Source: a virus
Virus record (IMG/VR): IMGVR_UViG_3300037560_000238
Span: 1-38,434 of that record
Length of the DNA stretch: 38,434 nucleotides
Direction: 5' to 3' (one strand)
A program made the position numbers and the translations under genes. This document shows positions 1-38,434 of this stretch, piece after piece. Each line of letters starts with the position of its first letter. Position 1 is the first letter of the stretch. Below the pieces are notes generated by a model. The model saw only the letters and a list, made by a program, of their open reading frames with translations, was not told the DNA's origin and ran no database searches.

Positions 1-1992
1 CCTGGGGGGAAATCTACTCTCTCCGCCCCCCGCCTCGGCCAACCCCCTCCCGCCGTCCTGCCCGACCTAGTGGCTTTGGACATCGAAACCTACGGCATCC
101 TCGAAGGGTTCCCGGAGCAGACCGTTTTTCACCCGGCCAAATCCGTGGCAGTGGACAAGGTGGCCCGTGGCGACCTGGTCCAGTGCGTCTCTCTGGCTTG
201 GTGGCAGGGCTCCGACTCCGAGATTCAAACCACCGTCTTCCTCTGGAACCGTCCCGCCCACCGCAAGCTGCTTCTTCTGTGGCTCCAACGCCTCCGTGCC
301 CAGGGGGCCACCCTTCTGTGCATGAACACCCTGTTCGACGTGACCTACCTCCGTTTCGCCGACCCCCGCTTCACCGAGGCCGTCTCCGAGCCGTTACTCC
401 TGGAAGACGTGGCGATTTGGAACTACCTCAACAGCTCCATCCGACCCGAGAGAAGCCTCGAAGCCCTGGCCCGTCTTCACGGGTTCCTTCCTCTGGCCGA
501 GTCCGCGACCAAGAAATTCAAGCGTTATGACTCCCTGGCAGACCCTGCCCTGCTGCACTACAATGCGGCTGACTCCGAGTTAGCCCTCCGCCTACGCCGA
601 CACCTCCGCCACCAGCTCGGCAAGGACGCCTCCAGCGAGTACACCCGCCGATGGTTCTCTAATCTGCTCTGGTCGTGCGTCGAGATGACCGAAGCCGGAG
701 TCGCCTTCAGCACACCAGCGCTGCAGCAACTCTTCAAAGACTGCGAGGCCTCGAAAGTTCAAGCCTCCACCCTCGTCCTGCGTGATGGCTACGGCCCTCT
801 CCAAGGCCCCGGCTCCTCCCGGACGGCTTTCGACATCATCACCCAAGCCGTCGAAATCGCCGGCCTGACGGTTGACCGGCGGCTCAAGCGGACGCCCAAA
901 CGAGGGCAGGTCTCCACCGAACAAGACAATGTCCAGCTTATCCGTGGTGCCTTACCCGCCGACGATCAGACCATCCGGCCCTATGTCGAGGCCCTGTCAA
1001 GTTATCGCACGGCCGCCAAAGTCATCGGCACCTACATCAACCCCCTGCTGCCCGACTTAGCCAAGAACTCCAAGCAACTCCTAATCGACGGCCTCGCCCA
1101 CCCCCAGTGGTATCCATGCCCCCAGCCCTACGGCGAGGCGGGCGGTGGTACTGTAGAGGGCGGCACCGTCCAAGCCCGGCCGACCTGCAAGCAGCCGGCA
1201 CTCCAGACTTCTCCTAAGTCCGTCCAGCTCTGCTTTACCTCGCGGTTCCGCCCGGGTGCCTTAGTCAAATGCGACCTTTCGCAGATTGAGCTGCGCCTGG
1301 CGGCCCTCCTGTCCGGGGACGCCCGGATGACGGACGAGTTCGCTTGCGCCATCGACTTGCACGCCCGCCGTGCCGTGGCCTTCTTTGGCTCGGAAATCCT
1401 GGAGTTGAGCAAGCCCGAGTTCAAAAAGTGGCGACAAGTCGGCAAACAGGGGAGCTTCTGGTTTATCTATCGCGGCGGGCCTCGTGTCCTGCAGGAAACC
1501 GTGCGACGGAAAGTAGGAGTAGAACTGGCATTGGAGCAGTGCTATGAGTTCCAGAAGCAACTGCCCCGAGATTATCCGGGCCTCTACGAATGGCAGAACA
1601 AACTGATCCGGGATACCACCCGAGACGGCTACATCTCAGCACCAATCCTTGGCGACCGCCGCTTCCTCTCCCGCAGTGCGTATGTCAACGAGACCACCTA
1701 TGAAAGCACAATTTGCAATTTTCCAATCCAAGTGACAGCCGCCCGCCTGATGTGCGACATCCAAGCCGACTTACGCCGTCTCGCCCGGCCCTTGAAGTTA
1801 CGCGGCCTCATCGGCCTGAACATCTTCGACTCCGTCTACATCGACTGCCCGCTGCAAGAAATCGAAATCTGGCCGAAAATTTTCAAAACAGCCTTGCACT
1901 ACTCCGTCTTCTGGAGTAAACTTAGAAGTGTAGTGGGCCGCTCAGTGCCCCTCGACTTCGAGACAACCACAAGGAAGTTCTTACAGAACTAG
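1..1992 (+). CDS. Family A DNA polymerase with 3'-5' exonuclease domain, 5'-truncated by the window edge
   Basis: Template-directed DNA synthesis with proofreading, presumably the phage replicative polymerase. Numbering is from the GTG at position 70. Exonuclease motifs are intact: D4/E6 in LDIETYG, N86/D90 in NTLFD, and Y164/D168 in YNAAD. The polymerase domain shows motif A (D402 in CDLSQIELR), motif B (R455, K459, F463, Y467 in GKQGSFWFIYRGG), the NFPIQ helix near 550 and motif C near 586-588. Motif C reads FDS instead of the usual HDE, and R468 sits where Pol I has G767. The frame is open from base 1. The GTG at 70 has no ribosome-binding site and falls inside the first beta strand (DLVALDIETYG), so it is probably an internal Val and the true start lies upstream. 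Family assignment is secure; the missing N-terminus is inferred. Confidence 0.93.
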   Translation, partial: PGGKSTLSAPRLGQPPPAVLPDLVALDIETYGILEGFPEQTVFHPAKSVAVDKVARGDLVQCVSLAWWQGSDSEIQTTVFLWNRPAHRKLLLLWLQRLRAQGATLLCMNTLFDVTYLRFADPRFTEAVSEPLLLEDVAIWNYLNSSIRPERSLEALARLHGFLPLAESATKKFKRYDSLADPALLHYNAADSELALRLRRHLRHQLGKDASSEYTRRWFSNLLWSCVEMTEAGVAFSTPALQQLFKDCEASKVQASTLVLRDGYGPLQGPGSSRTAFDIITQAVEIAGLTVDRRLKRTPKRGQVSTEQDNVQLIRGALPADDQTIRPYVEALSSYRTAAKVIGTYINPLLPDLAKNSKQLLIDGLAHPQWYPCPQPYGEAGGGTVEGGTVQARPTCKQPALQTSPKSVQLCFTSRFRPGALVKCDLSQIELRLAALLSGDARMTDEFACAIDLHARRAVAFFGSEILELSKPEFKKWRQVGKQGSFWFIYRGGPRVLQETVRRKVGVELALEQCYEFQKQLPRDYPGLYEWQNKLIRDTTRDGYISAPILGDRRFLSRSAYVNETTYESTICNFPIQVTAARLMCDIQADLRRLARPLKLRGLIGLNIFDSVYIDCPLQEIEIWPKIFKTALHYSVFWSKLRSVVGRSVPLDFETTTRKFLQN

Positions 1993-2004
1993 GAGATTCC
2001 TGCG

Positions 2005-2223
2005 ATGAAATTCAATATCACCAACGACAGCGACGAGGCGTCGGAGATAACCCGGAGCGCGAGCCTCACTCTAGGGGACAGCGGGCGCAAGCTATCGCTG
2101 TGCATTGACGGTTATGAGGTTCTCACTTTTGGACCCGCCGGTGTGCGTCGTACACCATACTGCCACTTCGACGACATCGCACTGGACAGTCTGGGACGAG
2201 TCAAGGACGTGACACCCGCTTAG
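2005..2223 (+). CDS. Hypothetical small protein, copy 1 of a tandem paralog pair
   Basis: A 72-aa protein that I do not recognise. It starts MKFNITND, 12 nt behind the polymerase stop, with a good ribosome-binding site (AGGAG). It resembles the next gene: both begin MKF-I, contain a Leu-Ser/Val core followed by an I-x-x-L-x-L/F-x-x-x-GV stretch, and end in a Gly-Arg-Val-x-Asp motif. The TAG stop is fused to the next gene's ribosome-binding site (TAGGAG). It probably forms a small beta-rich domain. No catalytic motif or membrane segment is visible. Confidence 0.72.
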   Translation: MKFNITNDSDEASEITRSASLTLGDSGRKLSLCIDGYEVLTFGPAGVRRTPYCHFDDIALDSLGRVKDVTPA

Positions 2224-2235
2224 GAGACCCTTGCA

Positions 2236-2436
2236 ATGAAATTCAAGATCAAAGACGAGATTGCAGAAGATGTCCTGGAAGCGTTTCTCCACGTGGAAAA
2301 AGACGGCTGTTCTCTCGTGCTGACGGTTAGTGGCATTCGTATACTCCGCCTCGACTCCCTGGGCGTCCATCGGTTCAGCCCTGACGGTTTCACCGGCATC
2401 CAAAAGGACAATTGCGGGAGAGTCTTGGACTACTAG
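2236..2436 (+). CDS. Hypothetical small protein, copy 2 of a tandem paralog pair
   Basis: A 66-aa protein beginning MKFKIKDE and ending NCGRVLDY. It is a diverged copy of the preceding gene, which begins MKFNITND and ends SLGRVKD. The start follows TAGGAGACCCTTGCA, so the upstream stop overlaps the Shine-Dalgarno sequence. The same arrangement recurs at its own end (TAGGGAG before the next start), so the whole stop/ribosome-binding-site unit seems to have been copied with the gene. Function unknown. Confidence 0.72.
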   Translation: MKFKIKDEIAEDVLEAFLHVEKDGCSLVLTVSGIRILRLDSLGVHRFSPDGFTGIQKDNCGRVLDY

Positions 2437-2449
2437 GGAGAATCCTACG

Positions 2450-2695
2450 ATGACTGAACTACGAATAATTGCAAACGCCGACGCCGCGCCACCTGTAAGC
2501 CCCGTGAACATCTGGCTGGAAAGATATAGCTTAAACGAGGTAGCGGTCAAAGTCGGCTTAAGCAAGGACGACGCCGTGATCCTGTGTTGGATCGCCATTC
2601 CGAGAGGAATCTTGGTCAACAATGTAAGCGCCTTGGAGAGACTGGGTTTCAATTGTGAGAAGATGGGCCATGTAGCCCACCGTGGCTTAGGTTAA
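2450..2695 (+). CDS. Hypothetical 81-aa protein
   Basis: Begins MTELRIIANAD. The ATG at 2450 is chosen because GGGAG lies at the right distance and the previous stop is adjacent; the frame is open further upstream, but only across the neighbour's coding region. The central part (YSLNEVAVKVGLSKDDAVIL) is helical and vaguely helix-turn-helix-like, but no family is recognised. The TAA stop overlaps the ATG of the phosphoesterase (TAATG), which implies translational coupling. Confidence 0.68.
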   Translation: MTELRIIANADAAPPVSPVNIWLERYSLNEVAVKVGLSKDDAVILCWIAIPRGILVNNVSALERLGFNCEKMGHVAHRGLG

Positions 2696-3462
2696 TGAAG
2701 CGCCGCAAGCACACCACCATCCTGGTCGGCGGGGACTTTCACGTTCCCTACCACGACCCCTTCGCCGTCGGAGCATTCCTCTCCGCCATCCGACAGCTAA
2801 AGCCCTCGGCCGTCCACCTCCTCGGCGACCTCATCGACTTCTACCCTCTATCCAGCCACCAGCGGAATCCCAATCTCCGCAGTAGCCTGCCTGACGAGCT
2901 GGCAGCAGTTCGCAGACTGATCCGCTCCGTCCGCAGGGCTGCAGGACCAGAGACAATCATCGTCGCGCACGGAGGCAACCACGAAGGTCGTGGTCCCGGA
3001 TACCTCAGTCGTGTCGCACCTGAACTCGCAGAGCTTCTTGCGCTTTCGATCCCCCACCTGCTGAAATTGGGTGAGTCGGATGTGCATTACAGGCCGATCG
3101 AAAAACCATACTCCCTCGCGCGCGGCCGTCTGATCCTCACCCACGGAACGCTGGTCAGAACGCATTCGGCATACACGGCCCGTGCTCTCCTGGAGCGCTT
3201 CGGCTGCTCCGTCCTGCACGGCCATACCCACCGGATGGGCGCTCACTACAGATCCGTGTGGGGTCGGACGATGGGGGCCTGGGAGAACGGCTGCCTCTGC
3301 CGCCTGGACGCCACGCCCTCCAACTCCTACACCAAAGGGATGCCCAACTGGCAGCAAGGCTTTTCAATCATCCACGTCATCAACGGCGTGCAGCCCCAAC
3401 TGATCGACGTAGAACAGGTTCGTATCCATAAGGGCGGCCGGACCCGTCCGCTAAGGAGCTAA
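2695..3462 (+). CDS. Calcineurin-like metallophosphoesterase
   Basis: A 255-aa protein with the full set of dinuclear-metal phosphoesterase motifs: GDFH (13-16), GDLID (44-48), GNHE (94-97), a lone His in THG (149-151) and GHTH (176-179). The family hydrolyses phosphodiesters or phosphomonoesters using Mn/Fe/Zn. Phage members are found in replication and recombination regions. Substrate specificity cannot be read from sequence. It lies between the polymerase and two nucleases, so a role in nucleic-acid end processing is plausible but inferred. Start by TAATG overlap with the preceding gene. Confidence 0.93.
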   Translation: MKRRKHTTILVGGDFHVPYHDPFAVGAFLSAIRQLKPSAVHLLGDLIDFYPLSSHQRNPNLRSSLPDELAAVRRLIRSVRRAAGPETIIVAHGGNHEGRGPGYLSRVAPELAELLALSIPHLLKLGESDVHYRPIEKPYSLARGRLILTHGTLVRTHSAYTARALLERFGCSVLHGHTHRMGAHYRSVWGRTMGAWENGCLCRLDATPSNSYTKGMPNWQQGFSIIHVINGVQPQLIDVEQVRIHKGGRTRPLRS

Positions 3463-3477
3463 AGCTAAGGAGCTAAA
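3450..3477 (+). repeat. Perfect 14-bp tandem duplication carrying a stop codon and a Shine-Dalgarno
   Basis: GCTAAGGAGCTAAA occurs twice in direct succession (3450-3463 and 3464-3477). In the first copy CTAAGGAGCTAA encodes the last residues and TAA stop of the phosphoesterase. In the second copy AAGGAG acts as ribosome-binding site for the gene at 3481. It looks like a replication-slippage duplication that separated a formerly tight junction. Confidence 0.9.
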
Positions 3478-3480
3478 GCC

Positions 3481-3693
3481 ATGATGATCTGCGACAAATG
3501 TGAGGGCCGGGTGGATGTTCAGGAATGCCGTGTCCTGCTGATACAACCCACTCGGCTGAAGAAAGGTATACCGAATTTGATCCTGGCCAAGTGGGAGGGA
3601 GACCTTTGCCTGCCCTGCCGGATGGACAAAATGGCTAAGATCGAAGGAATCCTGGGCGACAGTGGCCAGTGGTTAAAAAAGTTTCGGCCATGA
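3481..3693 (+). CDS. Small zinc-ribbon-like protein
   Basis: A 70-aa protein with two CxxC knuckles, CDKC near the N-terminus and CLPC around residue 43. This is the pattern of a four-Cys zinc ribbon. AAGGAG lies 10 nt upstream, in the second copy of a tandem repeat. The last codons overlap the next start (CCATGA). Small zinc ribbons of this type are often nucleic-acid or protein binding; nothing more specific can be said. It is one of several Cys-rich small proteins in this genome. Confidence 0.72.
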   Translation: MMICDKCEGRVDVQECRVLLIQPTRLKKGIPNLILAKWEGDLCLPCRMDKMAKIEGILGDSGQWLKKFRP

Positions 3694-4247
3694 AGAGCGA
3701 AGTAACAGTCCTGGTTGACTCGCGCGAGCAGCGGCCCCTGCTGTTCCCTGACACTCTGGCCTTGTGGAGCGTCGGCGGGGCCGGTCGTCCGCCGAAAGCC
3801 AAAGTGTTGACCGTGCATAAGGAGACAGTCAAACTTGATGCCGGCGACATTGCGATCCGAGAGGGTTTTGACACTTCGGGATATGCCCTCGCAGGCTGGG
3901 AAACCCTGGCGGGGGTTGAACGCAAGGTGGGCATAGTCCCTGAGATTGCCAAAAACGTCTTGGATCCTAAAGACCGGCCCCGCTTTCTCCGCGCCTTTCA
4001 TCGCCTCGCCGACCAGTATGAACACCCGTACCTTTTCATTGAACAATGGCCGGAACCCTGGTGGATGAATTCGAGTGAGAACATAGAAGTCACCCAAGCA
4101 ATGGACAGCATCTTGTCTTTGGCTGCCAAGTACCACGTCGGCCTCCTCTGGGGGGGCCGTCCTTTGAAATCCGTGATTAGCCGCAGGCGGGCCGGCGAGC
4201 TGATCCTCCGCGTACTCCTGGCCCACGTTACGGAGTTAGCCCCATGA
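3690..4247 (+). CDS. ERCC4/XPF-type nuclease domain protein
   Basis: A 185-aa protein. Start taken at the ATG overlapping the upstream stop (ATGA); a GTG 21 nt earlier is possible. The N-terminus VLVDSREQRPL (D10, R12, E13), GD at 52-53 and ERK at 77-79 match the XPF/MUS81 nuclease core, which cuts branched DNA. The canonical ERK-x-x-x-D motif is altered: a Val stands where the last Asp is expected, so activity may be changed or another acid may substitute. The C-terminal half (FLRAFHRLADQY, then YLFIEQ) is typical of the fold. Its neighbours are a Cas4-like nuclease and a Sak4-like ATPase, which suggests a recombination module. Confidence 0.8.
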   Translation: MKSEVTVLVDSREQRPLLFPDTLALWSVGGAGRPPKAKVLTVHKETVKLDAGDIAIREGFDTSGYALAGWETLAGVERKVGIVPEIAKNVLDPKDRPRFLRAFHRLADQYEHPYLFIEQWPEPWWMNSSENIEVTQAMDSILSLAAKYHVGLLWGGRPLKSVISRRRAGELILRVLLAHVTELAP

Positions 4248-4540
4248 AACGCTTAGAAATCCTCCACCAGACTGAACCTCCGGAAGGGGAATCCATTGTC
4301 CGAATCGGCTTCCGACGACTCAGCCCCGATACATTCAGATTCTTCCTTGGCAACAAAAGCGGCGGACAAGCCCCCGGAGCCGCTGTCTTGTTTGAACTGA
4401 GCGCAACAAAAGGCCTGATGCTTTGGAGTGCCATCGACAAAGACTGCGGAATTCCTTTAGATCCTTCAAACCAGCGCTTGCAGGTCTGCGACTGTGAGGG
4501 CAACCTGCAAAAGGTGTCACTTGGGAGGGGGAGCGGCTGA
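4244..4540 (+). CDS. Hypothetical 98-aa protein
   Basis: Starts inside the upstream stop (ATGA) and ends in a TGATG overlap with the next gene, so it is very likely a translated member of the operon. It begins MKRLEILHQTEPP and has no recognised motif. Two Cys near the C-terminus (VCDCEG) are the only notable residues. Its place between two nucleases suggests a recombination accessory role, but this is guilt by association only. Confidence 0.68.
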   Translation: MKRLEILHQTEPPEGESIVRIGFRRLSPDTFRFFLGNKSGGQAPGAAVLFELSATKGLMLWSAIDKDCGIPLDPSNQRLQVCDCEGNLQKVSLGRGSG

Positions 4541-5811
4541 TGTCCGCACTACCCTGCCCACCACCTGCCAACGAGACCGGGCACATATGGCGGATTGAAA
4601 AACCACCCGCCCACAAGGTAGTCCGGCCCTACAGCGCCTTCCTCAAGGGCTCCAGTGACCCCCTACTGGCCAAAGCCCTACCGCCGGAGATTCCGATCTA
4701 CTGCTTGCCGGTCCATTCGACGGACCTCCGCGATTGGTCCCGCTGCCGGCGTTACTACTTCTTCGCCCACCGTCTGGGCCTCAAGCCGATCCACCAGTAC
4801 CGACCCGCCTACAAGCGCGGCGAGTGGTTCCACAAGACCGTAGAAACCTGGATCATCATGGAAGAGGAGCCTGAAACCAATGTCACTCCTCTCCATAGTG
4901 GTCCTGCCGAGTGTGTTCGTCACACAATGGACACCGTCTTCAACGAGTGGTGGGCCAAGCTGGAGAAGTCAGCCAAGGAAGGCGTCCTCTCTGATAGCAC
5001 CGTCCTCGCCGACTTTATGGCCGAAGCAACCGCCGACTACCTGAAGGCCCGAGAGATGGGCATCGTCTTCGCCCGCGACCTCGGCATCCATCCTTCCGAC
5101 CATGTGATCCTGGCGGTCGAACAGCAAATCTACTGCCGGGTCAAAGGCATTAGCCGTCCCCTGGCCGGCCGCCTCGACCTGACCACGCGAGACCCTGACA
5201 GCCGAGTGTGGATCGACGACCACAAGTCCACGGGGGACCCTCCCGCCGAGGTCATTGCCAGCTTGGCTCTGGATTTCCAGAATCACCACTACCGTCTTCT
5301 TGCGGCGGCCCGCTACCCTTCCTCCGGCGTGATGGGAATCGTCCACAACGTCGTCCAAACCCCTTCCATCCGCTACTCTCCCAAGGTGAAGGACAAAGAC
5401 GGCCCCGAGCATTACGGAGACCGAGTCACAGAGTGGTACGCGGAGCGGACGGCGGAATCCGTCCACGTCCCCGACAAGGCCCCGGCGCTCAGAAGCAAGA
5501 CGTACTTCGGCGACACGGAGTGGCCTCCAGACGACTACCTGCAGGTCCTCCGAGAAGTGGCCGTCGCGTCACACACCCGGCCCATCCTCTCCAGATTCCC
5601 CCGTTGTGGCAACAGCTACCAGTGCCGGGGTGCTAACACCAGTCGCCGTTACGCCTGTCCCTTCCTGCTGTTATGCCGAGAAAGCTCTCCCGCAGGCTGG
5701 AGGAAACATCTTGACGGACGCTTTGAGCAGCAGACCTTAGAAGAAATGGAGCGAGACAATGCCTCGGATTCATCCACCAACGTCAACAGCACCGATTTGG
5801 CAACACGGTAG
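4540..5811 (+). CDS. RecB/Cas4-like PD-(D/E)XK nuclease with probable Fe-S cluster
   Basis: A 423-aa protein of the Cas4/AddB C-terminal nuclease type. Visible motifs: C69 in RCRRYYFFAHRLGL, RGEWFHKTVE with H98, GRLDL with D213, WIDDHKS with D226/D227 and K229 (the D-x-K core), and the QNHHY motif (247-251). The cysteines C362, C373 and C379 near the C-terminus, with C69, match the four-Cys 4Fe-4S arrangement of this family. Family members resect DNA ends 5'-3' or 3'-5'. Here it sits directly before a Sak4-like ATPase, fitting recombination or concatemer processing. It starts in a TGATG overlap and shares 53 nt with the next gene if that gene uses its upstream ATG. Confidence 0.88.
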   Translation: MSALPCPPPANETGHIWRIEKPPAHKVVRPYSAFLKGSSDPLLAKALPPEIPIYCLPVHSTDLRDWSRCRRYYFFAHRLGLKPIHQYRPAYKRGEWFHKTVETWIIMEEEPETNVTPLHSGPAECVRHTMDTVFNEWWAKLEKSAKEGVLSDSTVLADFMAEATADYLKAREMGIVFARDLGIHPSDHVILAVEQQIYCRVKGISRPLAGRLDLTTRDPDSRVWIDDHKSTGDPPAEVIASLALDFQNHHYRLLAAARYPSSGVMGIVHNVVQTPSIRYSPKVKDKDGPEHYGDRVTEWYAERTAESVHVPDKAPALRSKTYFGDTEWPPDDYLQVLREVAVASHTRPILSRFPRCGNSYQCRGANTSRRYACPFLLLCRESSPAGWRKHLDGRFEQQTLEEMERDNASDSSTNVNSTDLATR

Positions 5812-6757
5812 GGCTGCCGTAGGACTAACCCAAGCAGCACCGACCCAAACAGTGGAAACGATGGCGGGCCGGCCGGTTCTTGACAAGTACACCAAGCTCG
5901 CCGACACCGAAACGGGCCTTCCCTCCACCGGGCGACTTCGGTTGTTCCTCGAAGGAGGCGTAGGAACCGGCAAGACATTCTTCGGCGCATCCTGGCCCCG
6001 CGCCGCCTTTCTCGACATTGAGCACAAAACCAGTGCCATCCGAAAGCTAGGCGAGGGCTCGATGCTGTTCCACTTCAAGACCGGCAGGGAATACTTGGAC
6101 CTCATCAACGAGCTGGTCAAAGACGGCCAGGCCGGCAAGTGCCCCTTCGACACCGTCGTCATCGACACTGTCATGGGTCTCCGAGACAAGGTCAAAGATT
6201 ACCTGACTGAGTGGTACAGAGAGAAAGGTCTTTTGAAGGAAGAGAGCTGGGACATCACCGACTACAAGTCGGACGGTGCCGGCTGGAGTTGTCTCAACAC
6301 CACCTTCAGCGACCTCTTCGAGAGAATCTACCACCAGGGAGGTCTGGGCTGGATCGCGCTCGACCATATCTCTCCCAAGTGGCGCAAGGTGGGCGGCGGT
6401 GAGAGCTGCTTCTGGGAGTCCTCCCTGAACCCCGCAATCTTGGGCTATTTCCACAAGCAGTGTGAGTTCTGCGCGTACTTCGAGACGGGCCTCGACGAGG
6501 TCTCCGTCAAATTGCCTCCCAAGGCCCTGGGCACCGGCAAGGTAATCCCCGGCGGAGTCGGCAAGGAAACCCGCAAGATATACAAGCTGGCCTTCCTGCC
6601 TCCCGGCTCCAAACTACCAGACAGGGTTCACATACCCTTTGAACTCCCCGCCCTGACCATCCCCGAGGGCCAAGGCTTTGAGACCTTCAACAAAGCCTAC
6701 CAGGCAGCCAAGGCGGCGTGGGAGAAGACTGAGAAGGAGACCGAGAGTGGGAAATGA
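5759..6757 (+). CDS. Sak4-like RecA-fold ATPase (recombination mediator candidate)
   Basis: A 332-aa P-loop ATPase. Walker A is GGVGTGKT (66-73), followed by FLDIEHK, and Walker B is FDTVVIDT (130-137). Size and layout match the phage Sak4 group, which promotes single-strand annealing and usually works with a phage SSB. Two starts are possible. The ATG at 5759 has GGAG at good spacing but overlaps the upstream gene by 53 nt. The ATG at 5861 has a weak site, but removes a low-complexity 34-residue extension that family members usually lack. I kept the longer form and regard the start as open. A putative SSB-like gene follows two genes downstream. Confidence 0.82.
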   Translation: MPRIHPPTSTAPIWQHGRAAVGLTQAAPTQTVETMAGRPVLDKYTKLADTETGLPSTGRLRLFLEGGVGTGKTFFGASWPRAAFLDIEHKTSAIRKLGEGSMLFHFKTGREYLDLINELVKDGQAGKCPFDTVVIDTVMGLRDKVKDYLTEWYREKGLLKEESWDITDYKSDGAGWSCLNTTFSDLFERIYHQGGLGWIALDHISPKWRKVGGGESCFWESSLNPAILGYFHKQCEFCAYFETGLDEVSVKLPPKALGTGKVIPGGVGKETRKIYKLAFLPPGSKLPDRVHIPFELPALTIPEGQGFETFNKAYQAAKAAWEKTEKETESGK

Positions 6758-6842
6758 CGACCATCTTTGCCTCGATGTATGGATGGCATTTATCTTCGCA
6801 ATTGGGCTTTTCGCACTGCTGCTCTACTGTTGGATGACCTAG
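6747..6842 (+). CDS. Small single-pass membrane protein, 31 aa
   Basis: A GTG-started reading frame with AAGGAG 7 nt upstream, overlapping the ATPase gene by 11 nt and ending 1 nt before the next start. It has about 12 polar residues (GNDDHLCLDVW), then one strongly hydrophobic segment (MAFIFAIGLFALLLYCW). It is below the length used by most gene finders. Spacing, ribosome-binding site and membrane character all support a real gene, but no homolog is recognised. Confidence 0.45.
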   Translation: MGNDDHLCLDVWMAFIFAIGLFALLLYCWMT

Positions 6843-6843
6843 T

Positions 6844-7071
6844 ATGGCTAAAGCAACGATTACTTTGACCGACAAAGAAAACGGCGACATCGACATCCAC
6901 ACTGACTTCGATCCTCCTATCGAGGAGGGACCGGACGGATTGGACGTGTCGTTTGCACAAGTGTTCGCTATTGATCTTCTGCAGAGAATCAAAGCAGAGG
7001 ACGTTCAAGGAACCCTGGCTCCTCCGTCCGAGGATGAGCCGCTACCCGAGGAGACAAACAATGCCGCCTAA
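6844..7071 (+). CDS. Small acidic protein, 75 aa
   Basis: Begins MAKATITLTDKENG and becomes strongly acidic (EDEPLPEE near the end). No motif is recognised. The stop overlaps the next gene by 11 nt (ATGCCGCCTAA). The beta-strand-like N-terminus followed by an acidic disordered tail recalls phage accessory proteins near SSB genes, but this is only a resemblance. No clear ribosome-binding site is present directly upstream, so it may be coupled to the small membrane gene that ends 1 nt before it. Confidence 0.65.
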   Translation: MAKATITLTDKENGDIDIHTDFDPPIEEGPDGLDVSFAQVFAIDLLQRIKAEDVQGTLAPPSEDEPLPEETNNAA

Positions 7072-7582
7072 AGTAGGCCTGGACCCGAACCTGTTGAAGT
7101 CCCTGACCACCGCGAGGCTAGGCAGCCTTGCCAAAAGCAAAGGAGATTCAAAAAGCAGAAGCTGGCTGCCCCCACCCACCGAGCCCCGGGAAGACTACGT
7201 CTGCGAGCTAACCGGCATTGAGGTGCTCAAATATGACAAGGACGACACGGTGTTCTTCTGCCCCGTCTTCCGAATTGCGGACTCCGACCACCATGCAGCC
7301 GATGGCAGCAGCCTGACCGGCAAGCAGTTCAGCACCAGCTACTGGCTACGAGAGAAGACGAAGAGCATCGCCACCCGCGCCCTCGTCGCCCTCTACGGCG
7401 AAGAAGGCTGCTCCGACGATTGGGAGGTCGCACTGGACGCCGGTCACCTGAACGCCTTGATCGGGAACCATTACATGGTGCGTATCCAGAAGAATACGAA
7501 GTCTCAGTACCCCGACAATGTGTGGATCAACGGGTGCCTCGGCAAAGGTGAAGACGCCCCCTCCGTCCCCGCGCACATTTGA
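7061..7582 (+). CDS. Possible phage single-strand DNA-binding-type protein, 173 aa
   Basis: Start at 7061, preceded by GAGGAG at 7-nt spacing. The protein begins MPPKVGLDPNLL and has a basic linker (SKGDSKSRSW), then a beta-rich core from YVCELTG to WINGCLG, with many aromatic residues (TVFFCPVF, STSYW, HYMVRIQ). This suits an OB-fold nucleic-acid binder such as a DUF669-like protein. Position behind a Sak4-like ATPase supports an SSB role, since phage annealing ATPases are commonly paired with one. No diagnostic motif proves it; the call rests mainly on context. Confidence 0.45.
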   Translation: MPPKVGLDPNLLKSLTTARLGSLAKSKGDSKSRSWLPPPTEPREDYVCELTGIEVLKYDKDDTVFFCPVFRIADSDHHAADGSSLTGKQFSTSYWLREKTKSIATRALVALYGEEGCSDDWEVALDAGHLNALIGNHYMVRIQKNTKSQYPDNVWINGCLGKGEDAPSVPAHI

Positions 7583-7596
7583 GTCGGAGCCCGACT
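7582..7596 (+). promoter_or_regulatory. Perfect hairpin between stop and start, enclosing the ribosome-binding site
   Basis: AGTCGG-AGC-CCGACT forms a 6-bp stem with a 3-nt loop, beginning at the last base of the upstream TGA and ending one base before the ATG at 7598. The only Shine-Dalgarno candidate (GGAG) lies in the stem and loop, so folding could limit translation of the next gene. There is no U-tract, which argues against a terminator. Confidence 0.45.
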
Positions 7597-7597
7597 A

Positions 7598-7843
7598 ATG
7601 GCTGACGCGATGGCCGCTATAACAATCAAAATGCCCAAAGATTGGGCCGATCATTTCTGGGGATGGTGGCTTGATGGCGGTGGGGAACAGATGTTCTTGG
7701 AAGATGTTGACAAAACAGAGTGTGAGGGCGGATACACTTGGAGCGATTGGGACAGAGAGCAACGTCTCATCGTTCATGCAAAAGACCAAGCGGCGCTTCG
7801 TGGGGCAATGCTCAGCCCACCCGCCGAGCTGGAGGAGCCATAA
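7598..7843 (+). CDS. Hypothetical 81-aa protein
   Basis: Begins MADAMAAITIKMPKDW and is rich in Trp (WGWWLDGG, WSDWDREQR). It ends in a TAATG overlap with the next gene. No family is recognised. It marks the start of a run of very small genes, and its start codon lies directly behind a hairpin that may mask the ribosome-binding site. Confidence 0.62.
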   Translation: MADAMAAITIKMPKDWADHFWGWWLDGGGEQMFLEDVDKTECEGGYTWSDWDREQRLIVHAKDQAALRGAMLSPPAELEEP

Positions 7844-8019
7844 TGGAAAGTACGTGGCATGACAGAATGTGTCGTTGGATAGCAGAATATCTACCGCGAA
7901 GGGTGTTGTTCTACGCCCATTGTCGGTGGATGGTAAATGCTCAGGACGAAATAGAGGCCGAGAGAACTAAGAGACGGCGGCTCGGCTGCGGTTTGCCCGC
8001 TGAGCCGGAGCGGGACTGA
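7843..8019 (+). CDS. Hypothetical 58-aa basic protein
   Basis: Starts at the ATG of a TAATG junction with GGAGGAG upstream and ends in a TGATG junction. It begins MESTWHDRMCRWIAEYL and has a basic, arginine-rich second half (ERTKRRRLG). No motif is recognised. The two coupled junctions are the main support for it being translated. Confidence 0.6.
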   Translation: MESTWHDRMCRWIAEYLPRRVLFYAHCRWMVNAQDEIEAERTKRRRLGCGLPAEPERD

Positions 8020-8123
8020 TGGGCGTTATCGATGGAATCATTCTGGCAGTGGTGGCCGGGCTTCGCTGGCTGTGGCGTGCTCTGACGTGGCCGCTGCGTA
8101 AGCTCGGCGGGAGGTTGCCATGA
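8019..8123 (+). CDS. Tiny hydrophobic/amphipathic membrane peptide, 34 aa
   Basis: An ATG-TGA frame that starts in a TGATG overlap and ends in an ATGA overlap with the genes on either side, so it fills the gap exactly. The N-terminal half is hydrophobic (VIDGIILAVVAGL). The rest alternates Trp/Leu with Arg/Lys (RWLWRALTWPLRKLGGRL), giving an amphipathic, positively charged helix. This composition suits a membrane-active or membrane-bound peptide. No homolog is recognised. Confidence 0.55.
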   Translation: MGVIDGIILAVVAGLRWLWRALTWPLRKLGGRLP

Positions 8124-8356
8124 CAAAGTACCGCAAGAAGCCCGTGGTTGTCGAGGCCGAGCAGTTCTGGCCGGAGCAGAAGCCGTGGCCGGAAGGGGTC
8201 GAACAGCATGGGTTTGGCTTCTGGTTGAAAACAGTTGAAGGCTGGTACGTGGCAGACGTCGCCTGCGGCGATTGGATTGTTGACGACCCGCGTGACGGCC
8301 TTCGGGTGTATAAGTCGGGCGAGTTCGAGGCCATTTGCGAGAAGGTGGAACCATGA
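8120..8356 (+). CDS. Small phage protein of the YRKKP-VEA-Q type (PGDYG-like), left-arm copy
   Basis: A 78-aa protein beginning MTKYRKKPVVVEAEQF, with GDWIV in the middle and a C-terminal F-x-A-I-x-E-K segment. It belongs to a common phage small-protein type (start YRKKPVVxEAxQ, central GDW/Y) of unknown function. A second, diverged copy lies on the opposite strand at 32104-32385. Start by ATGA overlap with the preceding peptide gene. Confidence 0.72.
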   Translation: MTKYRKKPVVVEAEQFWPEQKPWPEGVEQHGFGFWLKTVEGWYVADVACGDWIVDDPRDGLRVYKSGEFEAICEKVEP

Positions 8357-8403
8357 AGCGACGGGACCAAGATCGGCAAGAGGATGTGATGGTGAAGGAG
8401 TAA
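8353..8403 (+). CDS. Possible 16-codon mini-ORF bridging two genes
   Basis: An ATG in the upstream stop (CCATGA) opens a 16-codon frame (MKRRDQDRQEDVMVKE) that ends 3 nt before the next start. Its last codons, AAGGAG, are the ribosome-binding site of that gene. It may be a leader that delivers ribosomes to the next start rather than a functional peptide. Weak call. Confidence 0.25.
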   Translation: MKRRDQDRQEDVMVKE

Positions 8404-8406
8404 GCA

Positions 8407-8592
8407 ATGGCGAAGAAACGGTTGGTGCGCGGCCTTGACTGGCATGCGTGGGTATGGTGCTGGGACGACGACGGCATCATTGACACCGCAACATACCCAA
8501 CAAAGGCCAAGGCGATACGTCAACGGTCGTTCTTGGTGTCCGGTGGCCATTGGATTCGCGTGAAGTTCGTGAAGGTCCGCGAACGCCCTTAG
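8407..8592 (+). CDS. Hypothetical 61-aa protein, paralog of the next gene
   Basis: Begins MAKKRLVRGLDWHAW and ends HWIRVKFVKVRERP. The next gene has the same frame: MAKKRFDGWAFRL at the start and KWVRVKLVEVHLDR at the end. The two are diverged tandem copies. AAGGAG lies 6 nt upstream. Aromatic and charged residues alternate, so a small beta domain is likely. Function unknown. Confidence 0.62.
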   Translation: MAKKRLVRGLDWHAWVWCWDDDGIIDTATYPTKAKAIRQRSFLVSGGHWIRVKFVKVRERP

Positions 8593-8605
8593 GACGGAGG
8601 ACGTG

Positions 8606-8803
8606 ATGGCGAAGAAACGATTCGATGGCTGGGCTTTCCGACTCCGCAAAGGCGGATACTACTGTGAGGAATGGTGGTCGCGCGTTCCTCTGATAATGCG
8701 GCTGAAGCCAAGTCAGCACTGGAATGGAATGGACCGCGCGGATACTGATGAGCCCGGCAAGTGGGTTCGCGTGAAGCTCGTGGAGGTCCACTTAGATCGT
8801 TAG
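8606..8803 (+). CDS. Hypothetical 65-aa protein, paralog of the preceding gene
   Basis: Start at the ATG of GTGATGGCG, preceded by GGAGG. It begins MAKKRFDGWAFRLRKGG and ends KWVRVKLVEVHLDR, matching the previous gene at both ends. The start region ATGGCGAAGAAACG is identical to that of the previous gene for 14 nt. Function unknown. Confidence 0.62.
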   Translation: MAKKRFDGWAFRLRKGGYYCEEWWSRVPLIMRLKPSQHWNGMDRADTDEPGKWVRVKLVEVHLDR

Positions 8804-8846
8804 GTTGCGGTGTAGGCCAACGTCAAGACCGTTGATGGAGGATGCG

Positions 8847-9050
8847 ATGGCGAAGACGACTCAGTTGCACGAAGTAGAAATCAGTGTGCGGGGCCAGGTG
8901 TGGGCGGATGGTCCAGGTATCGCCAGGGCTGTGCTGTATCGGGAGGTCGAAGCGGCCTTGGACATCTATGCGCGTCTAGGCTCGCTGTGTGTCATGTGGC
9001 AGGAAGATGTGAAGTGGTTTGGGGCGACCGACCCCGAGGACGACGACTAA
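8847..9050 (+). CDS. Hypothetical 67-aa protein
   Basis: Start at 8847 chosen for GGAGG at 6-nt spacing; longer in-frame starts lack a ribosome-binding site. It begins MAKTTQLHEVEIS and ends in an acidic tail (DPEDDD). The start reads ATGGCGAAGACG, as in several other genes of this cluster. No family recognised. Confidence 0.58.
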   Translation: MAKTTQLHEVEISVRGQVWADGPGIARAVLYREVEAALDIYARLGSLCVMWQEDVKWFGATDPEDDD

Positions 9051-9099
9051 CGGATAACGTCCGCTGAGACCGGTTAGTTGCATTGAAGAGGAGATGGCG

Positions 9100-9309
9100 A
9101 TGAAATATCCTAAGACGATTTATGTAAAGTACCAGAGTGAAAGGGACACTACGTGGTTAGTGGCAAGCAAGACTCCGAACGAACTGGCTGAACAAGACGA
9201 AGTTATTCGCGGAGCCCAATATCAGCTCGTAGGAGAGGTATCACTTGTGAACACGACTGCTGTCAACAAGCTTGAAACGCTCACTGCCAAGCGAAAGAAG
9301 GTCCGCTAA
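9100..9309 (+). CDS. Hypothetical 69-aa phage accessory protein
   Basis: Begins MKYPKTIYVKYQSERD. The ATG at 9100 is preferred over the one at 9094, because AAGAGGAG ends immediately before 9094 but 6 nt before 9100. The opening PKTIYVK followed by a core ending AQYQLVGEVSLVN resembles small accessory proteins found in many phages. Function unknown. The C-terminus is basic (AKRKKVR). Confidence 0.62.
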   Translation: MKYPKTIYVKYQSERDTTWLVASKTPNELAEQDEVIRGAQYQLVGEVSLVNTTAVNKLETLTAKRKKVR

Positions 9310-9338
9310 ACGCCTATTATGTCGCACAGGAGAAAGCG

Positions 9339-9536
9339 ATGGCGAAGACGGAAGTGTTAGATCAACCGTTCGAGGAATGGTATGAGGCGCATCCTTTGGT
9401 GAGGTGCTTTGGCGCCGAGATTGCGCATGAGCAAGTCAAGTACAAAGGTCTAGCAAAGTTGCTTGGCTTAAACCGTGATATCGCTCATCTCGCTTACTTG
9501 GAAGGCATACGCCAGTGTAAGGAGGCCCAGGTCTGA
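9339..9536 (+). CDS. Hypothetical 65-aa helical protein
   Basis: Begins MAKTEVLDQPFEEWY, with AGGAG upstream at good spacing. The sequence is mostly helical, with charged and aromatic residues, and has two Cys. No family recognised. It shares the ATGGCGAAGACGG start context of the neighbouring small genes. Confidence 0.6.
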   Translation: MAKTEVLDQPFEEWYEAHPLVRCFGAEIAHEQVKYKGLAKLLGLNRDIAHLAYLEGIRQCKEAQV

Positions 9537-9566
9537 TAATGGGTGTAGGTTGCATTGAAAGGATGA

Positions 9567-9719
9567 ATGATGGGAATGTGGAAACGAATGCTACGGTTCG
9601 GTTTTCTACTGGCGCTGATCGGCCCCTGCCTTCCAGCGGACAAGACATGGGAAGTGCGCAAACCGGGGATAGGATGCGGTTGGCCGCAGCCCCATCCTCC
9701 CGGCACCCCCGACGGCTAA
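9567..9719 (+). CDS. Small exported peptide with a signal sequence, 50 aa
   Basis: The frame starting at 9567 (alternatives 9570 and 9576) gives a basic N-terminus (MWKRMLRFG), a hydrophobic core (FLLALIGP) and a plausible signal-peptidase site (LPA before DKTWEV). A short Pro/Gly-rich mature part with one Cys follows. A competing frame over the same bases gives a low-complexity product with no such architecture, so this frame is preferred. AAAGG lies just upstream. It may be a periplasmic or secreted phage factor. Moderate to low certainty. Confidence 0.45.
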   Translation: MMGMWKRMLRFGFLLALIGPCLPADKTWEVRKPGIGCGWPQPHPPGTPDG

Positions 9720-9735
9720 AGAAGACGATTCGCCG

Positions 9736-10086
9736 ATGACGAGCATGGAAGTCCTGCAACTGAACCGGATTTTCCGGGAACGCAAGCATTGGTCACAGGA
9801 CGCAGAGGCCCGCAATTGCCGGGGAACCCCCGTCTCCTACGACCACCCCTCTGCCGCTTCCTTCTCCCTCGACGGCGCTCTGTTCAAAGTCCTCGGACCC
9901 GCCCGCGCCATGTTCGCCATGCCAAAATTCACTGGCCATATGGTCGGTGGTCCTTCGGGGCTTTATTGGGGGGGTGACGACCCTTGTTGCGAAGCCCTCC
10001 GAGTCCTCAAAGACTGGAACGACGCCGAGACGACGAAGTACGGCGTCTGGCGCAAACGTCTGCTGACTTTGCCTGTCTGGAGCTAG
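9736..10086 (+). CDS. DUF6197-like phage protein
   Basis: A 116-aa protein. The pattern HWSQDAEARN, then SLDGALFKVLG, then LKDWND near the C-terminus resembles the phage family DUF6197 (W-x-Q/C-x-A, a GA/GAL motif, and WND). Function of that family is unknown to me. The ribosome-binding site is weak (AGAAG). The family link is from memory of the motif pattern and should be treated as tentative. Confidence 0.62.
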   Translation: MTSMEVLQLNRIFRERKHWSQDAEARNCRGTPVSYDHPSAASFSLDGALFKVLGPARAMFAMPKFTGHMVGGPSGLYWGGDDPCCEALRVLKDWNDAETTKYGVWRKRLLTLPVWS

Positions 10087-10090
10087 AACA

Positions 10091-10252
10091 ATGTCGGTGC
10101 TCTTAGTTCTCTTGGTTTCAATCAACGCGATCATTTGCGCCCTCAGCGCTTACACGTCGCGGTGGCCCACTTTCAGTGTGAGTGCCGTCGTCCTGTTCGT
10201 GTGCCTCCTTCACCTCCTCGACGAAATCTTAGCAAGGTTGCCCCAATGCTAG
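10091..10252 (+). CDS. Two-helix small membrane protein, 53 aa (holin-like architecture)
   Basis: ATG 4 nt behind the previous stop. Two hydrophobic segments (VLLVLLVSINAIICALSA and VSAVVLFVCLLHLL) are joined by a short loop (YTSRWPTFS), with a short C-terminus. The last 7 nt overlap the next gene (ATGCTAG). This is the shape of a class II-like holin or a small phage membrane anchor. It lies in the replication arm, away from the other membrane genes, so a lysis role is only one option. Confidence 0.5.
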   Translation: MSVLLVLLVSINAIICALSAYTSRWPTFSVSAVVLFVCLLHLLDEILARLPQC

Positions 10253-10638
10253 TCATAGCCGCCAGGACGAAAATGCGACGGAAACACCGTGTCCTTTATG
10301 ACCGTGCCAGCCGAGCTGTAGACTGCTGGTATGTCCACATCCCCCGGCTTATCGCCAAGAACTTCGCCGTCGGGGGCCGCGACATGCACCTCACATGGAA
10401 GCCCGCCGCACCACACCGTCTTCTTCTTGAATTCACCCAGGACGCTTCCGATGAAGAAGGCAGCGGAGTGCTCGCCCGTCTCTGGATCGCTGAGCGAGGC
10501 TGCAGAGGCACCCTCCGCCTTCCCTCCTGCTGGATCCACGACGAACCAATTGCCAAAGTCGCCGAGGGTATCCTGGCCGTCCACCGCGACGAGGCAAAGC
10601 AGCTTTACCTGGTGTGGGAATGGAACGATGCAGGATGA
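10246..10638 (+). CDS. Hypothetical 130-aa protein
   Basis: Start at the ATG that overlaps the previous stop by 7 nt (ATGCTAG). The frame is open further upstream, but there it only crosses the membrane-protein gene. The N-terminus is basic (AARTKMRRKHRVLYDRASR). The rest alternates strands and charged residues, and it ends YLVWEWNDAG. The last 11 nt overlap the ATPase gene. No family recognised. Confidence 0.6.
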   Translation: MLVIAARTKMRRKHRVLYDRASRAVDCWYVHIPRLIAKNFAVGGRDMHLTWKPAAPHRLLLEFTQDASDEEGSGVLARLWIAERGCRGTLRLPSCWIHDEPIAKVAEGILAVHRDEAKQLYLVWEWNDAG

Positions 10639-11863
10639 GGGCAGCCCCCTTGCCAACCTCCGCCGCCTCTTCCAGGGAGTCCTTAAGCTACCGAAAGGTA
10701 ACGAAGGTCTTTTCGACTACCTGTTCTGCATTGCCGTCGGGGGGGCTTACCCTCGCGGCGTCGAACCAAATTGGGGAGCTTTGATCGCTGACTCCGGCTC
10801 CGGAAAGTCTCTGGTAACTCTCATGCTCAACGGCCTCGCAGAGTACATCTACGAGGGTGACGATGTGACTGATCGTGCCCTGGTGTCCTGCAAGCCGGAT
10901 GAAGCCACAGGAAAAGCTCCTTCGATGTTGGAACGTCTGAACGGCAAGACTTACCTGGTTGACGACTTCTCCGTCATTGCCTCCGCCCGCGATGATGAAG
11001 CAGCACGCATCGCCTCCCAGTTCCGTACCGTCTACAAAGGCCGCTACTCCAAAGATTCCGGAATGGGCGACGGCCGCCGACAAGCTGTCGGCCGCTTCAA
11101 CATCCTGATGGCCGCCGTTCAGGAAATGGACGACTGGATTCTCAAGCACGGTCAGCTCGGACAACGCTTCATCATCTATCGGATGCACATTCCCCGCCCC
11201 GTTCGGGATGCTTATTCCGATCACGTTATTCGGATGCAACCTACCGAGCACATCTGGAAAGCTCAACTTGAAGCGGCCCTGGCCGACCAACTCCTACCCA
11301 TCATCCGCGCCCTCCCGAAGGACCCTGAAAAGATTACCCCTCCCTTGCCCGACAAATATCGCCACGCAATGATCCGCCTTACAGGCACCGTGGTGGATTT
11401 GAGAACCTTCCCGAAGGGCCTCACCCAAAGCACGGGCAAGATTTCCTACCCCCTTCTGCAGCGTGCCGCTCAGGAAGTTGCCACCCGCCTCCCCCGGCAG
11501 TTTATCGTCCTGGGTTGGACGCGAGCCCGCGTAGATGCACGCGAGGCCTGGAACGACAGTGACCTCCGCTTCATCAAACGAATCGCCTGGGATACCATCC
11601 CTTACCTCGGCCAGTGCCTCGTCAGAATCCTCCACGACAAACCAGAGGGTCTAACCCTGCTCGAAATGAAAGACCGCCTCTATCTGCCCCTCTCCGCCAT
11701 CACCTCCATCGCCTACTGCTGGGGCAGCATCGGCATCATGCAGCGCCCCTCCGCAGGAGGCAAATGGGCTTTTGAAGAAACCTTCCGCCACCGGATCAAC
11801 GAAGTCTGGGAATCGGAGCGTGAGTGGTGGCCTCACTTCCCCTCCCACAAGAAAGGAAAATAG
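10628..11863 (+). CDS. P-loop ATPase with C-terminal winged helix (candidate replicative helicase/primase-helicase-type protein)
   Basis: A 411-aa protein from the ATG at 10628; the longer open frame upstream is shadow of the previous gene. Walker A is ADSGSGKS (54-61), with Ala in place of the first Gly. Walker B is TYLVDDFS (D112/D113). RFNILMAAV and GQRFIIYR (R180) look like sensor and arginine-finger segments. The pattern (P-loop, DD, YKGRYSKDSG, then GQRF) is that of AAA+/SF3-like phage replication ATPases that use BT4734/VapE-type motifs. Residues about 325-385 resemble a winged helix. No primase domain is visible. It is likely the replisome motor or loader for the polymerase at the left edge; the exact subfamily is uncertain. 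Confidence 0.68.
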   Translation: MQDEGSPLANLRRLFQGVLKLPKGNEGLFDYLFCIAVGGAYPRGVEPNWGALIADSGSGKSLVTLMLNGLAEYIYEGDDVTDRALVSCKPDEATGKAPSMLERLNGKTYLVDDFSVIASARDDEAARIASQFRTVYKGRYSKDSGMGDGRRQAVGRFNILMAAVQEMDDWILKHGQLGQRFIIYRMHIPRPVRDAYSDHVIRMQPTEHIWKAQLEAALADQLLPIIRALPKDPEKITPPLPDKYRHAMIRLTGTVVDLRTFPKGLTQSTGKISYPLLQRAAQEVATRLPRQFIVLGWTRARVDAREAWNDSDLRFIKRIAWDTIPYLGQCLVRILHDKPEGLTLLEMKDRLYLPLSAITSIAYCWGSIGIMQRPSAGGKWAFEETFRHRINEVWESEREWWPHFPSHKKGK

Positions 11864-11864
11864 A

Positions 11865-12299
11865 ATGGCAATGGCCAAAGACGAAAAAGACGAAGACGAA
11901 GGAGTCACTCAGACGGAGTTCGACATCATCCTCCGAAAGCTGCGCGAAACAGAAGACAAGCTGCTGAAGACCAAGGGCGCCGACTACACCGCCGGGTCCA
12001 CCAACCGCCTCGTCAACTTCTACGATGCGGCCCGCATTCTCCGGAAGGACGTTCGAGAAATATGGGCAGTCCTCTTCTACAAGCACGTCTCCGCCGTGCT
12101 CGCCTGGGCAGCCACGGGCACCACCGAATCGGAATCCCTGATGAGCCGCATGGCCGACATCCGCAACTACGCTGCCCTCGGCCTGGCCATTGCTCATGCC
12201 GAAAGAGACGACTGCTATCGCCAGCACCCAGCTACTGAAGAAGCCATCGCCACGGCCCTGGCCCAACCCCGGCCCCGAGTCGTAGCCCTCACTGACTAA
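11865..12299 (+). CDS. DUF1599 / MazG-like nucleotide-pool protein
   Basis: A 144-aa protein. The pattern LLKTKGADYTAGSTNRLVNF, then W-x-x-x-x-x-KHVSAVLAW, then ESLMSRMADIRNYAALGLAI matches the all-alpha DUF1599 (nucleotide-modification-associated) proteins related to MazG. Such proteins are found beside nucleotide-modifying enzymes in phages. The N-terminus is short and very acidic (KDEKDEDEG). Start at 11865 with AAAGG upstream; the frame upstream is shadow of the ATPase gene. Neighbours are a deoxyribosyltransferase-like protein and a second MazG-like protein. Confidence 0.75.
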   Translation: MAMAKDEKDEDEGVTQTEFDIILRKLRETEDKLLKTKGADYTAGSTNRLVNFYDAARILRKDVREIWAVLFYKHVSAVLAWAATGTTESESLMSRMADIRNYAALGLAIAHAERDDCYRQHPATEEAIATALAQPRPRVVALTD

Positions 12300-12313
12300 G
12301 AAAGGAGATTCCT

Positions 12314-12979
12314 ATGAAAACCAAACCCCTAATCTACGTCGCCGGTCCTTATTCCCACCCGGACCCGATCCTCAACGTCCGCCGCGCCATCCAAGTCGGC
12401 AACTGGATTGAATCTCTCGGCGGACTCCCCTACATCCCGCATCTGTCGATGTTCCAACACCTCTGTGCGCCCCGCAACTACGAACAATGGATCCAGCTCG
12501 GCCTCGCCTGGGTCCAGCGCTGCGATGCTTTCATCCGCATCCCCGGCGGTTCCCGAGGCGCCGACCGCGAAGAAGCCCTGGCCTTCGAGTTGAAAATCCC
12601 GTCCTTCCGGTGCACACTGTTCGACGACCGCTCACCTGCTTCGGGCTTGCTAGCCTGGATCAAAAACTGGCGACCTCCCAAGCGCACCGCCGGTTGTAGC
12701 CACGTCATGGAGTTTAATGACTGCCCCTACTGTGTAGCGATTATCCAGGGCCGAATGGATGATGCCCGCCAAAAGTGTGCAAAAGCCATCTGCAAGGGTT
12801 GCAAGGCTGAATGGCCGGTTAGAAGAGTAACCAGTCTCGGATGGATCCACGACATTCCAGAGGAGGAAACAAACTGCGATCCCTGTTCATCGGAGTACGT
12901 TCGACTCCGGAGCTGGACCTCTTGTGAAGCCGGGGCAATCCGAGACCTTATAAAGGAGAAGACTGGCAATGAGAGTTGA
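12314..12979 (+). CDS. Nucleoside 2-deoxyribosyltransferase-like domain fused to a Cys-rich C-terminal domain
   Basis: A 221-aa protein. Residues 1-105 match the deoxyribosyltransferase/DUF4406 fold: IYVAGPYSHPDPILNVRRAI at the start, and CDAFIRIPGGSRGADREEALAF with the PGGS-x-G-x-x-x-E signature. The family exchanges or hydrolyses bases on deoxynucleosides or deoxynucleotides. Residues from about 125 carry many Cys: a Cys-His pair, CPYC, CKGC and CDPC plus single Cys residues. This looks like one or two zinc-binding units. The tail is unusual for stand-alone family members, which are about 110-160 aa. Strong ribosome-binding site (AAAGGAG). The last 11 nt overlap the MazG-like gene. Confidence 0.78.
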   Translation: MKTKPLIYVAGPYSHPDPILNVRRAIQVGNWIESLGGLPYIPHLSMFQHLCAPRNYEQWIQLGLAWVQRCDAFIRIPGGSRGADREEALAFELKIPSFRCTLFDDRSPASGLLAWIKNWRPPKRTAGCSHVMEFNDCPYCVAIIQGRMDDARQKCAKAICKGCKAEWPVRRVTSLGWIHDIPEEETNCDPCSSEYVRLRSWTSCEAGAIRDLIKEKTGNES

Positions 12980-13220
12980 GGATGCCAACACCCACGTAGT
13001 AGAGGAACTCCAAAGAGCCCTTGTGAATTTCCCCACCTTCCATTCGCCTCACGAAGGGCTCGCCGTCCTCGAAGAAGAAGTAGCCGAACTCCGCAGGGTT
13101 GTCCACGAGAACAAAAAAGGCACCAGGGGATTTGAAAATGACACCGTCCGACGCCGATTCACCGGCGAGGCCGTCCACTGTGCCGCGATGGCCCTCCGCT
13201 GCCTTGTGGACCTTTGCTGA
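12969..13220 (+). CDS. MazG-like small all-alpha NTP pyrophosphohydrolase-type protein
   Basis: An 83-aa protein. FHSPHEGLAVLEEEVAELRRVV carries the E-x-x-E-rich metal-binding helix of MazG-type enzymes, and RRFTGEAVHCAAMALRCLVDLC supplies the second acidic helix (E-A-x-x-x-A-A-M-A-x-R). Such proteins cleave or shape dNTP/NTP pools. It starts in an 11-nt overlap with the deoxyribosyltransferase-like gene and belongs to the same nucleotide-pool cluster. Confidence 0.72.
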   Translation: MRVEDANTHVVEELQRALVNFPTFHSPHEGLAVLEEEVAELRRVVHENKKGTRGFENDTVRRRFTGEAVHCAAMALRCLVDLC

Positions 13221-13231
13221 AGGAGAATCTG

Positions 13232-13609
13232 ATGCCCCGGCAGAAGTTTGAAGAACGATGGGAATGTCTTAATTGCCCCAAGACTCACCTGACAGAGCAA
13301 GAGGCGCACGACTGCGAGGTGTCCCACGCAGTCACCGAGAGGCTCGATCGGTGGGCTCACTACTTCCCTGGTTTCCACCCAAAAGATGACCGCTACACCT
13401 GGCACTGCGTAGACTGCGGCTTACTGCTCGTCACGTTTGAACCGGTACGGGACGGCCACCGCAACGAGCCGGGACCCCGCCACAATGTCAAGGTGAATCG
13501 GGTCCACCTCGGAGGCCTCCGGTGTTACGAGTGCATCAACAAGATGAAGGCTCGAATCTTCGCAGCCCTAGAAGCCACTGAAACCTGCGAAAGTGTCGGC
13601 CGGGCTTAG
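13232..13609 (+). CDS. Cys-rich zinc-ribbon-like protein, last gene of the + arm
   Basis: A 125-aa protein. ATG at 13232 with AGGAG 6 nt upstream; an earlier ATG lacks a site. It contains CLNC with a following His and Cys (HDCEVSH), then CVDC and CYEC, which would allow two zinc sites. Nucleic-acid binding is possible. Its 3' end overlaps the 3' end of the convergent 1089-aa gene by 42 nt, so there is no intergenic terminator between the arms. Confidence 0.68.
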   Translation: MPRQKFEERWECLNCPKTHLTEQEAHDCEVSHAVTERLDRWAHYFPGFHPKDDRYTWHCVDCGLLLVTFEPVRDGHRNEPGPRHNVKVNRVHLGGLRCYECINKMKARIFAALEATETCESVGRA

Positions 13610-16600
13610 GGCCGCCCCGACGCCTATATCCCGCTGGCCCCTTGACTGTTGACCGGTCCCGGTCTGCGACTGTAGGGGATTCTGAAACTGGAATCTGCGG
13701 GCCTCCGGATCGACCCGCTGGCGCCTTTGGATTTGCCGCCGGACGATCGTCTCCAGAGCCGAGCCTGGGGGCGGTCGTCTGTGCACGTCCCTTGACGCCA
13801 CAGTCGGCGTCGTGGGCGCTTGCAGCAGGTAGGGATCCACCCCCAGCAGATTCTCGGCCTCCTGCATCATTATCGTGCTGACCAGCTCCCCGAAGAAAGG
13901 CCGCATATCCGCCGGCATGGTCTCCAACGCCTTCTCCAGCCGCGCCACCATGTAGCGCATCTTGACGGCTCGCAAGTCCTGCGGCCGAACCTGAATGCCC
14001 CCAAAGCCCGGATAGGCTTCCATGTACTCGTCATTGATCTTCTTTGCCCGCTGCACATCATTCTGCAGCACCAGGGCCTCCAGAAAGTCCTTCCGGTAGG
14101 TCCTGATCCGATCCCTTTGTGCCAGCAGGTATTGCTCCAGCTCCCGCTCCGCCTGCAGCGAACCGATGCCCCCCGGCGGCCACCCCATTCCGTCCATGTA
14201 GATTTCAAAGGGTGTCAGGTAGCCCCGCAGCGATCCCCCTCTGGAGAAGATCGGCGCCCTCATTTTCCCATCAGACCCCCGAACTTTCAGATCATAAGCC
14301 ACCCACTCCCGTCCGATCTTCTTGGCCACCCCCGGCATCATAGAAGTCGAAAGCCGGGCGGCCGCCACTCCGCCGGGGATCGTGATCGGCAACTGATATT
14401 GCAAGTTTTTGAAGCTGCCCTGAAGCAGATCCATTACCGCCGCCCCTCCGAGCCCGATAATCGGCGGCACATAAGGCATGGGCGCGAAAGGTTGGTCCGG
14501 TGAGGGCACGGGCAGCGCCCCGAACATCAGACCCCTGGAAACATCCTGGTCGAGAAACTCCTTGGACCCCTCATAGACCAGGCCGCCCGTTAGCATCGCC
14601 CGCCCGAGCACTCCCAGGTTCTTGTCCGGCATCAGTCCGAACAAGCCCCCCCTCTGAGCCGCCGACCCGATCTCCATCGAGGTTCCAAACAGATAGTCCG
14701 CGTAACGTGCAGGGAACGTGCCGAACTGCCGCAACATCGGCCCAAAGTTCTTCAACGCCGAGGGTATCGCATGAGGCCCGGCCAGGAACTGCGTCGTCTC
14801 CACCACTCGCCTGGCAATCGGGGCCGCCTGCGCCACGGTTAAGCCCTCCTCCGCCGCCTTGGCCATAGTGCCCTCAAACGCCGTCAGCCGGACCAAACGC
14901 TCAGACGACTGAAAGAAAGCCATCATAGCGGCTGTGATGCGGTTGTAGGCCCCCTTCAGAACATTCGGTCGACGAACCGCGCCCTCCTCCCACGCCTTCG
15001 AGAGCAAGCCTCCCATCGCCTCATGGGTTAGCGGCGACCCCGCCAGACCCTCAGCCCCGAACTCCGGAAAGGCCTTGGCCATCGCCGTCTCAGACGCCAA
15101 CCCCGCCTGCCGATACTGGAAATACCGGGGAACCTTCTGCATCGTCCTCGTCAACCCCTGCGCCGTGGCCTTCGCGCCAATCAGGGGAACCGTCGTCAGC
15201 AACGTCTGCATCAAGTTGTAGGCGGAGGAGGTCACATTCATACCCAATGCGCCAACGTAGAAATGGCCCGCGATCCTCCCCTGTAGATTCCGAAAACTGA
15301 GAATCCCCCGATCCTCAACCAGCCGGGTCCTCAGCCAATCCGTCGTCTCCGCTCCGAGCAGCTTCTGCAGCCCGGAAGTATTGAGCTTCTCCGACAGCCG
15401 GTATTTCATCTCGCCGAACTGCGCCGACGCAAGGCCCTGCCGATAATTCGCCCGCCCCATTGCCATAGGGATGTAGGAGTCCCGCAGCATGGCCGCCCGG
15501 ATCTTGTTGTGCGCGAACTTCCGGGTATCCATCAAATAGCTCTGCTCCAGGCTTTCCGCCGCCCCGACGATCGCCCGACCCCTCCCCCTGACCGTCCACC
15601 CATACGCCTTAGCCAAGCTATGCACGTAGCCCTCGTAAGTCGGCAGGAACTGCATAGAGTAGGTCCGCAGTGCAGGACTGGCTTTAAGCCGCCCCTCCAG
15701 CGTAGCGATCTCTTTCGGATTCGGCAGCAAGTCCTCAATCTTCCTCAGATCCGCCGGGTCGGCCACCATCCGGCCCATCCTCCTCAGTGCATGCGGGGTA
15801 CTCACGCTCTCAGCCGCCGACAACATTTTCTTTCCGAAAGCGGACTCACCTCCCGTTCCGGATGCCACCAACCTCGCCGACTCCAGCCCATACTCCTCCA
15901 CCGTCTTGGTCGTCCGATGTGGCCAATAGTTCGGCCGTTTCGCTGCCTCCTCGATCCCGCCGGTGATGAAGCCTTCGTTCCTCAGTTGCTCCAGGAGAGC
16001 CCGCTTAGAAGCCCCGGTCTTTCCCGCCACCTGAGCAAGCAACTCCTTATCGGCGCCGGTCGCCGACCGGGCCGCCCGTGCCTTCACCGCAGCCAACCAC
16101 CGGGCTTTCGGCAACTTCAGCTCGGCCAAAGCCTGCAACAGCGCCGCCGAGTCCGCAGCCCCGATCACCTGCGTGTACATGTTGTCGAAGGCACCCCTCA
16201 TCTCCCCGGCGAGGGTCTCGAAATGTGGCTGAACCCGTGATCCCAGGCTCTTCAGTGGTTTGCCCTGCAGCCGGCGGACGAGCGCGATACCCATCCGCTC
16301 CGAAAAGTCGGCCCCGGAGTTGCCCTCGAACTTCTGGACGGCGAGACCTGCCTGAGTCAGAAAGCCGTTCCGGAAATTCTGGACGTCCCGCCCCAGCGCC
16401 TTGAAGACTTCCGGCAGTGTCGAATCACCGGCTTTGAGACCGTGGTAGATGGCGTCGAAGTTACCTGTAACTCGCATCCGGATGAAGCCGGGATTGCGAA
16501 GCAGCTCTTCCAGCTTCGGAGCAAACCGAAACAGATTCTTGGCCAGGGGAACCTGAAACCGTATCGCCAGAAGTGCCCCGAACAGGACGAGGGGATTCTC

Positions 16601-16837
16601 CACCACCCGCAGCATCTTCCCCAGAACGCCATCGCTCACCCCCCACCTGTCGGCCATTGTCTGCCGTTGAATAGGTGAAAGCGTCTCCGGCGAGACCACG
16701 GCGCGGGCTGCACCGGGAATGTCGAATCGAAGCAGATTTGCTAGAGCCAGCTTGGGGCGCTCGAACGCTCCCCCGCCGACTCGTCTCAGTCGGAAGTCTC
16801 GAAGGAAATCATCAAGTGACTGCGGTTGGTCGGCCAC
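13568..16837 (-). CDS. Large putative internal virion / DNA-ejection protein, 1089 aa
   Basis: Begins MADQPQSLDDFLRDF at a GTG, with GGGGAG 6 nt upstream. The protein is long, Ala/Leu/Arg-rich and mainly helical. Moderately hydrophobic stretches occur around IAGHFYVGALGMNV and NLMQTLLTTVPLIG, and again further on (MLTGGLVY, IIGLGGAAVMDLL). Size, composition and position at the end of the virion operon match podovirus ejection proteins, which form a trans-envelope channel for DNA entry. No lytic transglycosylase signature was found. The C-terminus is polar, with many Arg, Gln and Pro. Assigned by architecture and context, not by a catalytic motif. Confidence 0.6.
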   Translation of the reverse strand: MADQPQSLDDFLRDFRLRRVGGGAFERPKLALANLLRFDIPGAARAVVSPETLSPIQRQTMADRWGVSDGVLGKMLRVVENPLVLFGALLAIRFQVPLAKNLFRFAPKLEELLRNPGFIRMRVTGNFDAIYHGLKAGDSTLPEVFKALGRDVQNFRNGFLTQAGLAVQKFEGNSGADFSERMGIALVRRLQGKPLKSLGSRVQPHFETLAGEMRGAFDNMYTQVIGAADSAALLQALAELKLPKARWLAAVKARAARSATGADKELLAQVAGKTGASKRALLEQLRNEGFITGGIEEAAKRPNYWPHRTTKTVEEYGLESARLVASGTGGESAFGKKMLSAAESVSTPHALRRMGRMVADPADLRKIEDLLPNPKEIATLEGRLKASPALRTYSMQFLPTYEGYVHSLAKAYGWTVRGRGRAIVGAAESLEQSYLMDTRKFAHNKIRAAMLRDSYIPMAMGRANYRQGLASAQFGEMKYRLSEKLNTSGLQKLLGAETTDWLRTRLVEDRGILSFRNLQGRIAGHFYVGALGMNVTSSAYNLMQTLLTTVPLIGAKATAQGLTRTMQKVPRYFQYRQAGLASETAMAKAFPEFGAEGLAGSPLTHEAMGGLLSKAWEEGAVRRPNVLKGAYNRITAAMMAFFQSSERLVRLTAFEGTMAKAAEEGLTVAQAAPIARRVVETTQFLAGPHAIPSALKNFGPMLRQFGTFPARYADYLFGTSMEIGSAAQRGGLFGLMPDKNLGVLGRAMLTGGLVYEGSKEFLDQDVSRGLMFGALPVPSPDQPFAPMPYVPPIIGLGGAAVMDLLQGSFKNLQYQLPITIPGGVAAARLSTSMMPGVAKKIGREWVAYDLKVRGSDGKMRAPIFSRGGSLRGYLTPFEIYMDGMGWPPGGIGSLQAERELEQYLLAQRDRIRTYRKDFLEALVLQNDVQRAKKINDEYMEAYPGFGGIQVRPQDLRAVKMRYMVARLEKALETMPADMRPFFGELVSTIMMQEAENLLGVDPYLLQAPTTPTVASRDVHRRPPPGSALETIVRRQIQRRQRVDPEARRFQFQNPLQSQTGTGQQSRGQRDIGVGAALSPADTFAGFSGF

Positions 16838-16840
16838 ATG

Positions 16841-17053
16841 CTACTCCCCTAACGGGACCATGGAGCTCCGGCGACAACTGCAACAAGGAGGATGAACCGT
16901 CTCCAGAGCGGCCATGAAGTCCAGGAAGCAATCATAGCAGTAGTCCTTCTCCCAGCGCTGTTCCACCTTGGTCTCACCATAATGGCACGTTACTGCCAGG
17001 GGGTGGAGTTGATCTTTCTCAAAGAGCAAACCGCATCCGGCGCACTCAAGCAT
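16841..17053 (-). CDS. Small zinc-ribbon-like protein, 70 aa
   Basis: Begins MLECAGCGLLFEKDQ with AAGGAG 6 nt upstream. CAGC, CYDC and CCSC pairs, with His residues (LHPLAVTCHYG) between them, suggest one or two zinc sites. Its stop lies directly before the GTG of the ejection-protein gene, so the two are probably co-translated. A longer frame upstream is a shadow of the neighbouring gene. Function unknown. Confidence 0.68.
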   Translation of the reverse strand: MLECAGCGLLFEKDQLHPLAVTCHYGETKVEQRWEKDYCYDCFLDFMAALETVHPPCCSCRRSSMVPLGE

Positions 17054-17063
17054 TTGACTCTCC

Positions 17064-17828
17064 TTATCCCGGCTCAAAGCCGCCCCAGAGTTCCTTGTCA
17101 AGGACCGGCAACTCGAATTCCTGTTCCTCAGCCTCTGCCCCCGCTCCCGCAGCCGACGTAGTCCCGAAGCCTTGAAAGCCTCCGAGGAAGCCCATCGGAT
17201 CCAAATCCCATTCCGACATATCGACCTCGGAGGTTGGAAAAGCGCTTCGGACGATGTTGCCCTGAAAGATACCCTTCGCCGTCTCCGGGTCCCCCATCGC
17301 GGCAACCATCGCTTCCTGCCACTGCAACCGCACCCGGCTCATAAAGGTAGGGACATCCGAGGGGTCCGCCCCCAGAGCCTCGTAGAGCATGTCCGGGCTG
17401 ATGGTGCCCTCTGCGAGTATGTCCTGCATGGTCACGAAAGCATCATTCACCCCGCCGGGTTGCCCCGACAGCCGGATAGTTTGAGGTGCTTCCTCCGTTC
17501 CCAGCGTATAGGTGCTCGCTCCAAGATACTTTCCTGCCGACGTAGGCCTCGCGTCGATGGCTCGCCGCTTTGATAGCATCGAAGTCGGTCCCTGCACTCG
17601 TCGCGTATCAAACGCTCCGGGAAACTTGCTCCCGGCGTACTCCCAGGGCAAAGCATGGCCGAACCGATCCATTGCGAACGGAGTCATCGGGTGTTGCTTA
17701 ACCTTCTGGCCGGCCATACCTTTACCGACGCCGCCTCCCCGCTGCGAGAACGCAGACATGTTCGGCAGACTACTCTTACCTTTCCCGGTCTGCCCCATAA
17801 AAAACCGTCTCGGCCGCCTGCTAGCCAT
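17064..17828 (-). CDS. Hypothetical virion-region protein, 254 aa
   Basis: Begins MASRRPRRFFMGQTGKGKSS. The GQTGKGKSS stretch resembles a P-loop, but lacks any following strand/Walker B pair and lies in a basic, Gly/Ser-rich disordered N-terminus, so I do not call it an ATPase. The middle is polar and mixed; the C-terminus is acidic and rich in Gly/Ala (TTSAAGAGAEAEEQEF). No family recognised. Probably a minor structural or assembly protein, by position only. Confidence 0.55.
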   Translation of the reverse strand: MASRRPRRFFMGQTGKGKSSLPNMSAFSQRGGGVGKGMAGQKVKQHPMTPFAMDRFGHALPWEYAGSKFPGAFDTRRVQGPTSMLSKRRAIDARPTSAGKYLGASTYTLGTEEAPQTIRLSGQPGGVNDAFVTMQDILAEGTISPDMLYEALGADPSDVPTFMSRVRLQWQEAMVAAMGDPETAKGIFQGNIVRSAFPTSEVDMSEWDLDPMGFLGGFQGFGTTSAAGAGAEAEEQEFELPVLDKELWGGFEPG

Positions 17829-17831
17829 CGC

Positions 17832-18275
17832 CTACATCTCCGAGATCCAGTAGCGTTCATCCCGAATCGGCACCAGAATGATCGTAAGACAAGCCCCAAC
17901 CAAATTCGTATGGTTTCCAGTTTCCTTCAGGACAATCCGGTCTCCATCTGCCAGCTTCAAACTGGACTCCGTAGTGACGAGAGTGGCTGTGTAGACTGTA
18001 TCCTTCGTCAAAGCATCGCTGAACTCTGAAACCATATCCGTCCCTGCGGATTCGGCCTGTGTGCCCGTGCATTTCTTGACGAGAATCGTGCCTCCCGTTG
18101 AATTTGTGTGCCAGGCCGCTTCCACCGAAACAAGCCGATAAGCCTGATCGGCAATGAACACCGTCTGAGGCACCGCATTAATATGAGCAGCCGTGGGGAT
18201 GTGAATATTAACGACGACCATCCCCGTGCGGGCGCCGCCGCGACGGCCGACGTTCTGGTCTTTCACTTTTGCCAT
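17832..18275 (-). CDS. Beta-rich virion-region protein, tandem copy 3 of 3
   Basis: A 147-aa protein of the same type as the two genes transcribed before it. Shared landmarks: a Gly/Arg-rich start (GRRGGARTGMV), FIADQAYRLVSVEAAW, a TGT/GTD segment, TTES-LKLADGDRI and a hydrophobic end strand before YWISE. The pattern (strand, FIADQ-Y, GDR, final V-x-V-L-I-P strand) recurs in phage proteins of unknown role found among structural genes. I infer a decoration, fibre or tail accessory protein. Ribosome-binding site GGAGG lies inside the upstream gene. Confidence 0.68.
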   Translation of the reverse strand: MAKVKDQNVGRRGGARTGMVVVNIHIPTAAHINAVPQTVFIADQAYRLVSVEAAWHTNSTGGTILVKKCTGTQAESAGTDMVSEFSDALTKDTVYTATLVTTESSLKLADGDRIVLKETGNHTNLVGACLTIILVPIRDERYWISEM

Positions 18276-18278
18276 CGT

Positions 18279-18719
18279 TTAGCCCTCCGAGATCCAGTAC
18301 CTCTTGTCACCATCGGGGATCAGCCACACCACGACCACCAAGCCGACTTGATTTGTCACGGTCCCGGCAAACTCGGCCATCAGCCTGTTGCCATCCTCGA
18401 TCGTCAAGTAGGTTTCCGTCGTCGTCAGCGTGCCGGTGTTCACCGTGTCATCAGCCGTGCTCAGGTCAACCGTGCTGGCCAGAAGGTCATCACCAGACCC
18501 GACGGCCTCGGTGCCCTGGCAACGCTGGAGCTGGAATGTCCCCGAGGTGCTCGGAGCATCCCAGGCCAGTTCAACACTGTAGAGCCGATACTTCTGGTCG
18601 GCGATGAACATCGTCTGAGAGATCGTCTCGGTTGCCGTTGGGCAGTGCAGGTTGACCGGCACCATACCTTTGTGCGCCCCGGCGCGTCGGCCCAGTTGCG
18701 CGCTATTTACTTGCGCCAT
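18279..18719 (-). CDS. Beta-rich virion-region protein, tandem copy 2 of 3
   Basis: A 146-aa protein. Landmarks GRRAGAHKGMVPVNLHCP, FIADQKYRLYSVELAW, QRCQGTEAVGSGDDLL, TTTETYLTIEDGNRL and the terminal KRYWISEG align with both neighbours. It is closer to copy 3 at the ends (both end RYWISE) and to copy 1 in the middle (QRCQG-EA-GSGDDLL is shared with copy 1). It is the only copy with a long purine-rich leader, so it may be the most highly translated of the three. Confidence 0.7.
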   Translation of the reverse strand: MAQVNSAQLGRRAGAHKGMVPVNLHCPTATETISQTMFIADQKYRLYSVELAWDAPSTSGTFQLQRCQGTEAVGSGDDLLASTVDLSTADDTVNTGTLTTTETYLTIEDGNRLMAEFAGTVTNQVGLVVVVWLIPDGDKRYWISEG

Positions 18720-18725
18720 TTTTCG

Positions 18726-18751
18726 TTTCTCCTTTCCTTTTCTTTCCTTTC
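18726..18751 (-). promoter_or_regulatory. Uninterrupted 26-nt purine tract with stacked Shine-Dalgarno sequences
   Basis: The transcribed strand upstream of the 18719 start is all purine for 26 nt, with repeated AAGGA/AGGAAAG units and AAAGGAG nearest the start. Such unstructured purine leaders act as strong ribosome-loading sites in phage late genes. No promoter sequence is evident in the 39-nt gap. Confidence 0.55.
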
Positions 18752-18758
18752 GGTTGAA

Positions 18759-19193
18759 CTACGTGCGGGTGTAGTACTTGTCCGCCAACGGCATCAGGAA
18801 GACCGTCACGCACAGTCCCGCCAGAGCGTCCGTACCCGCGCTGAACTCGATACCCAGCCGGTCCCCTGCCGCGAGGATCAAGTTGGCTGGTGTGGTGCTC
18901 TGCAGAGCAGGAGTGTTCACGGTTTCGACCGTAGTGCTGACGGCCAGCGCGGCCTCCAGTAGGTCATCGCCAGACCCTGCAGCCTCAACACCCTGGCAGC
19001 GCTGAATCTGGATGGTCTCCGTCGCATCCAACGTGGCCCAGACGGCCTGGACGGACACCACCTCATAAGACTGATCGGCAATGAAGAAAATCTGGCTGAT
19101 TATCTCCGCCGCGAGTGGCATGTGATACTGCGCACACACCAATCCTTTCCGGGGGTTGTCGCCCCCCTTCAAACTCGTTCCTGTTACCGGCAT
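18759..19193 (-). CDS. Beta-rich virion-region protein, tandem copy 1 of 3
   Basis: A 144-aa protein. FIADQSYEVVSVQAVW, QRCQGVEAAGSGDDLLEAAL, LILAAGDRLGIEF and the closing VTVFLMPLADKYY align with the two following genes. The N-terminus differs most (MPVTGTSLKGGDNPRKG). Start in a TGATG overlap with the spanin-like gene upstream, so the lysis-like cluster and the structural trio are on one message. Decoration or fibre role inferred. Confidence 0.68.
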   Translation of the reverse strand: MPVTGTSLKGGDNPRKGLVCAQYHMPLAAEIISQIFFIADQSYEVVSVQAVWATLDATETIQIQRCQGVEAAGSGDDLLEAALAVSTTVETVNTPALQSTTPANLILAAGDRLGIEFSAGTDALAGLCVTVFLMPLADKYYTRT

Positions 19194-19492
19194 CAGTTAC
19201 TTCTCCTTTTCTTGAAGTATTTGCGCTTCACGAAAATCGCAGCGCCACCTAAAATAGTCATGCCGCCAAAGGCAGCATACTCCCAAAGTCCTGCACCGGG
19301 CGGAGGCATCACCGGGGCCGGCCGATTCGCCATGTCATGAACGAAATCGCCAGCCAGATCTTTCGCCCCGACCCCGACCTTCTCCAGCGCGCGGTCAACA
19401 GCATGATCGACTATCGGCTGGTAGAGGGCTGCACAGCCGGGGATCAGGCTAGTTGCTGCTGCCAGCGCTAATGTTTTCCGCCGGTTTCTCAT
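19193..19492 (-). CDS. Lipoprotein with C-terminal transmembrane anchor (unimolecular spanin candidate)
   Basis: A 99-aa protein. The N-terminus is a lipoprotein signal: basic residues (MRNRRK), hydrophobic core (LALAAATSL) and lipobox-like IPGC with Cys at 20. About 50 periplasmic residues follow, then one membrane segment (about 72-88) and a very basic tail (KRKYFKKRRSN). An outer-membrane lipid anchor at one end and an inner-membrane helix at the other is the architecture of unimolecular spanins such as T1 gp11, which fuse the two membranes in the last step of lysis. It is shorter than T1 gp11. The lipobox has Pro at -2, so acylation needs testing. It overlaps the upstream membrane gene by 44 nt. 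Confidence 0.6.
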   Translation of the reverse strand: MRNRRKTLALAAATSLIPGCAALYQPIVDHAVDRALEKVGVGAKDLAGDFVHDMANRPAPVMPPPGAGLWEYAAFGGMTILGGAAIFVKRKYFKKRRSN

Positions 19493-19760
19493 CGGCCATG
19501 AACTCCTTGACTACCTGCCATGATATGGGGTCAATCGCCACGGCAACCGCAGCTCGTTTGTCAACCTTATCCCCGTCAACGGTGTGACGCAGGACCAGGA
19601 AGTTGTCGTTGCGCATTCCGACCGACCATTCCGCGCCTCCCTCTGTGGTGGAGATACAGCCAAGGGAGACGCAAATCAGGGCAAGGCAGGCAACGACTCC
19701 GATAATCAGCCCGACGAAACTCACATCCAACAGCGTACCTTTACTTTTCGGGGACATCAC
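19449..19760 (-). CDS. N-terminally anchored membrane protein of the lysis-like cluster
   Basis: A 103-aa protein from a GTG; an ATG 3 nt later is equally possible. Short basic N-terminus (MSPKSKG), one long hydrophobic segment (about 14-34) and a soluble remainder. Cys at 35 follows SLG, which only loosely fits a lipobox, so a plain N-in membrane anchor is more likely. Its 3' end overlaps the lipoprotein gene by 44 nt in another frame, as i-spanin/o-spanin pairs often do. It could therefore be the inner-membrane partner of a two-part spanin instead of the neighbour acting alone. No coiled coil is obvious. Confidence 0.58.
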   Translation of the reverse strand: MMSPKSKGTLLDVSFVGLIIGVVACLALICVSLGCISTTEGGAEWSVGMRNDNFLVLRHTVDGDKVDKRAAVAVAIDPISWQVVKEFMADEKPAENISAGSSN

Positions 19761-19763
19761 CTT

Positions 19764-19850
19764 CTAACCTCCAAAAAGGATCACATAGATCAACTTGTAG
19801 AGCCACATCGAGATCATCTCGAAGACCTTGGTAAACAATTCCGGGGTCAT
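19764..19850 (-). CDS. Tiny hydrophobic membrane peptide, 28 aa
   Basis: An ATG frame with a near-ideal AGGAGG site 5 nt upstream. Polar N-terminus (MTPELFTKVFE), then a hydrophobic aromatic stretch (MISMWLYKLIYVILFGG) reaching the C-terminus. Its stop lies 3 nt before the start of the 103-aa membrane gene. It fits exactly between two larger genes. A very small holin-type or regulatory membrane peptide is possible. Confidence 0.5.
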   Translation of the reverse strand: MTPELFTKVFEMISMWLYKLIYVILFGG

Positions 19851-19859
19851 ACTGGCCTC

Positions 19860-20801
19860 CTATCTGCCGAGCTGCTCCAAGAGCACCTGGGCATCGACTC
19901 CTCCACCGGCCGCCGACCGCAACACTGCGGTTCCACGAGGCAGGTTTCCGGTGGTCATGGATTGTAGCTTATCGTGCAGGGCCAGGACAAGGGAGGGATC
20001 TTGCATCAGGGATTCGACGAACTCCGGCCCCATTGCCTCGATGAACTCCACAGTCTGCATTGGCCCGAACGCCGATGCTCCACCTCCACTGGCTTTTTCC
20101 AGTATCTGCTGAACTTGCTTTTTTTCCGACTGCACCTGCAACCGCTTATTGACCAGGGCATCCAGGCCCATCAGAGCGGCGAAAGGCGCGGCCCCTTTGG
20201 CAAACCTTCCGACTGAAGAAATAAACCGGCCGGCTTTCCCGACGTGGGCTGCGGCCGCTGCCCCTTTGGCCAGCCGTGGTGTGGCGCCGCCCAGGCCGAC
20301 CTCGGCTTCATAGGTCGCCATCACCTTCTGCATGTTGGAGGCCCCCGCCGAGGTCCGGATTGCGCCTGACTCGTACAGCGCCGTGGAAGTCAGGATGCCA
20401 ATCTCTCCTGTGGACCATCCGGCCTTGGCCGCATTTTTGACCATGCTGCGGATGAATTTTAACTGCCCCCCATATTTGATCGAAGCCTTCGGCGTCTCCC
20501 CCAGCAGGCTGGCCAACTCCTCGATATGGCGGATAAGGACCTTCTCCCGTGCCTTCGTAGAAGCCTTCACCAGCGACTTGGCGGATTTGGCAAGCCGTTC
20601 AAAACGCTCATGGACCACGACCTCCAGCGGACGGGTACTTTCGCCCCAGAAAGCCGCTGACATCTCCGGTATGGCCCCCGCCGGCCGCGCAGCGGAAGCC
20701 GCCAGCTCCGTCGCGTCCGGAATATCGGCTGCGACCCCCGGCCCTTCCACCAAACCTTGGGCTCTCTGCAAAACTGCTGCGGCTGTATCTCTTACCGGCA
20801 T
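19860..20801 (-). CDS. Putative internal virion protein, 313 aa
   Basis: Begins MPVRDTAAAVLQRAQG with AAGGAG upstream. Rich in Ala, Lys, Gly and Leu and mainly helical, with a weakly hydrophobic stretch (GRFAKGAAPFAALMGLDALV) near residue 210. The helices ELASLLGE and VHERFERLAKSAKSL could form coiled coils. It lies between the core virion proteins and the membrane cluster, where podoviruses encode internal core proteins. No family recognised. Confidence 0.55.
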   Translation of the reverse strand: MPVRDTAAAVLQRAQGLVEGPGVAADIPDATELAASAARPAGAIPEMSAAFWGESTRPLEVVVHERFERLAKSAKSLVKASTKAREKVLIRHIEELASLLGETPKASIKYGGQLKFIRSMVKNAAKAGWSTGEIGILTSTALYESGAIRTSAGASNMQKVMATYEAEVGLGGATPRLAKGAAAAAHVGKAGRFISSVGRFAKGAAPFAALMGLDALVNKRLQVQSEKKQVQQILEKASGGGASAFGPMQTVEFIEAMGPEFVESLMQDPSLVLALHDKLQSMTTGNLPRGTAVLRSAAGGGVDAQVLLEQLGR

Positions 20802-20815
20802 CGGTTACTCCTTCC

Positions 20816-22030
20816 TCACGGAAGCGGCTCCTCCGACTGCCCCTGCAAGATGGCTTGAGCAGCAGCGGGGGCGACAGGCCCTGTAGAGCGGAGATTCCGG
20901 GCACGCGCCTTGACCAATTCAGCAACCGCCGCCTGCTCGTCGTCCACGGGCTCTACCATCTCCGACAACGTCAAAGGCCGTCCGGCCACCGCTCTGACGG
21001 CAGTATCCATATCGGCAGCCGGATGCGCCGTCCGATATTCCAGCAGTCCTTTTTCCAGGTCGTCCAATGCTTTCCGGCGGAGATTCATCGCGGCATCCTC
21101 GAAACGGTCGGCCGCCCTTCTCGCCGACGTTTCCGCCAACCTCCGACGAGTTACCTGTGCCCGCCCCAGATGTTTGAAGGCCTCCAGCGCTTCCTGCCTC
21201 TCGCCGGCCGCCTGCAGTCCCGCTTGAGTTAAAGCCACCTCCACGGGATCAGGCCCACCTCGGCGAGTTCCGATCCGGTTGGACAGCTCCCTGGTCCAGG
21301 TGAAACTCTCATCCCCCGTGCCGACCTTGCCGGCAATGTTGGCAAGCATCGAAGCACCCCAACCGGCCCCTACCGCAGTTCCCACCGCTTGACCGGGGTG
21401 CTGGCGAATATACTGGCCTACCCTTCCCAACTGACCTCGCTGGGGAATCGGAGACACGGGCTCAGCCGGCGCAGCTCTGGAAGGCGGTGGACGCTTTCCG
21501 ATCGCAGCGGTAGGCTTCGGCTTCCCCGCCTTCTGTGTAACCCGTCCTCCCCCCCGGATAACCGTCTCGGCCTTCCGGGCGACTTCCCTGAGCTTGTCGG
21601 CTTGAACGCCCAAGTTCTTCGCCTGCGTCGCCGCCTGCGCCGTCGGCCGGGCTCCGGCAGTAGTAGCCCTGCGGCCCGCCTCCAGAGCAGCCTTCTTTAC
21701 CTGGCTGAGTTTCTCCAAAGCCTGCTCTGCTTTTCCGCTCGCCATCAGCTTACGGATGGAGGTAATGAACGCTTTGGGATTACTCAGAATTCTCCTGAGA
21801 GTCGCAGCTCCCAAGCCTCCCCCAGGAACCACAGCAGTCATCATCGCACCAAACGGCTCCAGAGCTGCCCTTTCCTCGGCTGTCGGGCCTTGGAGGAGCT
21901 TGGAGCCCATCTGGCTATAAAGATTGAGCACGGCTCCAATGGGTCCCGGCGTCCCGGCCGCTTCTCCGACCGACTCGCCCGCCGGAGCCCGGCGAGTCAG
22001 CGTCTTCGGTGTCCGTCGTCCTCTGGGCAT
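20816..22030 (-). CDS. Putative internal virion protein, 404 aa
   Basis: Starts in a TAATG overlap with the upstream gene. The N-terminus and middle are low-complexity (Pro/Ala/Arg/Gly; KPKPTAAIGKRPPPS), separated by helical segments. A Gly/Ala-rich stretch (AVGTAVGAGWGASMLANIAG, about 217-236) could be membrane-active. Composition is like internal core proteins released into the host envelope at infection. The role is inferred from position and composition only. Confidence 0.55.
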   Translation of the reverse strand: MPRGRRTPKTLTRRAPAGESVGEAAGTPGPIGAVLNLYSQMGSKLLQGPTAEERAALEPFGAMMTAVVPGGGLGAATLRRILSNPKAFITSIRKLMASGKAEQALEKLSQVKKAALEAGRRATTAGARPTAQAATQAKNLGVQADKLREVARKAETVIRGGGRVTQKAGKPKPTAAIGKRPPPSRAAPAEPVSPIPQRGQLGRVGQYIRQHPGQAVGTAVGAGWGASMLANIAGKVGTGDESFTWTRELSNRIGTRRGGPDPVEVALTQAGLQAAGERQEALEAFKHLGRAQVTRRRLAETSARRAADRFEDAAMNLRRKALDDLEKGLLEYRTAHPAADMDTAVRAVAGRPLTLSEMVEPVDDEQAAVAELVKARARNLRSTGPVAPAAAQAILQGQSEEPLP

Positions 22031-23604
22031 TATGGTTGCCCTCCTTCCGGGAAGAGCGGGGGTTGCTGCGCCGGCCGGGACTCGGCCTTCTCTTCCTGCG
22101 CCTCCTGCTTCTCCATCGCGGCAGCCACCTTCGTAAAGTAGTCCGTCATGGCGTCTTTGACGAGATCTTCCTGCTCATGGAACTCGGCCAACACTTCGGC
22201 AAGGACGGAATGGACGGCACCCTCGGGGGGCACTCCCTTGTGGGCCTCGAAGACTTCACGCACCCGAGCATTGACTTCCCCTAAATGCTCCCCGACAATC
22301 TCGGCAATCTGTCCGGCCATCCACCCCGGATTGGTTTCCAGGAGCATCGCCACAACCTCAGTATCCCAAGCAAGTTGCTTGAGCCCCTCCTTTTGCCAGG
22401 GCGTCATCTTCTTGGACAGTTCCACCACTCCCGGCGAGGCTACATATTCCAAGACAATAGGCTCCCCCCCGTCCGGAGACTGAATGACCTTCCTGAAAGG
22501 TTCCAGGATGACGCCGTTTGCCGCCGCATCGAGGTTTCGACCGACGATCTCCCGGAGGTACAGGATCATCCCGCCAATCTTGTCCCGCTCGGCCGGGGCC
22601 TTCTCCTTCATTGTGACGTCAGTGTAGAGCCGAAGGTTTTGAGCCGGAACCCCCTGTTGCTTGAAGAGGGCCTCCAGCCGGTCGATGGAAGTAGTGGGTG
22701 GTGCCATCGTGGCCATCGGTCCAGTCACAGAGGGGCCGAAGAACGTAGGCCCTGCTTTACGGGTCAGAGTGAGGGCTCCCTCAATCATCCGCATATTGTG
22801 TGCGGCGATGGAGCCCGGCTCATCGGTGAAGGCCCCAAAATTCTGGACGGCTTTAACCTCGGCCACCCCCAGTTTGGCGGCATCCCGCTGGGCCGCCTGC
22901 AACTTCTCGGCATGTTTGCTCTCACTCAACTTCGCCGTTGCAGTCGCTTGGGACCACGCAAACAACACCTCCTCCGTAGCTCTGGCGAGTCCCACCCGCC
23001 CCATAGCTTCGGGACTGGCCTCCCCCGTCGGATACAGAACATTCATACCCTGCGGCCGCGAGGCATTGAATGCCCTCATCGTAGCCATGTCGCCTCCCGA
23101 AAGGAGGCCCGCCTCAAGCGCGTCCCACCTCTTATCGAAATCGGTCAATGCGATCCCGCGAGCATCGTAGCCCTGCTGGGCTGCCGCCCGCAACAGTTTC
23201 CACTGGTCAGCCGGCAGCGGAGTAGCCATCAGTTCAATGATTTTCCCTGTACCCTCATCCAGCGCGCCGATCTGCGCCGCCTCCTGCATCGCCAGCCGTT
23301 TGGCCCTCAACTCACCCACGGCCAGAGAACGGGCTTCCCTTTTGTCTTCCTCCCTCATGTCCAGGCGCATCTGCAGAAGCCGCTTGCGCTCGATGGCACC
23401 GGCAACCTGGCTCGCGCCAGCGGCGATGCCCCGACCAAGAGCAGCCTTGCCGCCACCACCAGGTTGGCCGGGCATTCCTCTCGGCTGGCTGGCCGGAGGG
23501 AATGTCAAGCCGCCACCTGCAGGCATCGGGGGATTAACGGCACCCCGGCCACCCCTTTGCCTTTGCCGGGGCGGACTCGGTGAAGTTGTCGGAACTACCG
23601 GCAT
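22030..23604 (-). CDS. Putative internal virion protein, 524 aa
   Basis: AGGAGG lies 6 nt before the ATG. The first 55 residues are Pro/Gly-rich (SPSPPRQRQRGGRG and similar). A long helical Ala/Glu/Lys-rich body follows (for example ERKRLLQMRLDMREEDKREA), and the C-terminus is Glu/Gln-rich and disordered. No membrane segment or enzyme motif is visible. It is coupled to the next gene by TAATG. Probably part of the internal core or tail assembly. Confidence 0.55.
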   Translation of the reverse strand: MPVVPTTSPSPPRQRQRGGRGAVNPPMPAGGGLTFPPASQPRGMPGQPGGGGKAALGRGIAAGASQVAGAIERKRLLQMRLDMREEDKREARSLAVGELRAKRLAMQEAAQIGALDEGTGKIIELMATPLPADQWKLLRAAAQQGYDARGIALTDFDKRWDALEAGLLSGGDMATMRAFNASRPQGMNVLYPTGEASPEAMGRVGLARATEEVLFAWSQATATAKLSESKHAEKLQAAQRDAAKLGVAEVKAVQNFGAFTDEPGSIAAHNMRMIEGALTLTRKAGPTFFGPSVTGPMATMAPPTTSIDRLEALFKQQGVPAQNLRLYTDVTMKEKAPAERDKIGGMILYLREIVGRNLDAAANGVILEPFRKVIQSPDGGEPIVLEYVASPGVVELSKKMTPWQKEGLKQLAWDTEVVAMLLETNPGWMAGQIAEIVGEHLGEVNARVREVFEAHKGVPPEGAVHSVLAEVLAEFHEQEDLVKDAMTDYFTKVAAAMEKQEAQEEKAESRPAQQPPLFPEGGQP

Positions 23605-23614
23605 TATCTACCTC

Positions 23615-24910
23615 CTATGCTCCTGCGGCTGCACCCGCTCCCGTTGCAACCGCCTGATAAACATCGCCGATGAGCCCCATCGTTTGGCCACGCTCCTGCA
23701 GATCCCGCTGCCTCTTGGTTTCAGCAGCCGCCGGCAGGATGTTCAGAGCGGCAAGCTGAGCCTGGCTCGTGGCGGAAATCGCCTCCACCTGATTCACGTA
23801 AATCTGCATATCGACGTTGTTGTTGTAAGCCGTGATGTCGAACATCCCGTCGAACGCATCGTACAGGATGTCCGAGAAGACCAGAACGGGTCGGACGGTC
23901 TCATTGACCATATTCCATAGCATTTGCCCGGTCGTCTCAGTGTACGTCGCAGCAAACTGCTTCAGCTCGGTGCGCGCAATGTTGACCATCCGGACGTTAT
24001 TGACGTGGTTCTTCCGCAAGCCGGCGCTAATCTCCTCAGCTTGGGCGAACGCCTGCACACCGGAGATCATCAGACCGGCGGCCGTCGAAGCAGCATAGCT
24101 CCGGGCCTGATTTTCCGAAGTCTGCAAGTCAGTGGCAACCTTCCCACGGTATTCGACGGAGTTCTCGTGCAGGGTGCCGGCGGCAACGGCAATATCACTG
24201 GAGGCCATTGCCTCGTACATCATCCGCAGTGCCCGGCGCTCGCCGGGCTCCATGTGGGCCTCGGAGTCCATCATGCGCTCGTGTTGCCGGAAAGTCGCTT
24301 CCGTCCGAGCTGTGATCCCATCAGACAGGGCGGACATCCGGCCTTCGACATCCACGTCGATGCCGTCGAGGACCTCCTGGTTGCCGGCGCGGATCTCGTC
24401 GAGCCGCTGTTGCATCGCTGACATGCCTTGGCCGATGAACCCCAAAGTGGCCTGCCGCATCCGGTTCAAGTCCTGCATTCCCTGGCGGAGCTGAATGTTA
24501 GAGGACAAGCCGGCTTGCCGGAGAATGGAATCGGCCTGCTGCAGCCCCGTCATAGCATTGTCGCGCCGAATCCGAAAGTCGGTGATCTCGCCGACCTGGG
24601 CGCGCTGCCACTCTTGAAGCTGCTCAAAAGTCTGAACTCGCTCCCCTACAGCCTGCTCGCCAGCTCGCTCCAGGAGTTCCGGCGACATCCGTTGAAGGTC
24701 AGGCATAGCCTCCTCCAGCTCCTCCCGATGCTCCCGACCGATGCGCTGCGTTTCTCTCGTTTGCCAGTAGGGAGAACTCTGAAGTGCCCGAGCCCACGGA
24801 TTAAAGAGCGAGGCCACGCTTACGCCGGCAGAGACAAAATCCCAAAAAGCATCACCGGCCCCCCGGGCGGTCTCGCCTTCTTGCCCGAACGAACTGAGAT
24901 CAATAGCCAT
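23615..24910 (-). CDS. Putative internal virion protein with long helical/coiled-coil region, 431 aa
   Basis: GGAGG lies 8 nt upstream of the ATG. Residues about 55-190 are Gln/Glu/Arg-rich helices with heptad character. A hydrophobic Ala-rich patch (YAASTAAGLMISGVQAFAQA) follows near 275, and the C-terminus is Ala/Gly-rich. The combination of coiled coil and a mobile hydrophobic patch suits an internal or ejection protein that follows the nozzle gene in podoviruses. No homolog is recognised by name. Confidence 0.57.
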   Translation of the reverse strand: MAIDLSSFGQEGETARGAGDAFWDFVSAGVSVASLFNPWARALQSSPYWQTRETQRIGREHREELEEAMPDLQRMSPELLERAGEQAVGERVQTFEQLQEWQRAQVGEITDFRIRRDNAMTGLQQADSILRQAGLSSNIQLRQGMQDLNRMRQATLGFIGQGMSAMQQRLDEIRAGNQEVLDGIDVDVEGRMSALSDGITARTEATFRQHERMMDSEAHMEPGERRALRMMYEAMASSDIAVAAGTLHENSVEYRGKVATDLQTSENQARSYAASTAAGLMISGVQAFAQAEEISAGLRKNHVNNVRMVNIARTELKQFAATYTETTGQMLWNMVNETVRPVLVFSDILYDAFDGMFDITAYNNNVDMQIYVNQVEAISATSQAQLAALNILPAAAETKRQRDLQERGQTMGLIGDVYQAVATGAGAAAGA

Positions 24911-24935
24911 GCTTCAATTCCTCCTACGCCTCTTC

Positions 24936-27770
24936 TTACGCGGGGCGGGTGTCCTTCAGGCTTCGCCCTATCTTACCCTGCACAATGACGCCTAGCAAGT
25001 CCAGGTCCAGGTTGGAACACCAGATCTCCAGGCCTGGTACAAGTATGGAATGATTCCGTTGGATTGCCTGAAAGTTCTCCGCATTCTCGTCATCATCAAT
25101 CGCCTGCTCGGCCGCAACGACGTGACTTGCCGCCGCAGTCGCAGTCGCCAATGTGTGGTCCCGCTCGAAAAGCTGATAAGTCGTCAAGTCCCAGGCCGAG
25201 TTCAGGGTCCGCCCGGACGGTCCTTTGTTCGCATACGCCGCGCCCATCGCCGTGACCTGCTTAACCGTGAACAGGTCCAGGACGGGCTCCTCCGGATGCC
25301 CCGACAGCGGAGCCATCGTCACCTGCATCGGAACCCCGCCGATCGCATACACCCGTCCCGTCGCATTGGCGATGTTTGCCCCTATCGACAATACAGTGGC
25401 AGAATCCTTCGCTTTAATCAGTGCCCGCTTCCACAATCCAGACGACTGTCGGACTCGCACGAAGTGGCCGACCATCTGATCGCTGAAGGTCGCAGCGGAA
25501 TCAGTCAGCTTGAGTGCAGTGTCTGCGGTCGTCGTTCCGTTGTAAGTCAGACCCGACTCTCCTGTGTAAGAGAAAGTCGTCCGGGAGACCGCACTGCGGT
25601 CGGCGTCGATCTCGTAGAACCGCCTCGTCGTATCGTTGAAGAACAGGGCCTTCTTGAGACCCCCGGCCTTGAGGTCGCCGGTGGAGATCAGGCGGTCGAA
25701 GGGCACGTCGATGTGGTGGGTCAACACGCCGTGGTTGAGCCAGACAATCAGCATCTCGTTTTTGTTCGGATTCAGGAAAATCAGAGCACCGAGCTGGGCG
25801 TCGTAGGCCCCCTGGAGATCGGCCAGGTCGCCGCGCCAGTTGCCCGTCACGCCGTCGCCGGATGTACCCTCGCCGAAAAAGTGCTGGGTGGCGTTCAGGG
25901 CGTCCACCTGCCCGGAAGTCAGGTCCACCAGAAGAATCCCCGAAGGTGAGGGGATGTACATATTCGTCCCGACCACGACGGCCGCGTCGGCTGCAAGAGA
26001 CCCGAAGCGGTTGTGGATTATGTCACTGGCCAGACGGCCGCCGGAACGATGCAACCGCTGAATCTTGTTGTCCATCAGGATGACCAGGAAGGGATCGGCC
26101 TCGACGAGACCAGTCACCGCGTCAGCCAGAGAAGGCAAGACTCGGCGATTCAGAACGGAGATAAGACCTTTGCGGGGCAAATCGACGTCGCCCCACCGAA
26201 TGACATCATAACCGCCCGCTTCCTTTGAGGCAGAAGTCACATAGACGAAGAAGCCTTCGTACTCCTGAATGAACTTGGCCCGAGGATTCCCGTCGGCGCT
26301 GAAGATGGCAAACTCCTTGGCGGTTAACCGGGGCATCATAATCAGGGCATCATCCTGCAGACCTTCCGGGGTATCAGAACCCGCCGACCCGGCGTCCGCC
26401 GCCCAACCAATATAAACGGAAGGCTTGTGGTGCGCATTGTCGGTTGCCAGCTCTATAAATGCACCCGTCGTGTCTACTCCGTCTCCTTGTTTGGAAATCC
26501 AGAAAAGACCCTCCTCAACACCAGTATACGCAGGAGTAACTCCGGTGCCCGCCAGATCTCGATCGAAATAGATGTAGCTGTTGCCATCATCCACAGACGT
26601 GACCGTTCGGCGATAGACCGTCCAACCGTAATCCTTTTTTGAACCTGAAGATCCATCCGAATGCCGAGTCTTGCAAGGATGGCACAGATAGATGATGTCT
26701 CCAGCCACAATGTCGGTGTCGCTGATATCCACGCTGGAGACAATGAAGGCATCCGTCCCCCCTGCAGCAGGCGTGTACTCGGTATTGGTGTCGTAGACGC
26801 CGGTTCGTGTCCCGGTCTCGCGGGGCACCTCAAACTCGACCTCCAGATACATGTTGCCTCTGACACTTTGGCCTGTATCCACATCGAATGTGACATCAGT
26901 GGTTCGGAAAACCTGCACGATTGCCCGGTTGAAGATGTCACCATAGCCAGTCGGCGGATTCAACTCCTCGCTTGTCAGACGGATGTAGCACTGCTCAGCG
27001 CCAACGGCTCCCGTGCCGATCTCCTGAATCGGCGAAAGCGGCCCGACGAATCCCTGCTCAGGATAGACAAACCGATAGCAGAATCCGTATTTCTTATTCG
27101 GGAGCAAGAAACCACATTCCTTGTCATCCACGGGTGTGGCAGCACTCTCCGTATCGTCGTCCACGATTGTCACCCGTTTGGGCGACTTGGAGTCCCAATC
27201 GGCACTAACCCACCCGCCCGACGAGCCGGCGTAGCGGATGAGCTTCTCGATCTTATTTGGAGCATCCTCCGTGTCCTCACCCACCAGGTAGATCAGGTCG
27301 TGATCGACGGTCATGTCCAGGTAGGCGGGCCGCCCTTTGAGGGTCCCGAAGTCATACACTTCGAGGGGATCGTTCGTAGTAGTTATCGAGGCCCCCCCAA
27401 CGGAAAAGAAGGCATAGAGCTTATCGTTTGCAGGACTCCCTCCATCGTTGGCCAGAAACAAGACCCCCCGGAGGAGATTCGAGCCGGAGGTCCCCTGCTG
27501 AAGCACGAAAGGCTTGAAGAGCGAAGCGCCGACAGCACCTCCGATAGTGAGCCCCGAGATATCCATTTCGGCGTCAGACCCCGTCGTCCAACTGGGCTCC
27601 TCCCACCCCGGAAACCTCCGAAGTCTTCCCCTGTACCGCCCGTCCACCCCGACCAGCCGAGACAGCTTCGGTTTCGTCTGGGTCTGAAAGGCCTGCTGCA
27701 CGTCGAGCAACGGCAGCGGAAATTCATAGCTCCAGTCGGGGCCGTGTATTGTCGGATGCGGACGAGGCAT
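24936..27770 (-). CDS. Probable podovirus tail nozzle protein (tail tubular protein B-like)
   Basis: A 944-aa protein, mostly beta strands and Gly/Asp/Thr turns. It has a characteristic N-terminal LSRLVGVDGRYRGRLRRFPGW, repeated short segments of propeller type (RTTDVTFDVDTG, NRRVLPSLADAV, YIPSPSGILLVDL), and a position directly behind the adaptor gene. In short-tailed phages this slot encodes the nozzle, a beta-propeller ring that closes the tail tube. Start at the ATG of a TGATG overlap with the small gene upstream; a TTG one codon earlier is less likely. Confidence 0.7.
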   Translation of the reverse strand: MPRPHPTIHGPDWSYEFPLPLLDVQQAFQTQTKPKLSRLVGVDGRYRGRLRRFPGWEEPSWTTGSDAEMDISGLTIGGAVGASLFKPFVLQQGTSGSNLLRGVLFLANDGGSPANDKLYAFFSVGGASITTTNDPLEVYDFGTLKGRPAYLDMTVDHDLIYLVGEDTEDAPNKIEKLIRYAGSSGGWVSADWDSKSPKRVTIVDDDTESAATPVDDKECGFLLPNKKYGFCYRFVYPEQGFVGPLSPIQEIGTGAVGAEQCYIRLTSEELNPPTGYGDIFNRAIVQVFRTTDVTFDVDTGQSVRGNMYLEVEFEVPRETGTRTGVYDTNTEYTPAAGGTDAFIVSSVDISDTDIVAGDIIYLCHPCKTRHSDGSSGSKKDYGWTVYRRTVTSVDDGNSYIYFDRDLAGTGVTPAYTGVEEGLFWISKQGDGVDTTGAFIELATDNAHHKPSVYIGWAADAGSAGSDTPEGLQDDALIMMPRLTAKEFAIFSADGNPRAKFIQEYEGFFVYVTSASKEAGGYDVIRWGDVDLPRKGLISVLNRRVLPSLADAVTGLVEADPFLVILMDNKIQRLHRSGGRLASDIIHNRFGSLAADAAVVVGTNMYIPSPSGILLVDLTSGQVDALNATQHFFGEGTSGDGVTGNWRGDLADLQGAYDAQLGALIFLNPNKNEMLIVWLNHGVLTHHIDVPFDRLISTGDLKAGGLKKALFFNDTTRRFYEIDADRSAVSRTTFSYTGESGLTYNGTTTADTALKLTDSAATFSDQMVGHFVRVRQSSGLWKRALIKAKDSATVLSIGANIANATGRVYAIGGVPMQVTMAPLSGHPEEPVLDLFTVKQVTAMGAAYANKGPSGRTLNSAWDLTTYQLFERDHTLATATAAASHVVAAEQAIDDDENAENFQAIQRNHSILVPGLEIWCSNLDLDLLGVIVQGKIGRSLKDTRPA

Positions 27771-27970
27771 CAAGCCCCCCCAAAGATTTCCGAAGCACTC
27801 AAGGCCCCGGTGAAGAACGGTCGAAGAGTCAACGGCTCAGGCTCAGGGACGTCACGAGGCCGGTCAATCCTTTTGCGAACCCCCAGATTGTCCAGATTCG
27901 GCGCCAACACGGCCCTCGATTGAACCGGATTTGCCACCGTCGAGGTGAATCGCTCCGTGCTGAACGGCAT
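27770..27970 (-). CDS. Hypothetical 66-aa protein between adaptor and nozzle
   Basis: Start and stop are both in TGATG overlaps with the adaptor and nozzle genes, which argues for a translated gene. It begins MPFSTERFTSTVANPVQS, has a charged Arg/Asp/Pro middle (RKRIDRPRDVPEPEP) and ends SALSASEIFGGA-like. No motif is recognised. A small tail-assembly factor is a guess from position. Confidence 0.58.
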   Translation of the reverse strand: MPFSTERFTSTVANPVQSRAVLAPNLDNLGVRKRIDRPRDVPEPEPLTLRPFFTGALSASEIFGGA

Positions 27971-28872
27971 CAGGTAGTCTTCCCCCACCTGCTTCTAAAC
28001 CGAGTCACCCGAGTCATGTGAGGCCCGACCCGCTGCTCCGCATTCGCCGCCTGCAGCCGAAGCGCCCGCATCGCATCCCTGTACTCTATCTGAATCAACT
28101 CCAAGCGGTCACGGTCGCCCGTGATTGCCGCGATGAACCGAGCAACCTTCAAAGCCACAAGGTCTTCGTACTCATAAGCATTATCGGGGACTACCTCAAA
28201 GACAACGGTATTGTCGTCAGTCAACGCCGGCGACCAGGCGGGTTTGACCGTGAACACCGGCTGCCCGGGCGTAGTGTCGTCCTGCGAGTAAACAACGCGG
28301 TCCTGCACTGCACCCGTCGTCGGATCGCTCAGGATCCGAACCACCCAGCCCAAGTAGGCATTCGCATACAAATTGACGGTCCCCTCCGTCGCAGATGAAG
28401 GCACTGTGATCGTCGAAGCGCCCACACCGCTGGCGGGTGCAGTGGCCTCGAAGATCGTCGTCGTCCGAGCAGGAATGTAGACCAGTTCAAGGGTGTACCC
28501 CGCGCCCCAGTTGGGATCAAAACGAAGCATTGGTCCCTCAATGGTGAAGCCCGGCCCGGTCGGCGCGAGGGAGTTCTTAGGGATGATCTCCCACTCCAAC
28601 TCCCCACTGTCGTTCAGTTTCTTAAGTTCCAGGAACTTGCTGTAGGGCGGCAGGACATACTCGCGCTGGTCGGCCACGACCGCAAAACTGGCCCTGGCAC
28701 GAATTTTCGTCACGCTACTCCGATCCACGTCACGAGTAACATCGGCGAGTGCCCGCCGCATCATGTCAAGGATACGCGCATCCGAGAACTTCGAGGAAGT
28801 GCCGGGCTCATCAATGAATTCCCGCGCCTTCCCGCTGACCGTCGCCAGGAAGCCTACTCCGGATACAGCCAT
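27970..28872 (-). CDS. Probable head-to-tail adaptor (tail tubular protein A-like)
   Basis: A 300-aa protein. An N-terminal helical part (SDARILDMMRRALADVTRDV) precedes REYVLPPYSKFLELKKL, the layout seen in podovirus adaptor proteins where helices pack on the portal and a beta domain faces the nozzle. A beta-rich insert fills the middle (ITVPSSATEGTVNLYANAYLG). The C-terminal helix is rich in Arg and Glu (YRDAMRALRLQAANAEQR). Order relative to capsid and nozzle supports the call. Confidence 0.72.
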   Translation of the reverse strand: MAVSGVGFLATVSGKAREFIDEPGTSSKFSDARILDMMRRALADVTRDVDRSSVTKIRARASFAVVADQREYVLPPYSKFLELKKLNDSGELEWEIIPKNSLAPTGPGFTIEGPMLRFDPNWGAGYTLELVYIPARTTTIFEATAPASGVGASTITVPSSATEGTVNLYANAYLGWVVRILSDPTTGAVQDRVVYSQDDTTPGQPVFTVKPAWSPALTDDNTVVFEVVPDNAYEYEDLVALKVARFIAAITGDRDRLELIQIEYRDAMRALRLQAANAEQRVGPHMTRVTRFRSRWGKTT

Positions 28873-28875
28873 AGG

Positions 28876-29388
28876 TTAGACCACCTTCTTCAGAGACCAG
28901 GGGCCGCCGTCAATCAGCTCGGGGGCATCAGCCATTGCATACTGGTCGGCCGCGTTCTCCCCCTGCCCCTGCTGAATGATCCGGTACGTCCGTTTCCTTG
29001 TTGCCAACTGCCTGGCCGCCATGTCATTAGTGGCCCGCCGCTGGTCGCCCATCGCCCGCTTCAGCCGCGTTCGGGCCTCCGCAACCGTAATCAGATCCGT
29101 CAGCCGATGAATAATCTCCTGCGCCCTCTCGCGGGTACAAGACGGCCGCCCATCTTCCTCCGTAAACAGGTGCCCAATGTCGAGCAACTGCTGGCCGTTG
29201 AACAGGGAGACAACCCAAACTTCCTCCTCGACAGTGAAGCCCGGCCGACATTCCGGGTCAGGTTCCCGGACGTCCGTGAAATGCCACGTTACGAGATCAT
29301 CGCGCTTCAGTTCCCGCCGGAAGAATCGCGCGAAACAGGTCTCCTCGATTTGGTGAAAGGCGGGGTCATAAGGATACGCTGGTCGCAT
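28876..29388 (-). CDS. Hypothetical 170-aa virion-region protein
   Basis: Begins MRPAYPYDPAFHQIEETCF with AGGAG 8 nt upstream. The N-terminal half is mixed alpha/beta, the C-terminal half helical and basic (EARTRLKRAMGDQRRATND). It ends 3 nt before the adaptor start. Position between capsid and adaptor would suit a head-completion or small virion protein. No family recognised. Confidence 0.58.
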   Translation of the reverse strand: MRPAYPYDPAFHQIEETCFARFFRRELKRDDLVTWHFTDVREPDPECRPGFTVEEEVWVVSLFNGQQLLDIGHLFTEEDGRPSCTRERAQEIIHRLTDLITVAEARTRLKRAMGDQRRATNDMAARQLATRKRTYRIIQQGQGENAADQYAMADAPELIDGGPWSLKKVV

Positions 29389-29411
29389 TCAGGGGCTCCT
29401 AGATTAGTAAT

Positions 29412-29489
29412 TCACTTCCGACCGCCACGGGGTCTAGGCCGAGGCCTCGGGCGCGGTGGACCTTTTCGCTTCTTACCTTTGCAAGGCAT
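29412..29489 (-). CDS. Tiny Arg/Pro-rich basic peptide, 25 aa
   Basis: A frame in the otherwise empty 207-nt gap behind the capsid gene. It begins MPCKGKKRKG, continues with alternating Pro-Arg dipeptides and ends GGRK. It has no acidic residue and one Cys. The ribosome-binding site is only moderate (GAAAG, about 8 nt upstream). Very basic tiny peptides next to capsid genes may bind DNA inside the head. The rest of the gap holds no clear terminator or promoter. Confidence 0.45.
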   Translation of the reverse strand: MPCKGKKRKGPPRPRPRPRPRGGRK

Positions 29490-29595
29490 ACTGTTATCTT
29501 TCAAGTCAGTAATGAACAGAGAAGAGCCGCAAGCCCCCGGCGACCCGAAAGCCGCCGAGGACTCACGCGCAGCCCCTTCCCCGCCAAAGCAAGGC

Positions 29596-31080
29596 TTAGA
29601 TGGATTCAGTCAAGCTGGTCAGCTTGATCCCCGGCATGAACCGGGGAGCAACAGCCATCCAGCGGTCAAACGGCGCCTCCAGGAAGTTGACCGTGTCACC
29701 CGACCCGTCGTGCCTCGGCTTAAAGATGCCCATAGGCCCGCCCTGCGGGAAGACAAACTCAACTTCGCTGGGAATCGGCTCCGCCCCCACGTTCCCGCCG
29801 GCCAGCGGCGGAACGTATCGCATCAGGTTCCGATCCCGCGTCTTCAGAGCCCACAGGATTCCACCCGTCTGCGAACTAGCCGTCATGTCCGAAGCACTCG
29901 GCATGTATGACGACGGATCCCAGGTCACGTTCCGGCCGTTGAAGTTGAAGGGCACTCCACCGAACTCATAGCCCTCCGACATGACCAGACGCTGCCCACT
30001 ACGGTTGAAGCGCCCCAAGCCGTCATTCTGCTCGGCGTGGGCATTCAGCACTCCAATCCTCGAAACTATCGCATCGGGGATGTTCGCCATCCCGTAGGCG
30101 TCGAAGAACCGGCCCCAGTACTTGTTGAACAGGGTTTCAGTCGCCACACCGGAAACAGCAGCTACGATCGACTGGAACTGCATATAGGTGGCGATATTGA
30201 CACCAAACTTGGTCCCCGTAGTGGCCAGCCAGTAGTCCGGACCCTTCGGCCCGAAACCATGACTGTCCACCCGGACGATCATGTCCGTATCAGCCACACC
30301 GGCAGCAGTCAGATTCTCACCGGTCATGGAGTAGCCGATGACCTGCCCCCAACCCCCGGTATCGGTCGAGGTGTTAGGCAGATACCTGACCAAGTCCACA
30401 ACGATTGGACCGGTCGTATTCCGCCGAGCACCACCGGAAATCGCGTGGAAGTCGATCAACATGCTGGGATGGAAATTCCGAATCGACCCCGTCTTCACGA
30501 CGAAAGTGATCTTATCCTTGGTCGCATTACCGTCGGCGATCGTCGGCGATCCGGAAATCTGGGCGATACCCGTCGCATCCGTCGCCGTCTGGGCATAGAA
30601 CTGGTGGATCTCCGCCAGCACTATGTTCTCGGCAGCGCCCACGACGATCTCCCTCAGATTGGAAACCATTGTTGCCGAGAGCTTGTCCGCCTTGAGGTAC
30701 TCGATGGGCAGGAAGATATTTCCCTTGGCCCTCGCCAAATCAATCGTCACAGTCAGATGGCCGGGAACCACGTTTTCACCCAGTCCCGGATAAGCATCGA
30801 CATGCGCAGCAGTACGGGCGACGATCTGAGTCGTCGAACCCAACGGCGCGGATCCCAGCGGGCTGACCCACTTGACCGTGCCGGCCACCCCCTGCTTCAT
30901 GGGGTGCTTTACTTTCATATCTCGACCAATACCATCAGAGGTCACACCCATCGCCGACGTCTTCAGCCTTGTGTAATAGCTGTCGAGCGCCGGGATGGTC
31001 GAAGGGACCGAACCAGACAGGTCCTCCTCTATGATCTCGCTGATGGCATTGATGACGCTAGACGCGCCAGAGGTAGCCAT
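29596..31080 (-). CDS. Major capsid protein (probable HK97-like fold)
   Basis: A 494-aa protein downstream of the scaffold candidate and upstream of the adaptor. An N-terminal helical arm (SSVINAISEIIEEDL) is followed by a soluble alpha/beta body and a long beta-rich C-terminal part with APRFMPGIKL near the end. There are no Cys residues, a feature often seen in shell proteins. Ribosome-binding site AAAGGAG is strong. The 118-nt gap before it (31081-31198) is the longest in the late operon after the 207-nt gap behind this gene. It contains a CTCTGCTCTGCTCCACTCTG run on the coding strand but no convincing promoter. No capsid-specific motif exists, so the call rests on size and order. Confidence 0.78.
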   Translation of the reverse strand: MATSGASSVINAISEIIEEDLSGSVPSTIPALDSYYTRLKTSAMGVTSDGIGRDMKVKHPMKQGVAGTVKWVSPLGSAPLGSTTQIVARTAAHVDAYPGLGENVVPGHLTVTIDLARAKGNIFLPIEYLKADKLSATMVSNLREIVVGAAENIVLAEIHQFYAQTATDATGIAQISGSPTIADGNATKDKITFVVKTGSIRNFHPSMLIDFHAISGGARRNTTGPIVVDLVRYLPNTSTDTGGWGQVIGYSMTGENLTAAGVADTDMIVRVDSHGFGPKGPDYWLATTGTKFGVNIATYMQFQSIVAAVSGVATETLFNKYWGRFFDAYGMANIPDAIVSRIGVLNAHAEQNDGLGRFNRSGQRLVMSEGYEFGGVPFNFNGRNVTWDPSSYMPSASDMTASSQTGGILWALKTRDRNLMRYVPPLAGGNVGAEPIPSEVEFVFPQGGPMGIFKPRHDGSGDTVNFLEAPFDRWMAVAPRFMPGIKLTSLTESI

Positions 31081-31198
31081 AAGCGTGTGCTCCTTTCCCC
31101 CGGCCCTCCAATCAGGAAGGACGGGATAATTCCTGGATGCAGCACGCTCAGACTATGAGATGTGGATCAGAGTGGAGCAGAGCAGAGTACCCGGCGGT

Positions 31199-32104
31199 TT
31201 ATTTCCGGGCGAGCTTCTCCCTCATCCTGGTCAGTAAGCTGGCCTCGTAGCCTTCGTCGTGCGGCATCAACTTCTCTTTTTTGAGTGATGGGTGGAGTTG
31301 ACTTACCGTGTGACTCGAAGGCCCGACGCCCGCCATACTGCCAATTGCGGGTGATCCGCCCTCACCTGTCTCTAGGGTACCTTTGCCTCGCCAGGCCGCT
31401 ATCGTGACCTTCAGGGCCTTAAGCCCCTTCGAGACAGCAGATCCCCACGGAACAGTTTTGCTCGCCTCTCCTACTTTTCCATACGCCAGCCGACGAAGCT
31501 CCAAAGCGGGTCCTTCGTCGAGCTCTGCCAATAGTTTAGACAGTTCTTCGTCCTTGTCAAGGGCCGCGTCCACCTCCCGCAGAACGGCCTGTTCTTTCCT
31601 TTGGATCCCCCGCGCCTCATCCTTCTTCTGCAGGGCCTCAATCTGCTTCCGCTGCTCCTCAAGAGCCCCCACCAATTCGTCAAACCGTTCATCGCCGTCC
31701 AGCGAGGAAGACGAGTGTTGCGTTCCGACAGCGTCCTGACCTCCCGGGGAAGAGGAATCTGTGCTCCTCAACGTGTCGGCAGGGGTGAAGATCTCGTCCA
31801 ACTGACTGTCAGTAGCCCCGGAATTCTTAAACGCACGCCGTAGTTTCGAGGGATCCGTCTCGGCTAGGCCCTCGGAAAGATCCCTCTGCACTCCCAGCGC
31901 ATCCTCAGCGGAGGTCTTCAGCTCATGGGCCTCTGCAAATCTCCGCTCTGCTGCGGTCCCCTTCTGATACTGCTCCAACAGCTTGGTCAGGGGAACCGTC
32001 TCCTGTTTGCCGGAAATCACGGCCTCCATTGCCAGGGCGGCGGCTTCCTCTCCGGAAAGCACTCTGATGTCTTCTTGCTTCTTACTCGGGTCAGGGTCGG
32101 GCAT
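31199..32104 (-). CDS. Probable scaffolding protein
   Basis: A 301-aa, highly charged protein with predicted long helices (DERFDELVGALEEQRKQIEAL, then KKDEARGIQRKE). It contains a Ser/Asp-rich disordered middle (STDSSSPGG) and a basic C-terminal segment (SLKKEKLMPHDEGYE, then TRMREKLARK). Acidic helical body with a basic end, located just before the capsid gene, is the usual scaffold pattern: the basic tail binds the shell. Start in a TAATG overlap with the gene upstream. No protease-cleavage motif is visible. Confidence 0.7.
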   Translation of the reverse strand: MPDPDPSKKQEDIRVLSGEEAAALAMEAVISGKQETVPLTKLLEQYQKGTAAERRFAEAHELKTSAEDALGVQRDLSEGLAETDPSKLRRAFKNSGATDSQLDEIFTPADTLRSTDSSSPGGQDAVGTQHSSSSLDGDERFDELVGALEEQRKQIEALQKKDEARGIQRKEQAVLREVDAALDKDEELSKLLAELDEGPALELRRLAYGKVGEASKTVPWGSAVSKGLKALKVTIAAWRGKGTLETGEGGSPAIGSMAGVGPSSHTVSQLHPSLKKEKLMPHDEGYEASLLTRMREKLARK

Positions 32105-32385
32105 TATTTCTCTCCTTGGGAAAGAAGTTCATATTTTTCATGTATCGCCGTGAAATGTTCTTCGCTGCAGTGGTACCGATAGCCATCACTGTCGGTAACG
32201 ATCCAATCGCCAGAAAACACTGGATAAAGAGGACCGCATCCAGTCACCCCCTGGAAGTAGTAGCCGAAGGGTCGCTCCAAAGATACCACACCCTTAGGCC
32301 ACGGCCGGTTTTGTGGTAAGAACTGTTCGGCCTCAACGGTTTTGATTTTTTCGCGGTATCTCACTCTCGACGGGTCGGGGTCCAT
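32104..32385 (-). CDS. Small phage protein of the YRKKP-VEA-Q type (PGDYG-like), right-arm copy
   Basis: A 93-aa protein with RYREKIKTVEAEQF, PWPKGV, GDWIVTDSDGYRY and FTAIHEKYE. It aligns with the left-arm protein at 8120 (KYRKKPVVVEAEQF, PWPEGV, GDWIVDD, FEAICEKVE). The right-arm copy has extra N- and C-terminal residues. Ribosome-binding site GGAG is present. Function unknown; it sits among capsid genes here and among accessory genes in the other arm. Confidence 0.7.
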   Translation of the reverse strand: MDPDPSRVRYREKIKTVEAEQFLPQNRPWPKGVVSLERPFGYYFQGVTGCGPLYPVFSGDWIVTDSDGYRYHCSEEHFTAIHEKYELLSQGEK

Positions 32386-32632
32386 TCAGGGTCTCCTGGC
32401 TCAGGTTGGGGGGAGGTCGGTCCAAAAACTCTGCTATGCGGCATCCTTTGTGGTGAGGGGCCGGCACGCTCAGGCCTATGGGAAAGAGTGATTCCTCTGA
32501 TACAAACCGATGCGCCTCGCAATCAGGGCACCAGTAGTCGTAGCCGGGGGAGGTTTGACGAGGCCCACAACCACGACCGTCCCCGCTCCACTCGATGTCC
32601 CCCAGCAATTCCCGGAGATTTTCATTGGTCAT
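32333..32632 (-). CDS. Small zinc-finger-like protein, 99 aa
   Basis: Start at ATG 32632 with GAGGAG 7 nt upstream; a GTG 18 nt earlier would place the ribosome-binding site inside the gene. Cys at CGPRQ, CPDC with a following His, and HHKGC give a possible zinc site. The 3' end overlaps the following gene by 53 nt in another frame, so the Pro/Arg/Gln-rich last 18 residues are constrained by that gene. Function unknown. Confidence 0.6.
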   Translation of the reverse strand: MTNENLRELLGDIEWSGDGRGCGPRQTSPGYDYWCPDCEAHRFVSEESLFPIGLSVPAPHHKGCRIAEFLDRPPPNLSQETLNGPRPVESEIPRKNQNR

Positions 32633-32710
32633 CTCGGATCTCCTCTTCACATGGGAGGTGAGTCCGCTGGGAAAATGAAAGTGCTGTCGTGCTGGCAGGC
32701 CGGATGGAAA

Positions 32711-32728
32711 ACCGGCACTCGCGCCGGT
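32711..32728 (-). terminator. Possible weak intrinsic terminator behind the metallopeptidase gene
   Basis: ACCGGC-GCGAGT-GCCGGT forms a 6-bp GC-rich stem with a 6-nt loop just behind the stop codon at 32732, followed on the transcribed strand by TTT then CC. The U-run is short, so read-through is likely. It lies near a change in strand composition. Confidence 0.4.
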
Positions 32729-32731
32729 GGA

Positions 32732-33157
32732 TCATTTCTTGCTCCTCTTGCGGGCCAGGGGGCTCCACCACTTGACGAAAAGGGCCAACAGTCGGGGGTT
32801 GTCGAGGAAGAGGTTCGTCAGGCCTTGCTCGGCGGCACGGGTAAACAGTTCCCCAAGATCAGTGTATTTGCCCCGATCGGCGATGTCGGAACTCTCGAAT
32901 TTGTTGTGGGCTCTGTCCCCTACAACTGCGTGGACAACTTCGTGGAAGAGAACATCAACAGCGTCGAAGCCTGTTTGGTCCGCGCGGATCCGAATCTCGC
33001 CGTCTCCGTAGGCGATACAGCCTCGGAATTCATCACCGTCGGACCAGTCGTCTTCGGAGATGACGCGGACTTTGAACCACTCTGCGCCTACTCGGACTGG
33101 CGAAACTGCCAGGATGGCGCGGTGGATGGGGTCGGGCTTGGGTTTCTTGGCGGGCAC
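32732..33157 (-). CDS. HExxH zinc metallopeptidase-like protein
   Basis: A 141-aa protein. FHEVVHAVVG gives the HEVVH zinc motif at 72-76, with E73 as the catalytic base. A candidate third ligand is E103 or E110 in the helix GELFTRAAEQGL. The N-terminal strands (WFKVRVISEDDW, GEIRIRA) match the layout of small phage SprT/ImmA-type metallopeptidases. The gene starts at a GTG in a TAGTG overlap with the portal gene, with AAGGAG upstream. Position between portal and scaffold makes a role in head maturation worth testing, although phage prohead proteases are normally serine proteases. Confidence 0.75.
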   Translation of the reverse strand: MPAKKPKPDPIHRAILAVSPVRVGAEWFKVRVISEDDWSDGDEFRGCIAYGDGEIRIRADQTGFDAVDVLFHEVVHAVVGDRAHNKFESSDIADRGKYTDLGELFTRAAEQGLTNLFLDNPRLLALFVKWWSPLARKRSKK

Positions 33158-35253
33158 TACGCGGCTCCTTGTGGTGGCTGGCCTTGGCCTTGGCCTTGGT
33201 TTTCGGCTGCATTGTTGGAGGCGGCTTCGTCTAACGTCGGCTGGTCGGGGTGGACGGGCTCACCCATGCGGGCCTTCAGGTCTGTCCAGCGGACCAGGAA
33301 GGCGTCCTGGACGGCGGAGGATGCCATATGGAATTCGGCACCGGCCATGAACTCTTCGGCGGCGAGGAGGTGGACTTCGGGCTTGTCGGCGGCCTCGTGG
33401 AAGTAGCTGCCGATGATGCCGGCGGCACGGTTGGAGCCGGGAAGCTCGCCGGGAACATCGCCGTCGTTGAATAGAATCAAGTTCACCAGGACGGCGCGGA
33501 TGTAGTTTTCCCAGACGACGCGGCTGCCGATGGGGTAGTTCCAACCTTCTTTGTAGCAAAGGATTATGAATTCCATTTGGGTCAAGAGGCCGGCTTGGAG
33601 GAGGCCGGGGGCTTCTTCACGGCGACGCTCGCCGCCTAGAGGGTCCTCGGAGCGGATGCCGATTTCGATGGAAAACGGGTCAGGAACCTGGCCGGGGCCG
33701 ATGCTCATGTTGCCCGTCTTGGCGTCGATGGTGACGCCCGCGATTGAGTTTTCGATGCGCGTGATGGGGACGCCCTCGGCGAGGAGGGAGGGGTCGGTGA
33801 GGCGCTGGCGGATTTCGTGGAGTTGGTGACGGTACATGGTCGTGTAGGCGGCTTTGATTAACTTGGCCGTCGGAATCAAGTGGGTGGAGCCTAGTTGGGC
33901 GAGGAGGTCGATGCCTCCCATGCTGTCCACGCGCTTGGAAGATTCGCCGGAAAACAGGGGGCCTTGGGCGCAGATGCGGTCTAATAGAGTGGTGCCAAAC
34001 TGGAAGGTGCGGCCGGGGATGTCGGAGGCTGTTGCGGGGAGGATGGAATCGACGCCGGAGCCGGTGGCGGTGAAATCGCGCTCGTAGGGGATGAGTTTGG
34101 GCGACTCGGTGGCTTTGAAGTTCTCGAAGTCGATGCCCTGGTCGTTAGGGACCATCGTGAAGCCGAAGCGGTCGAAGTCGGCCATGTTCTGGATTAACCG
34201 CTCCAGTAAGGCTTCTAATTCTAAGGCGAAGGGGATGATTCGGCCGGCGAAGCTGCGACCGTAAGCGTGGCCGGTGGACTGGTATCGGGCGATGCCTATG
34301 GGGAACGGTTGGTTGTATTGGCCGTCGTTGAGATAGTCGATGTCGGCGATGATGGCGCGGCCGGCGCGGGCGACGTAGCGGGCGGTCGTCTCGCCGGAGG
34401 AGCCCAGGGTGTAGACTTCTCGGAGGCGGACGAACTTTTCGACTGATTTGTGGGGGGGCAGCTTACGGCGGCGGATGGCACCGGCGAGCCGAGTGCGGCC
34501 GGAAGGGTCTTCGTCGAATAAGGACTCCAGAGTGCCGGCGCCGCCGGAGGTGGCCAGGCCGGGGCCGGAGACGGATTGGCTGGTGTTGGAGCCATAGGGC
34601 AACTCGACTATTTCCAGGTGGGTCTCATCTATGTCTTTGAAGGACAAGGCAGCCTGCTTGAGTAGCTGGGCTAACGGGAACAGGCGGGTGCGGACGACGG
34701 CGCGGAGGTCGGTAGGATTCGGGTGGCCGGCGGGGAGGAATAGTAGCTCCCACGGCGGGATCAGCTCGCGGACGTGAGCTAGAGGGCTGTCGCGGGTCTC
34801 GTCACGCCAGGAGGCGATGCCGTAGGTGCCGTATTGGACGAGGCCGACGAGGAAGCCCAGGTTGACGGCGTCGGAGTTGAGCATGGTTTCCTGGGTGTCC
34901 AAGAGGACCTGGCCGACGGAGGCGTCGCGGAGGGACTCCAGGCTGTTGCGACGCTTGGCACATAAGGGGCTTACGTCGAGGCGAGCCAGACGGCCGACTT
35001 CGGTCCAGATCTTGGTCAGGGGCTCTTCCCAGCGGAGGTGGAGGTTGCCGTCCGTCTCTTCGTAGGAAACGTCTAGTTCGCCACGGTCCATTGAGACCAC
35101 GTCGAAACGTCTCATGCCCTGCAGGTAGGCGTCTGCGACCCACCAGCCGATCTGATGCACATTACGCTCGACGATTGCCGGACCGATGAGCGTCTCGATG
35201 GCATCGGTCAGGTCGTCGGAACCCTTCTTCGGTAGCTCTAGGATTGCTCCCAT
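33157..35253 (-). CDS. Portal protein
   Basis: A 698-aa protein, the normal size for podovirus portals, and placed behind the terminase. Typical features: an N-terminal helical wing region, aromatic-rich VQYGTYGIASWRDE, a clip/stem part (GRSFAGRIIPFALELEALLERLIQNM) and a long C-terminal crown helix segment. The C-terminus ends in a Gly-Gln repeat (GQGQGQ) encoded by three hexanucleotide units at 33180-33197. Start at ATG 35253 with GGGAG upstream. Twelve copies would form the DNA gate of the capsid. Assigned by size, order and pattern rather than a single motif. Confidence 0.8.
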   Translation of the reverse strand: MGAILELPKKGSDDLTDAIETLIGPAIVERNVHQIGWWVADAYLQGMRRFDVVSMDRGELDVSYEETDGNLHLRWEEPLTKIWTEVGRLARLDVSPLCAKRRNSLESLRDASVGQVLLDTQETMLNSDAVNLGFLVGLVQYGTYGIASWRDETRDSPLAHVRELIPPWELLFLPAGHPNPTDLRAVVRTRLFPLAQLLKQAALSFKDIDETHLEIVELPYGSNTSQSVSGPGLATSGGAGTLESLFDEDPSGRTRLAGAIRRRKLPPHKSVEKFVRLREVYTLGSSGETTARYVARAGRAIIADIDYLNDGQYNQPFPIGIARYQSTGHAYGRSFAGRIIPFALELEALLERLIQNMADFDRFGFTMVPNDQGIDFENFKATESPKLIPYERDFTATGSGVDSILPATASDIPGRTFQFGTTLLDRICAQGPLFSGESSKRVDSMGGIDLLAQLGSTHLIPTAKLIKAAYTTMYRHQLHEIRQRLTDPSLLAEGVPITRIENSIAGVTIDAKTGNMSIGPGQVPDPFSIEIGIRSEDPLGGERRREEAPGLLQAGLLTQMEFIILCYKEGWNYPIGSRVVWENYIRAVLVNLILFNDGDVPGELPGSNRAAGIIGSYFHEAADKPEVHLLAAEEFMAGAEFHMASSAVQDAFLVRWTDLKARMGEPVHPDQPTLDEAASNNAAENQGQGQGQPPQGAA

Positions 35254-35267
35254 TTACTTCTCCCTCT

Positions 35268-35681
35268 TCATGCACTCTTTCCCTCGGTAGTCGGTTGCGG
35301 GGGGGTCTGCGGGGGGTGTCCCCCCGAAGGCGGCACGATGTCTTCGTCGGAGGGGTTGTGGAAGCGGAACTGGCCCGGCTGCAAAGGAACCAGGCGCTCG
35401 GCGGCGCGGGCTTGGGCGTGGCGCTTCTGCTCGGTGTTGAAGATCGAAGACATTAGGGGTGTTTTGGGCTGACGGTCGGCGGCCAGGCGCCGGGCTTCAA
35501 GTTGGGCGGCGGCGGCCGGGTAGGTAATCGACAGGGTCATAGCGCGGAGGCTGTCTGTGAGTTTGCTATTCAGCCTTGAAAGATTCCTAATGGCAAGGAT
35601 CATGCCGGCGTAGCCGACTAAGCCTGCGATGATCAGGAATACCGAGGCGGCCCAGAAAAGCGGGTCAGGTGGGATTTCCAT
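35268..35681 (-). CDS. Membrane-anchored small protein, 137 aa
   Basis: Begins MEIPPDPLFWAASVF with one transmembrane segment (about 8-30; FLIIAGLVGYAGMILAI), then a polar helical middle and a Pro/Gln-rich tail (PPSGGHPPQTPPQP). The ATG overlaps the upstream gene by 17 nt. The start region is a near copy of the start of the next gene upstream (MEIPPDP vs METPPDP). Membrane proteins between terminase and portal are unusual. Function unknown. Confidence 0.62.
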   Translation of the reverse strand: MEIPPDPLFWAASVFLIIAGLVGYAGMILAIRNLSRLNSKLTDSLRAMTLSITYPAAAAQLEARRLAADRQPKTPLMSSIFNTEQKRHAQARAAERLVPLQPGQFRFHNPSDEDIVPPSGGHPPQTPPQPTTEGKSA

Positions 35682-35695
35682 AGTGACGAAGTCCT
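35662..35695 (-). repeat. 34-bp gene-junction repeat, copy A
   Basis: Matches 35816-35849 at 31 of 34 positions by eye. On the coding strand it holds, in order, a ribosome-binding site (AGGA), the overlapping gene start (ATG GAA) and the stop (TGA) of the upstream gene, giving a 17-nt overlap. The upstream product ends RHYGNPT and the new one begins MEIPPDP. Confidence 0.85.
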
Positions 35696-35835
35696 TTCCT
35701 TAAACGTCGGCGGTGATACAGGCCCCAGGCGGCCTTTCCCGCAAGATGGAGATAGCAGAAAGTAACCACGCAAAGCATCGTCCAACCATGACAGGCCCAG
35801 CGCATCGCGGTTTCAGGGTCAGGCGGGGTTTCCAT
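35665..35835 (-). CDS. Small single-pass membrane protein, 56 aa
   Basis: Start at ATG 35835 inside the terminase 3' end, with GGAGGAG upstream; the frame is open further but without a good site. It begins METPPDPETAMRW, has one hydrophobic segment (WTMLCVVTFCYLHLAG) and a strongly basic tail (YHRRRLRKG), ending RHYGNPT. The gene starts and ends in identical 17-nt overlaps. It is likely related to the 137-aa gene by duplication of the start region. Function unknown. Confidence 0.55.
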   Translation of the reverse strand: METPPDPETAMRWACHGWTMLCVVTFCYLHLAGKAAWGLYHRRRLRKGLRHYGNPT

Positions 35836-35849
35836 AGTGACGAACTCCT
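35816..35849 (-). repeat. 34-bp gene-junction repeat, copy B
   Basis: Second copy of the junction element, here at the terminase 3' end. The terminase therefore ends RHYGNPA, nearly the same residues as the end of the 56-aa membrane protein, although the two proteins are otherwise unrelated. Three mismatches separate the copies. Confidence 0.85.
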
Positions 35850-37759
35850 CCAGGTCTGCCGCGCCGGGGTTTGCGGCTGCGGCGATGTTTAGACTCTGCT
35901 TCATTTTGTTCACGATGCCTTATCTTGTCAAGGCCCTGCATGGCTTCAGGACTGAGTTCGTCGGCGTTTAAAGCGGCCATGATGGGTAGTCGGGTGCCGG
36001 GGATGAACTTTTCGCCCCTGGCGAGGCGCTCTTGGAGGGTCACGGGGGCCGTGTCGATAGGGCCGGAGGAGCCTCGGAGGCGGGGGATGAAGTTGGGCAT
36101 GGCGAGGGTGTCTATGGCGTCGTCGTAGGGGAGGAGGCTCAGGTCGGGGGTGAAGTCTCTGATTTGCTGAACCAGCTCTCGCCAGCCGGGTCGGGTGAGG
36201 CGGTGCTTGGGGAGTTTCAGGCGGTGGGTCTCGAAACGGACTGCTAAACTGGAAATGCGGCTGCCCTTGCCTAGGTCGCCGACGAAGTCGCGGCGGTAGT
36301 TGATCGGGTAGATGCGGGGGGTCCAGTCGCCGCTTGAACGGCCGGCGAGGGCCTGTTGGTTCAACTTGTCGGTGATCTCTTTTTGGGTGGAGATGGCTTC
36401 GACGGCCACGATGCGGGGCAGCCAGATCCCGCCGAGTTCCCAGATCCAGTCCAGGAAGACGGTGGGCTTGGGGCGGCCCAGTCGGATGGCCAGAGGCCAC
36501 CATACGTCCTGGAAGTCGCCATGACGCTCGACGCCTAGGACTATGATGCAGGCGAAGTCGGATGTGCTGGAGGGCTTGCGGATGGGGTCGGCGACGAGGA
36601 CGCGGTACATGCGAGATACAGTCTCGGCGAATGGGCGTTCGGTGCGGGTCGGCTTGCCCGTTTCTTTGTGGGGAGCCCAACTGACCAACTTGGCGGTGGA
36701 CTCGAATGGTTGACGCTCATAGTCCACTATGTCATTGTCGGAGGTGACGGCGTAGTAGTTGTAGGGGTCGTGGAGGGTCAAAACCTTGCTTTCGTCGGTG
36801 CCGGGGCTGTTCATGTACTGGGCGGCGAAAACCGAAGGCGGGAGGGATTCACGCAGCTCTTCGATTTTCTCCGGCGGGAACTTAGCCGGCCAGGTCGGCT
36901 CGCCTGTTTCGGGGTTGATGATGGCGAGGGTTTCGCGGTTCCAGAAGGCGAGGGTCGGATCCTCCTCTTGGGGAGTGTTGGCCTGGCGGTAGATGAAAAG
37001 TTTGCGATTGAACAGAGTGCCTACCAGGGCGGCGGCGCAGCCCTCGTCGAGCATGGGGATGACGCTGTGGAACCACATCTGGCGGAAGTTCTCGGCCAGG
37101 GCGGCGGGGCTGATGCGCATGGAGGTGTCGAATTCGGCGTCGTCGCAGATGATATACTGCGGACGGAGGCCCAATAGCTTGCCCATCACGGAGCGGCCGC
37201 GAAGCTCGAAGCCGTTGTTCAAAAGCAAATTGCCTTTGGACCAGATGCCGGCGGAGTTGCGCTTGGGTTTGAGGGGGCCGAAGTCGGCGAGGAGGCGCTC
37301 GTTGGACTCTATCTGGTACATCAGGCGGGCGAAACTGGACCTGACGAAGTCGTCGGAGGCTCGGATGATGAGGATCTTGAAGGGGGCACGGCCGAAACAG
37401 AGGGTCAGAATCAGCTCTTCGATCAGGGTGGACTTGGCAAAGCTGCGGGGGAGGATCTTGACATTGCGGGCGTAGGCGCCCAGGTCGTAGATGAACTCGT
37501 AGTGACACGGCGGGGACTCGTAGATGGGAGGCTTGTGCCACACTCCCGGAGGGAGAGAAAGCAGATAATGCTCGCGGAAGAAGGACCAGGCCCAAACCAA
37601 ATCCTCGGGGGTGTGCTGGTTGCGCACGGCGGCGACGCGAGCCAGGCGCTGGCCTTCCGGAGTGAGGCCGTCGTAGTCGGCTGGAAGAGGATGAAGAGGA
37701 TTGGTCGGCGTGGTTAGGACTCCTCGGTGCCTTTCGAGGTGAAGTCGTTTATTTCCCAA
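35819..37759 (-). CDS. Terminase large subunit
   Basis: ATP-driven DNA packaging motor and headful/cos nuclease. Numbering from a TTG at 37759 (646 aa). Walker A-like PRSFAKST (104-111) and Walker B IICDDAE (203-209) are followed by VGTLFNRK (about 246). In the nuclease domain, D391 (VADP), E454 (AVEA) and D546/D547 (YDDA) provide the metal-binding acids. The start is uncertain: conserved sequence begins near LTTPTNPLHPLPADYDG, just behind the upstream stop. No ATG or GTG lies between 37709 and the previous gene's coding region in this frame. A TTG 46 nt inside the upstream gene, or an ACG at 37711 behind GAGGAG, are the options. A GTG at 37915 would need a 202-nt overlap. Confidence 0.88.
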   Translation of the reverse strand: MGNKRLHLERHRGVLTTPTNPLHPLPADYDGLTPEGQRLARVAAVRNQHTPEDLVWAWSFFREHYLLSLPPGVWHKPPIYESPPCHYEFIYDLGAYARNVKILPRSFAKSTLIEELILTLCFGRAPFKILIIRASDDFVRSSFARLMYQIESNERLLADFGPLKPKRNSAGIWSKGNLLLNNGFELRGRSVMGKLLGLRPQYIICDDAEFDTSMRISPAALAENFRQMWFHSVIPMLDEGCAAALVGTLFNRKLFIYRQANTPQEEDPTLAFWNRETLAIINPETGEPTWPAKFPPEKIEELRESLPPSVFAAQYMNSPGTDESKVLTLHDPYNYYAVTSDNDIVDYERQPFESTAKLVSWAPHKETGKPTRTERPFAETVSRMYRVLVADPIRKPSSTSDFACIIVLGVERHGDFQDVWWPLAIRLGRPKPTVFLDWIWELGGIWLPRIVAVEAISTQKEITDKLNQQALAGRSSGDWTPRIYPINYRRDFVGDLGKGSRISSLAVRFETHRLKLPKHRLTRPGWRELVQQIRDFTPDLSLLPYDDAIDTLAMPNFIPRLRGSSGPIDTAPVTLQERLARGEKFIPGTRLPIMAALNADELSPEAMQGLDKIRHREQNEAESKHRRSRKPRRGRPGGVRHYGNPA

Positions 37760-37986
37760 CGCACGTCGTCCTCGAAAGTCTGCAGGATTTTGGCCAACTT
37801 TCCCCTGAACTGCGGCAGGTTTTTCTCCAGAGTGTTTTTGAAGGCTTGGTCTCCGATCTCGCTGAAAACCGCGCCGATGAGAGGAGTTACTTTGATGAGA
37901 TAGCAGACTTCGCACTGCCTGTCCTCACATTGAGCAAGATAGGGGGTTGTTTCGATGAAGATTCGAGGGCGGGTATTACTTCCCAT
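37714..37986 (-). CDS. Hypothetical 90-aa protein upstream of the large terminase (small-terminase candidate)
   Basis: Begins MGSNTRPRIFIETT, with GAGGAG upstream and an 11-nt overlap with the preceding gene. It contains a Cys cluster (CEDRQCEVC) followed by a helical, Lys-rich part (QAFKNTLEKNLPQFRGKLAKIL). Position directly before the large terminase is where the small subunit usually lies, but no helix-turn-helix is evident. A Cys-rich adaptor is another possibility. Confidence 0.55.
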   Translation of the reverse strand: MGSNTRPRIFIETTPYLAQCEDRQCEVCYLIKVTPLIGAVFSEIGDQAFKNTLEKNLPQFRGKLAKILQTFEDDVRWEINDFTSKGTEES

Positions 37987-38422
37987 TGGGGTTCTCCTCG
38001 GAGGTTCCACACGCACGGAATTCGAGTGGTTCGTCGGTGGCTATTTGGACGGAGCCGACGTAGGCGTGCAGGATAGCCTGGGCGGCGCGGAGGGCGCAGA
38101 TGATGCGGATGATCTTCTGGGTGCCCCAGACGCCGTTGCAGGACCGGGAAATCTCTCCATACAGCTCATCGGCGAGGCCGGTGTTAACGTCTTCACCCAC
38201 GAGGAGCAGGAGGTTCTCCTGGGTCTCCTTCACCATCTCCGGGTCCAGGCGGCTCAGACGCATCCCCAGGGTCGCTGCCAGGCTGCGGAGGATCCCCTGC
38301 TGGAAGGCGGGGTCCAGAAGACGGCGGCGCTCTGCGGGGGGGAGCCGGGGAAGGCTGGCTGCCGCAGATCCCTCCGCCAAGGGTGGGCTTGGTGGGGGGT
38401 CGGCGTCCGATGGGCTGGTCAC
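37976..38422 (-). CDS. Hypothetical 148-aa protein at the right edge (small-terminase candidate, 5' end uncertain)
   Basis: Pro/Ser/Ala-rich N-terminus (DADPPPSPPLAEGS), then helices (LLDPAFQQGILRSLAATLGMRL, QKIIRIICALRAAQAIL). The GTG at 38422 has no ribosome-binding site and the frame stays open to the window end, so the gene may continue beyond it. A helical protein upstream of the large terminase could be the DNA-recognition subunit, but no family motif is seen. Confidence 0.55.
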   Translation of the reverse strand: MTSPSDADPPPSPPLAEGSAAASLPRLPPAERRRLLDPAFQQGILRSLAATLGMRLSRLDPEMVKETQENLLLLVGEDVNTGLADELYGEISRSCNGVWGTQKIIRIICALRAAQAILHAYVGSVQIATDEPLEFRACGTSEENPNGK

Positions 38423-38434
38423 AAAGGGGGACGG

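Follow-up and report, generated by a model that had tools for sequence, protein, structure and literature searches.

A duplicated start/stop junction on both sides of a small open reading frame beside the terminase gene of an uncultivated virus

Among the closest described systems is that of the mycobacteriophage Island3, in which gp68, a protein of 85 aa with no homologues, is described as sharing 18 C-terminal residues with the upstream gp67 by way of a repeat of ~60 bp (PMC3029335). In the same account, its relative Brujita is given one recombinant copy (gene 66) and no gene 68, and short conserved boundary sequences are proposed as guides for the exchange of phage modules (PMC3029335). The Start-Associated Sequences (SAS) of Cluster K mycobacteriophages are reported to be 13 bp long and to occur upstream of start codons in 11–19 copies per genome, chiefly at genes whose intergenic gaps are larger (PMC3203893). 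For genes coupled by termination-reinitiation, the overlaps described as common are 4 and 1 nt (PMC10666635). Here we describe a locus that shares features with each of these systems.

We analyzed the IMG/VR record IMGVR_UViG_3300037560_000238, positions 1 to 38,434, which is the whole record of an uncultivated virus from a metagenome (hereafter the window, 38,434 nt). It starts inside a DNA polymerase ORF (1-1992, plus strand) and ends inside an open minus-strand ORF (37976-38434) and, given ORFs open at both ends, probably represents either a fragment or a circularly permuted sequence. Three genes, all on the minus strand, meet at the junctions of interest. TerL (35819..37915) matched phrog_38 when its 638-aa stretch 35819-37735 was compared (E value 5.2e-44). 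The earliest start codon in its ORF, a GTG at 37915, is a candidate for the true start, and the in-frame 638-aa stretch was used throughout. The last ~80 residues of TerL reach past its distant relatives and end in RHYGNPA. Downstream of TerL lies p56 (35665..35835), a 56-aa orphan ORF with a weakly hydrophobic middle (Kyte-Doolittle 1.37, which is borderline), a basic C-terminus and a net charge of +5, followed by p137 (35268..35681), a 137-aa orphan ORF whose product is clearly hydrophobic in an N-terminal segment of 19 residues (Kyte-Doolittle 2.35). Neither p56 nor p137 gave a Pfam match, a convincing PHROG match or a significant tblastn match among phages. After p137 comes a 698-aa protein in the position of the portal, a putative portal by gene order alone, with no family match and no phage match. 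The sign of the GC skew flips at ~32 kb (32000-38434) while the coding strand remains minus, and the coding strand of the TerL-portal block is C-rich; this block possibly has an ancestry different from that of the rest of the genome.

The two junctions carry near-identical copies of one element, as a preliminary description of this DNA had claimed. E1 (35816..35849, minus strand), at the TerL/p56 junction, contains the SD AGGAG, a 9-nt spacer, an ATG, the first p56 codons and the TerL stop, and E2 (35662..35695, minus strand), at the p56/p137 junction, contains the SD AAGGA, which spans the element edge, an ATG, the first p137 codons and the p56 stop. Each copy is 34 nt long, 31 of the 34 positions are identical, and the copies are spaced by 154 nt, a distance of 1 mod 3 that makes the frame relation equal at both junctions. 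Read 5' to 3', the element consists of AGGA (SD), a spacer of 9-10 nt, the ATG and five more codons. The TGA of the upstream gene begins 14 nt past the A of the ATG, giving the same 17-nt overlap of stop and start at each junction (35819..35835 for TerL/p56, 35665..35681 for p56/p137, both minus strand), again as first described, with the SD and ATG of each downstream gene sitting within the upstream gene. The upstream frame of the element encodes (V/L)RHYGNP(A/T) followed by the stop, and the downstream frame encodes ME(T/I)PPDP. The translations accordingly bear out the common termini of these unrelated proteins that had been pointed out previously: an RHYGNP end for TerL and p56 (RHYGNPT in the latter), and an ME-PPDP start for p56 (METPPDP) and p137 (MEIPPDP, followed by its hydrophobic segment). 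One of the differences between the copies, 5' of the ATG, exchanges V and L in the upstream frame only; another is silent in the upstream frame and exchanges T and I in the downstream frame; the last exchanges A and T in the upstream frame and is silent in the downstream frame. Three changes are too few for measuring selection.

The similarity ends abruptly at the edges of the element. Compared at an offset of 154 nt, identity is 0.90 inside the element and at background level on either side, and the 60 nt upstream of it are 0.33 identical in register. Gapped alignment of the 120-nt flanks scored 9.0 upstream and 13.5 downstream, where random same-strand window pairs gave a mean of 10.9 (sd 2.4), and the fraction of this null at or above the flank score was 0.819 upstream and 0.153 downstream. 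Protein comparisons beyond the element were likewise at chance (p = 0.49 for p56 against p137 and p = 0.33 for the TerL tail against p56, 300 shuffles each), and the 120-nt core of p56 (35696..35815) is unlike both the TerL tail and the p137 head. The whole-unit similarity expected of a tandem gene duplication is absent, only 34 of the 154 nt being alike. As in Island3, the shared C-terminal residues of two non-homologous neighbours, here TerL and p56, are encoded by a near-identical DNA repeat with unrelated flanks. The duplication of the start/stop junction is confirmed as genuine and not due to chance, and it is because the junction sequence is duplicated that the non-homologous TerL, p56 and p137 share termini.

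The resemblance to genes 67/68 of Island3, whose shared gene ends we also saw directly in the sequences, is that a small orphan gene lies directly downstream of a neighbour and shares its C-terminus through a short near-identical repeat, and that recombination between the copies can explain how the small gene is gained or lost. As described, however, the Island3 repeat (~50-60 bp) covers gene ends only, the next gene does not start in its second copy, and a single-copy relative exists, whereas both copies of E also hold a start with its SD, so that excision would restore both neighbours. The proposed boundary sequences are, like E, short similar sequences at gene boundaries that are able to direct homologous exchange; in the published proposal they are compared between genomes, whereas both copies of E are in one genome. 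Like E, SAS are repeated, include an SD and stand at the starts of unrelated genes, and an SD (AGGAG or AAGGA) was found just upstream of the ATG in each copy of E. Unlike the SAS as reported, E is 34 nt long, includes coding sequence and the upstream stop, and occurs in two copies at up to 3 mismatches rather than 11–19. The layout of coupled overlapping genes is also present, with the downstream start and its SD inside the end of the upstream gene, and from this layout translational coupling is likely at both junctions; the overlap of 17 nt, compared with the typical 4 or 1 nt, is not the best-documented geometry in the literature cited.

We surveyed 101 phage loci (1,407,910 bases, 1.41 Mb), comprising the window, named phages and IMG/VR contigs and leaving out four loci that are pieces of others; 80 of the 101 came from one terminase family scan, some being near-identical, and the loci are not independent. 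Repeat pairs within 3 kb that share SD and start (score 20 or more) were found in two loci: in the window and in CrimD, whose SAS pair served as a positive control. A shared start region combined with a shared upstream stop was found in one of the 101 loci, the window. The scan for shared gene ends gave six hits in five loci: the window, Island3 (L023), whose recovery was a positive control, and L020, L030 and L046, where the genes are candidates. With a score of 14 or more, the window holds eight start-similarity pairs against a null mean of 0.05 (internal ATGs). A genome-wide enrichment of start repeats was nevertheless dropped, since the weaker similarities are mostly ordinary when annotated starts are compared with those of EBPR podovirus 3 and CrimD (7 of 1378 and 14 of 2556 pairs, respectively, against 8 of 820 in the window). 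The E pair (score 25) alone stands out among the start similarities of the window. In Kuura, one pair lies above 12 (score 55), joining starts near both record ends.

The preliminary description had gone on to liken the element to a portable coupling cassette and had suggested looking for it between other genes of phages, and this idea found no support: the element is known in two copies only, both at this locus, and the viral, phage and plasmid searches gave no real match elsewhere. The window contains no third copy at three or fewer mismatches (0 in 100 dinucleotide shuffles), the 34-nt degenerate element pattern had 0 matches in viral_contigs, blastn of the junction region against phages returned only matches with an E value of about 9, and the plasmid search found neither a copy of the element nor a close relative. 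A much looser junction pattern matched two near-identical contigs, antisense to a long tape-measure-like ORF, and these matches were set aside as chance. The TerL, portal-position and capsid-position proteins found no close relative in viral_contigs, and the TerL alignment pattern and the searches of genome_contigs and phages found none either, although the single-protein searches use exact octapeptides, which relatives at about 60% identity could escape. A Walker B pattern retrieved nine contigs, each encoding only a distant TerL (about 22-29% identity). Among 50,697 phage records, the nearest TerL matches had about 22-30% identity over part of the protein only, and the capsid-position and portal-position proteins had no match. 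No relative with a single-copy TerL/p137 junction was found, nor any close relative in the collections searched. Judged by these comparisons the virus is an orphan, so that relatives give no reading of the order of events (insertion or excision), of the direction implied when the duplicated tail was first ascribed to TerL, or of copying as against tandem duplication under unequal constraint.

Other look-alike pairs occur in this genome. Three consecutive genes (17832-19193, minus strand), with products of 144, 146 and 147 aa, are homologous (z 42-61 relative to shuffles), and a 29-nt repeat is common to the 146/147 and the 147/254-aa junctions because the upstream genes are paralogs. Two small ORFs (8407-8592 and 8606-8803, plus strand) share the start MAKKR and the end G-W-RVK-V-V (49 nt at 76%) with unlike middles, a further pair that combines similar termini with dissimilar cores. 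The tandem homologous small ORFs at 2005-2223 and 2236-2436 (plus strand), which begin MKFNI and MKFKI, are closer in their start regions (79% of 38 nt) than in their bodies. By eye, a VEAEQF motif is seen near the N-termini of the products of 8120-8356 (plus strand) and 32104-32385 (minus strand), which may be related small proteins. Two consecutive genes within 31199-32385 (minus strand) begin MDPDPS and MPDPDPS and are not homologous beyond the start; counting the two ME-PPDP starts, the block has four P-D-P-rich gene starts.

We propose that E1 and E2 are a duplicated gene-boundary sequence that originated by short-homology recombination with the insertion of p56, and we give this account as a whole an even chance of being correct. 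The boundary would be the overlapping translation-initiation region and gene end that lead from TerL to the next gene. A short stretch with the p56 core would have entered the TerL/p137 junction, either as an insertion or in an exchange with another phage, through recombination that used or copied the boundary sequence. Since the similarity is limited to the boundary itself, this is the most likely course; the explanation does not account for the presence of that sequence on both sides before or during the insertion. At present, each copy would serve as an ordinary overlapping start, probably coupled to upstream translation. The pair would also make p56 removable, since recombination between the copies would lose 154 nt and rebuild the TerL/p137 junction intact. 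In silico, all 35 of 35 crossovers between E1 and E2 deleted exactly 154 nt, and every product retained the 638-residue TerL stretch ending RHYGNP(A/T), the 17-nt overlap and the 137-aa p137.

A similar arrangement would result from a 154-nt tandem duplication of the TerL tail, the boundary and the p137 head, yielding a chimeric ORF with the p137 start fused to the TerL end, in which everything except the doubly coding boundary has since diverged. This model requires a unit length of 1 mod 3, which 154 nt satisfies, although that condition has a 1/3 chance of holding anyway, and tandem gene duplication is frequent in the genome (the 146/147/144-aa paralogs and the 2005/2236 pair). Moreover, p56 and the TerL tail are both basic with an HRR, and an N-terminal hydrophobic stretch is common to p56 and p137. 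However, the flanks are no better than random window pairs (0.82 upstream, 0.15 downstream) against 91% at the boundary. A copied boundary could be mimicked if E were under strong double-coding constraint and p56 under none, but the contrast between flank and boundary would need a very large difference in constraint. The homologous neighbours of this genome are informative here: 2005/2236 are 79% identical over 38 nt around the start with proteins at z 12.0, and 18719/18275, the 146- and 147-aa paralogs, are 83% identical over 29 nt at the junction with proteins at z 60.8 and bodies alike at 54% of aligned DNA positions. E is unlike an old whole-unit duplication because these pairs, with less identical repeats, keep body homology; with 91% identity and flanks at chance, it has the look of a boundary that was copied rather than of an old tandem gene duplication, which we therefore hold to be unlikely while granting it an appreciable chance. 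That the element is instead a selected regulatory start sequence to which something binds, like the SAS, is very improbable. It is centred on the SD and start codon, and the sole other shared start region in the survey (score 20 or more, within 3 kb) is the SAS pair of CrimD; yet there are only two copies, adjacent to each other, the rest of the window has no further one at up to 3 mismatches, the weaker start similarities of the window are equalled in EBPR podovirus 3 and CrimD, and the identity extends into coding sequence. A role as an RNA structure was also rejected, the minimum free energies of the elements and of 91-nt windows being no better than those of shuffles (z 0.0 to 1.6). An assembly artefact, in which strain variants of the metagenome were misjoined, has to be considered for a single uncultivated record, but the copies differ at three positions, the frames are coherent on either side and the 120 bases in between are unique, so that it is barely credible.

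The proposed insertion concerns a putative gene, and p56 might instead be untranslated, in which case E2 would be the sole working start (for p137), the ATG of E1 a by-product and the 120-nt core (minus strand) a spacer or remnant. On the codon model of this phage the core scores -0.137 bits per codon, a value equalled or exceeded by 99.0% of 686 true coding segments, 16.7% of 1372 frame-shifted segments and 54.9% of 2058 antisense segments, and when synonymous choice alone is scored it falls at the 6th percentile among 683 true segments. Neither codon test therefore supports translation of p56. An open frame of its length survives in 20.7% of shuffled cores, and p56 has no homologue. On the other hand, E1 has a good SD at a spacing of 9 nt from an ATG, equally atypical codons are seen in several further short ORFs of the phage that have good SDs, and an untranslated gap of 138 nt would, we infer, be unusual within a packed gene block. 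Translation of p56 is thus possible, and we think an untranslated p56 the less probable state by some way. An orphan with atypical codons is what a recent accessory insertion might look like, although such codons can also mean that p56 is not a gene.

Under the duplicated-boundary reading, E1 and E2 look like the trace that a reshuffling of phage genes leaves behind, and one such trace has already been described, in mycobacteriophages. If this is right, the locus joins Island3 as a second clear example in which a duplicated gene end borders a small gene. In the literature searched, and to our knowledge, there is no earlier case in which the repeat also includes the start of the next gene. A more far-reaching and rather doubtful possibility is that E is a self-restoring junction: since one short repeat unites the end of the upstream gene with the whole start of the downstream gene, any small gene lying between two copies could be gained or lost through homologous recombination while either essential neighbour, in this case the packaging ATPase, stays unharmed. 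Were this so, such junctions could offer accessory genes a landing site within an essential block of phage genes, and the junction, rather than the enzyme, would dictate the C-terminal tail of TerL. For annotation, the locus is a warning that termini common to neighbouring phage proteins need not mean a common function. If the duplicated-boundary reading is right, it would offer a concrete view of how short boundary repeats enable genes to be gained and lost inside essential operons while leaving these unbroken.
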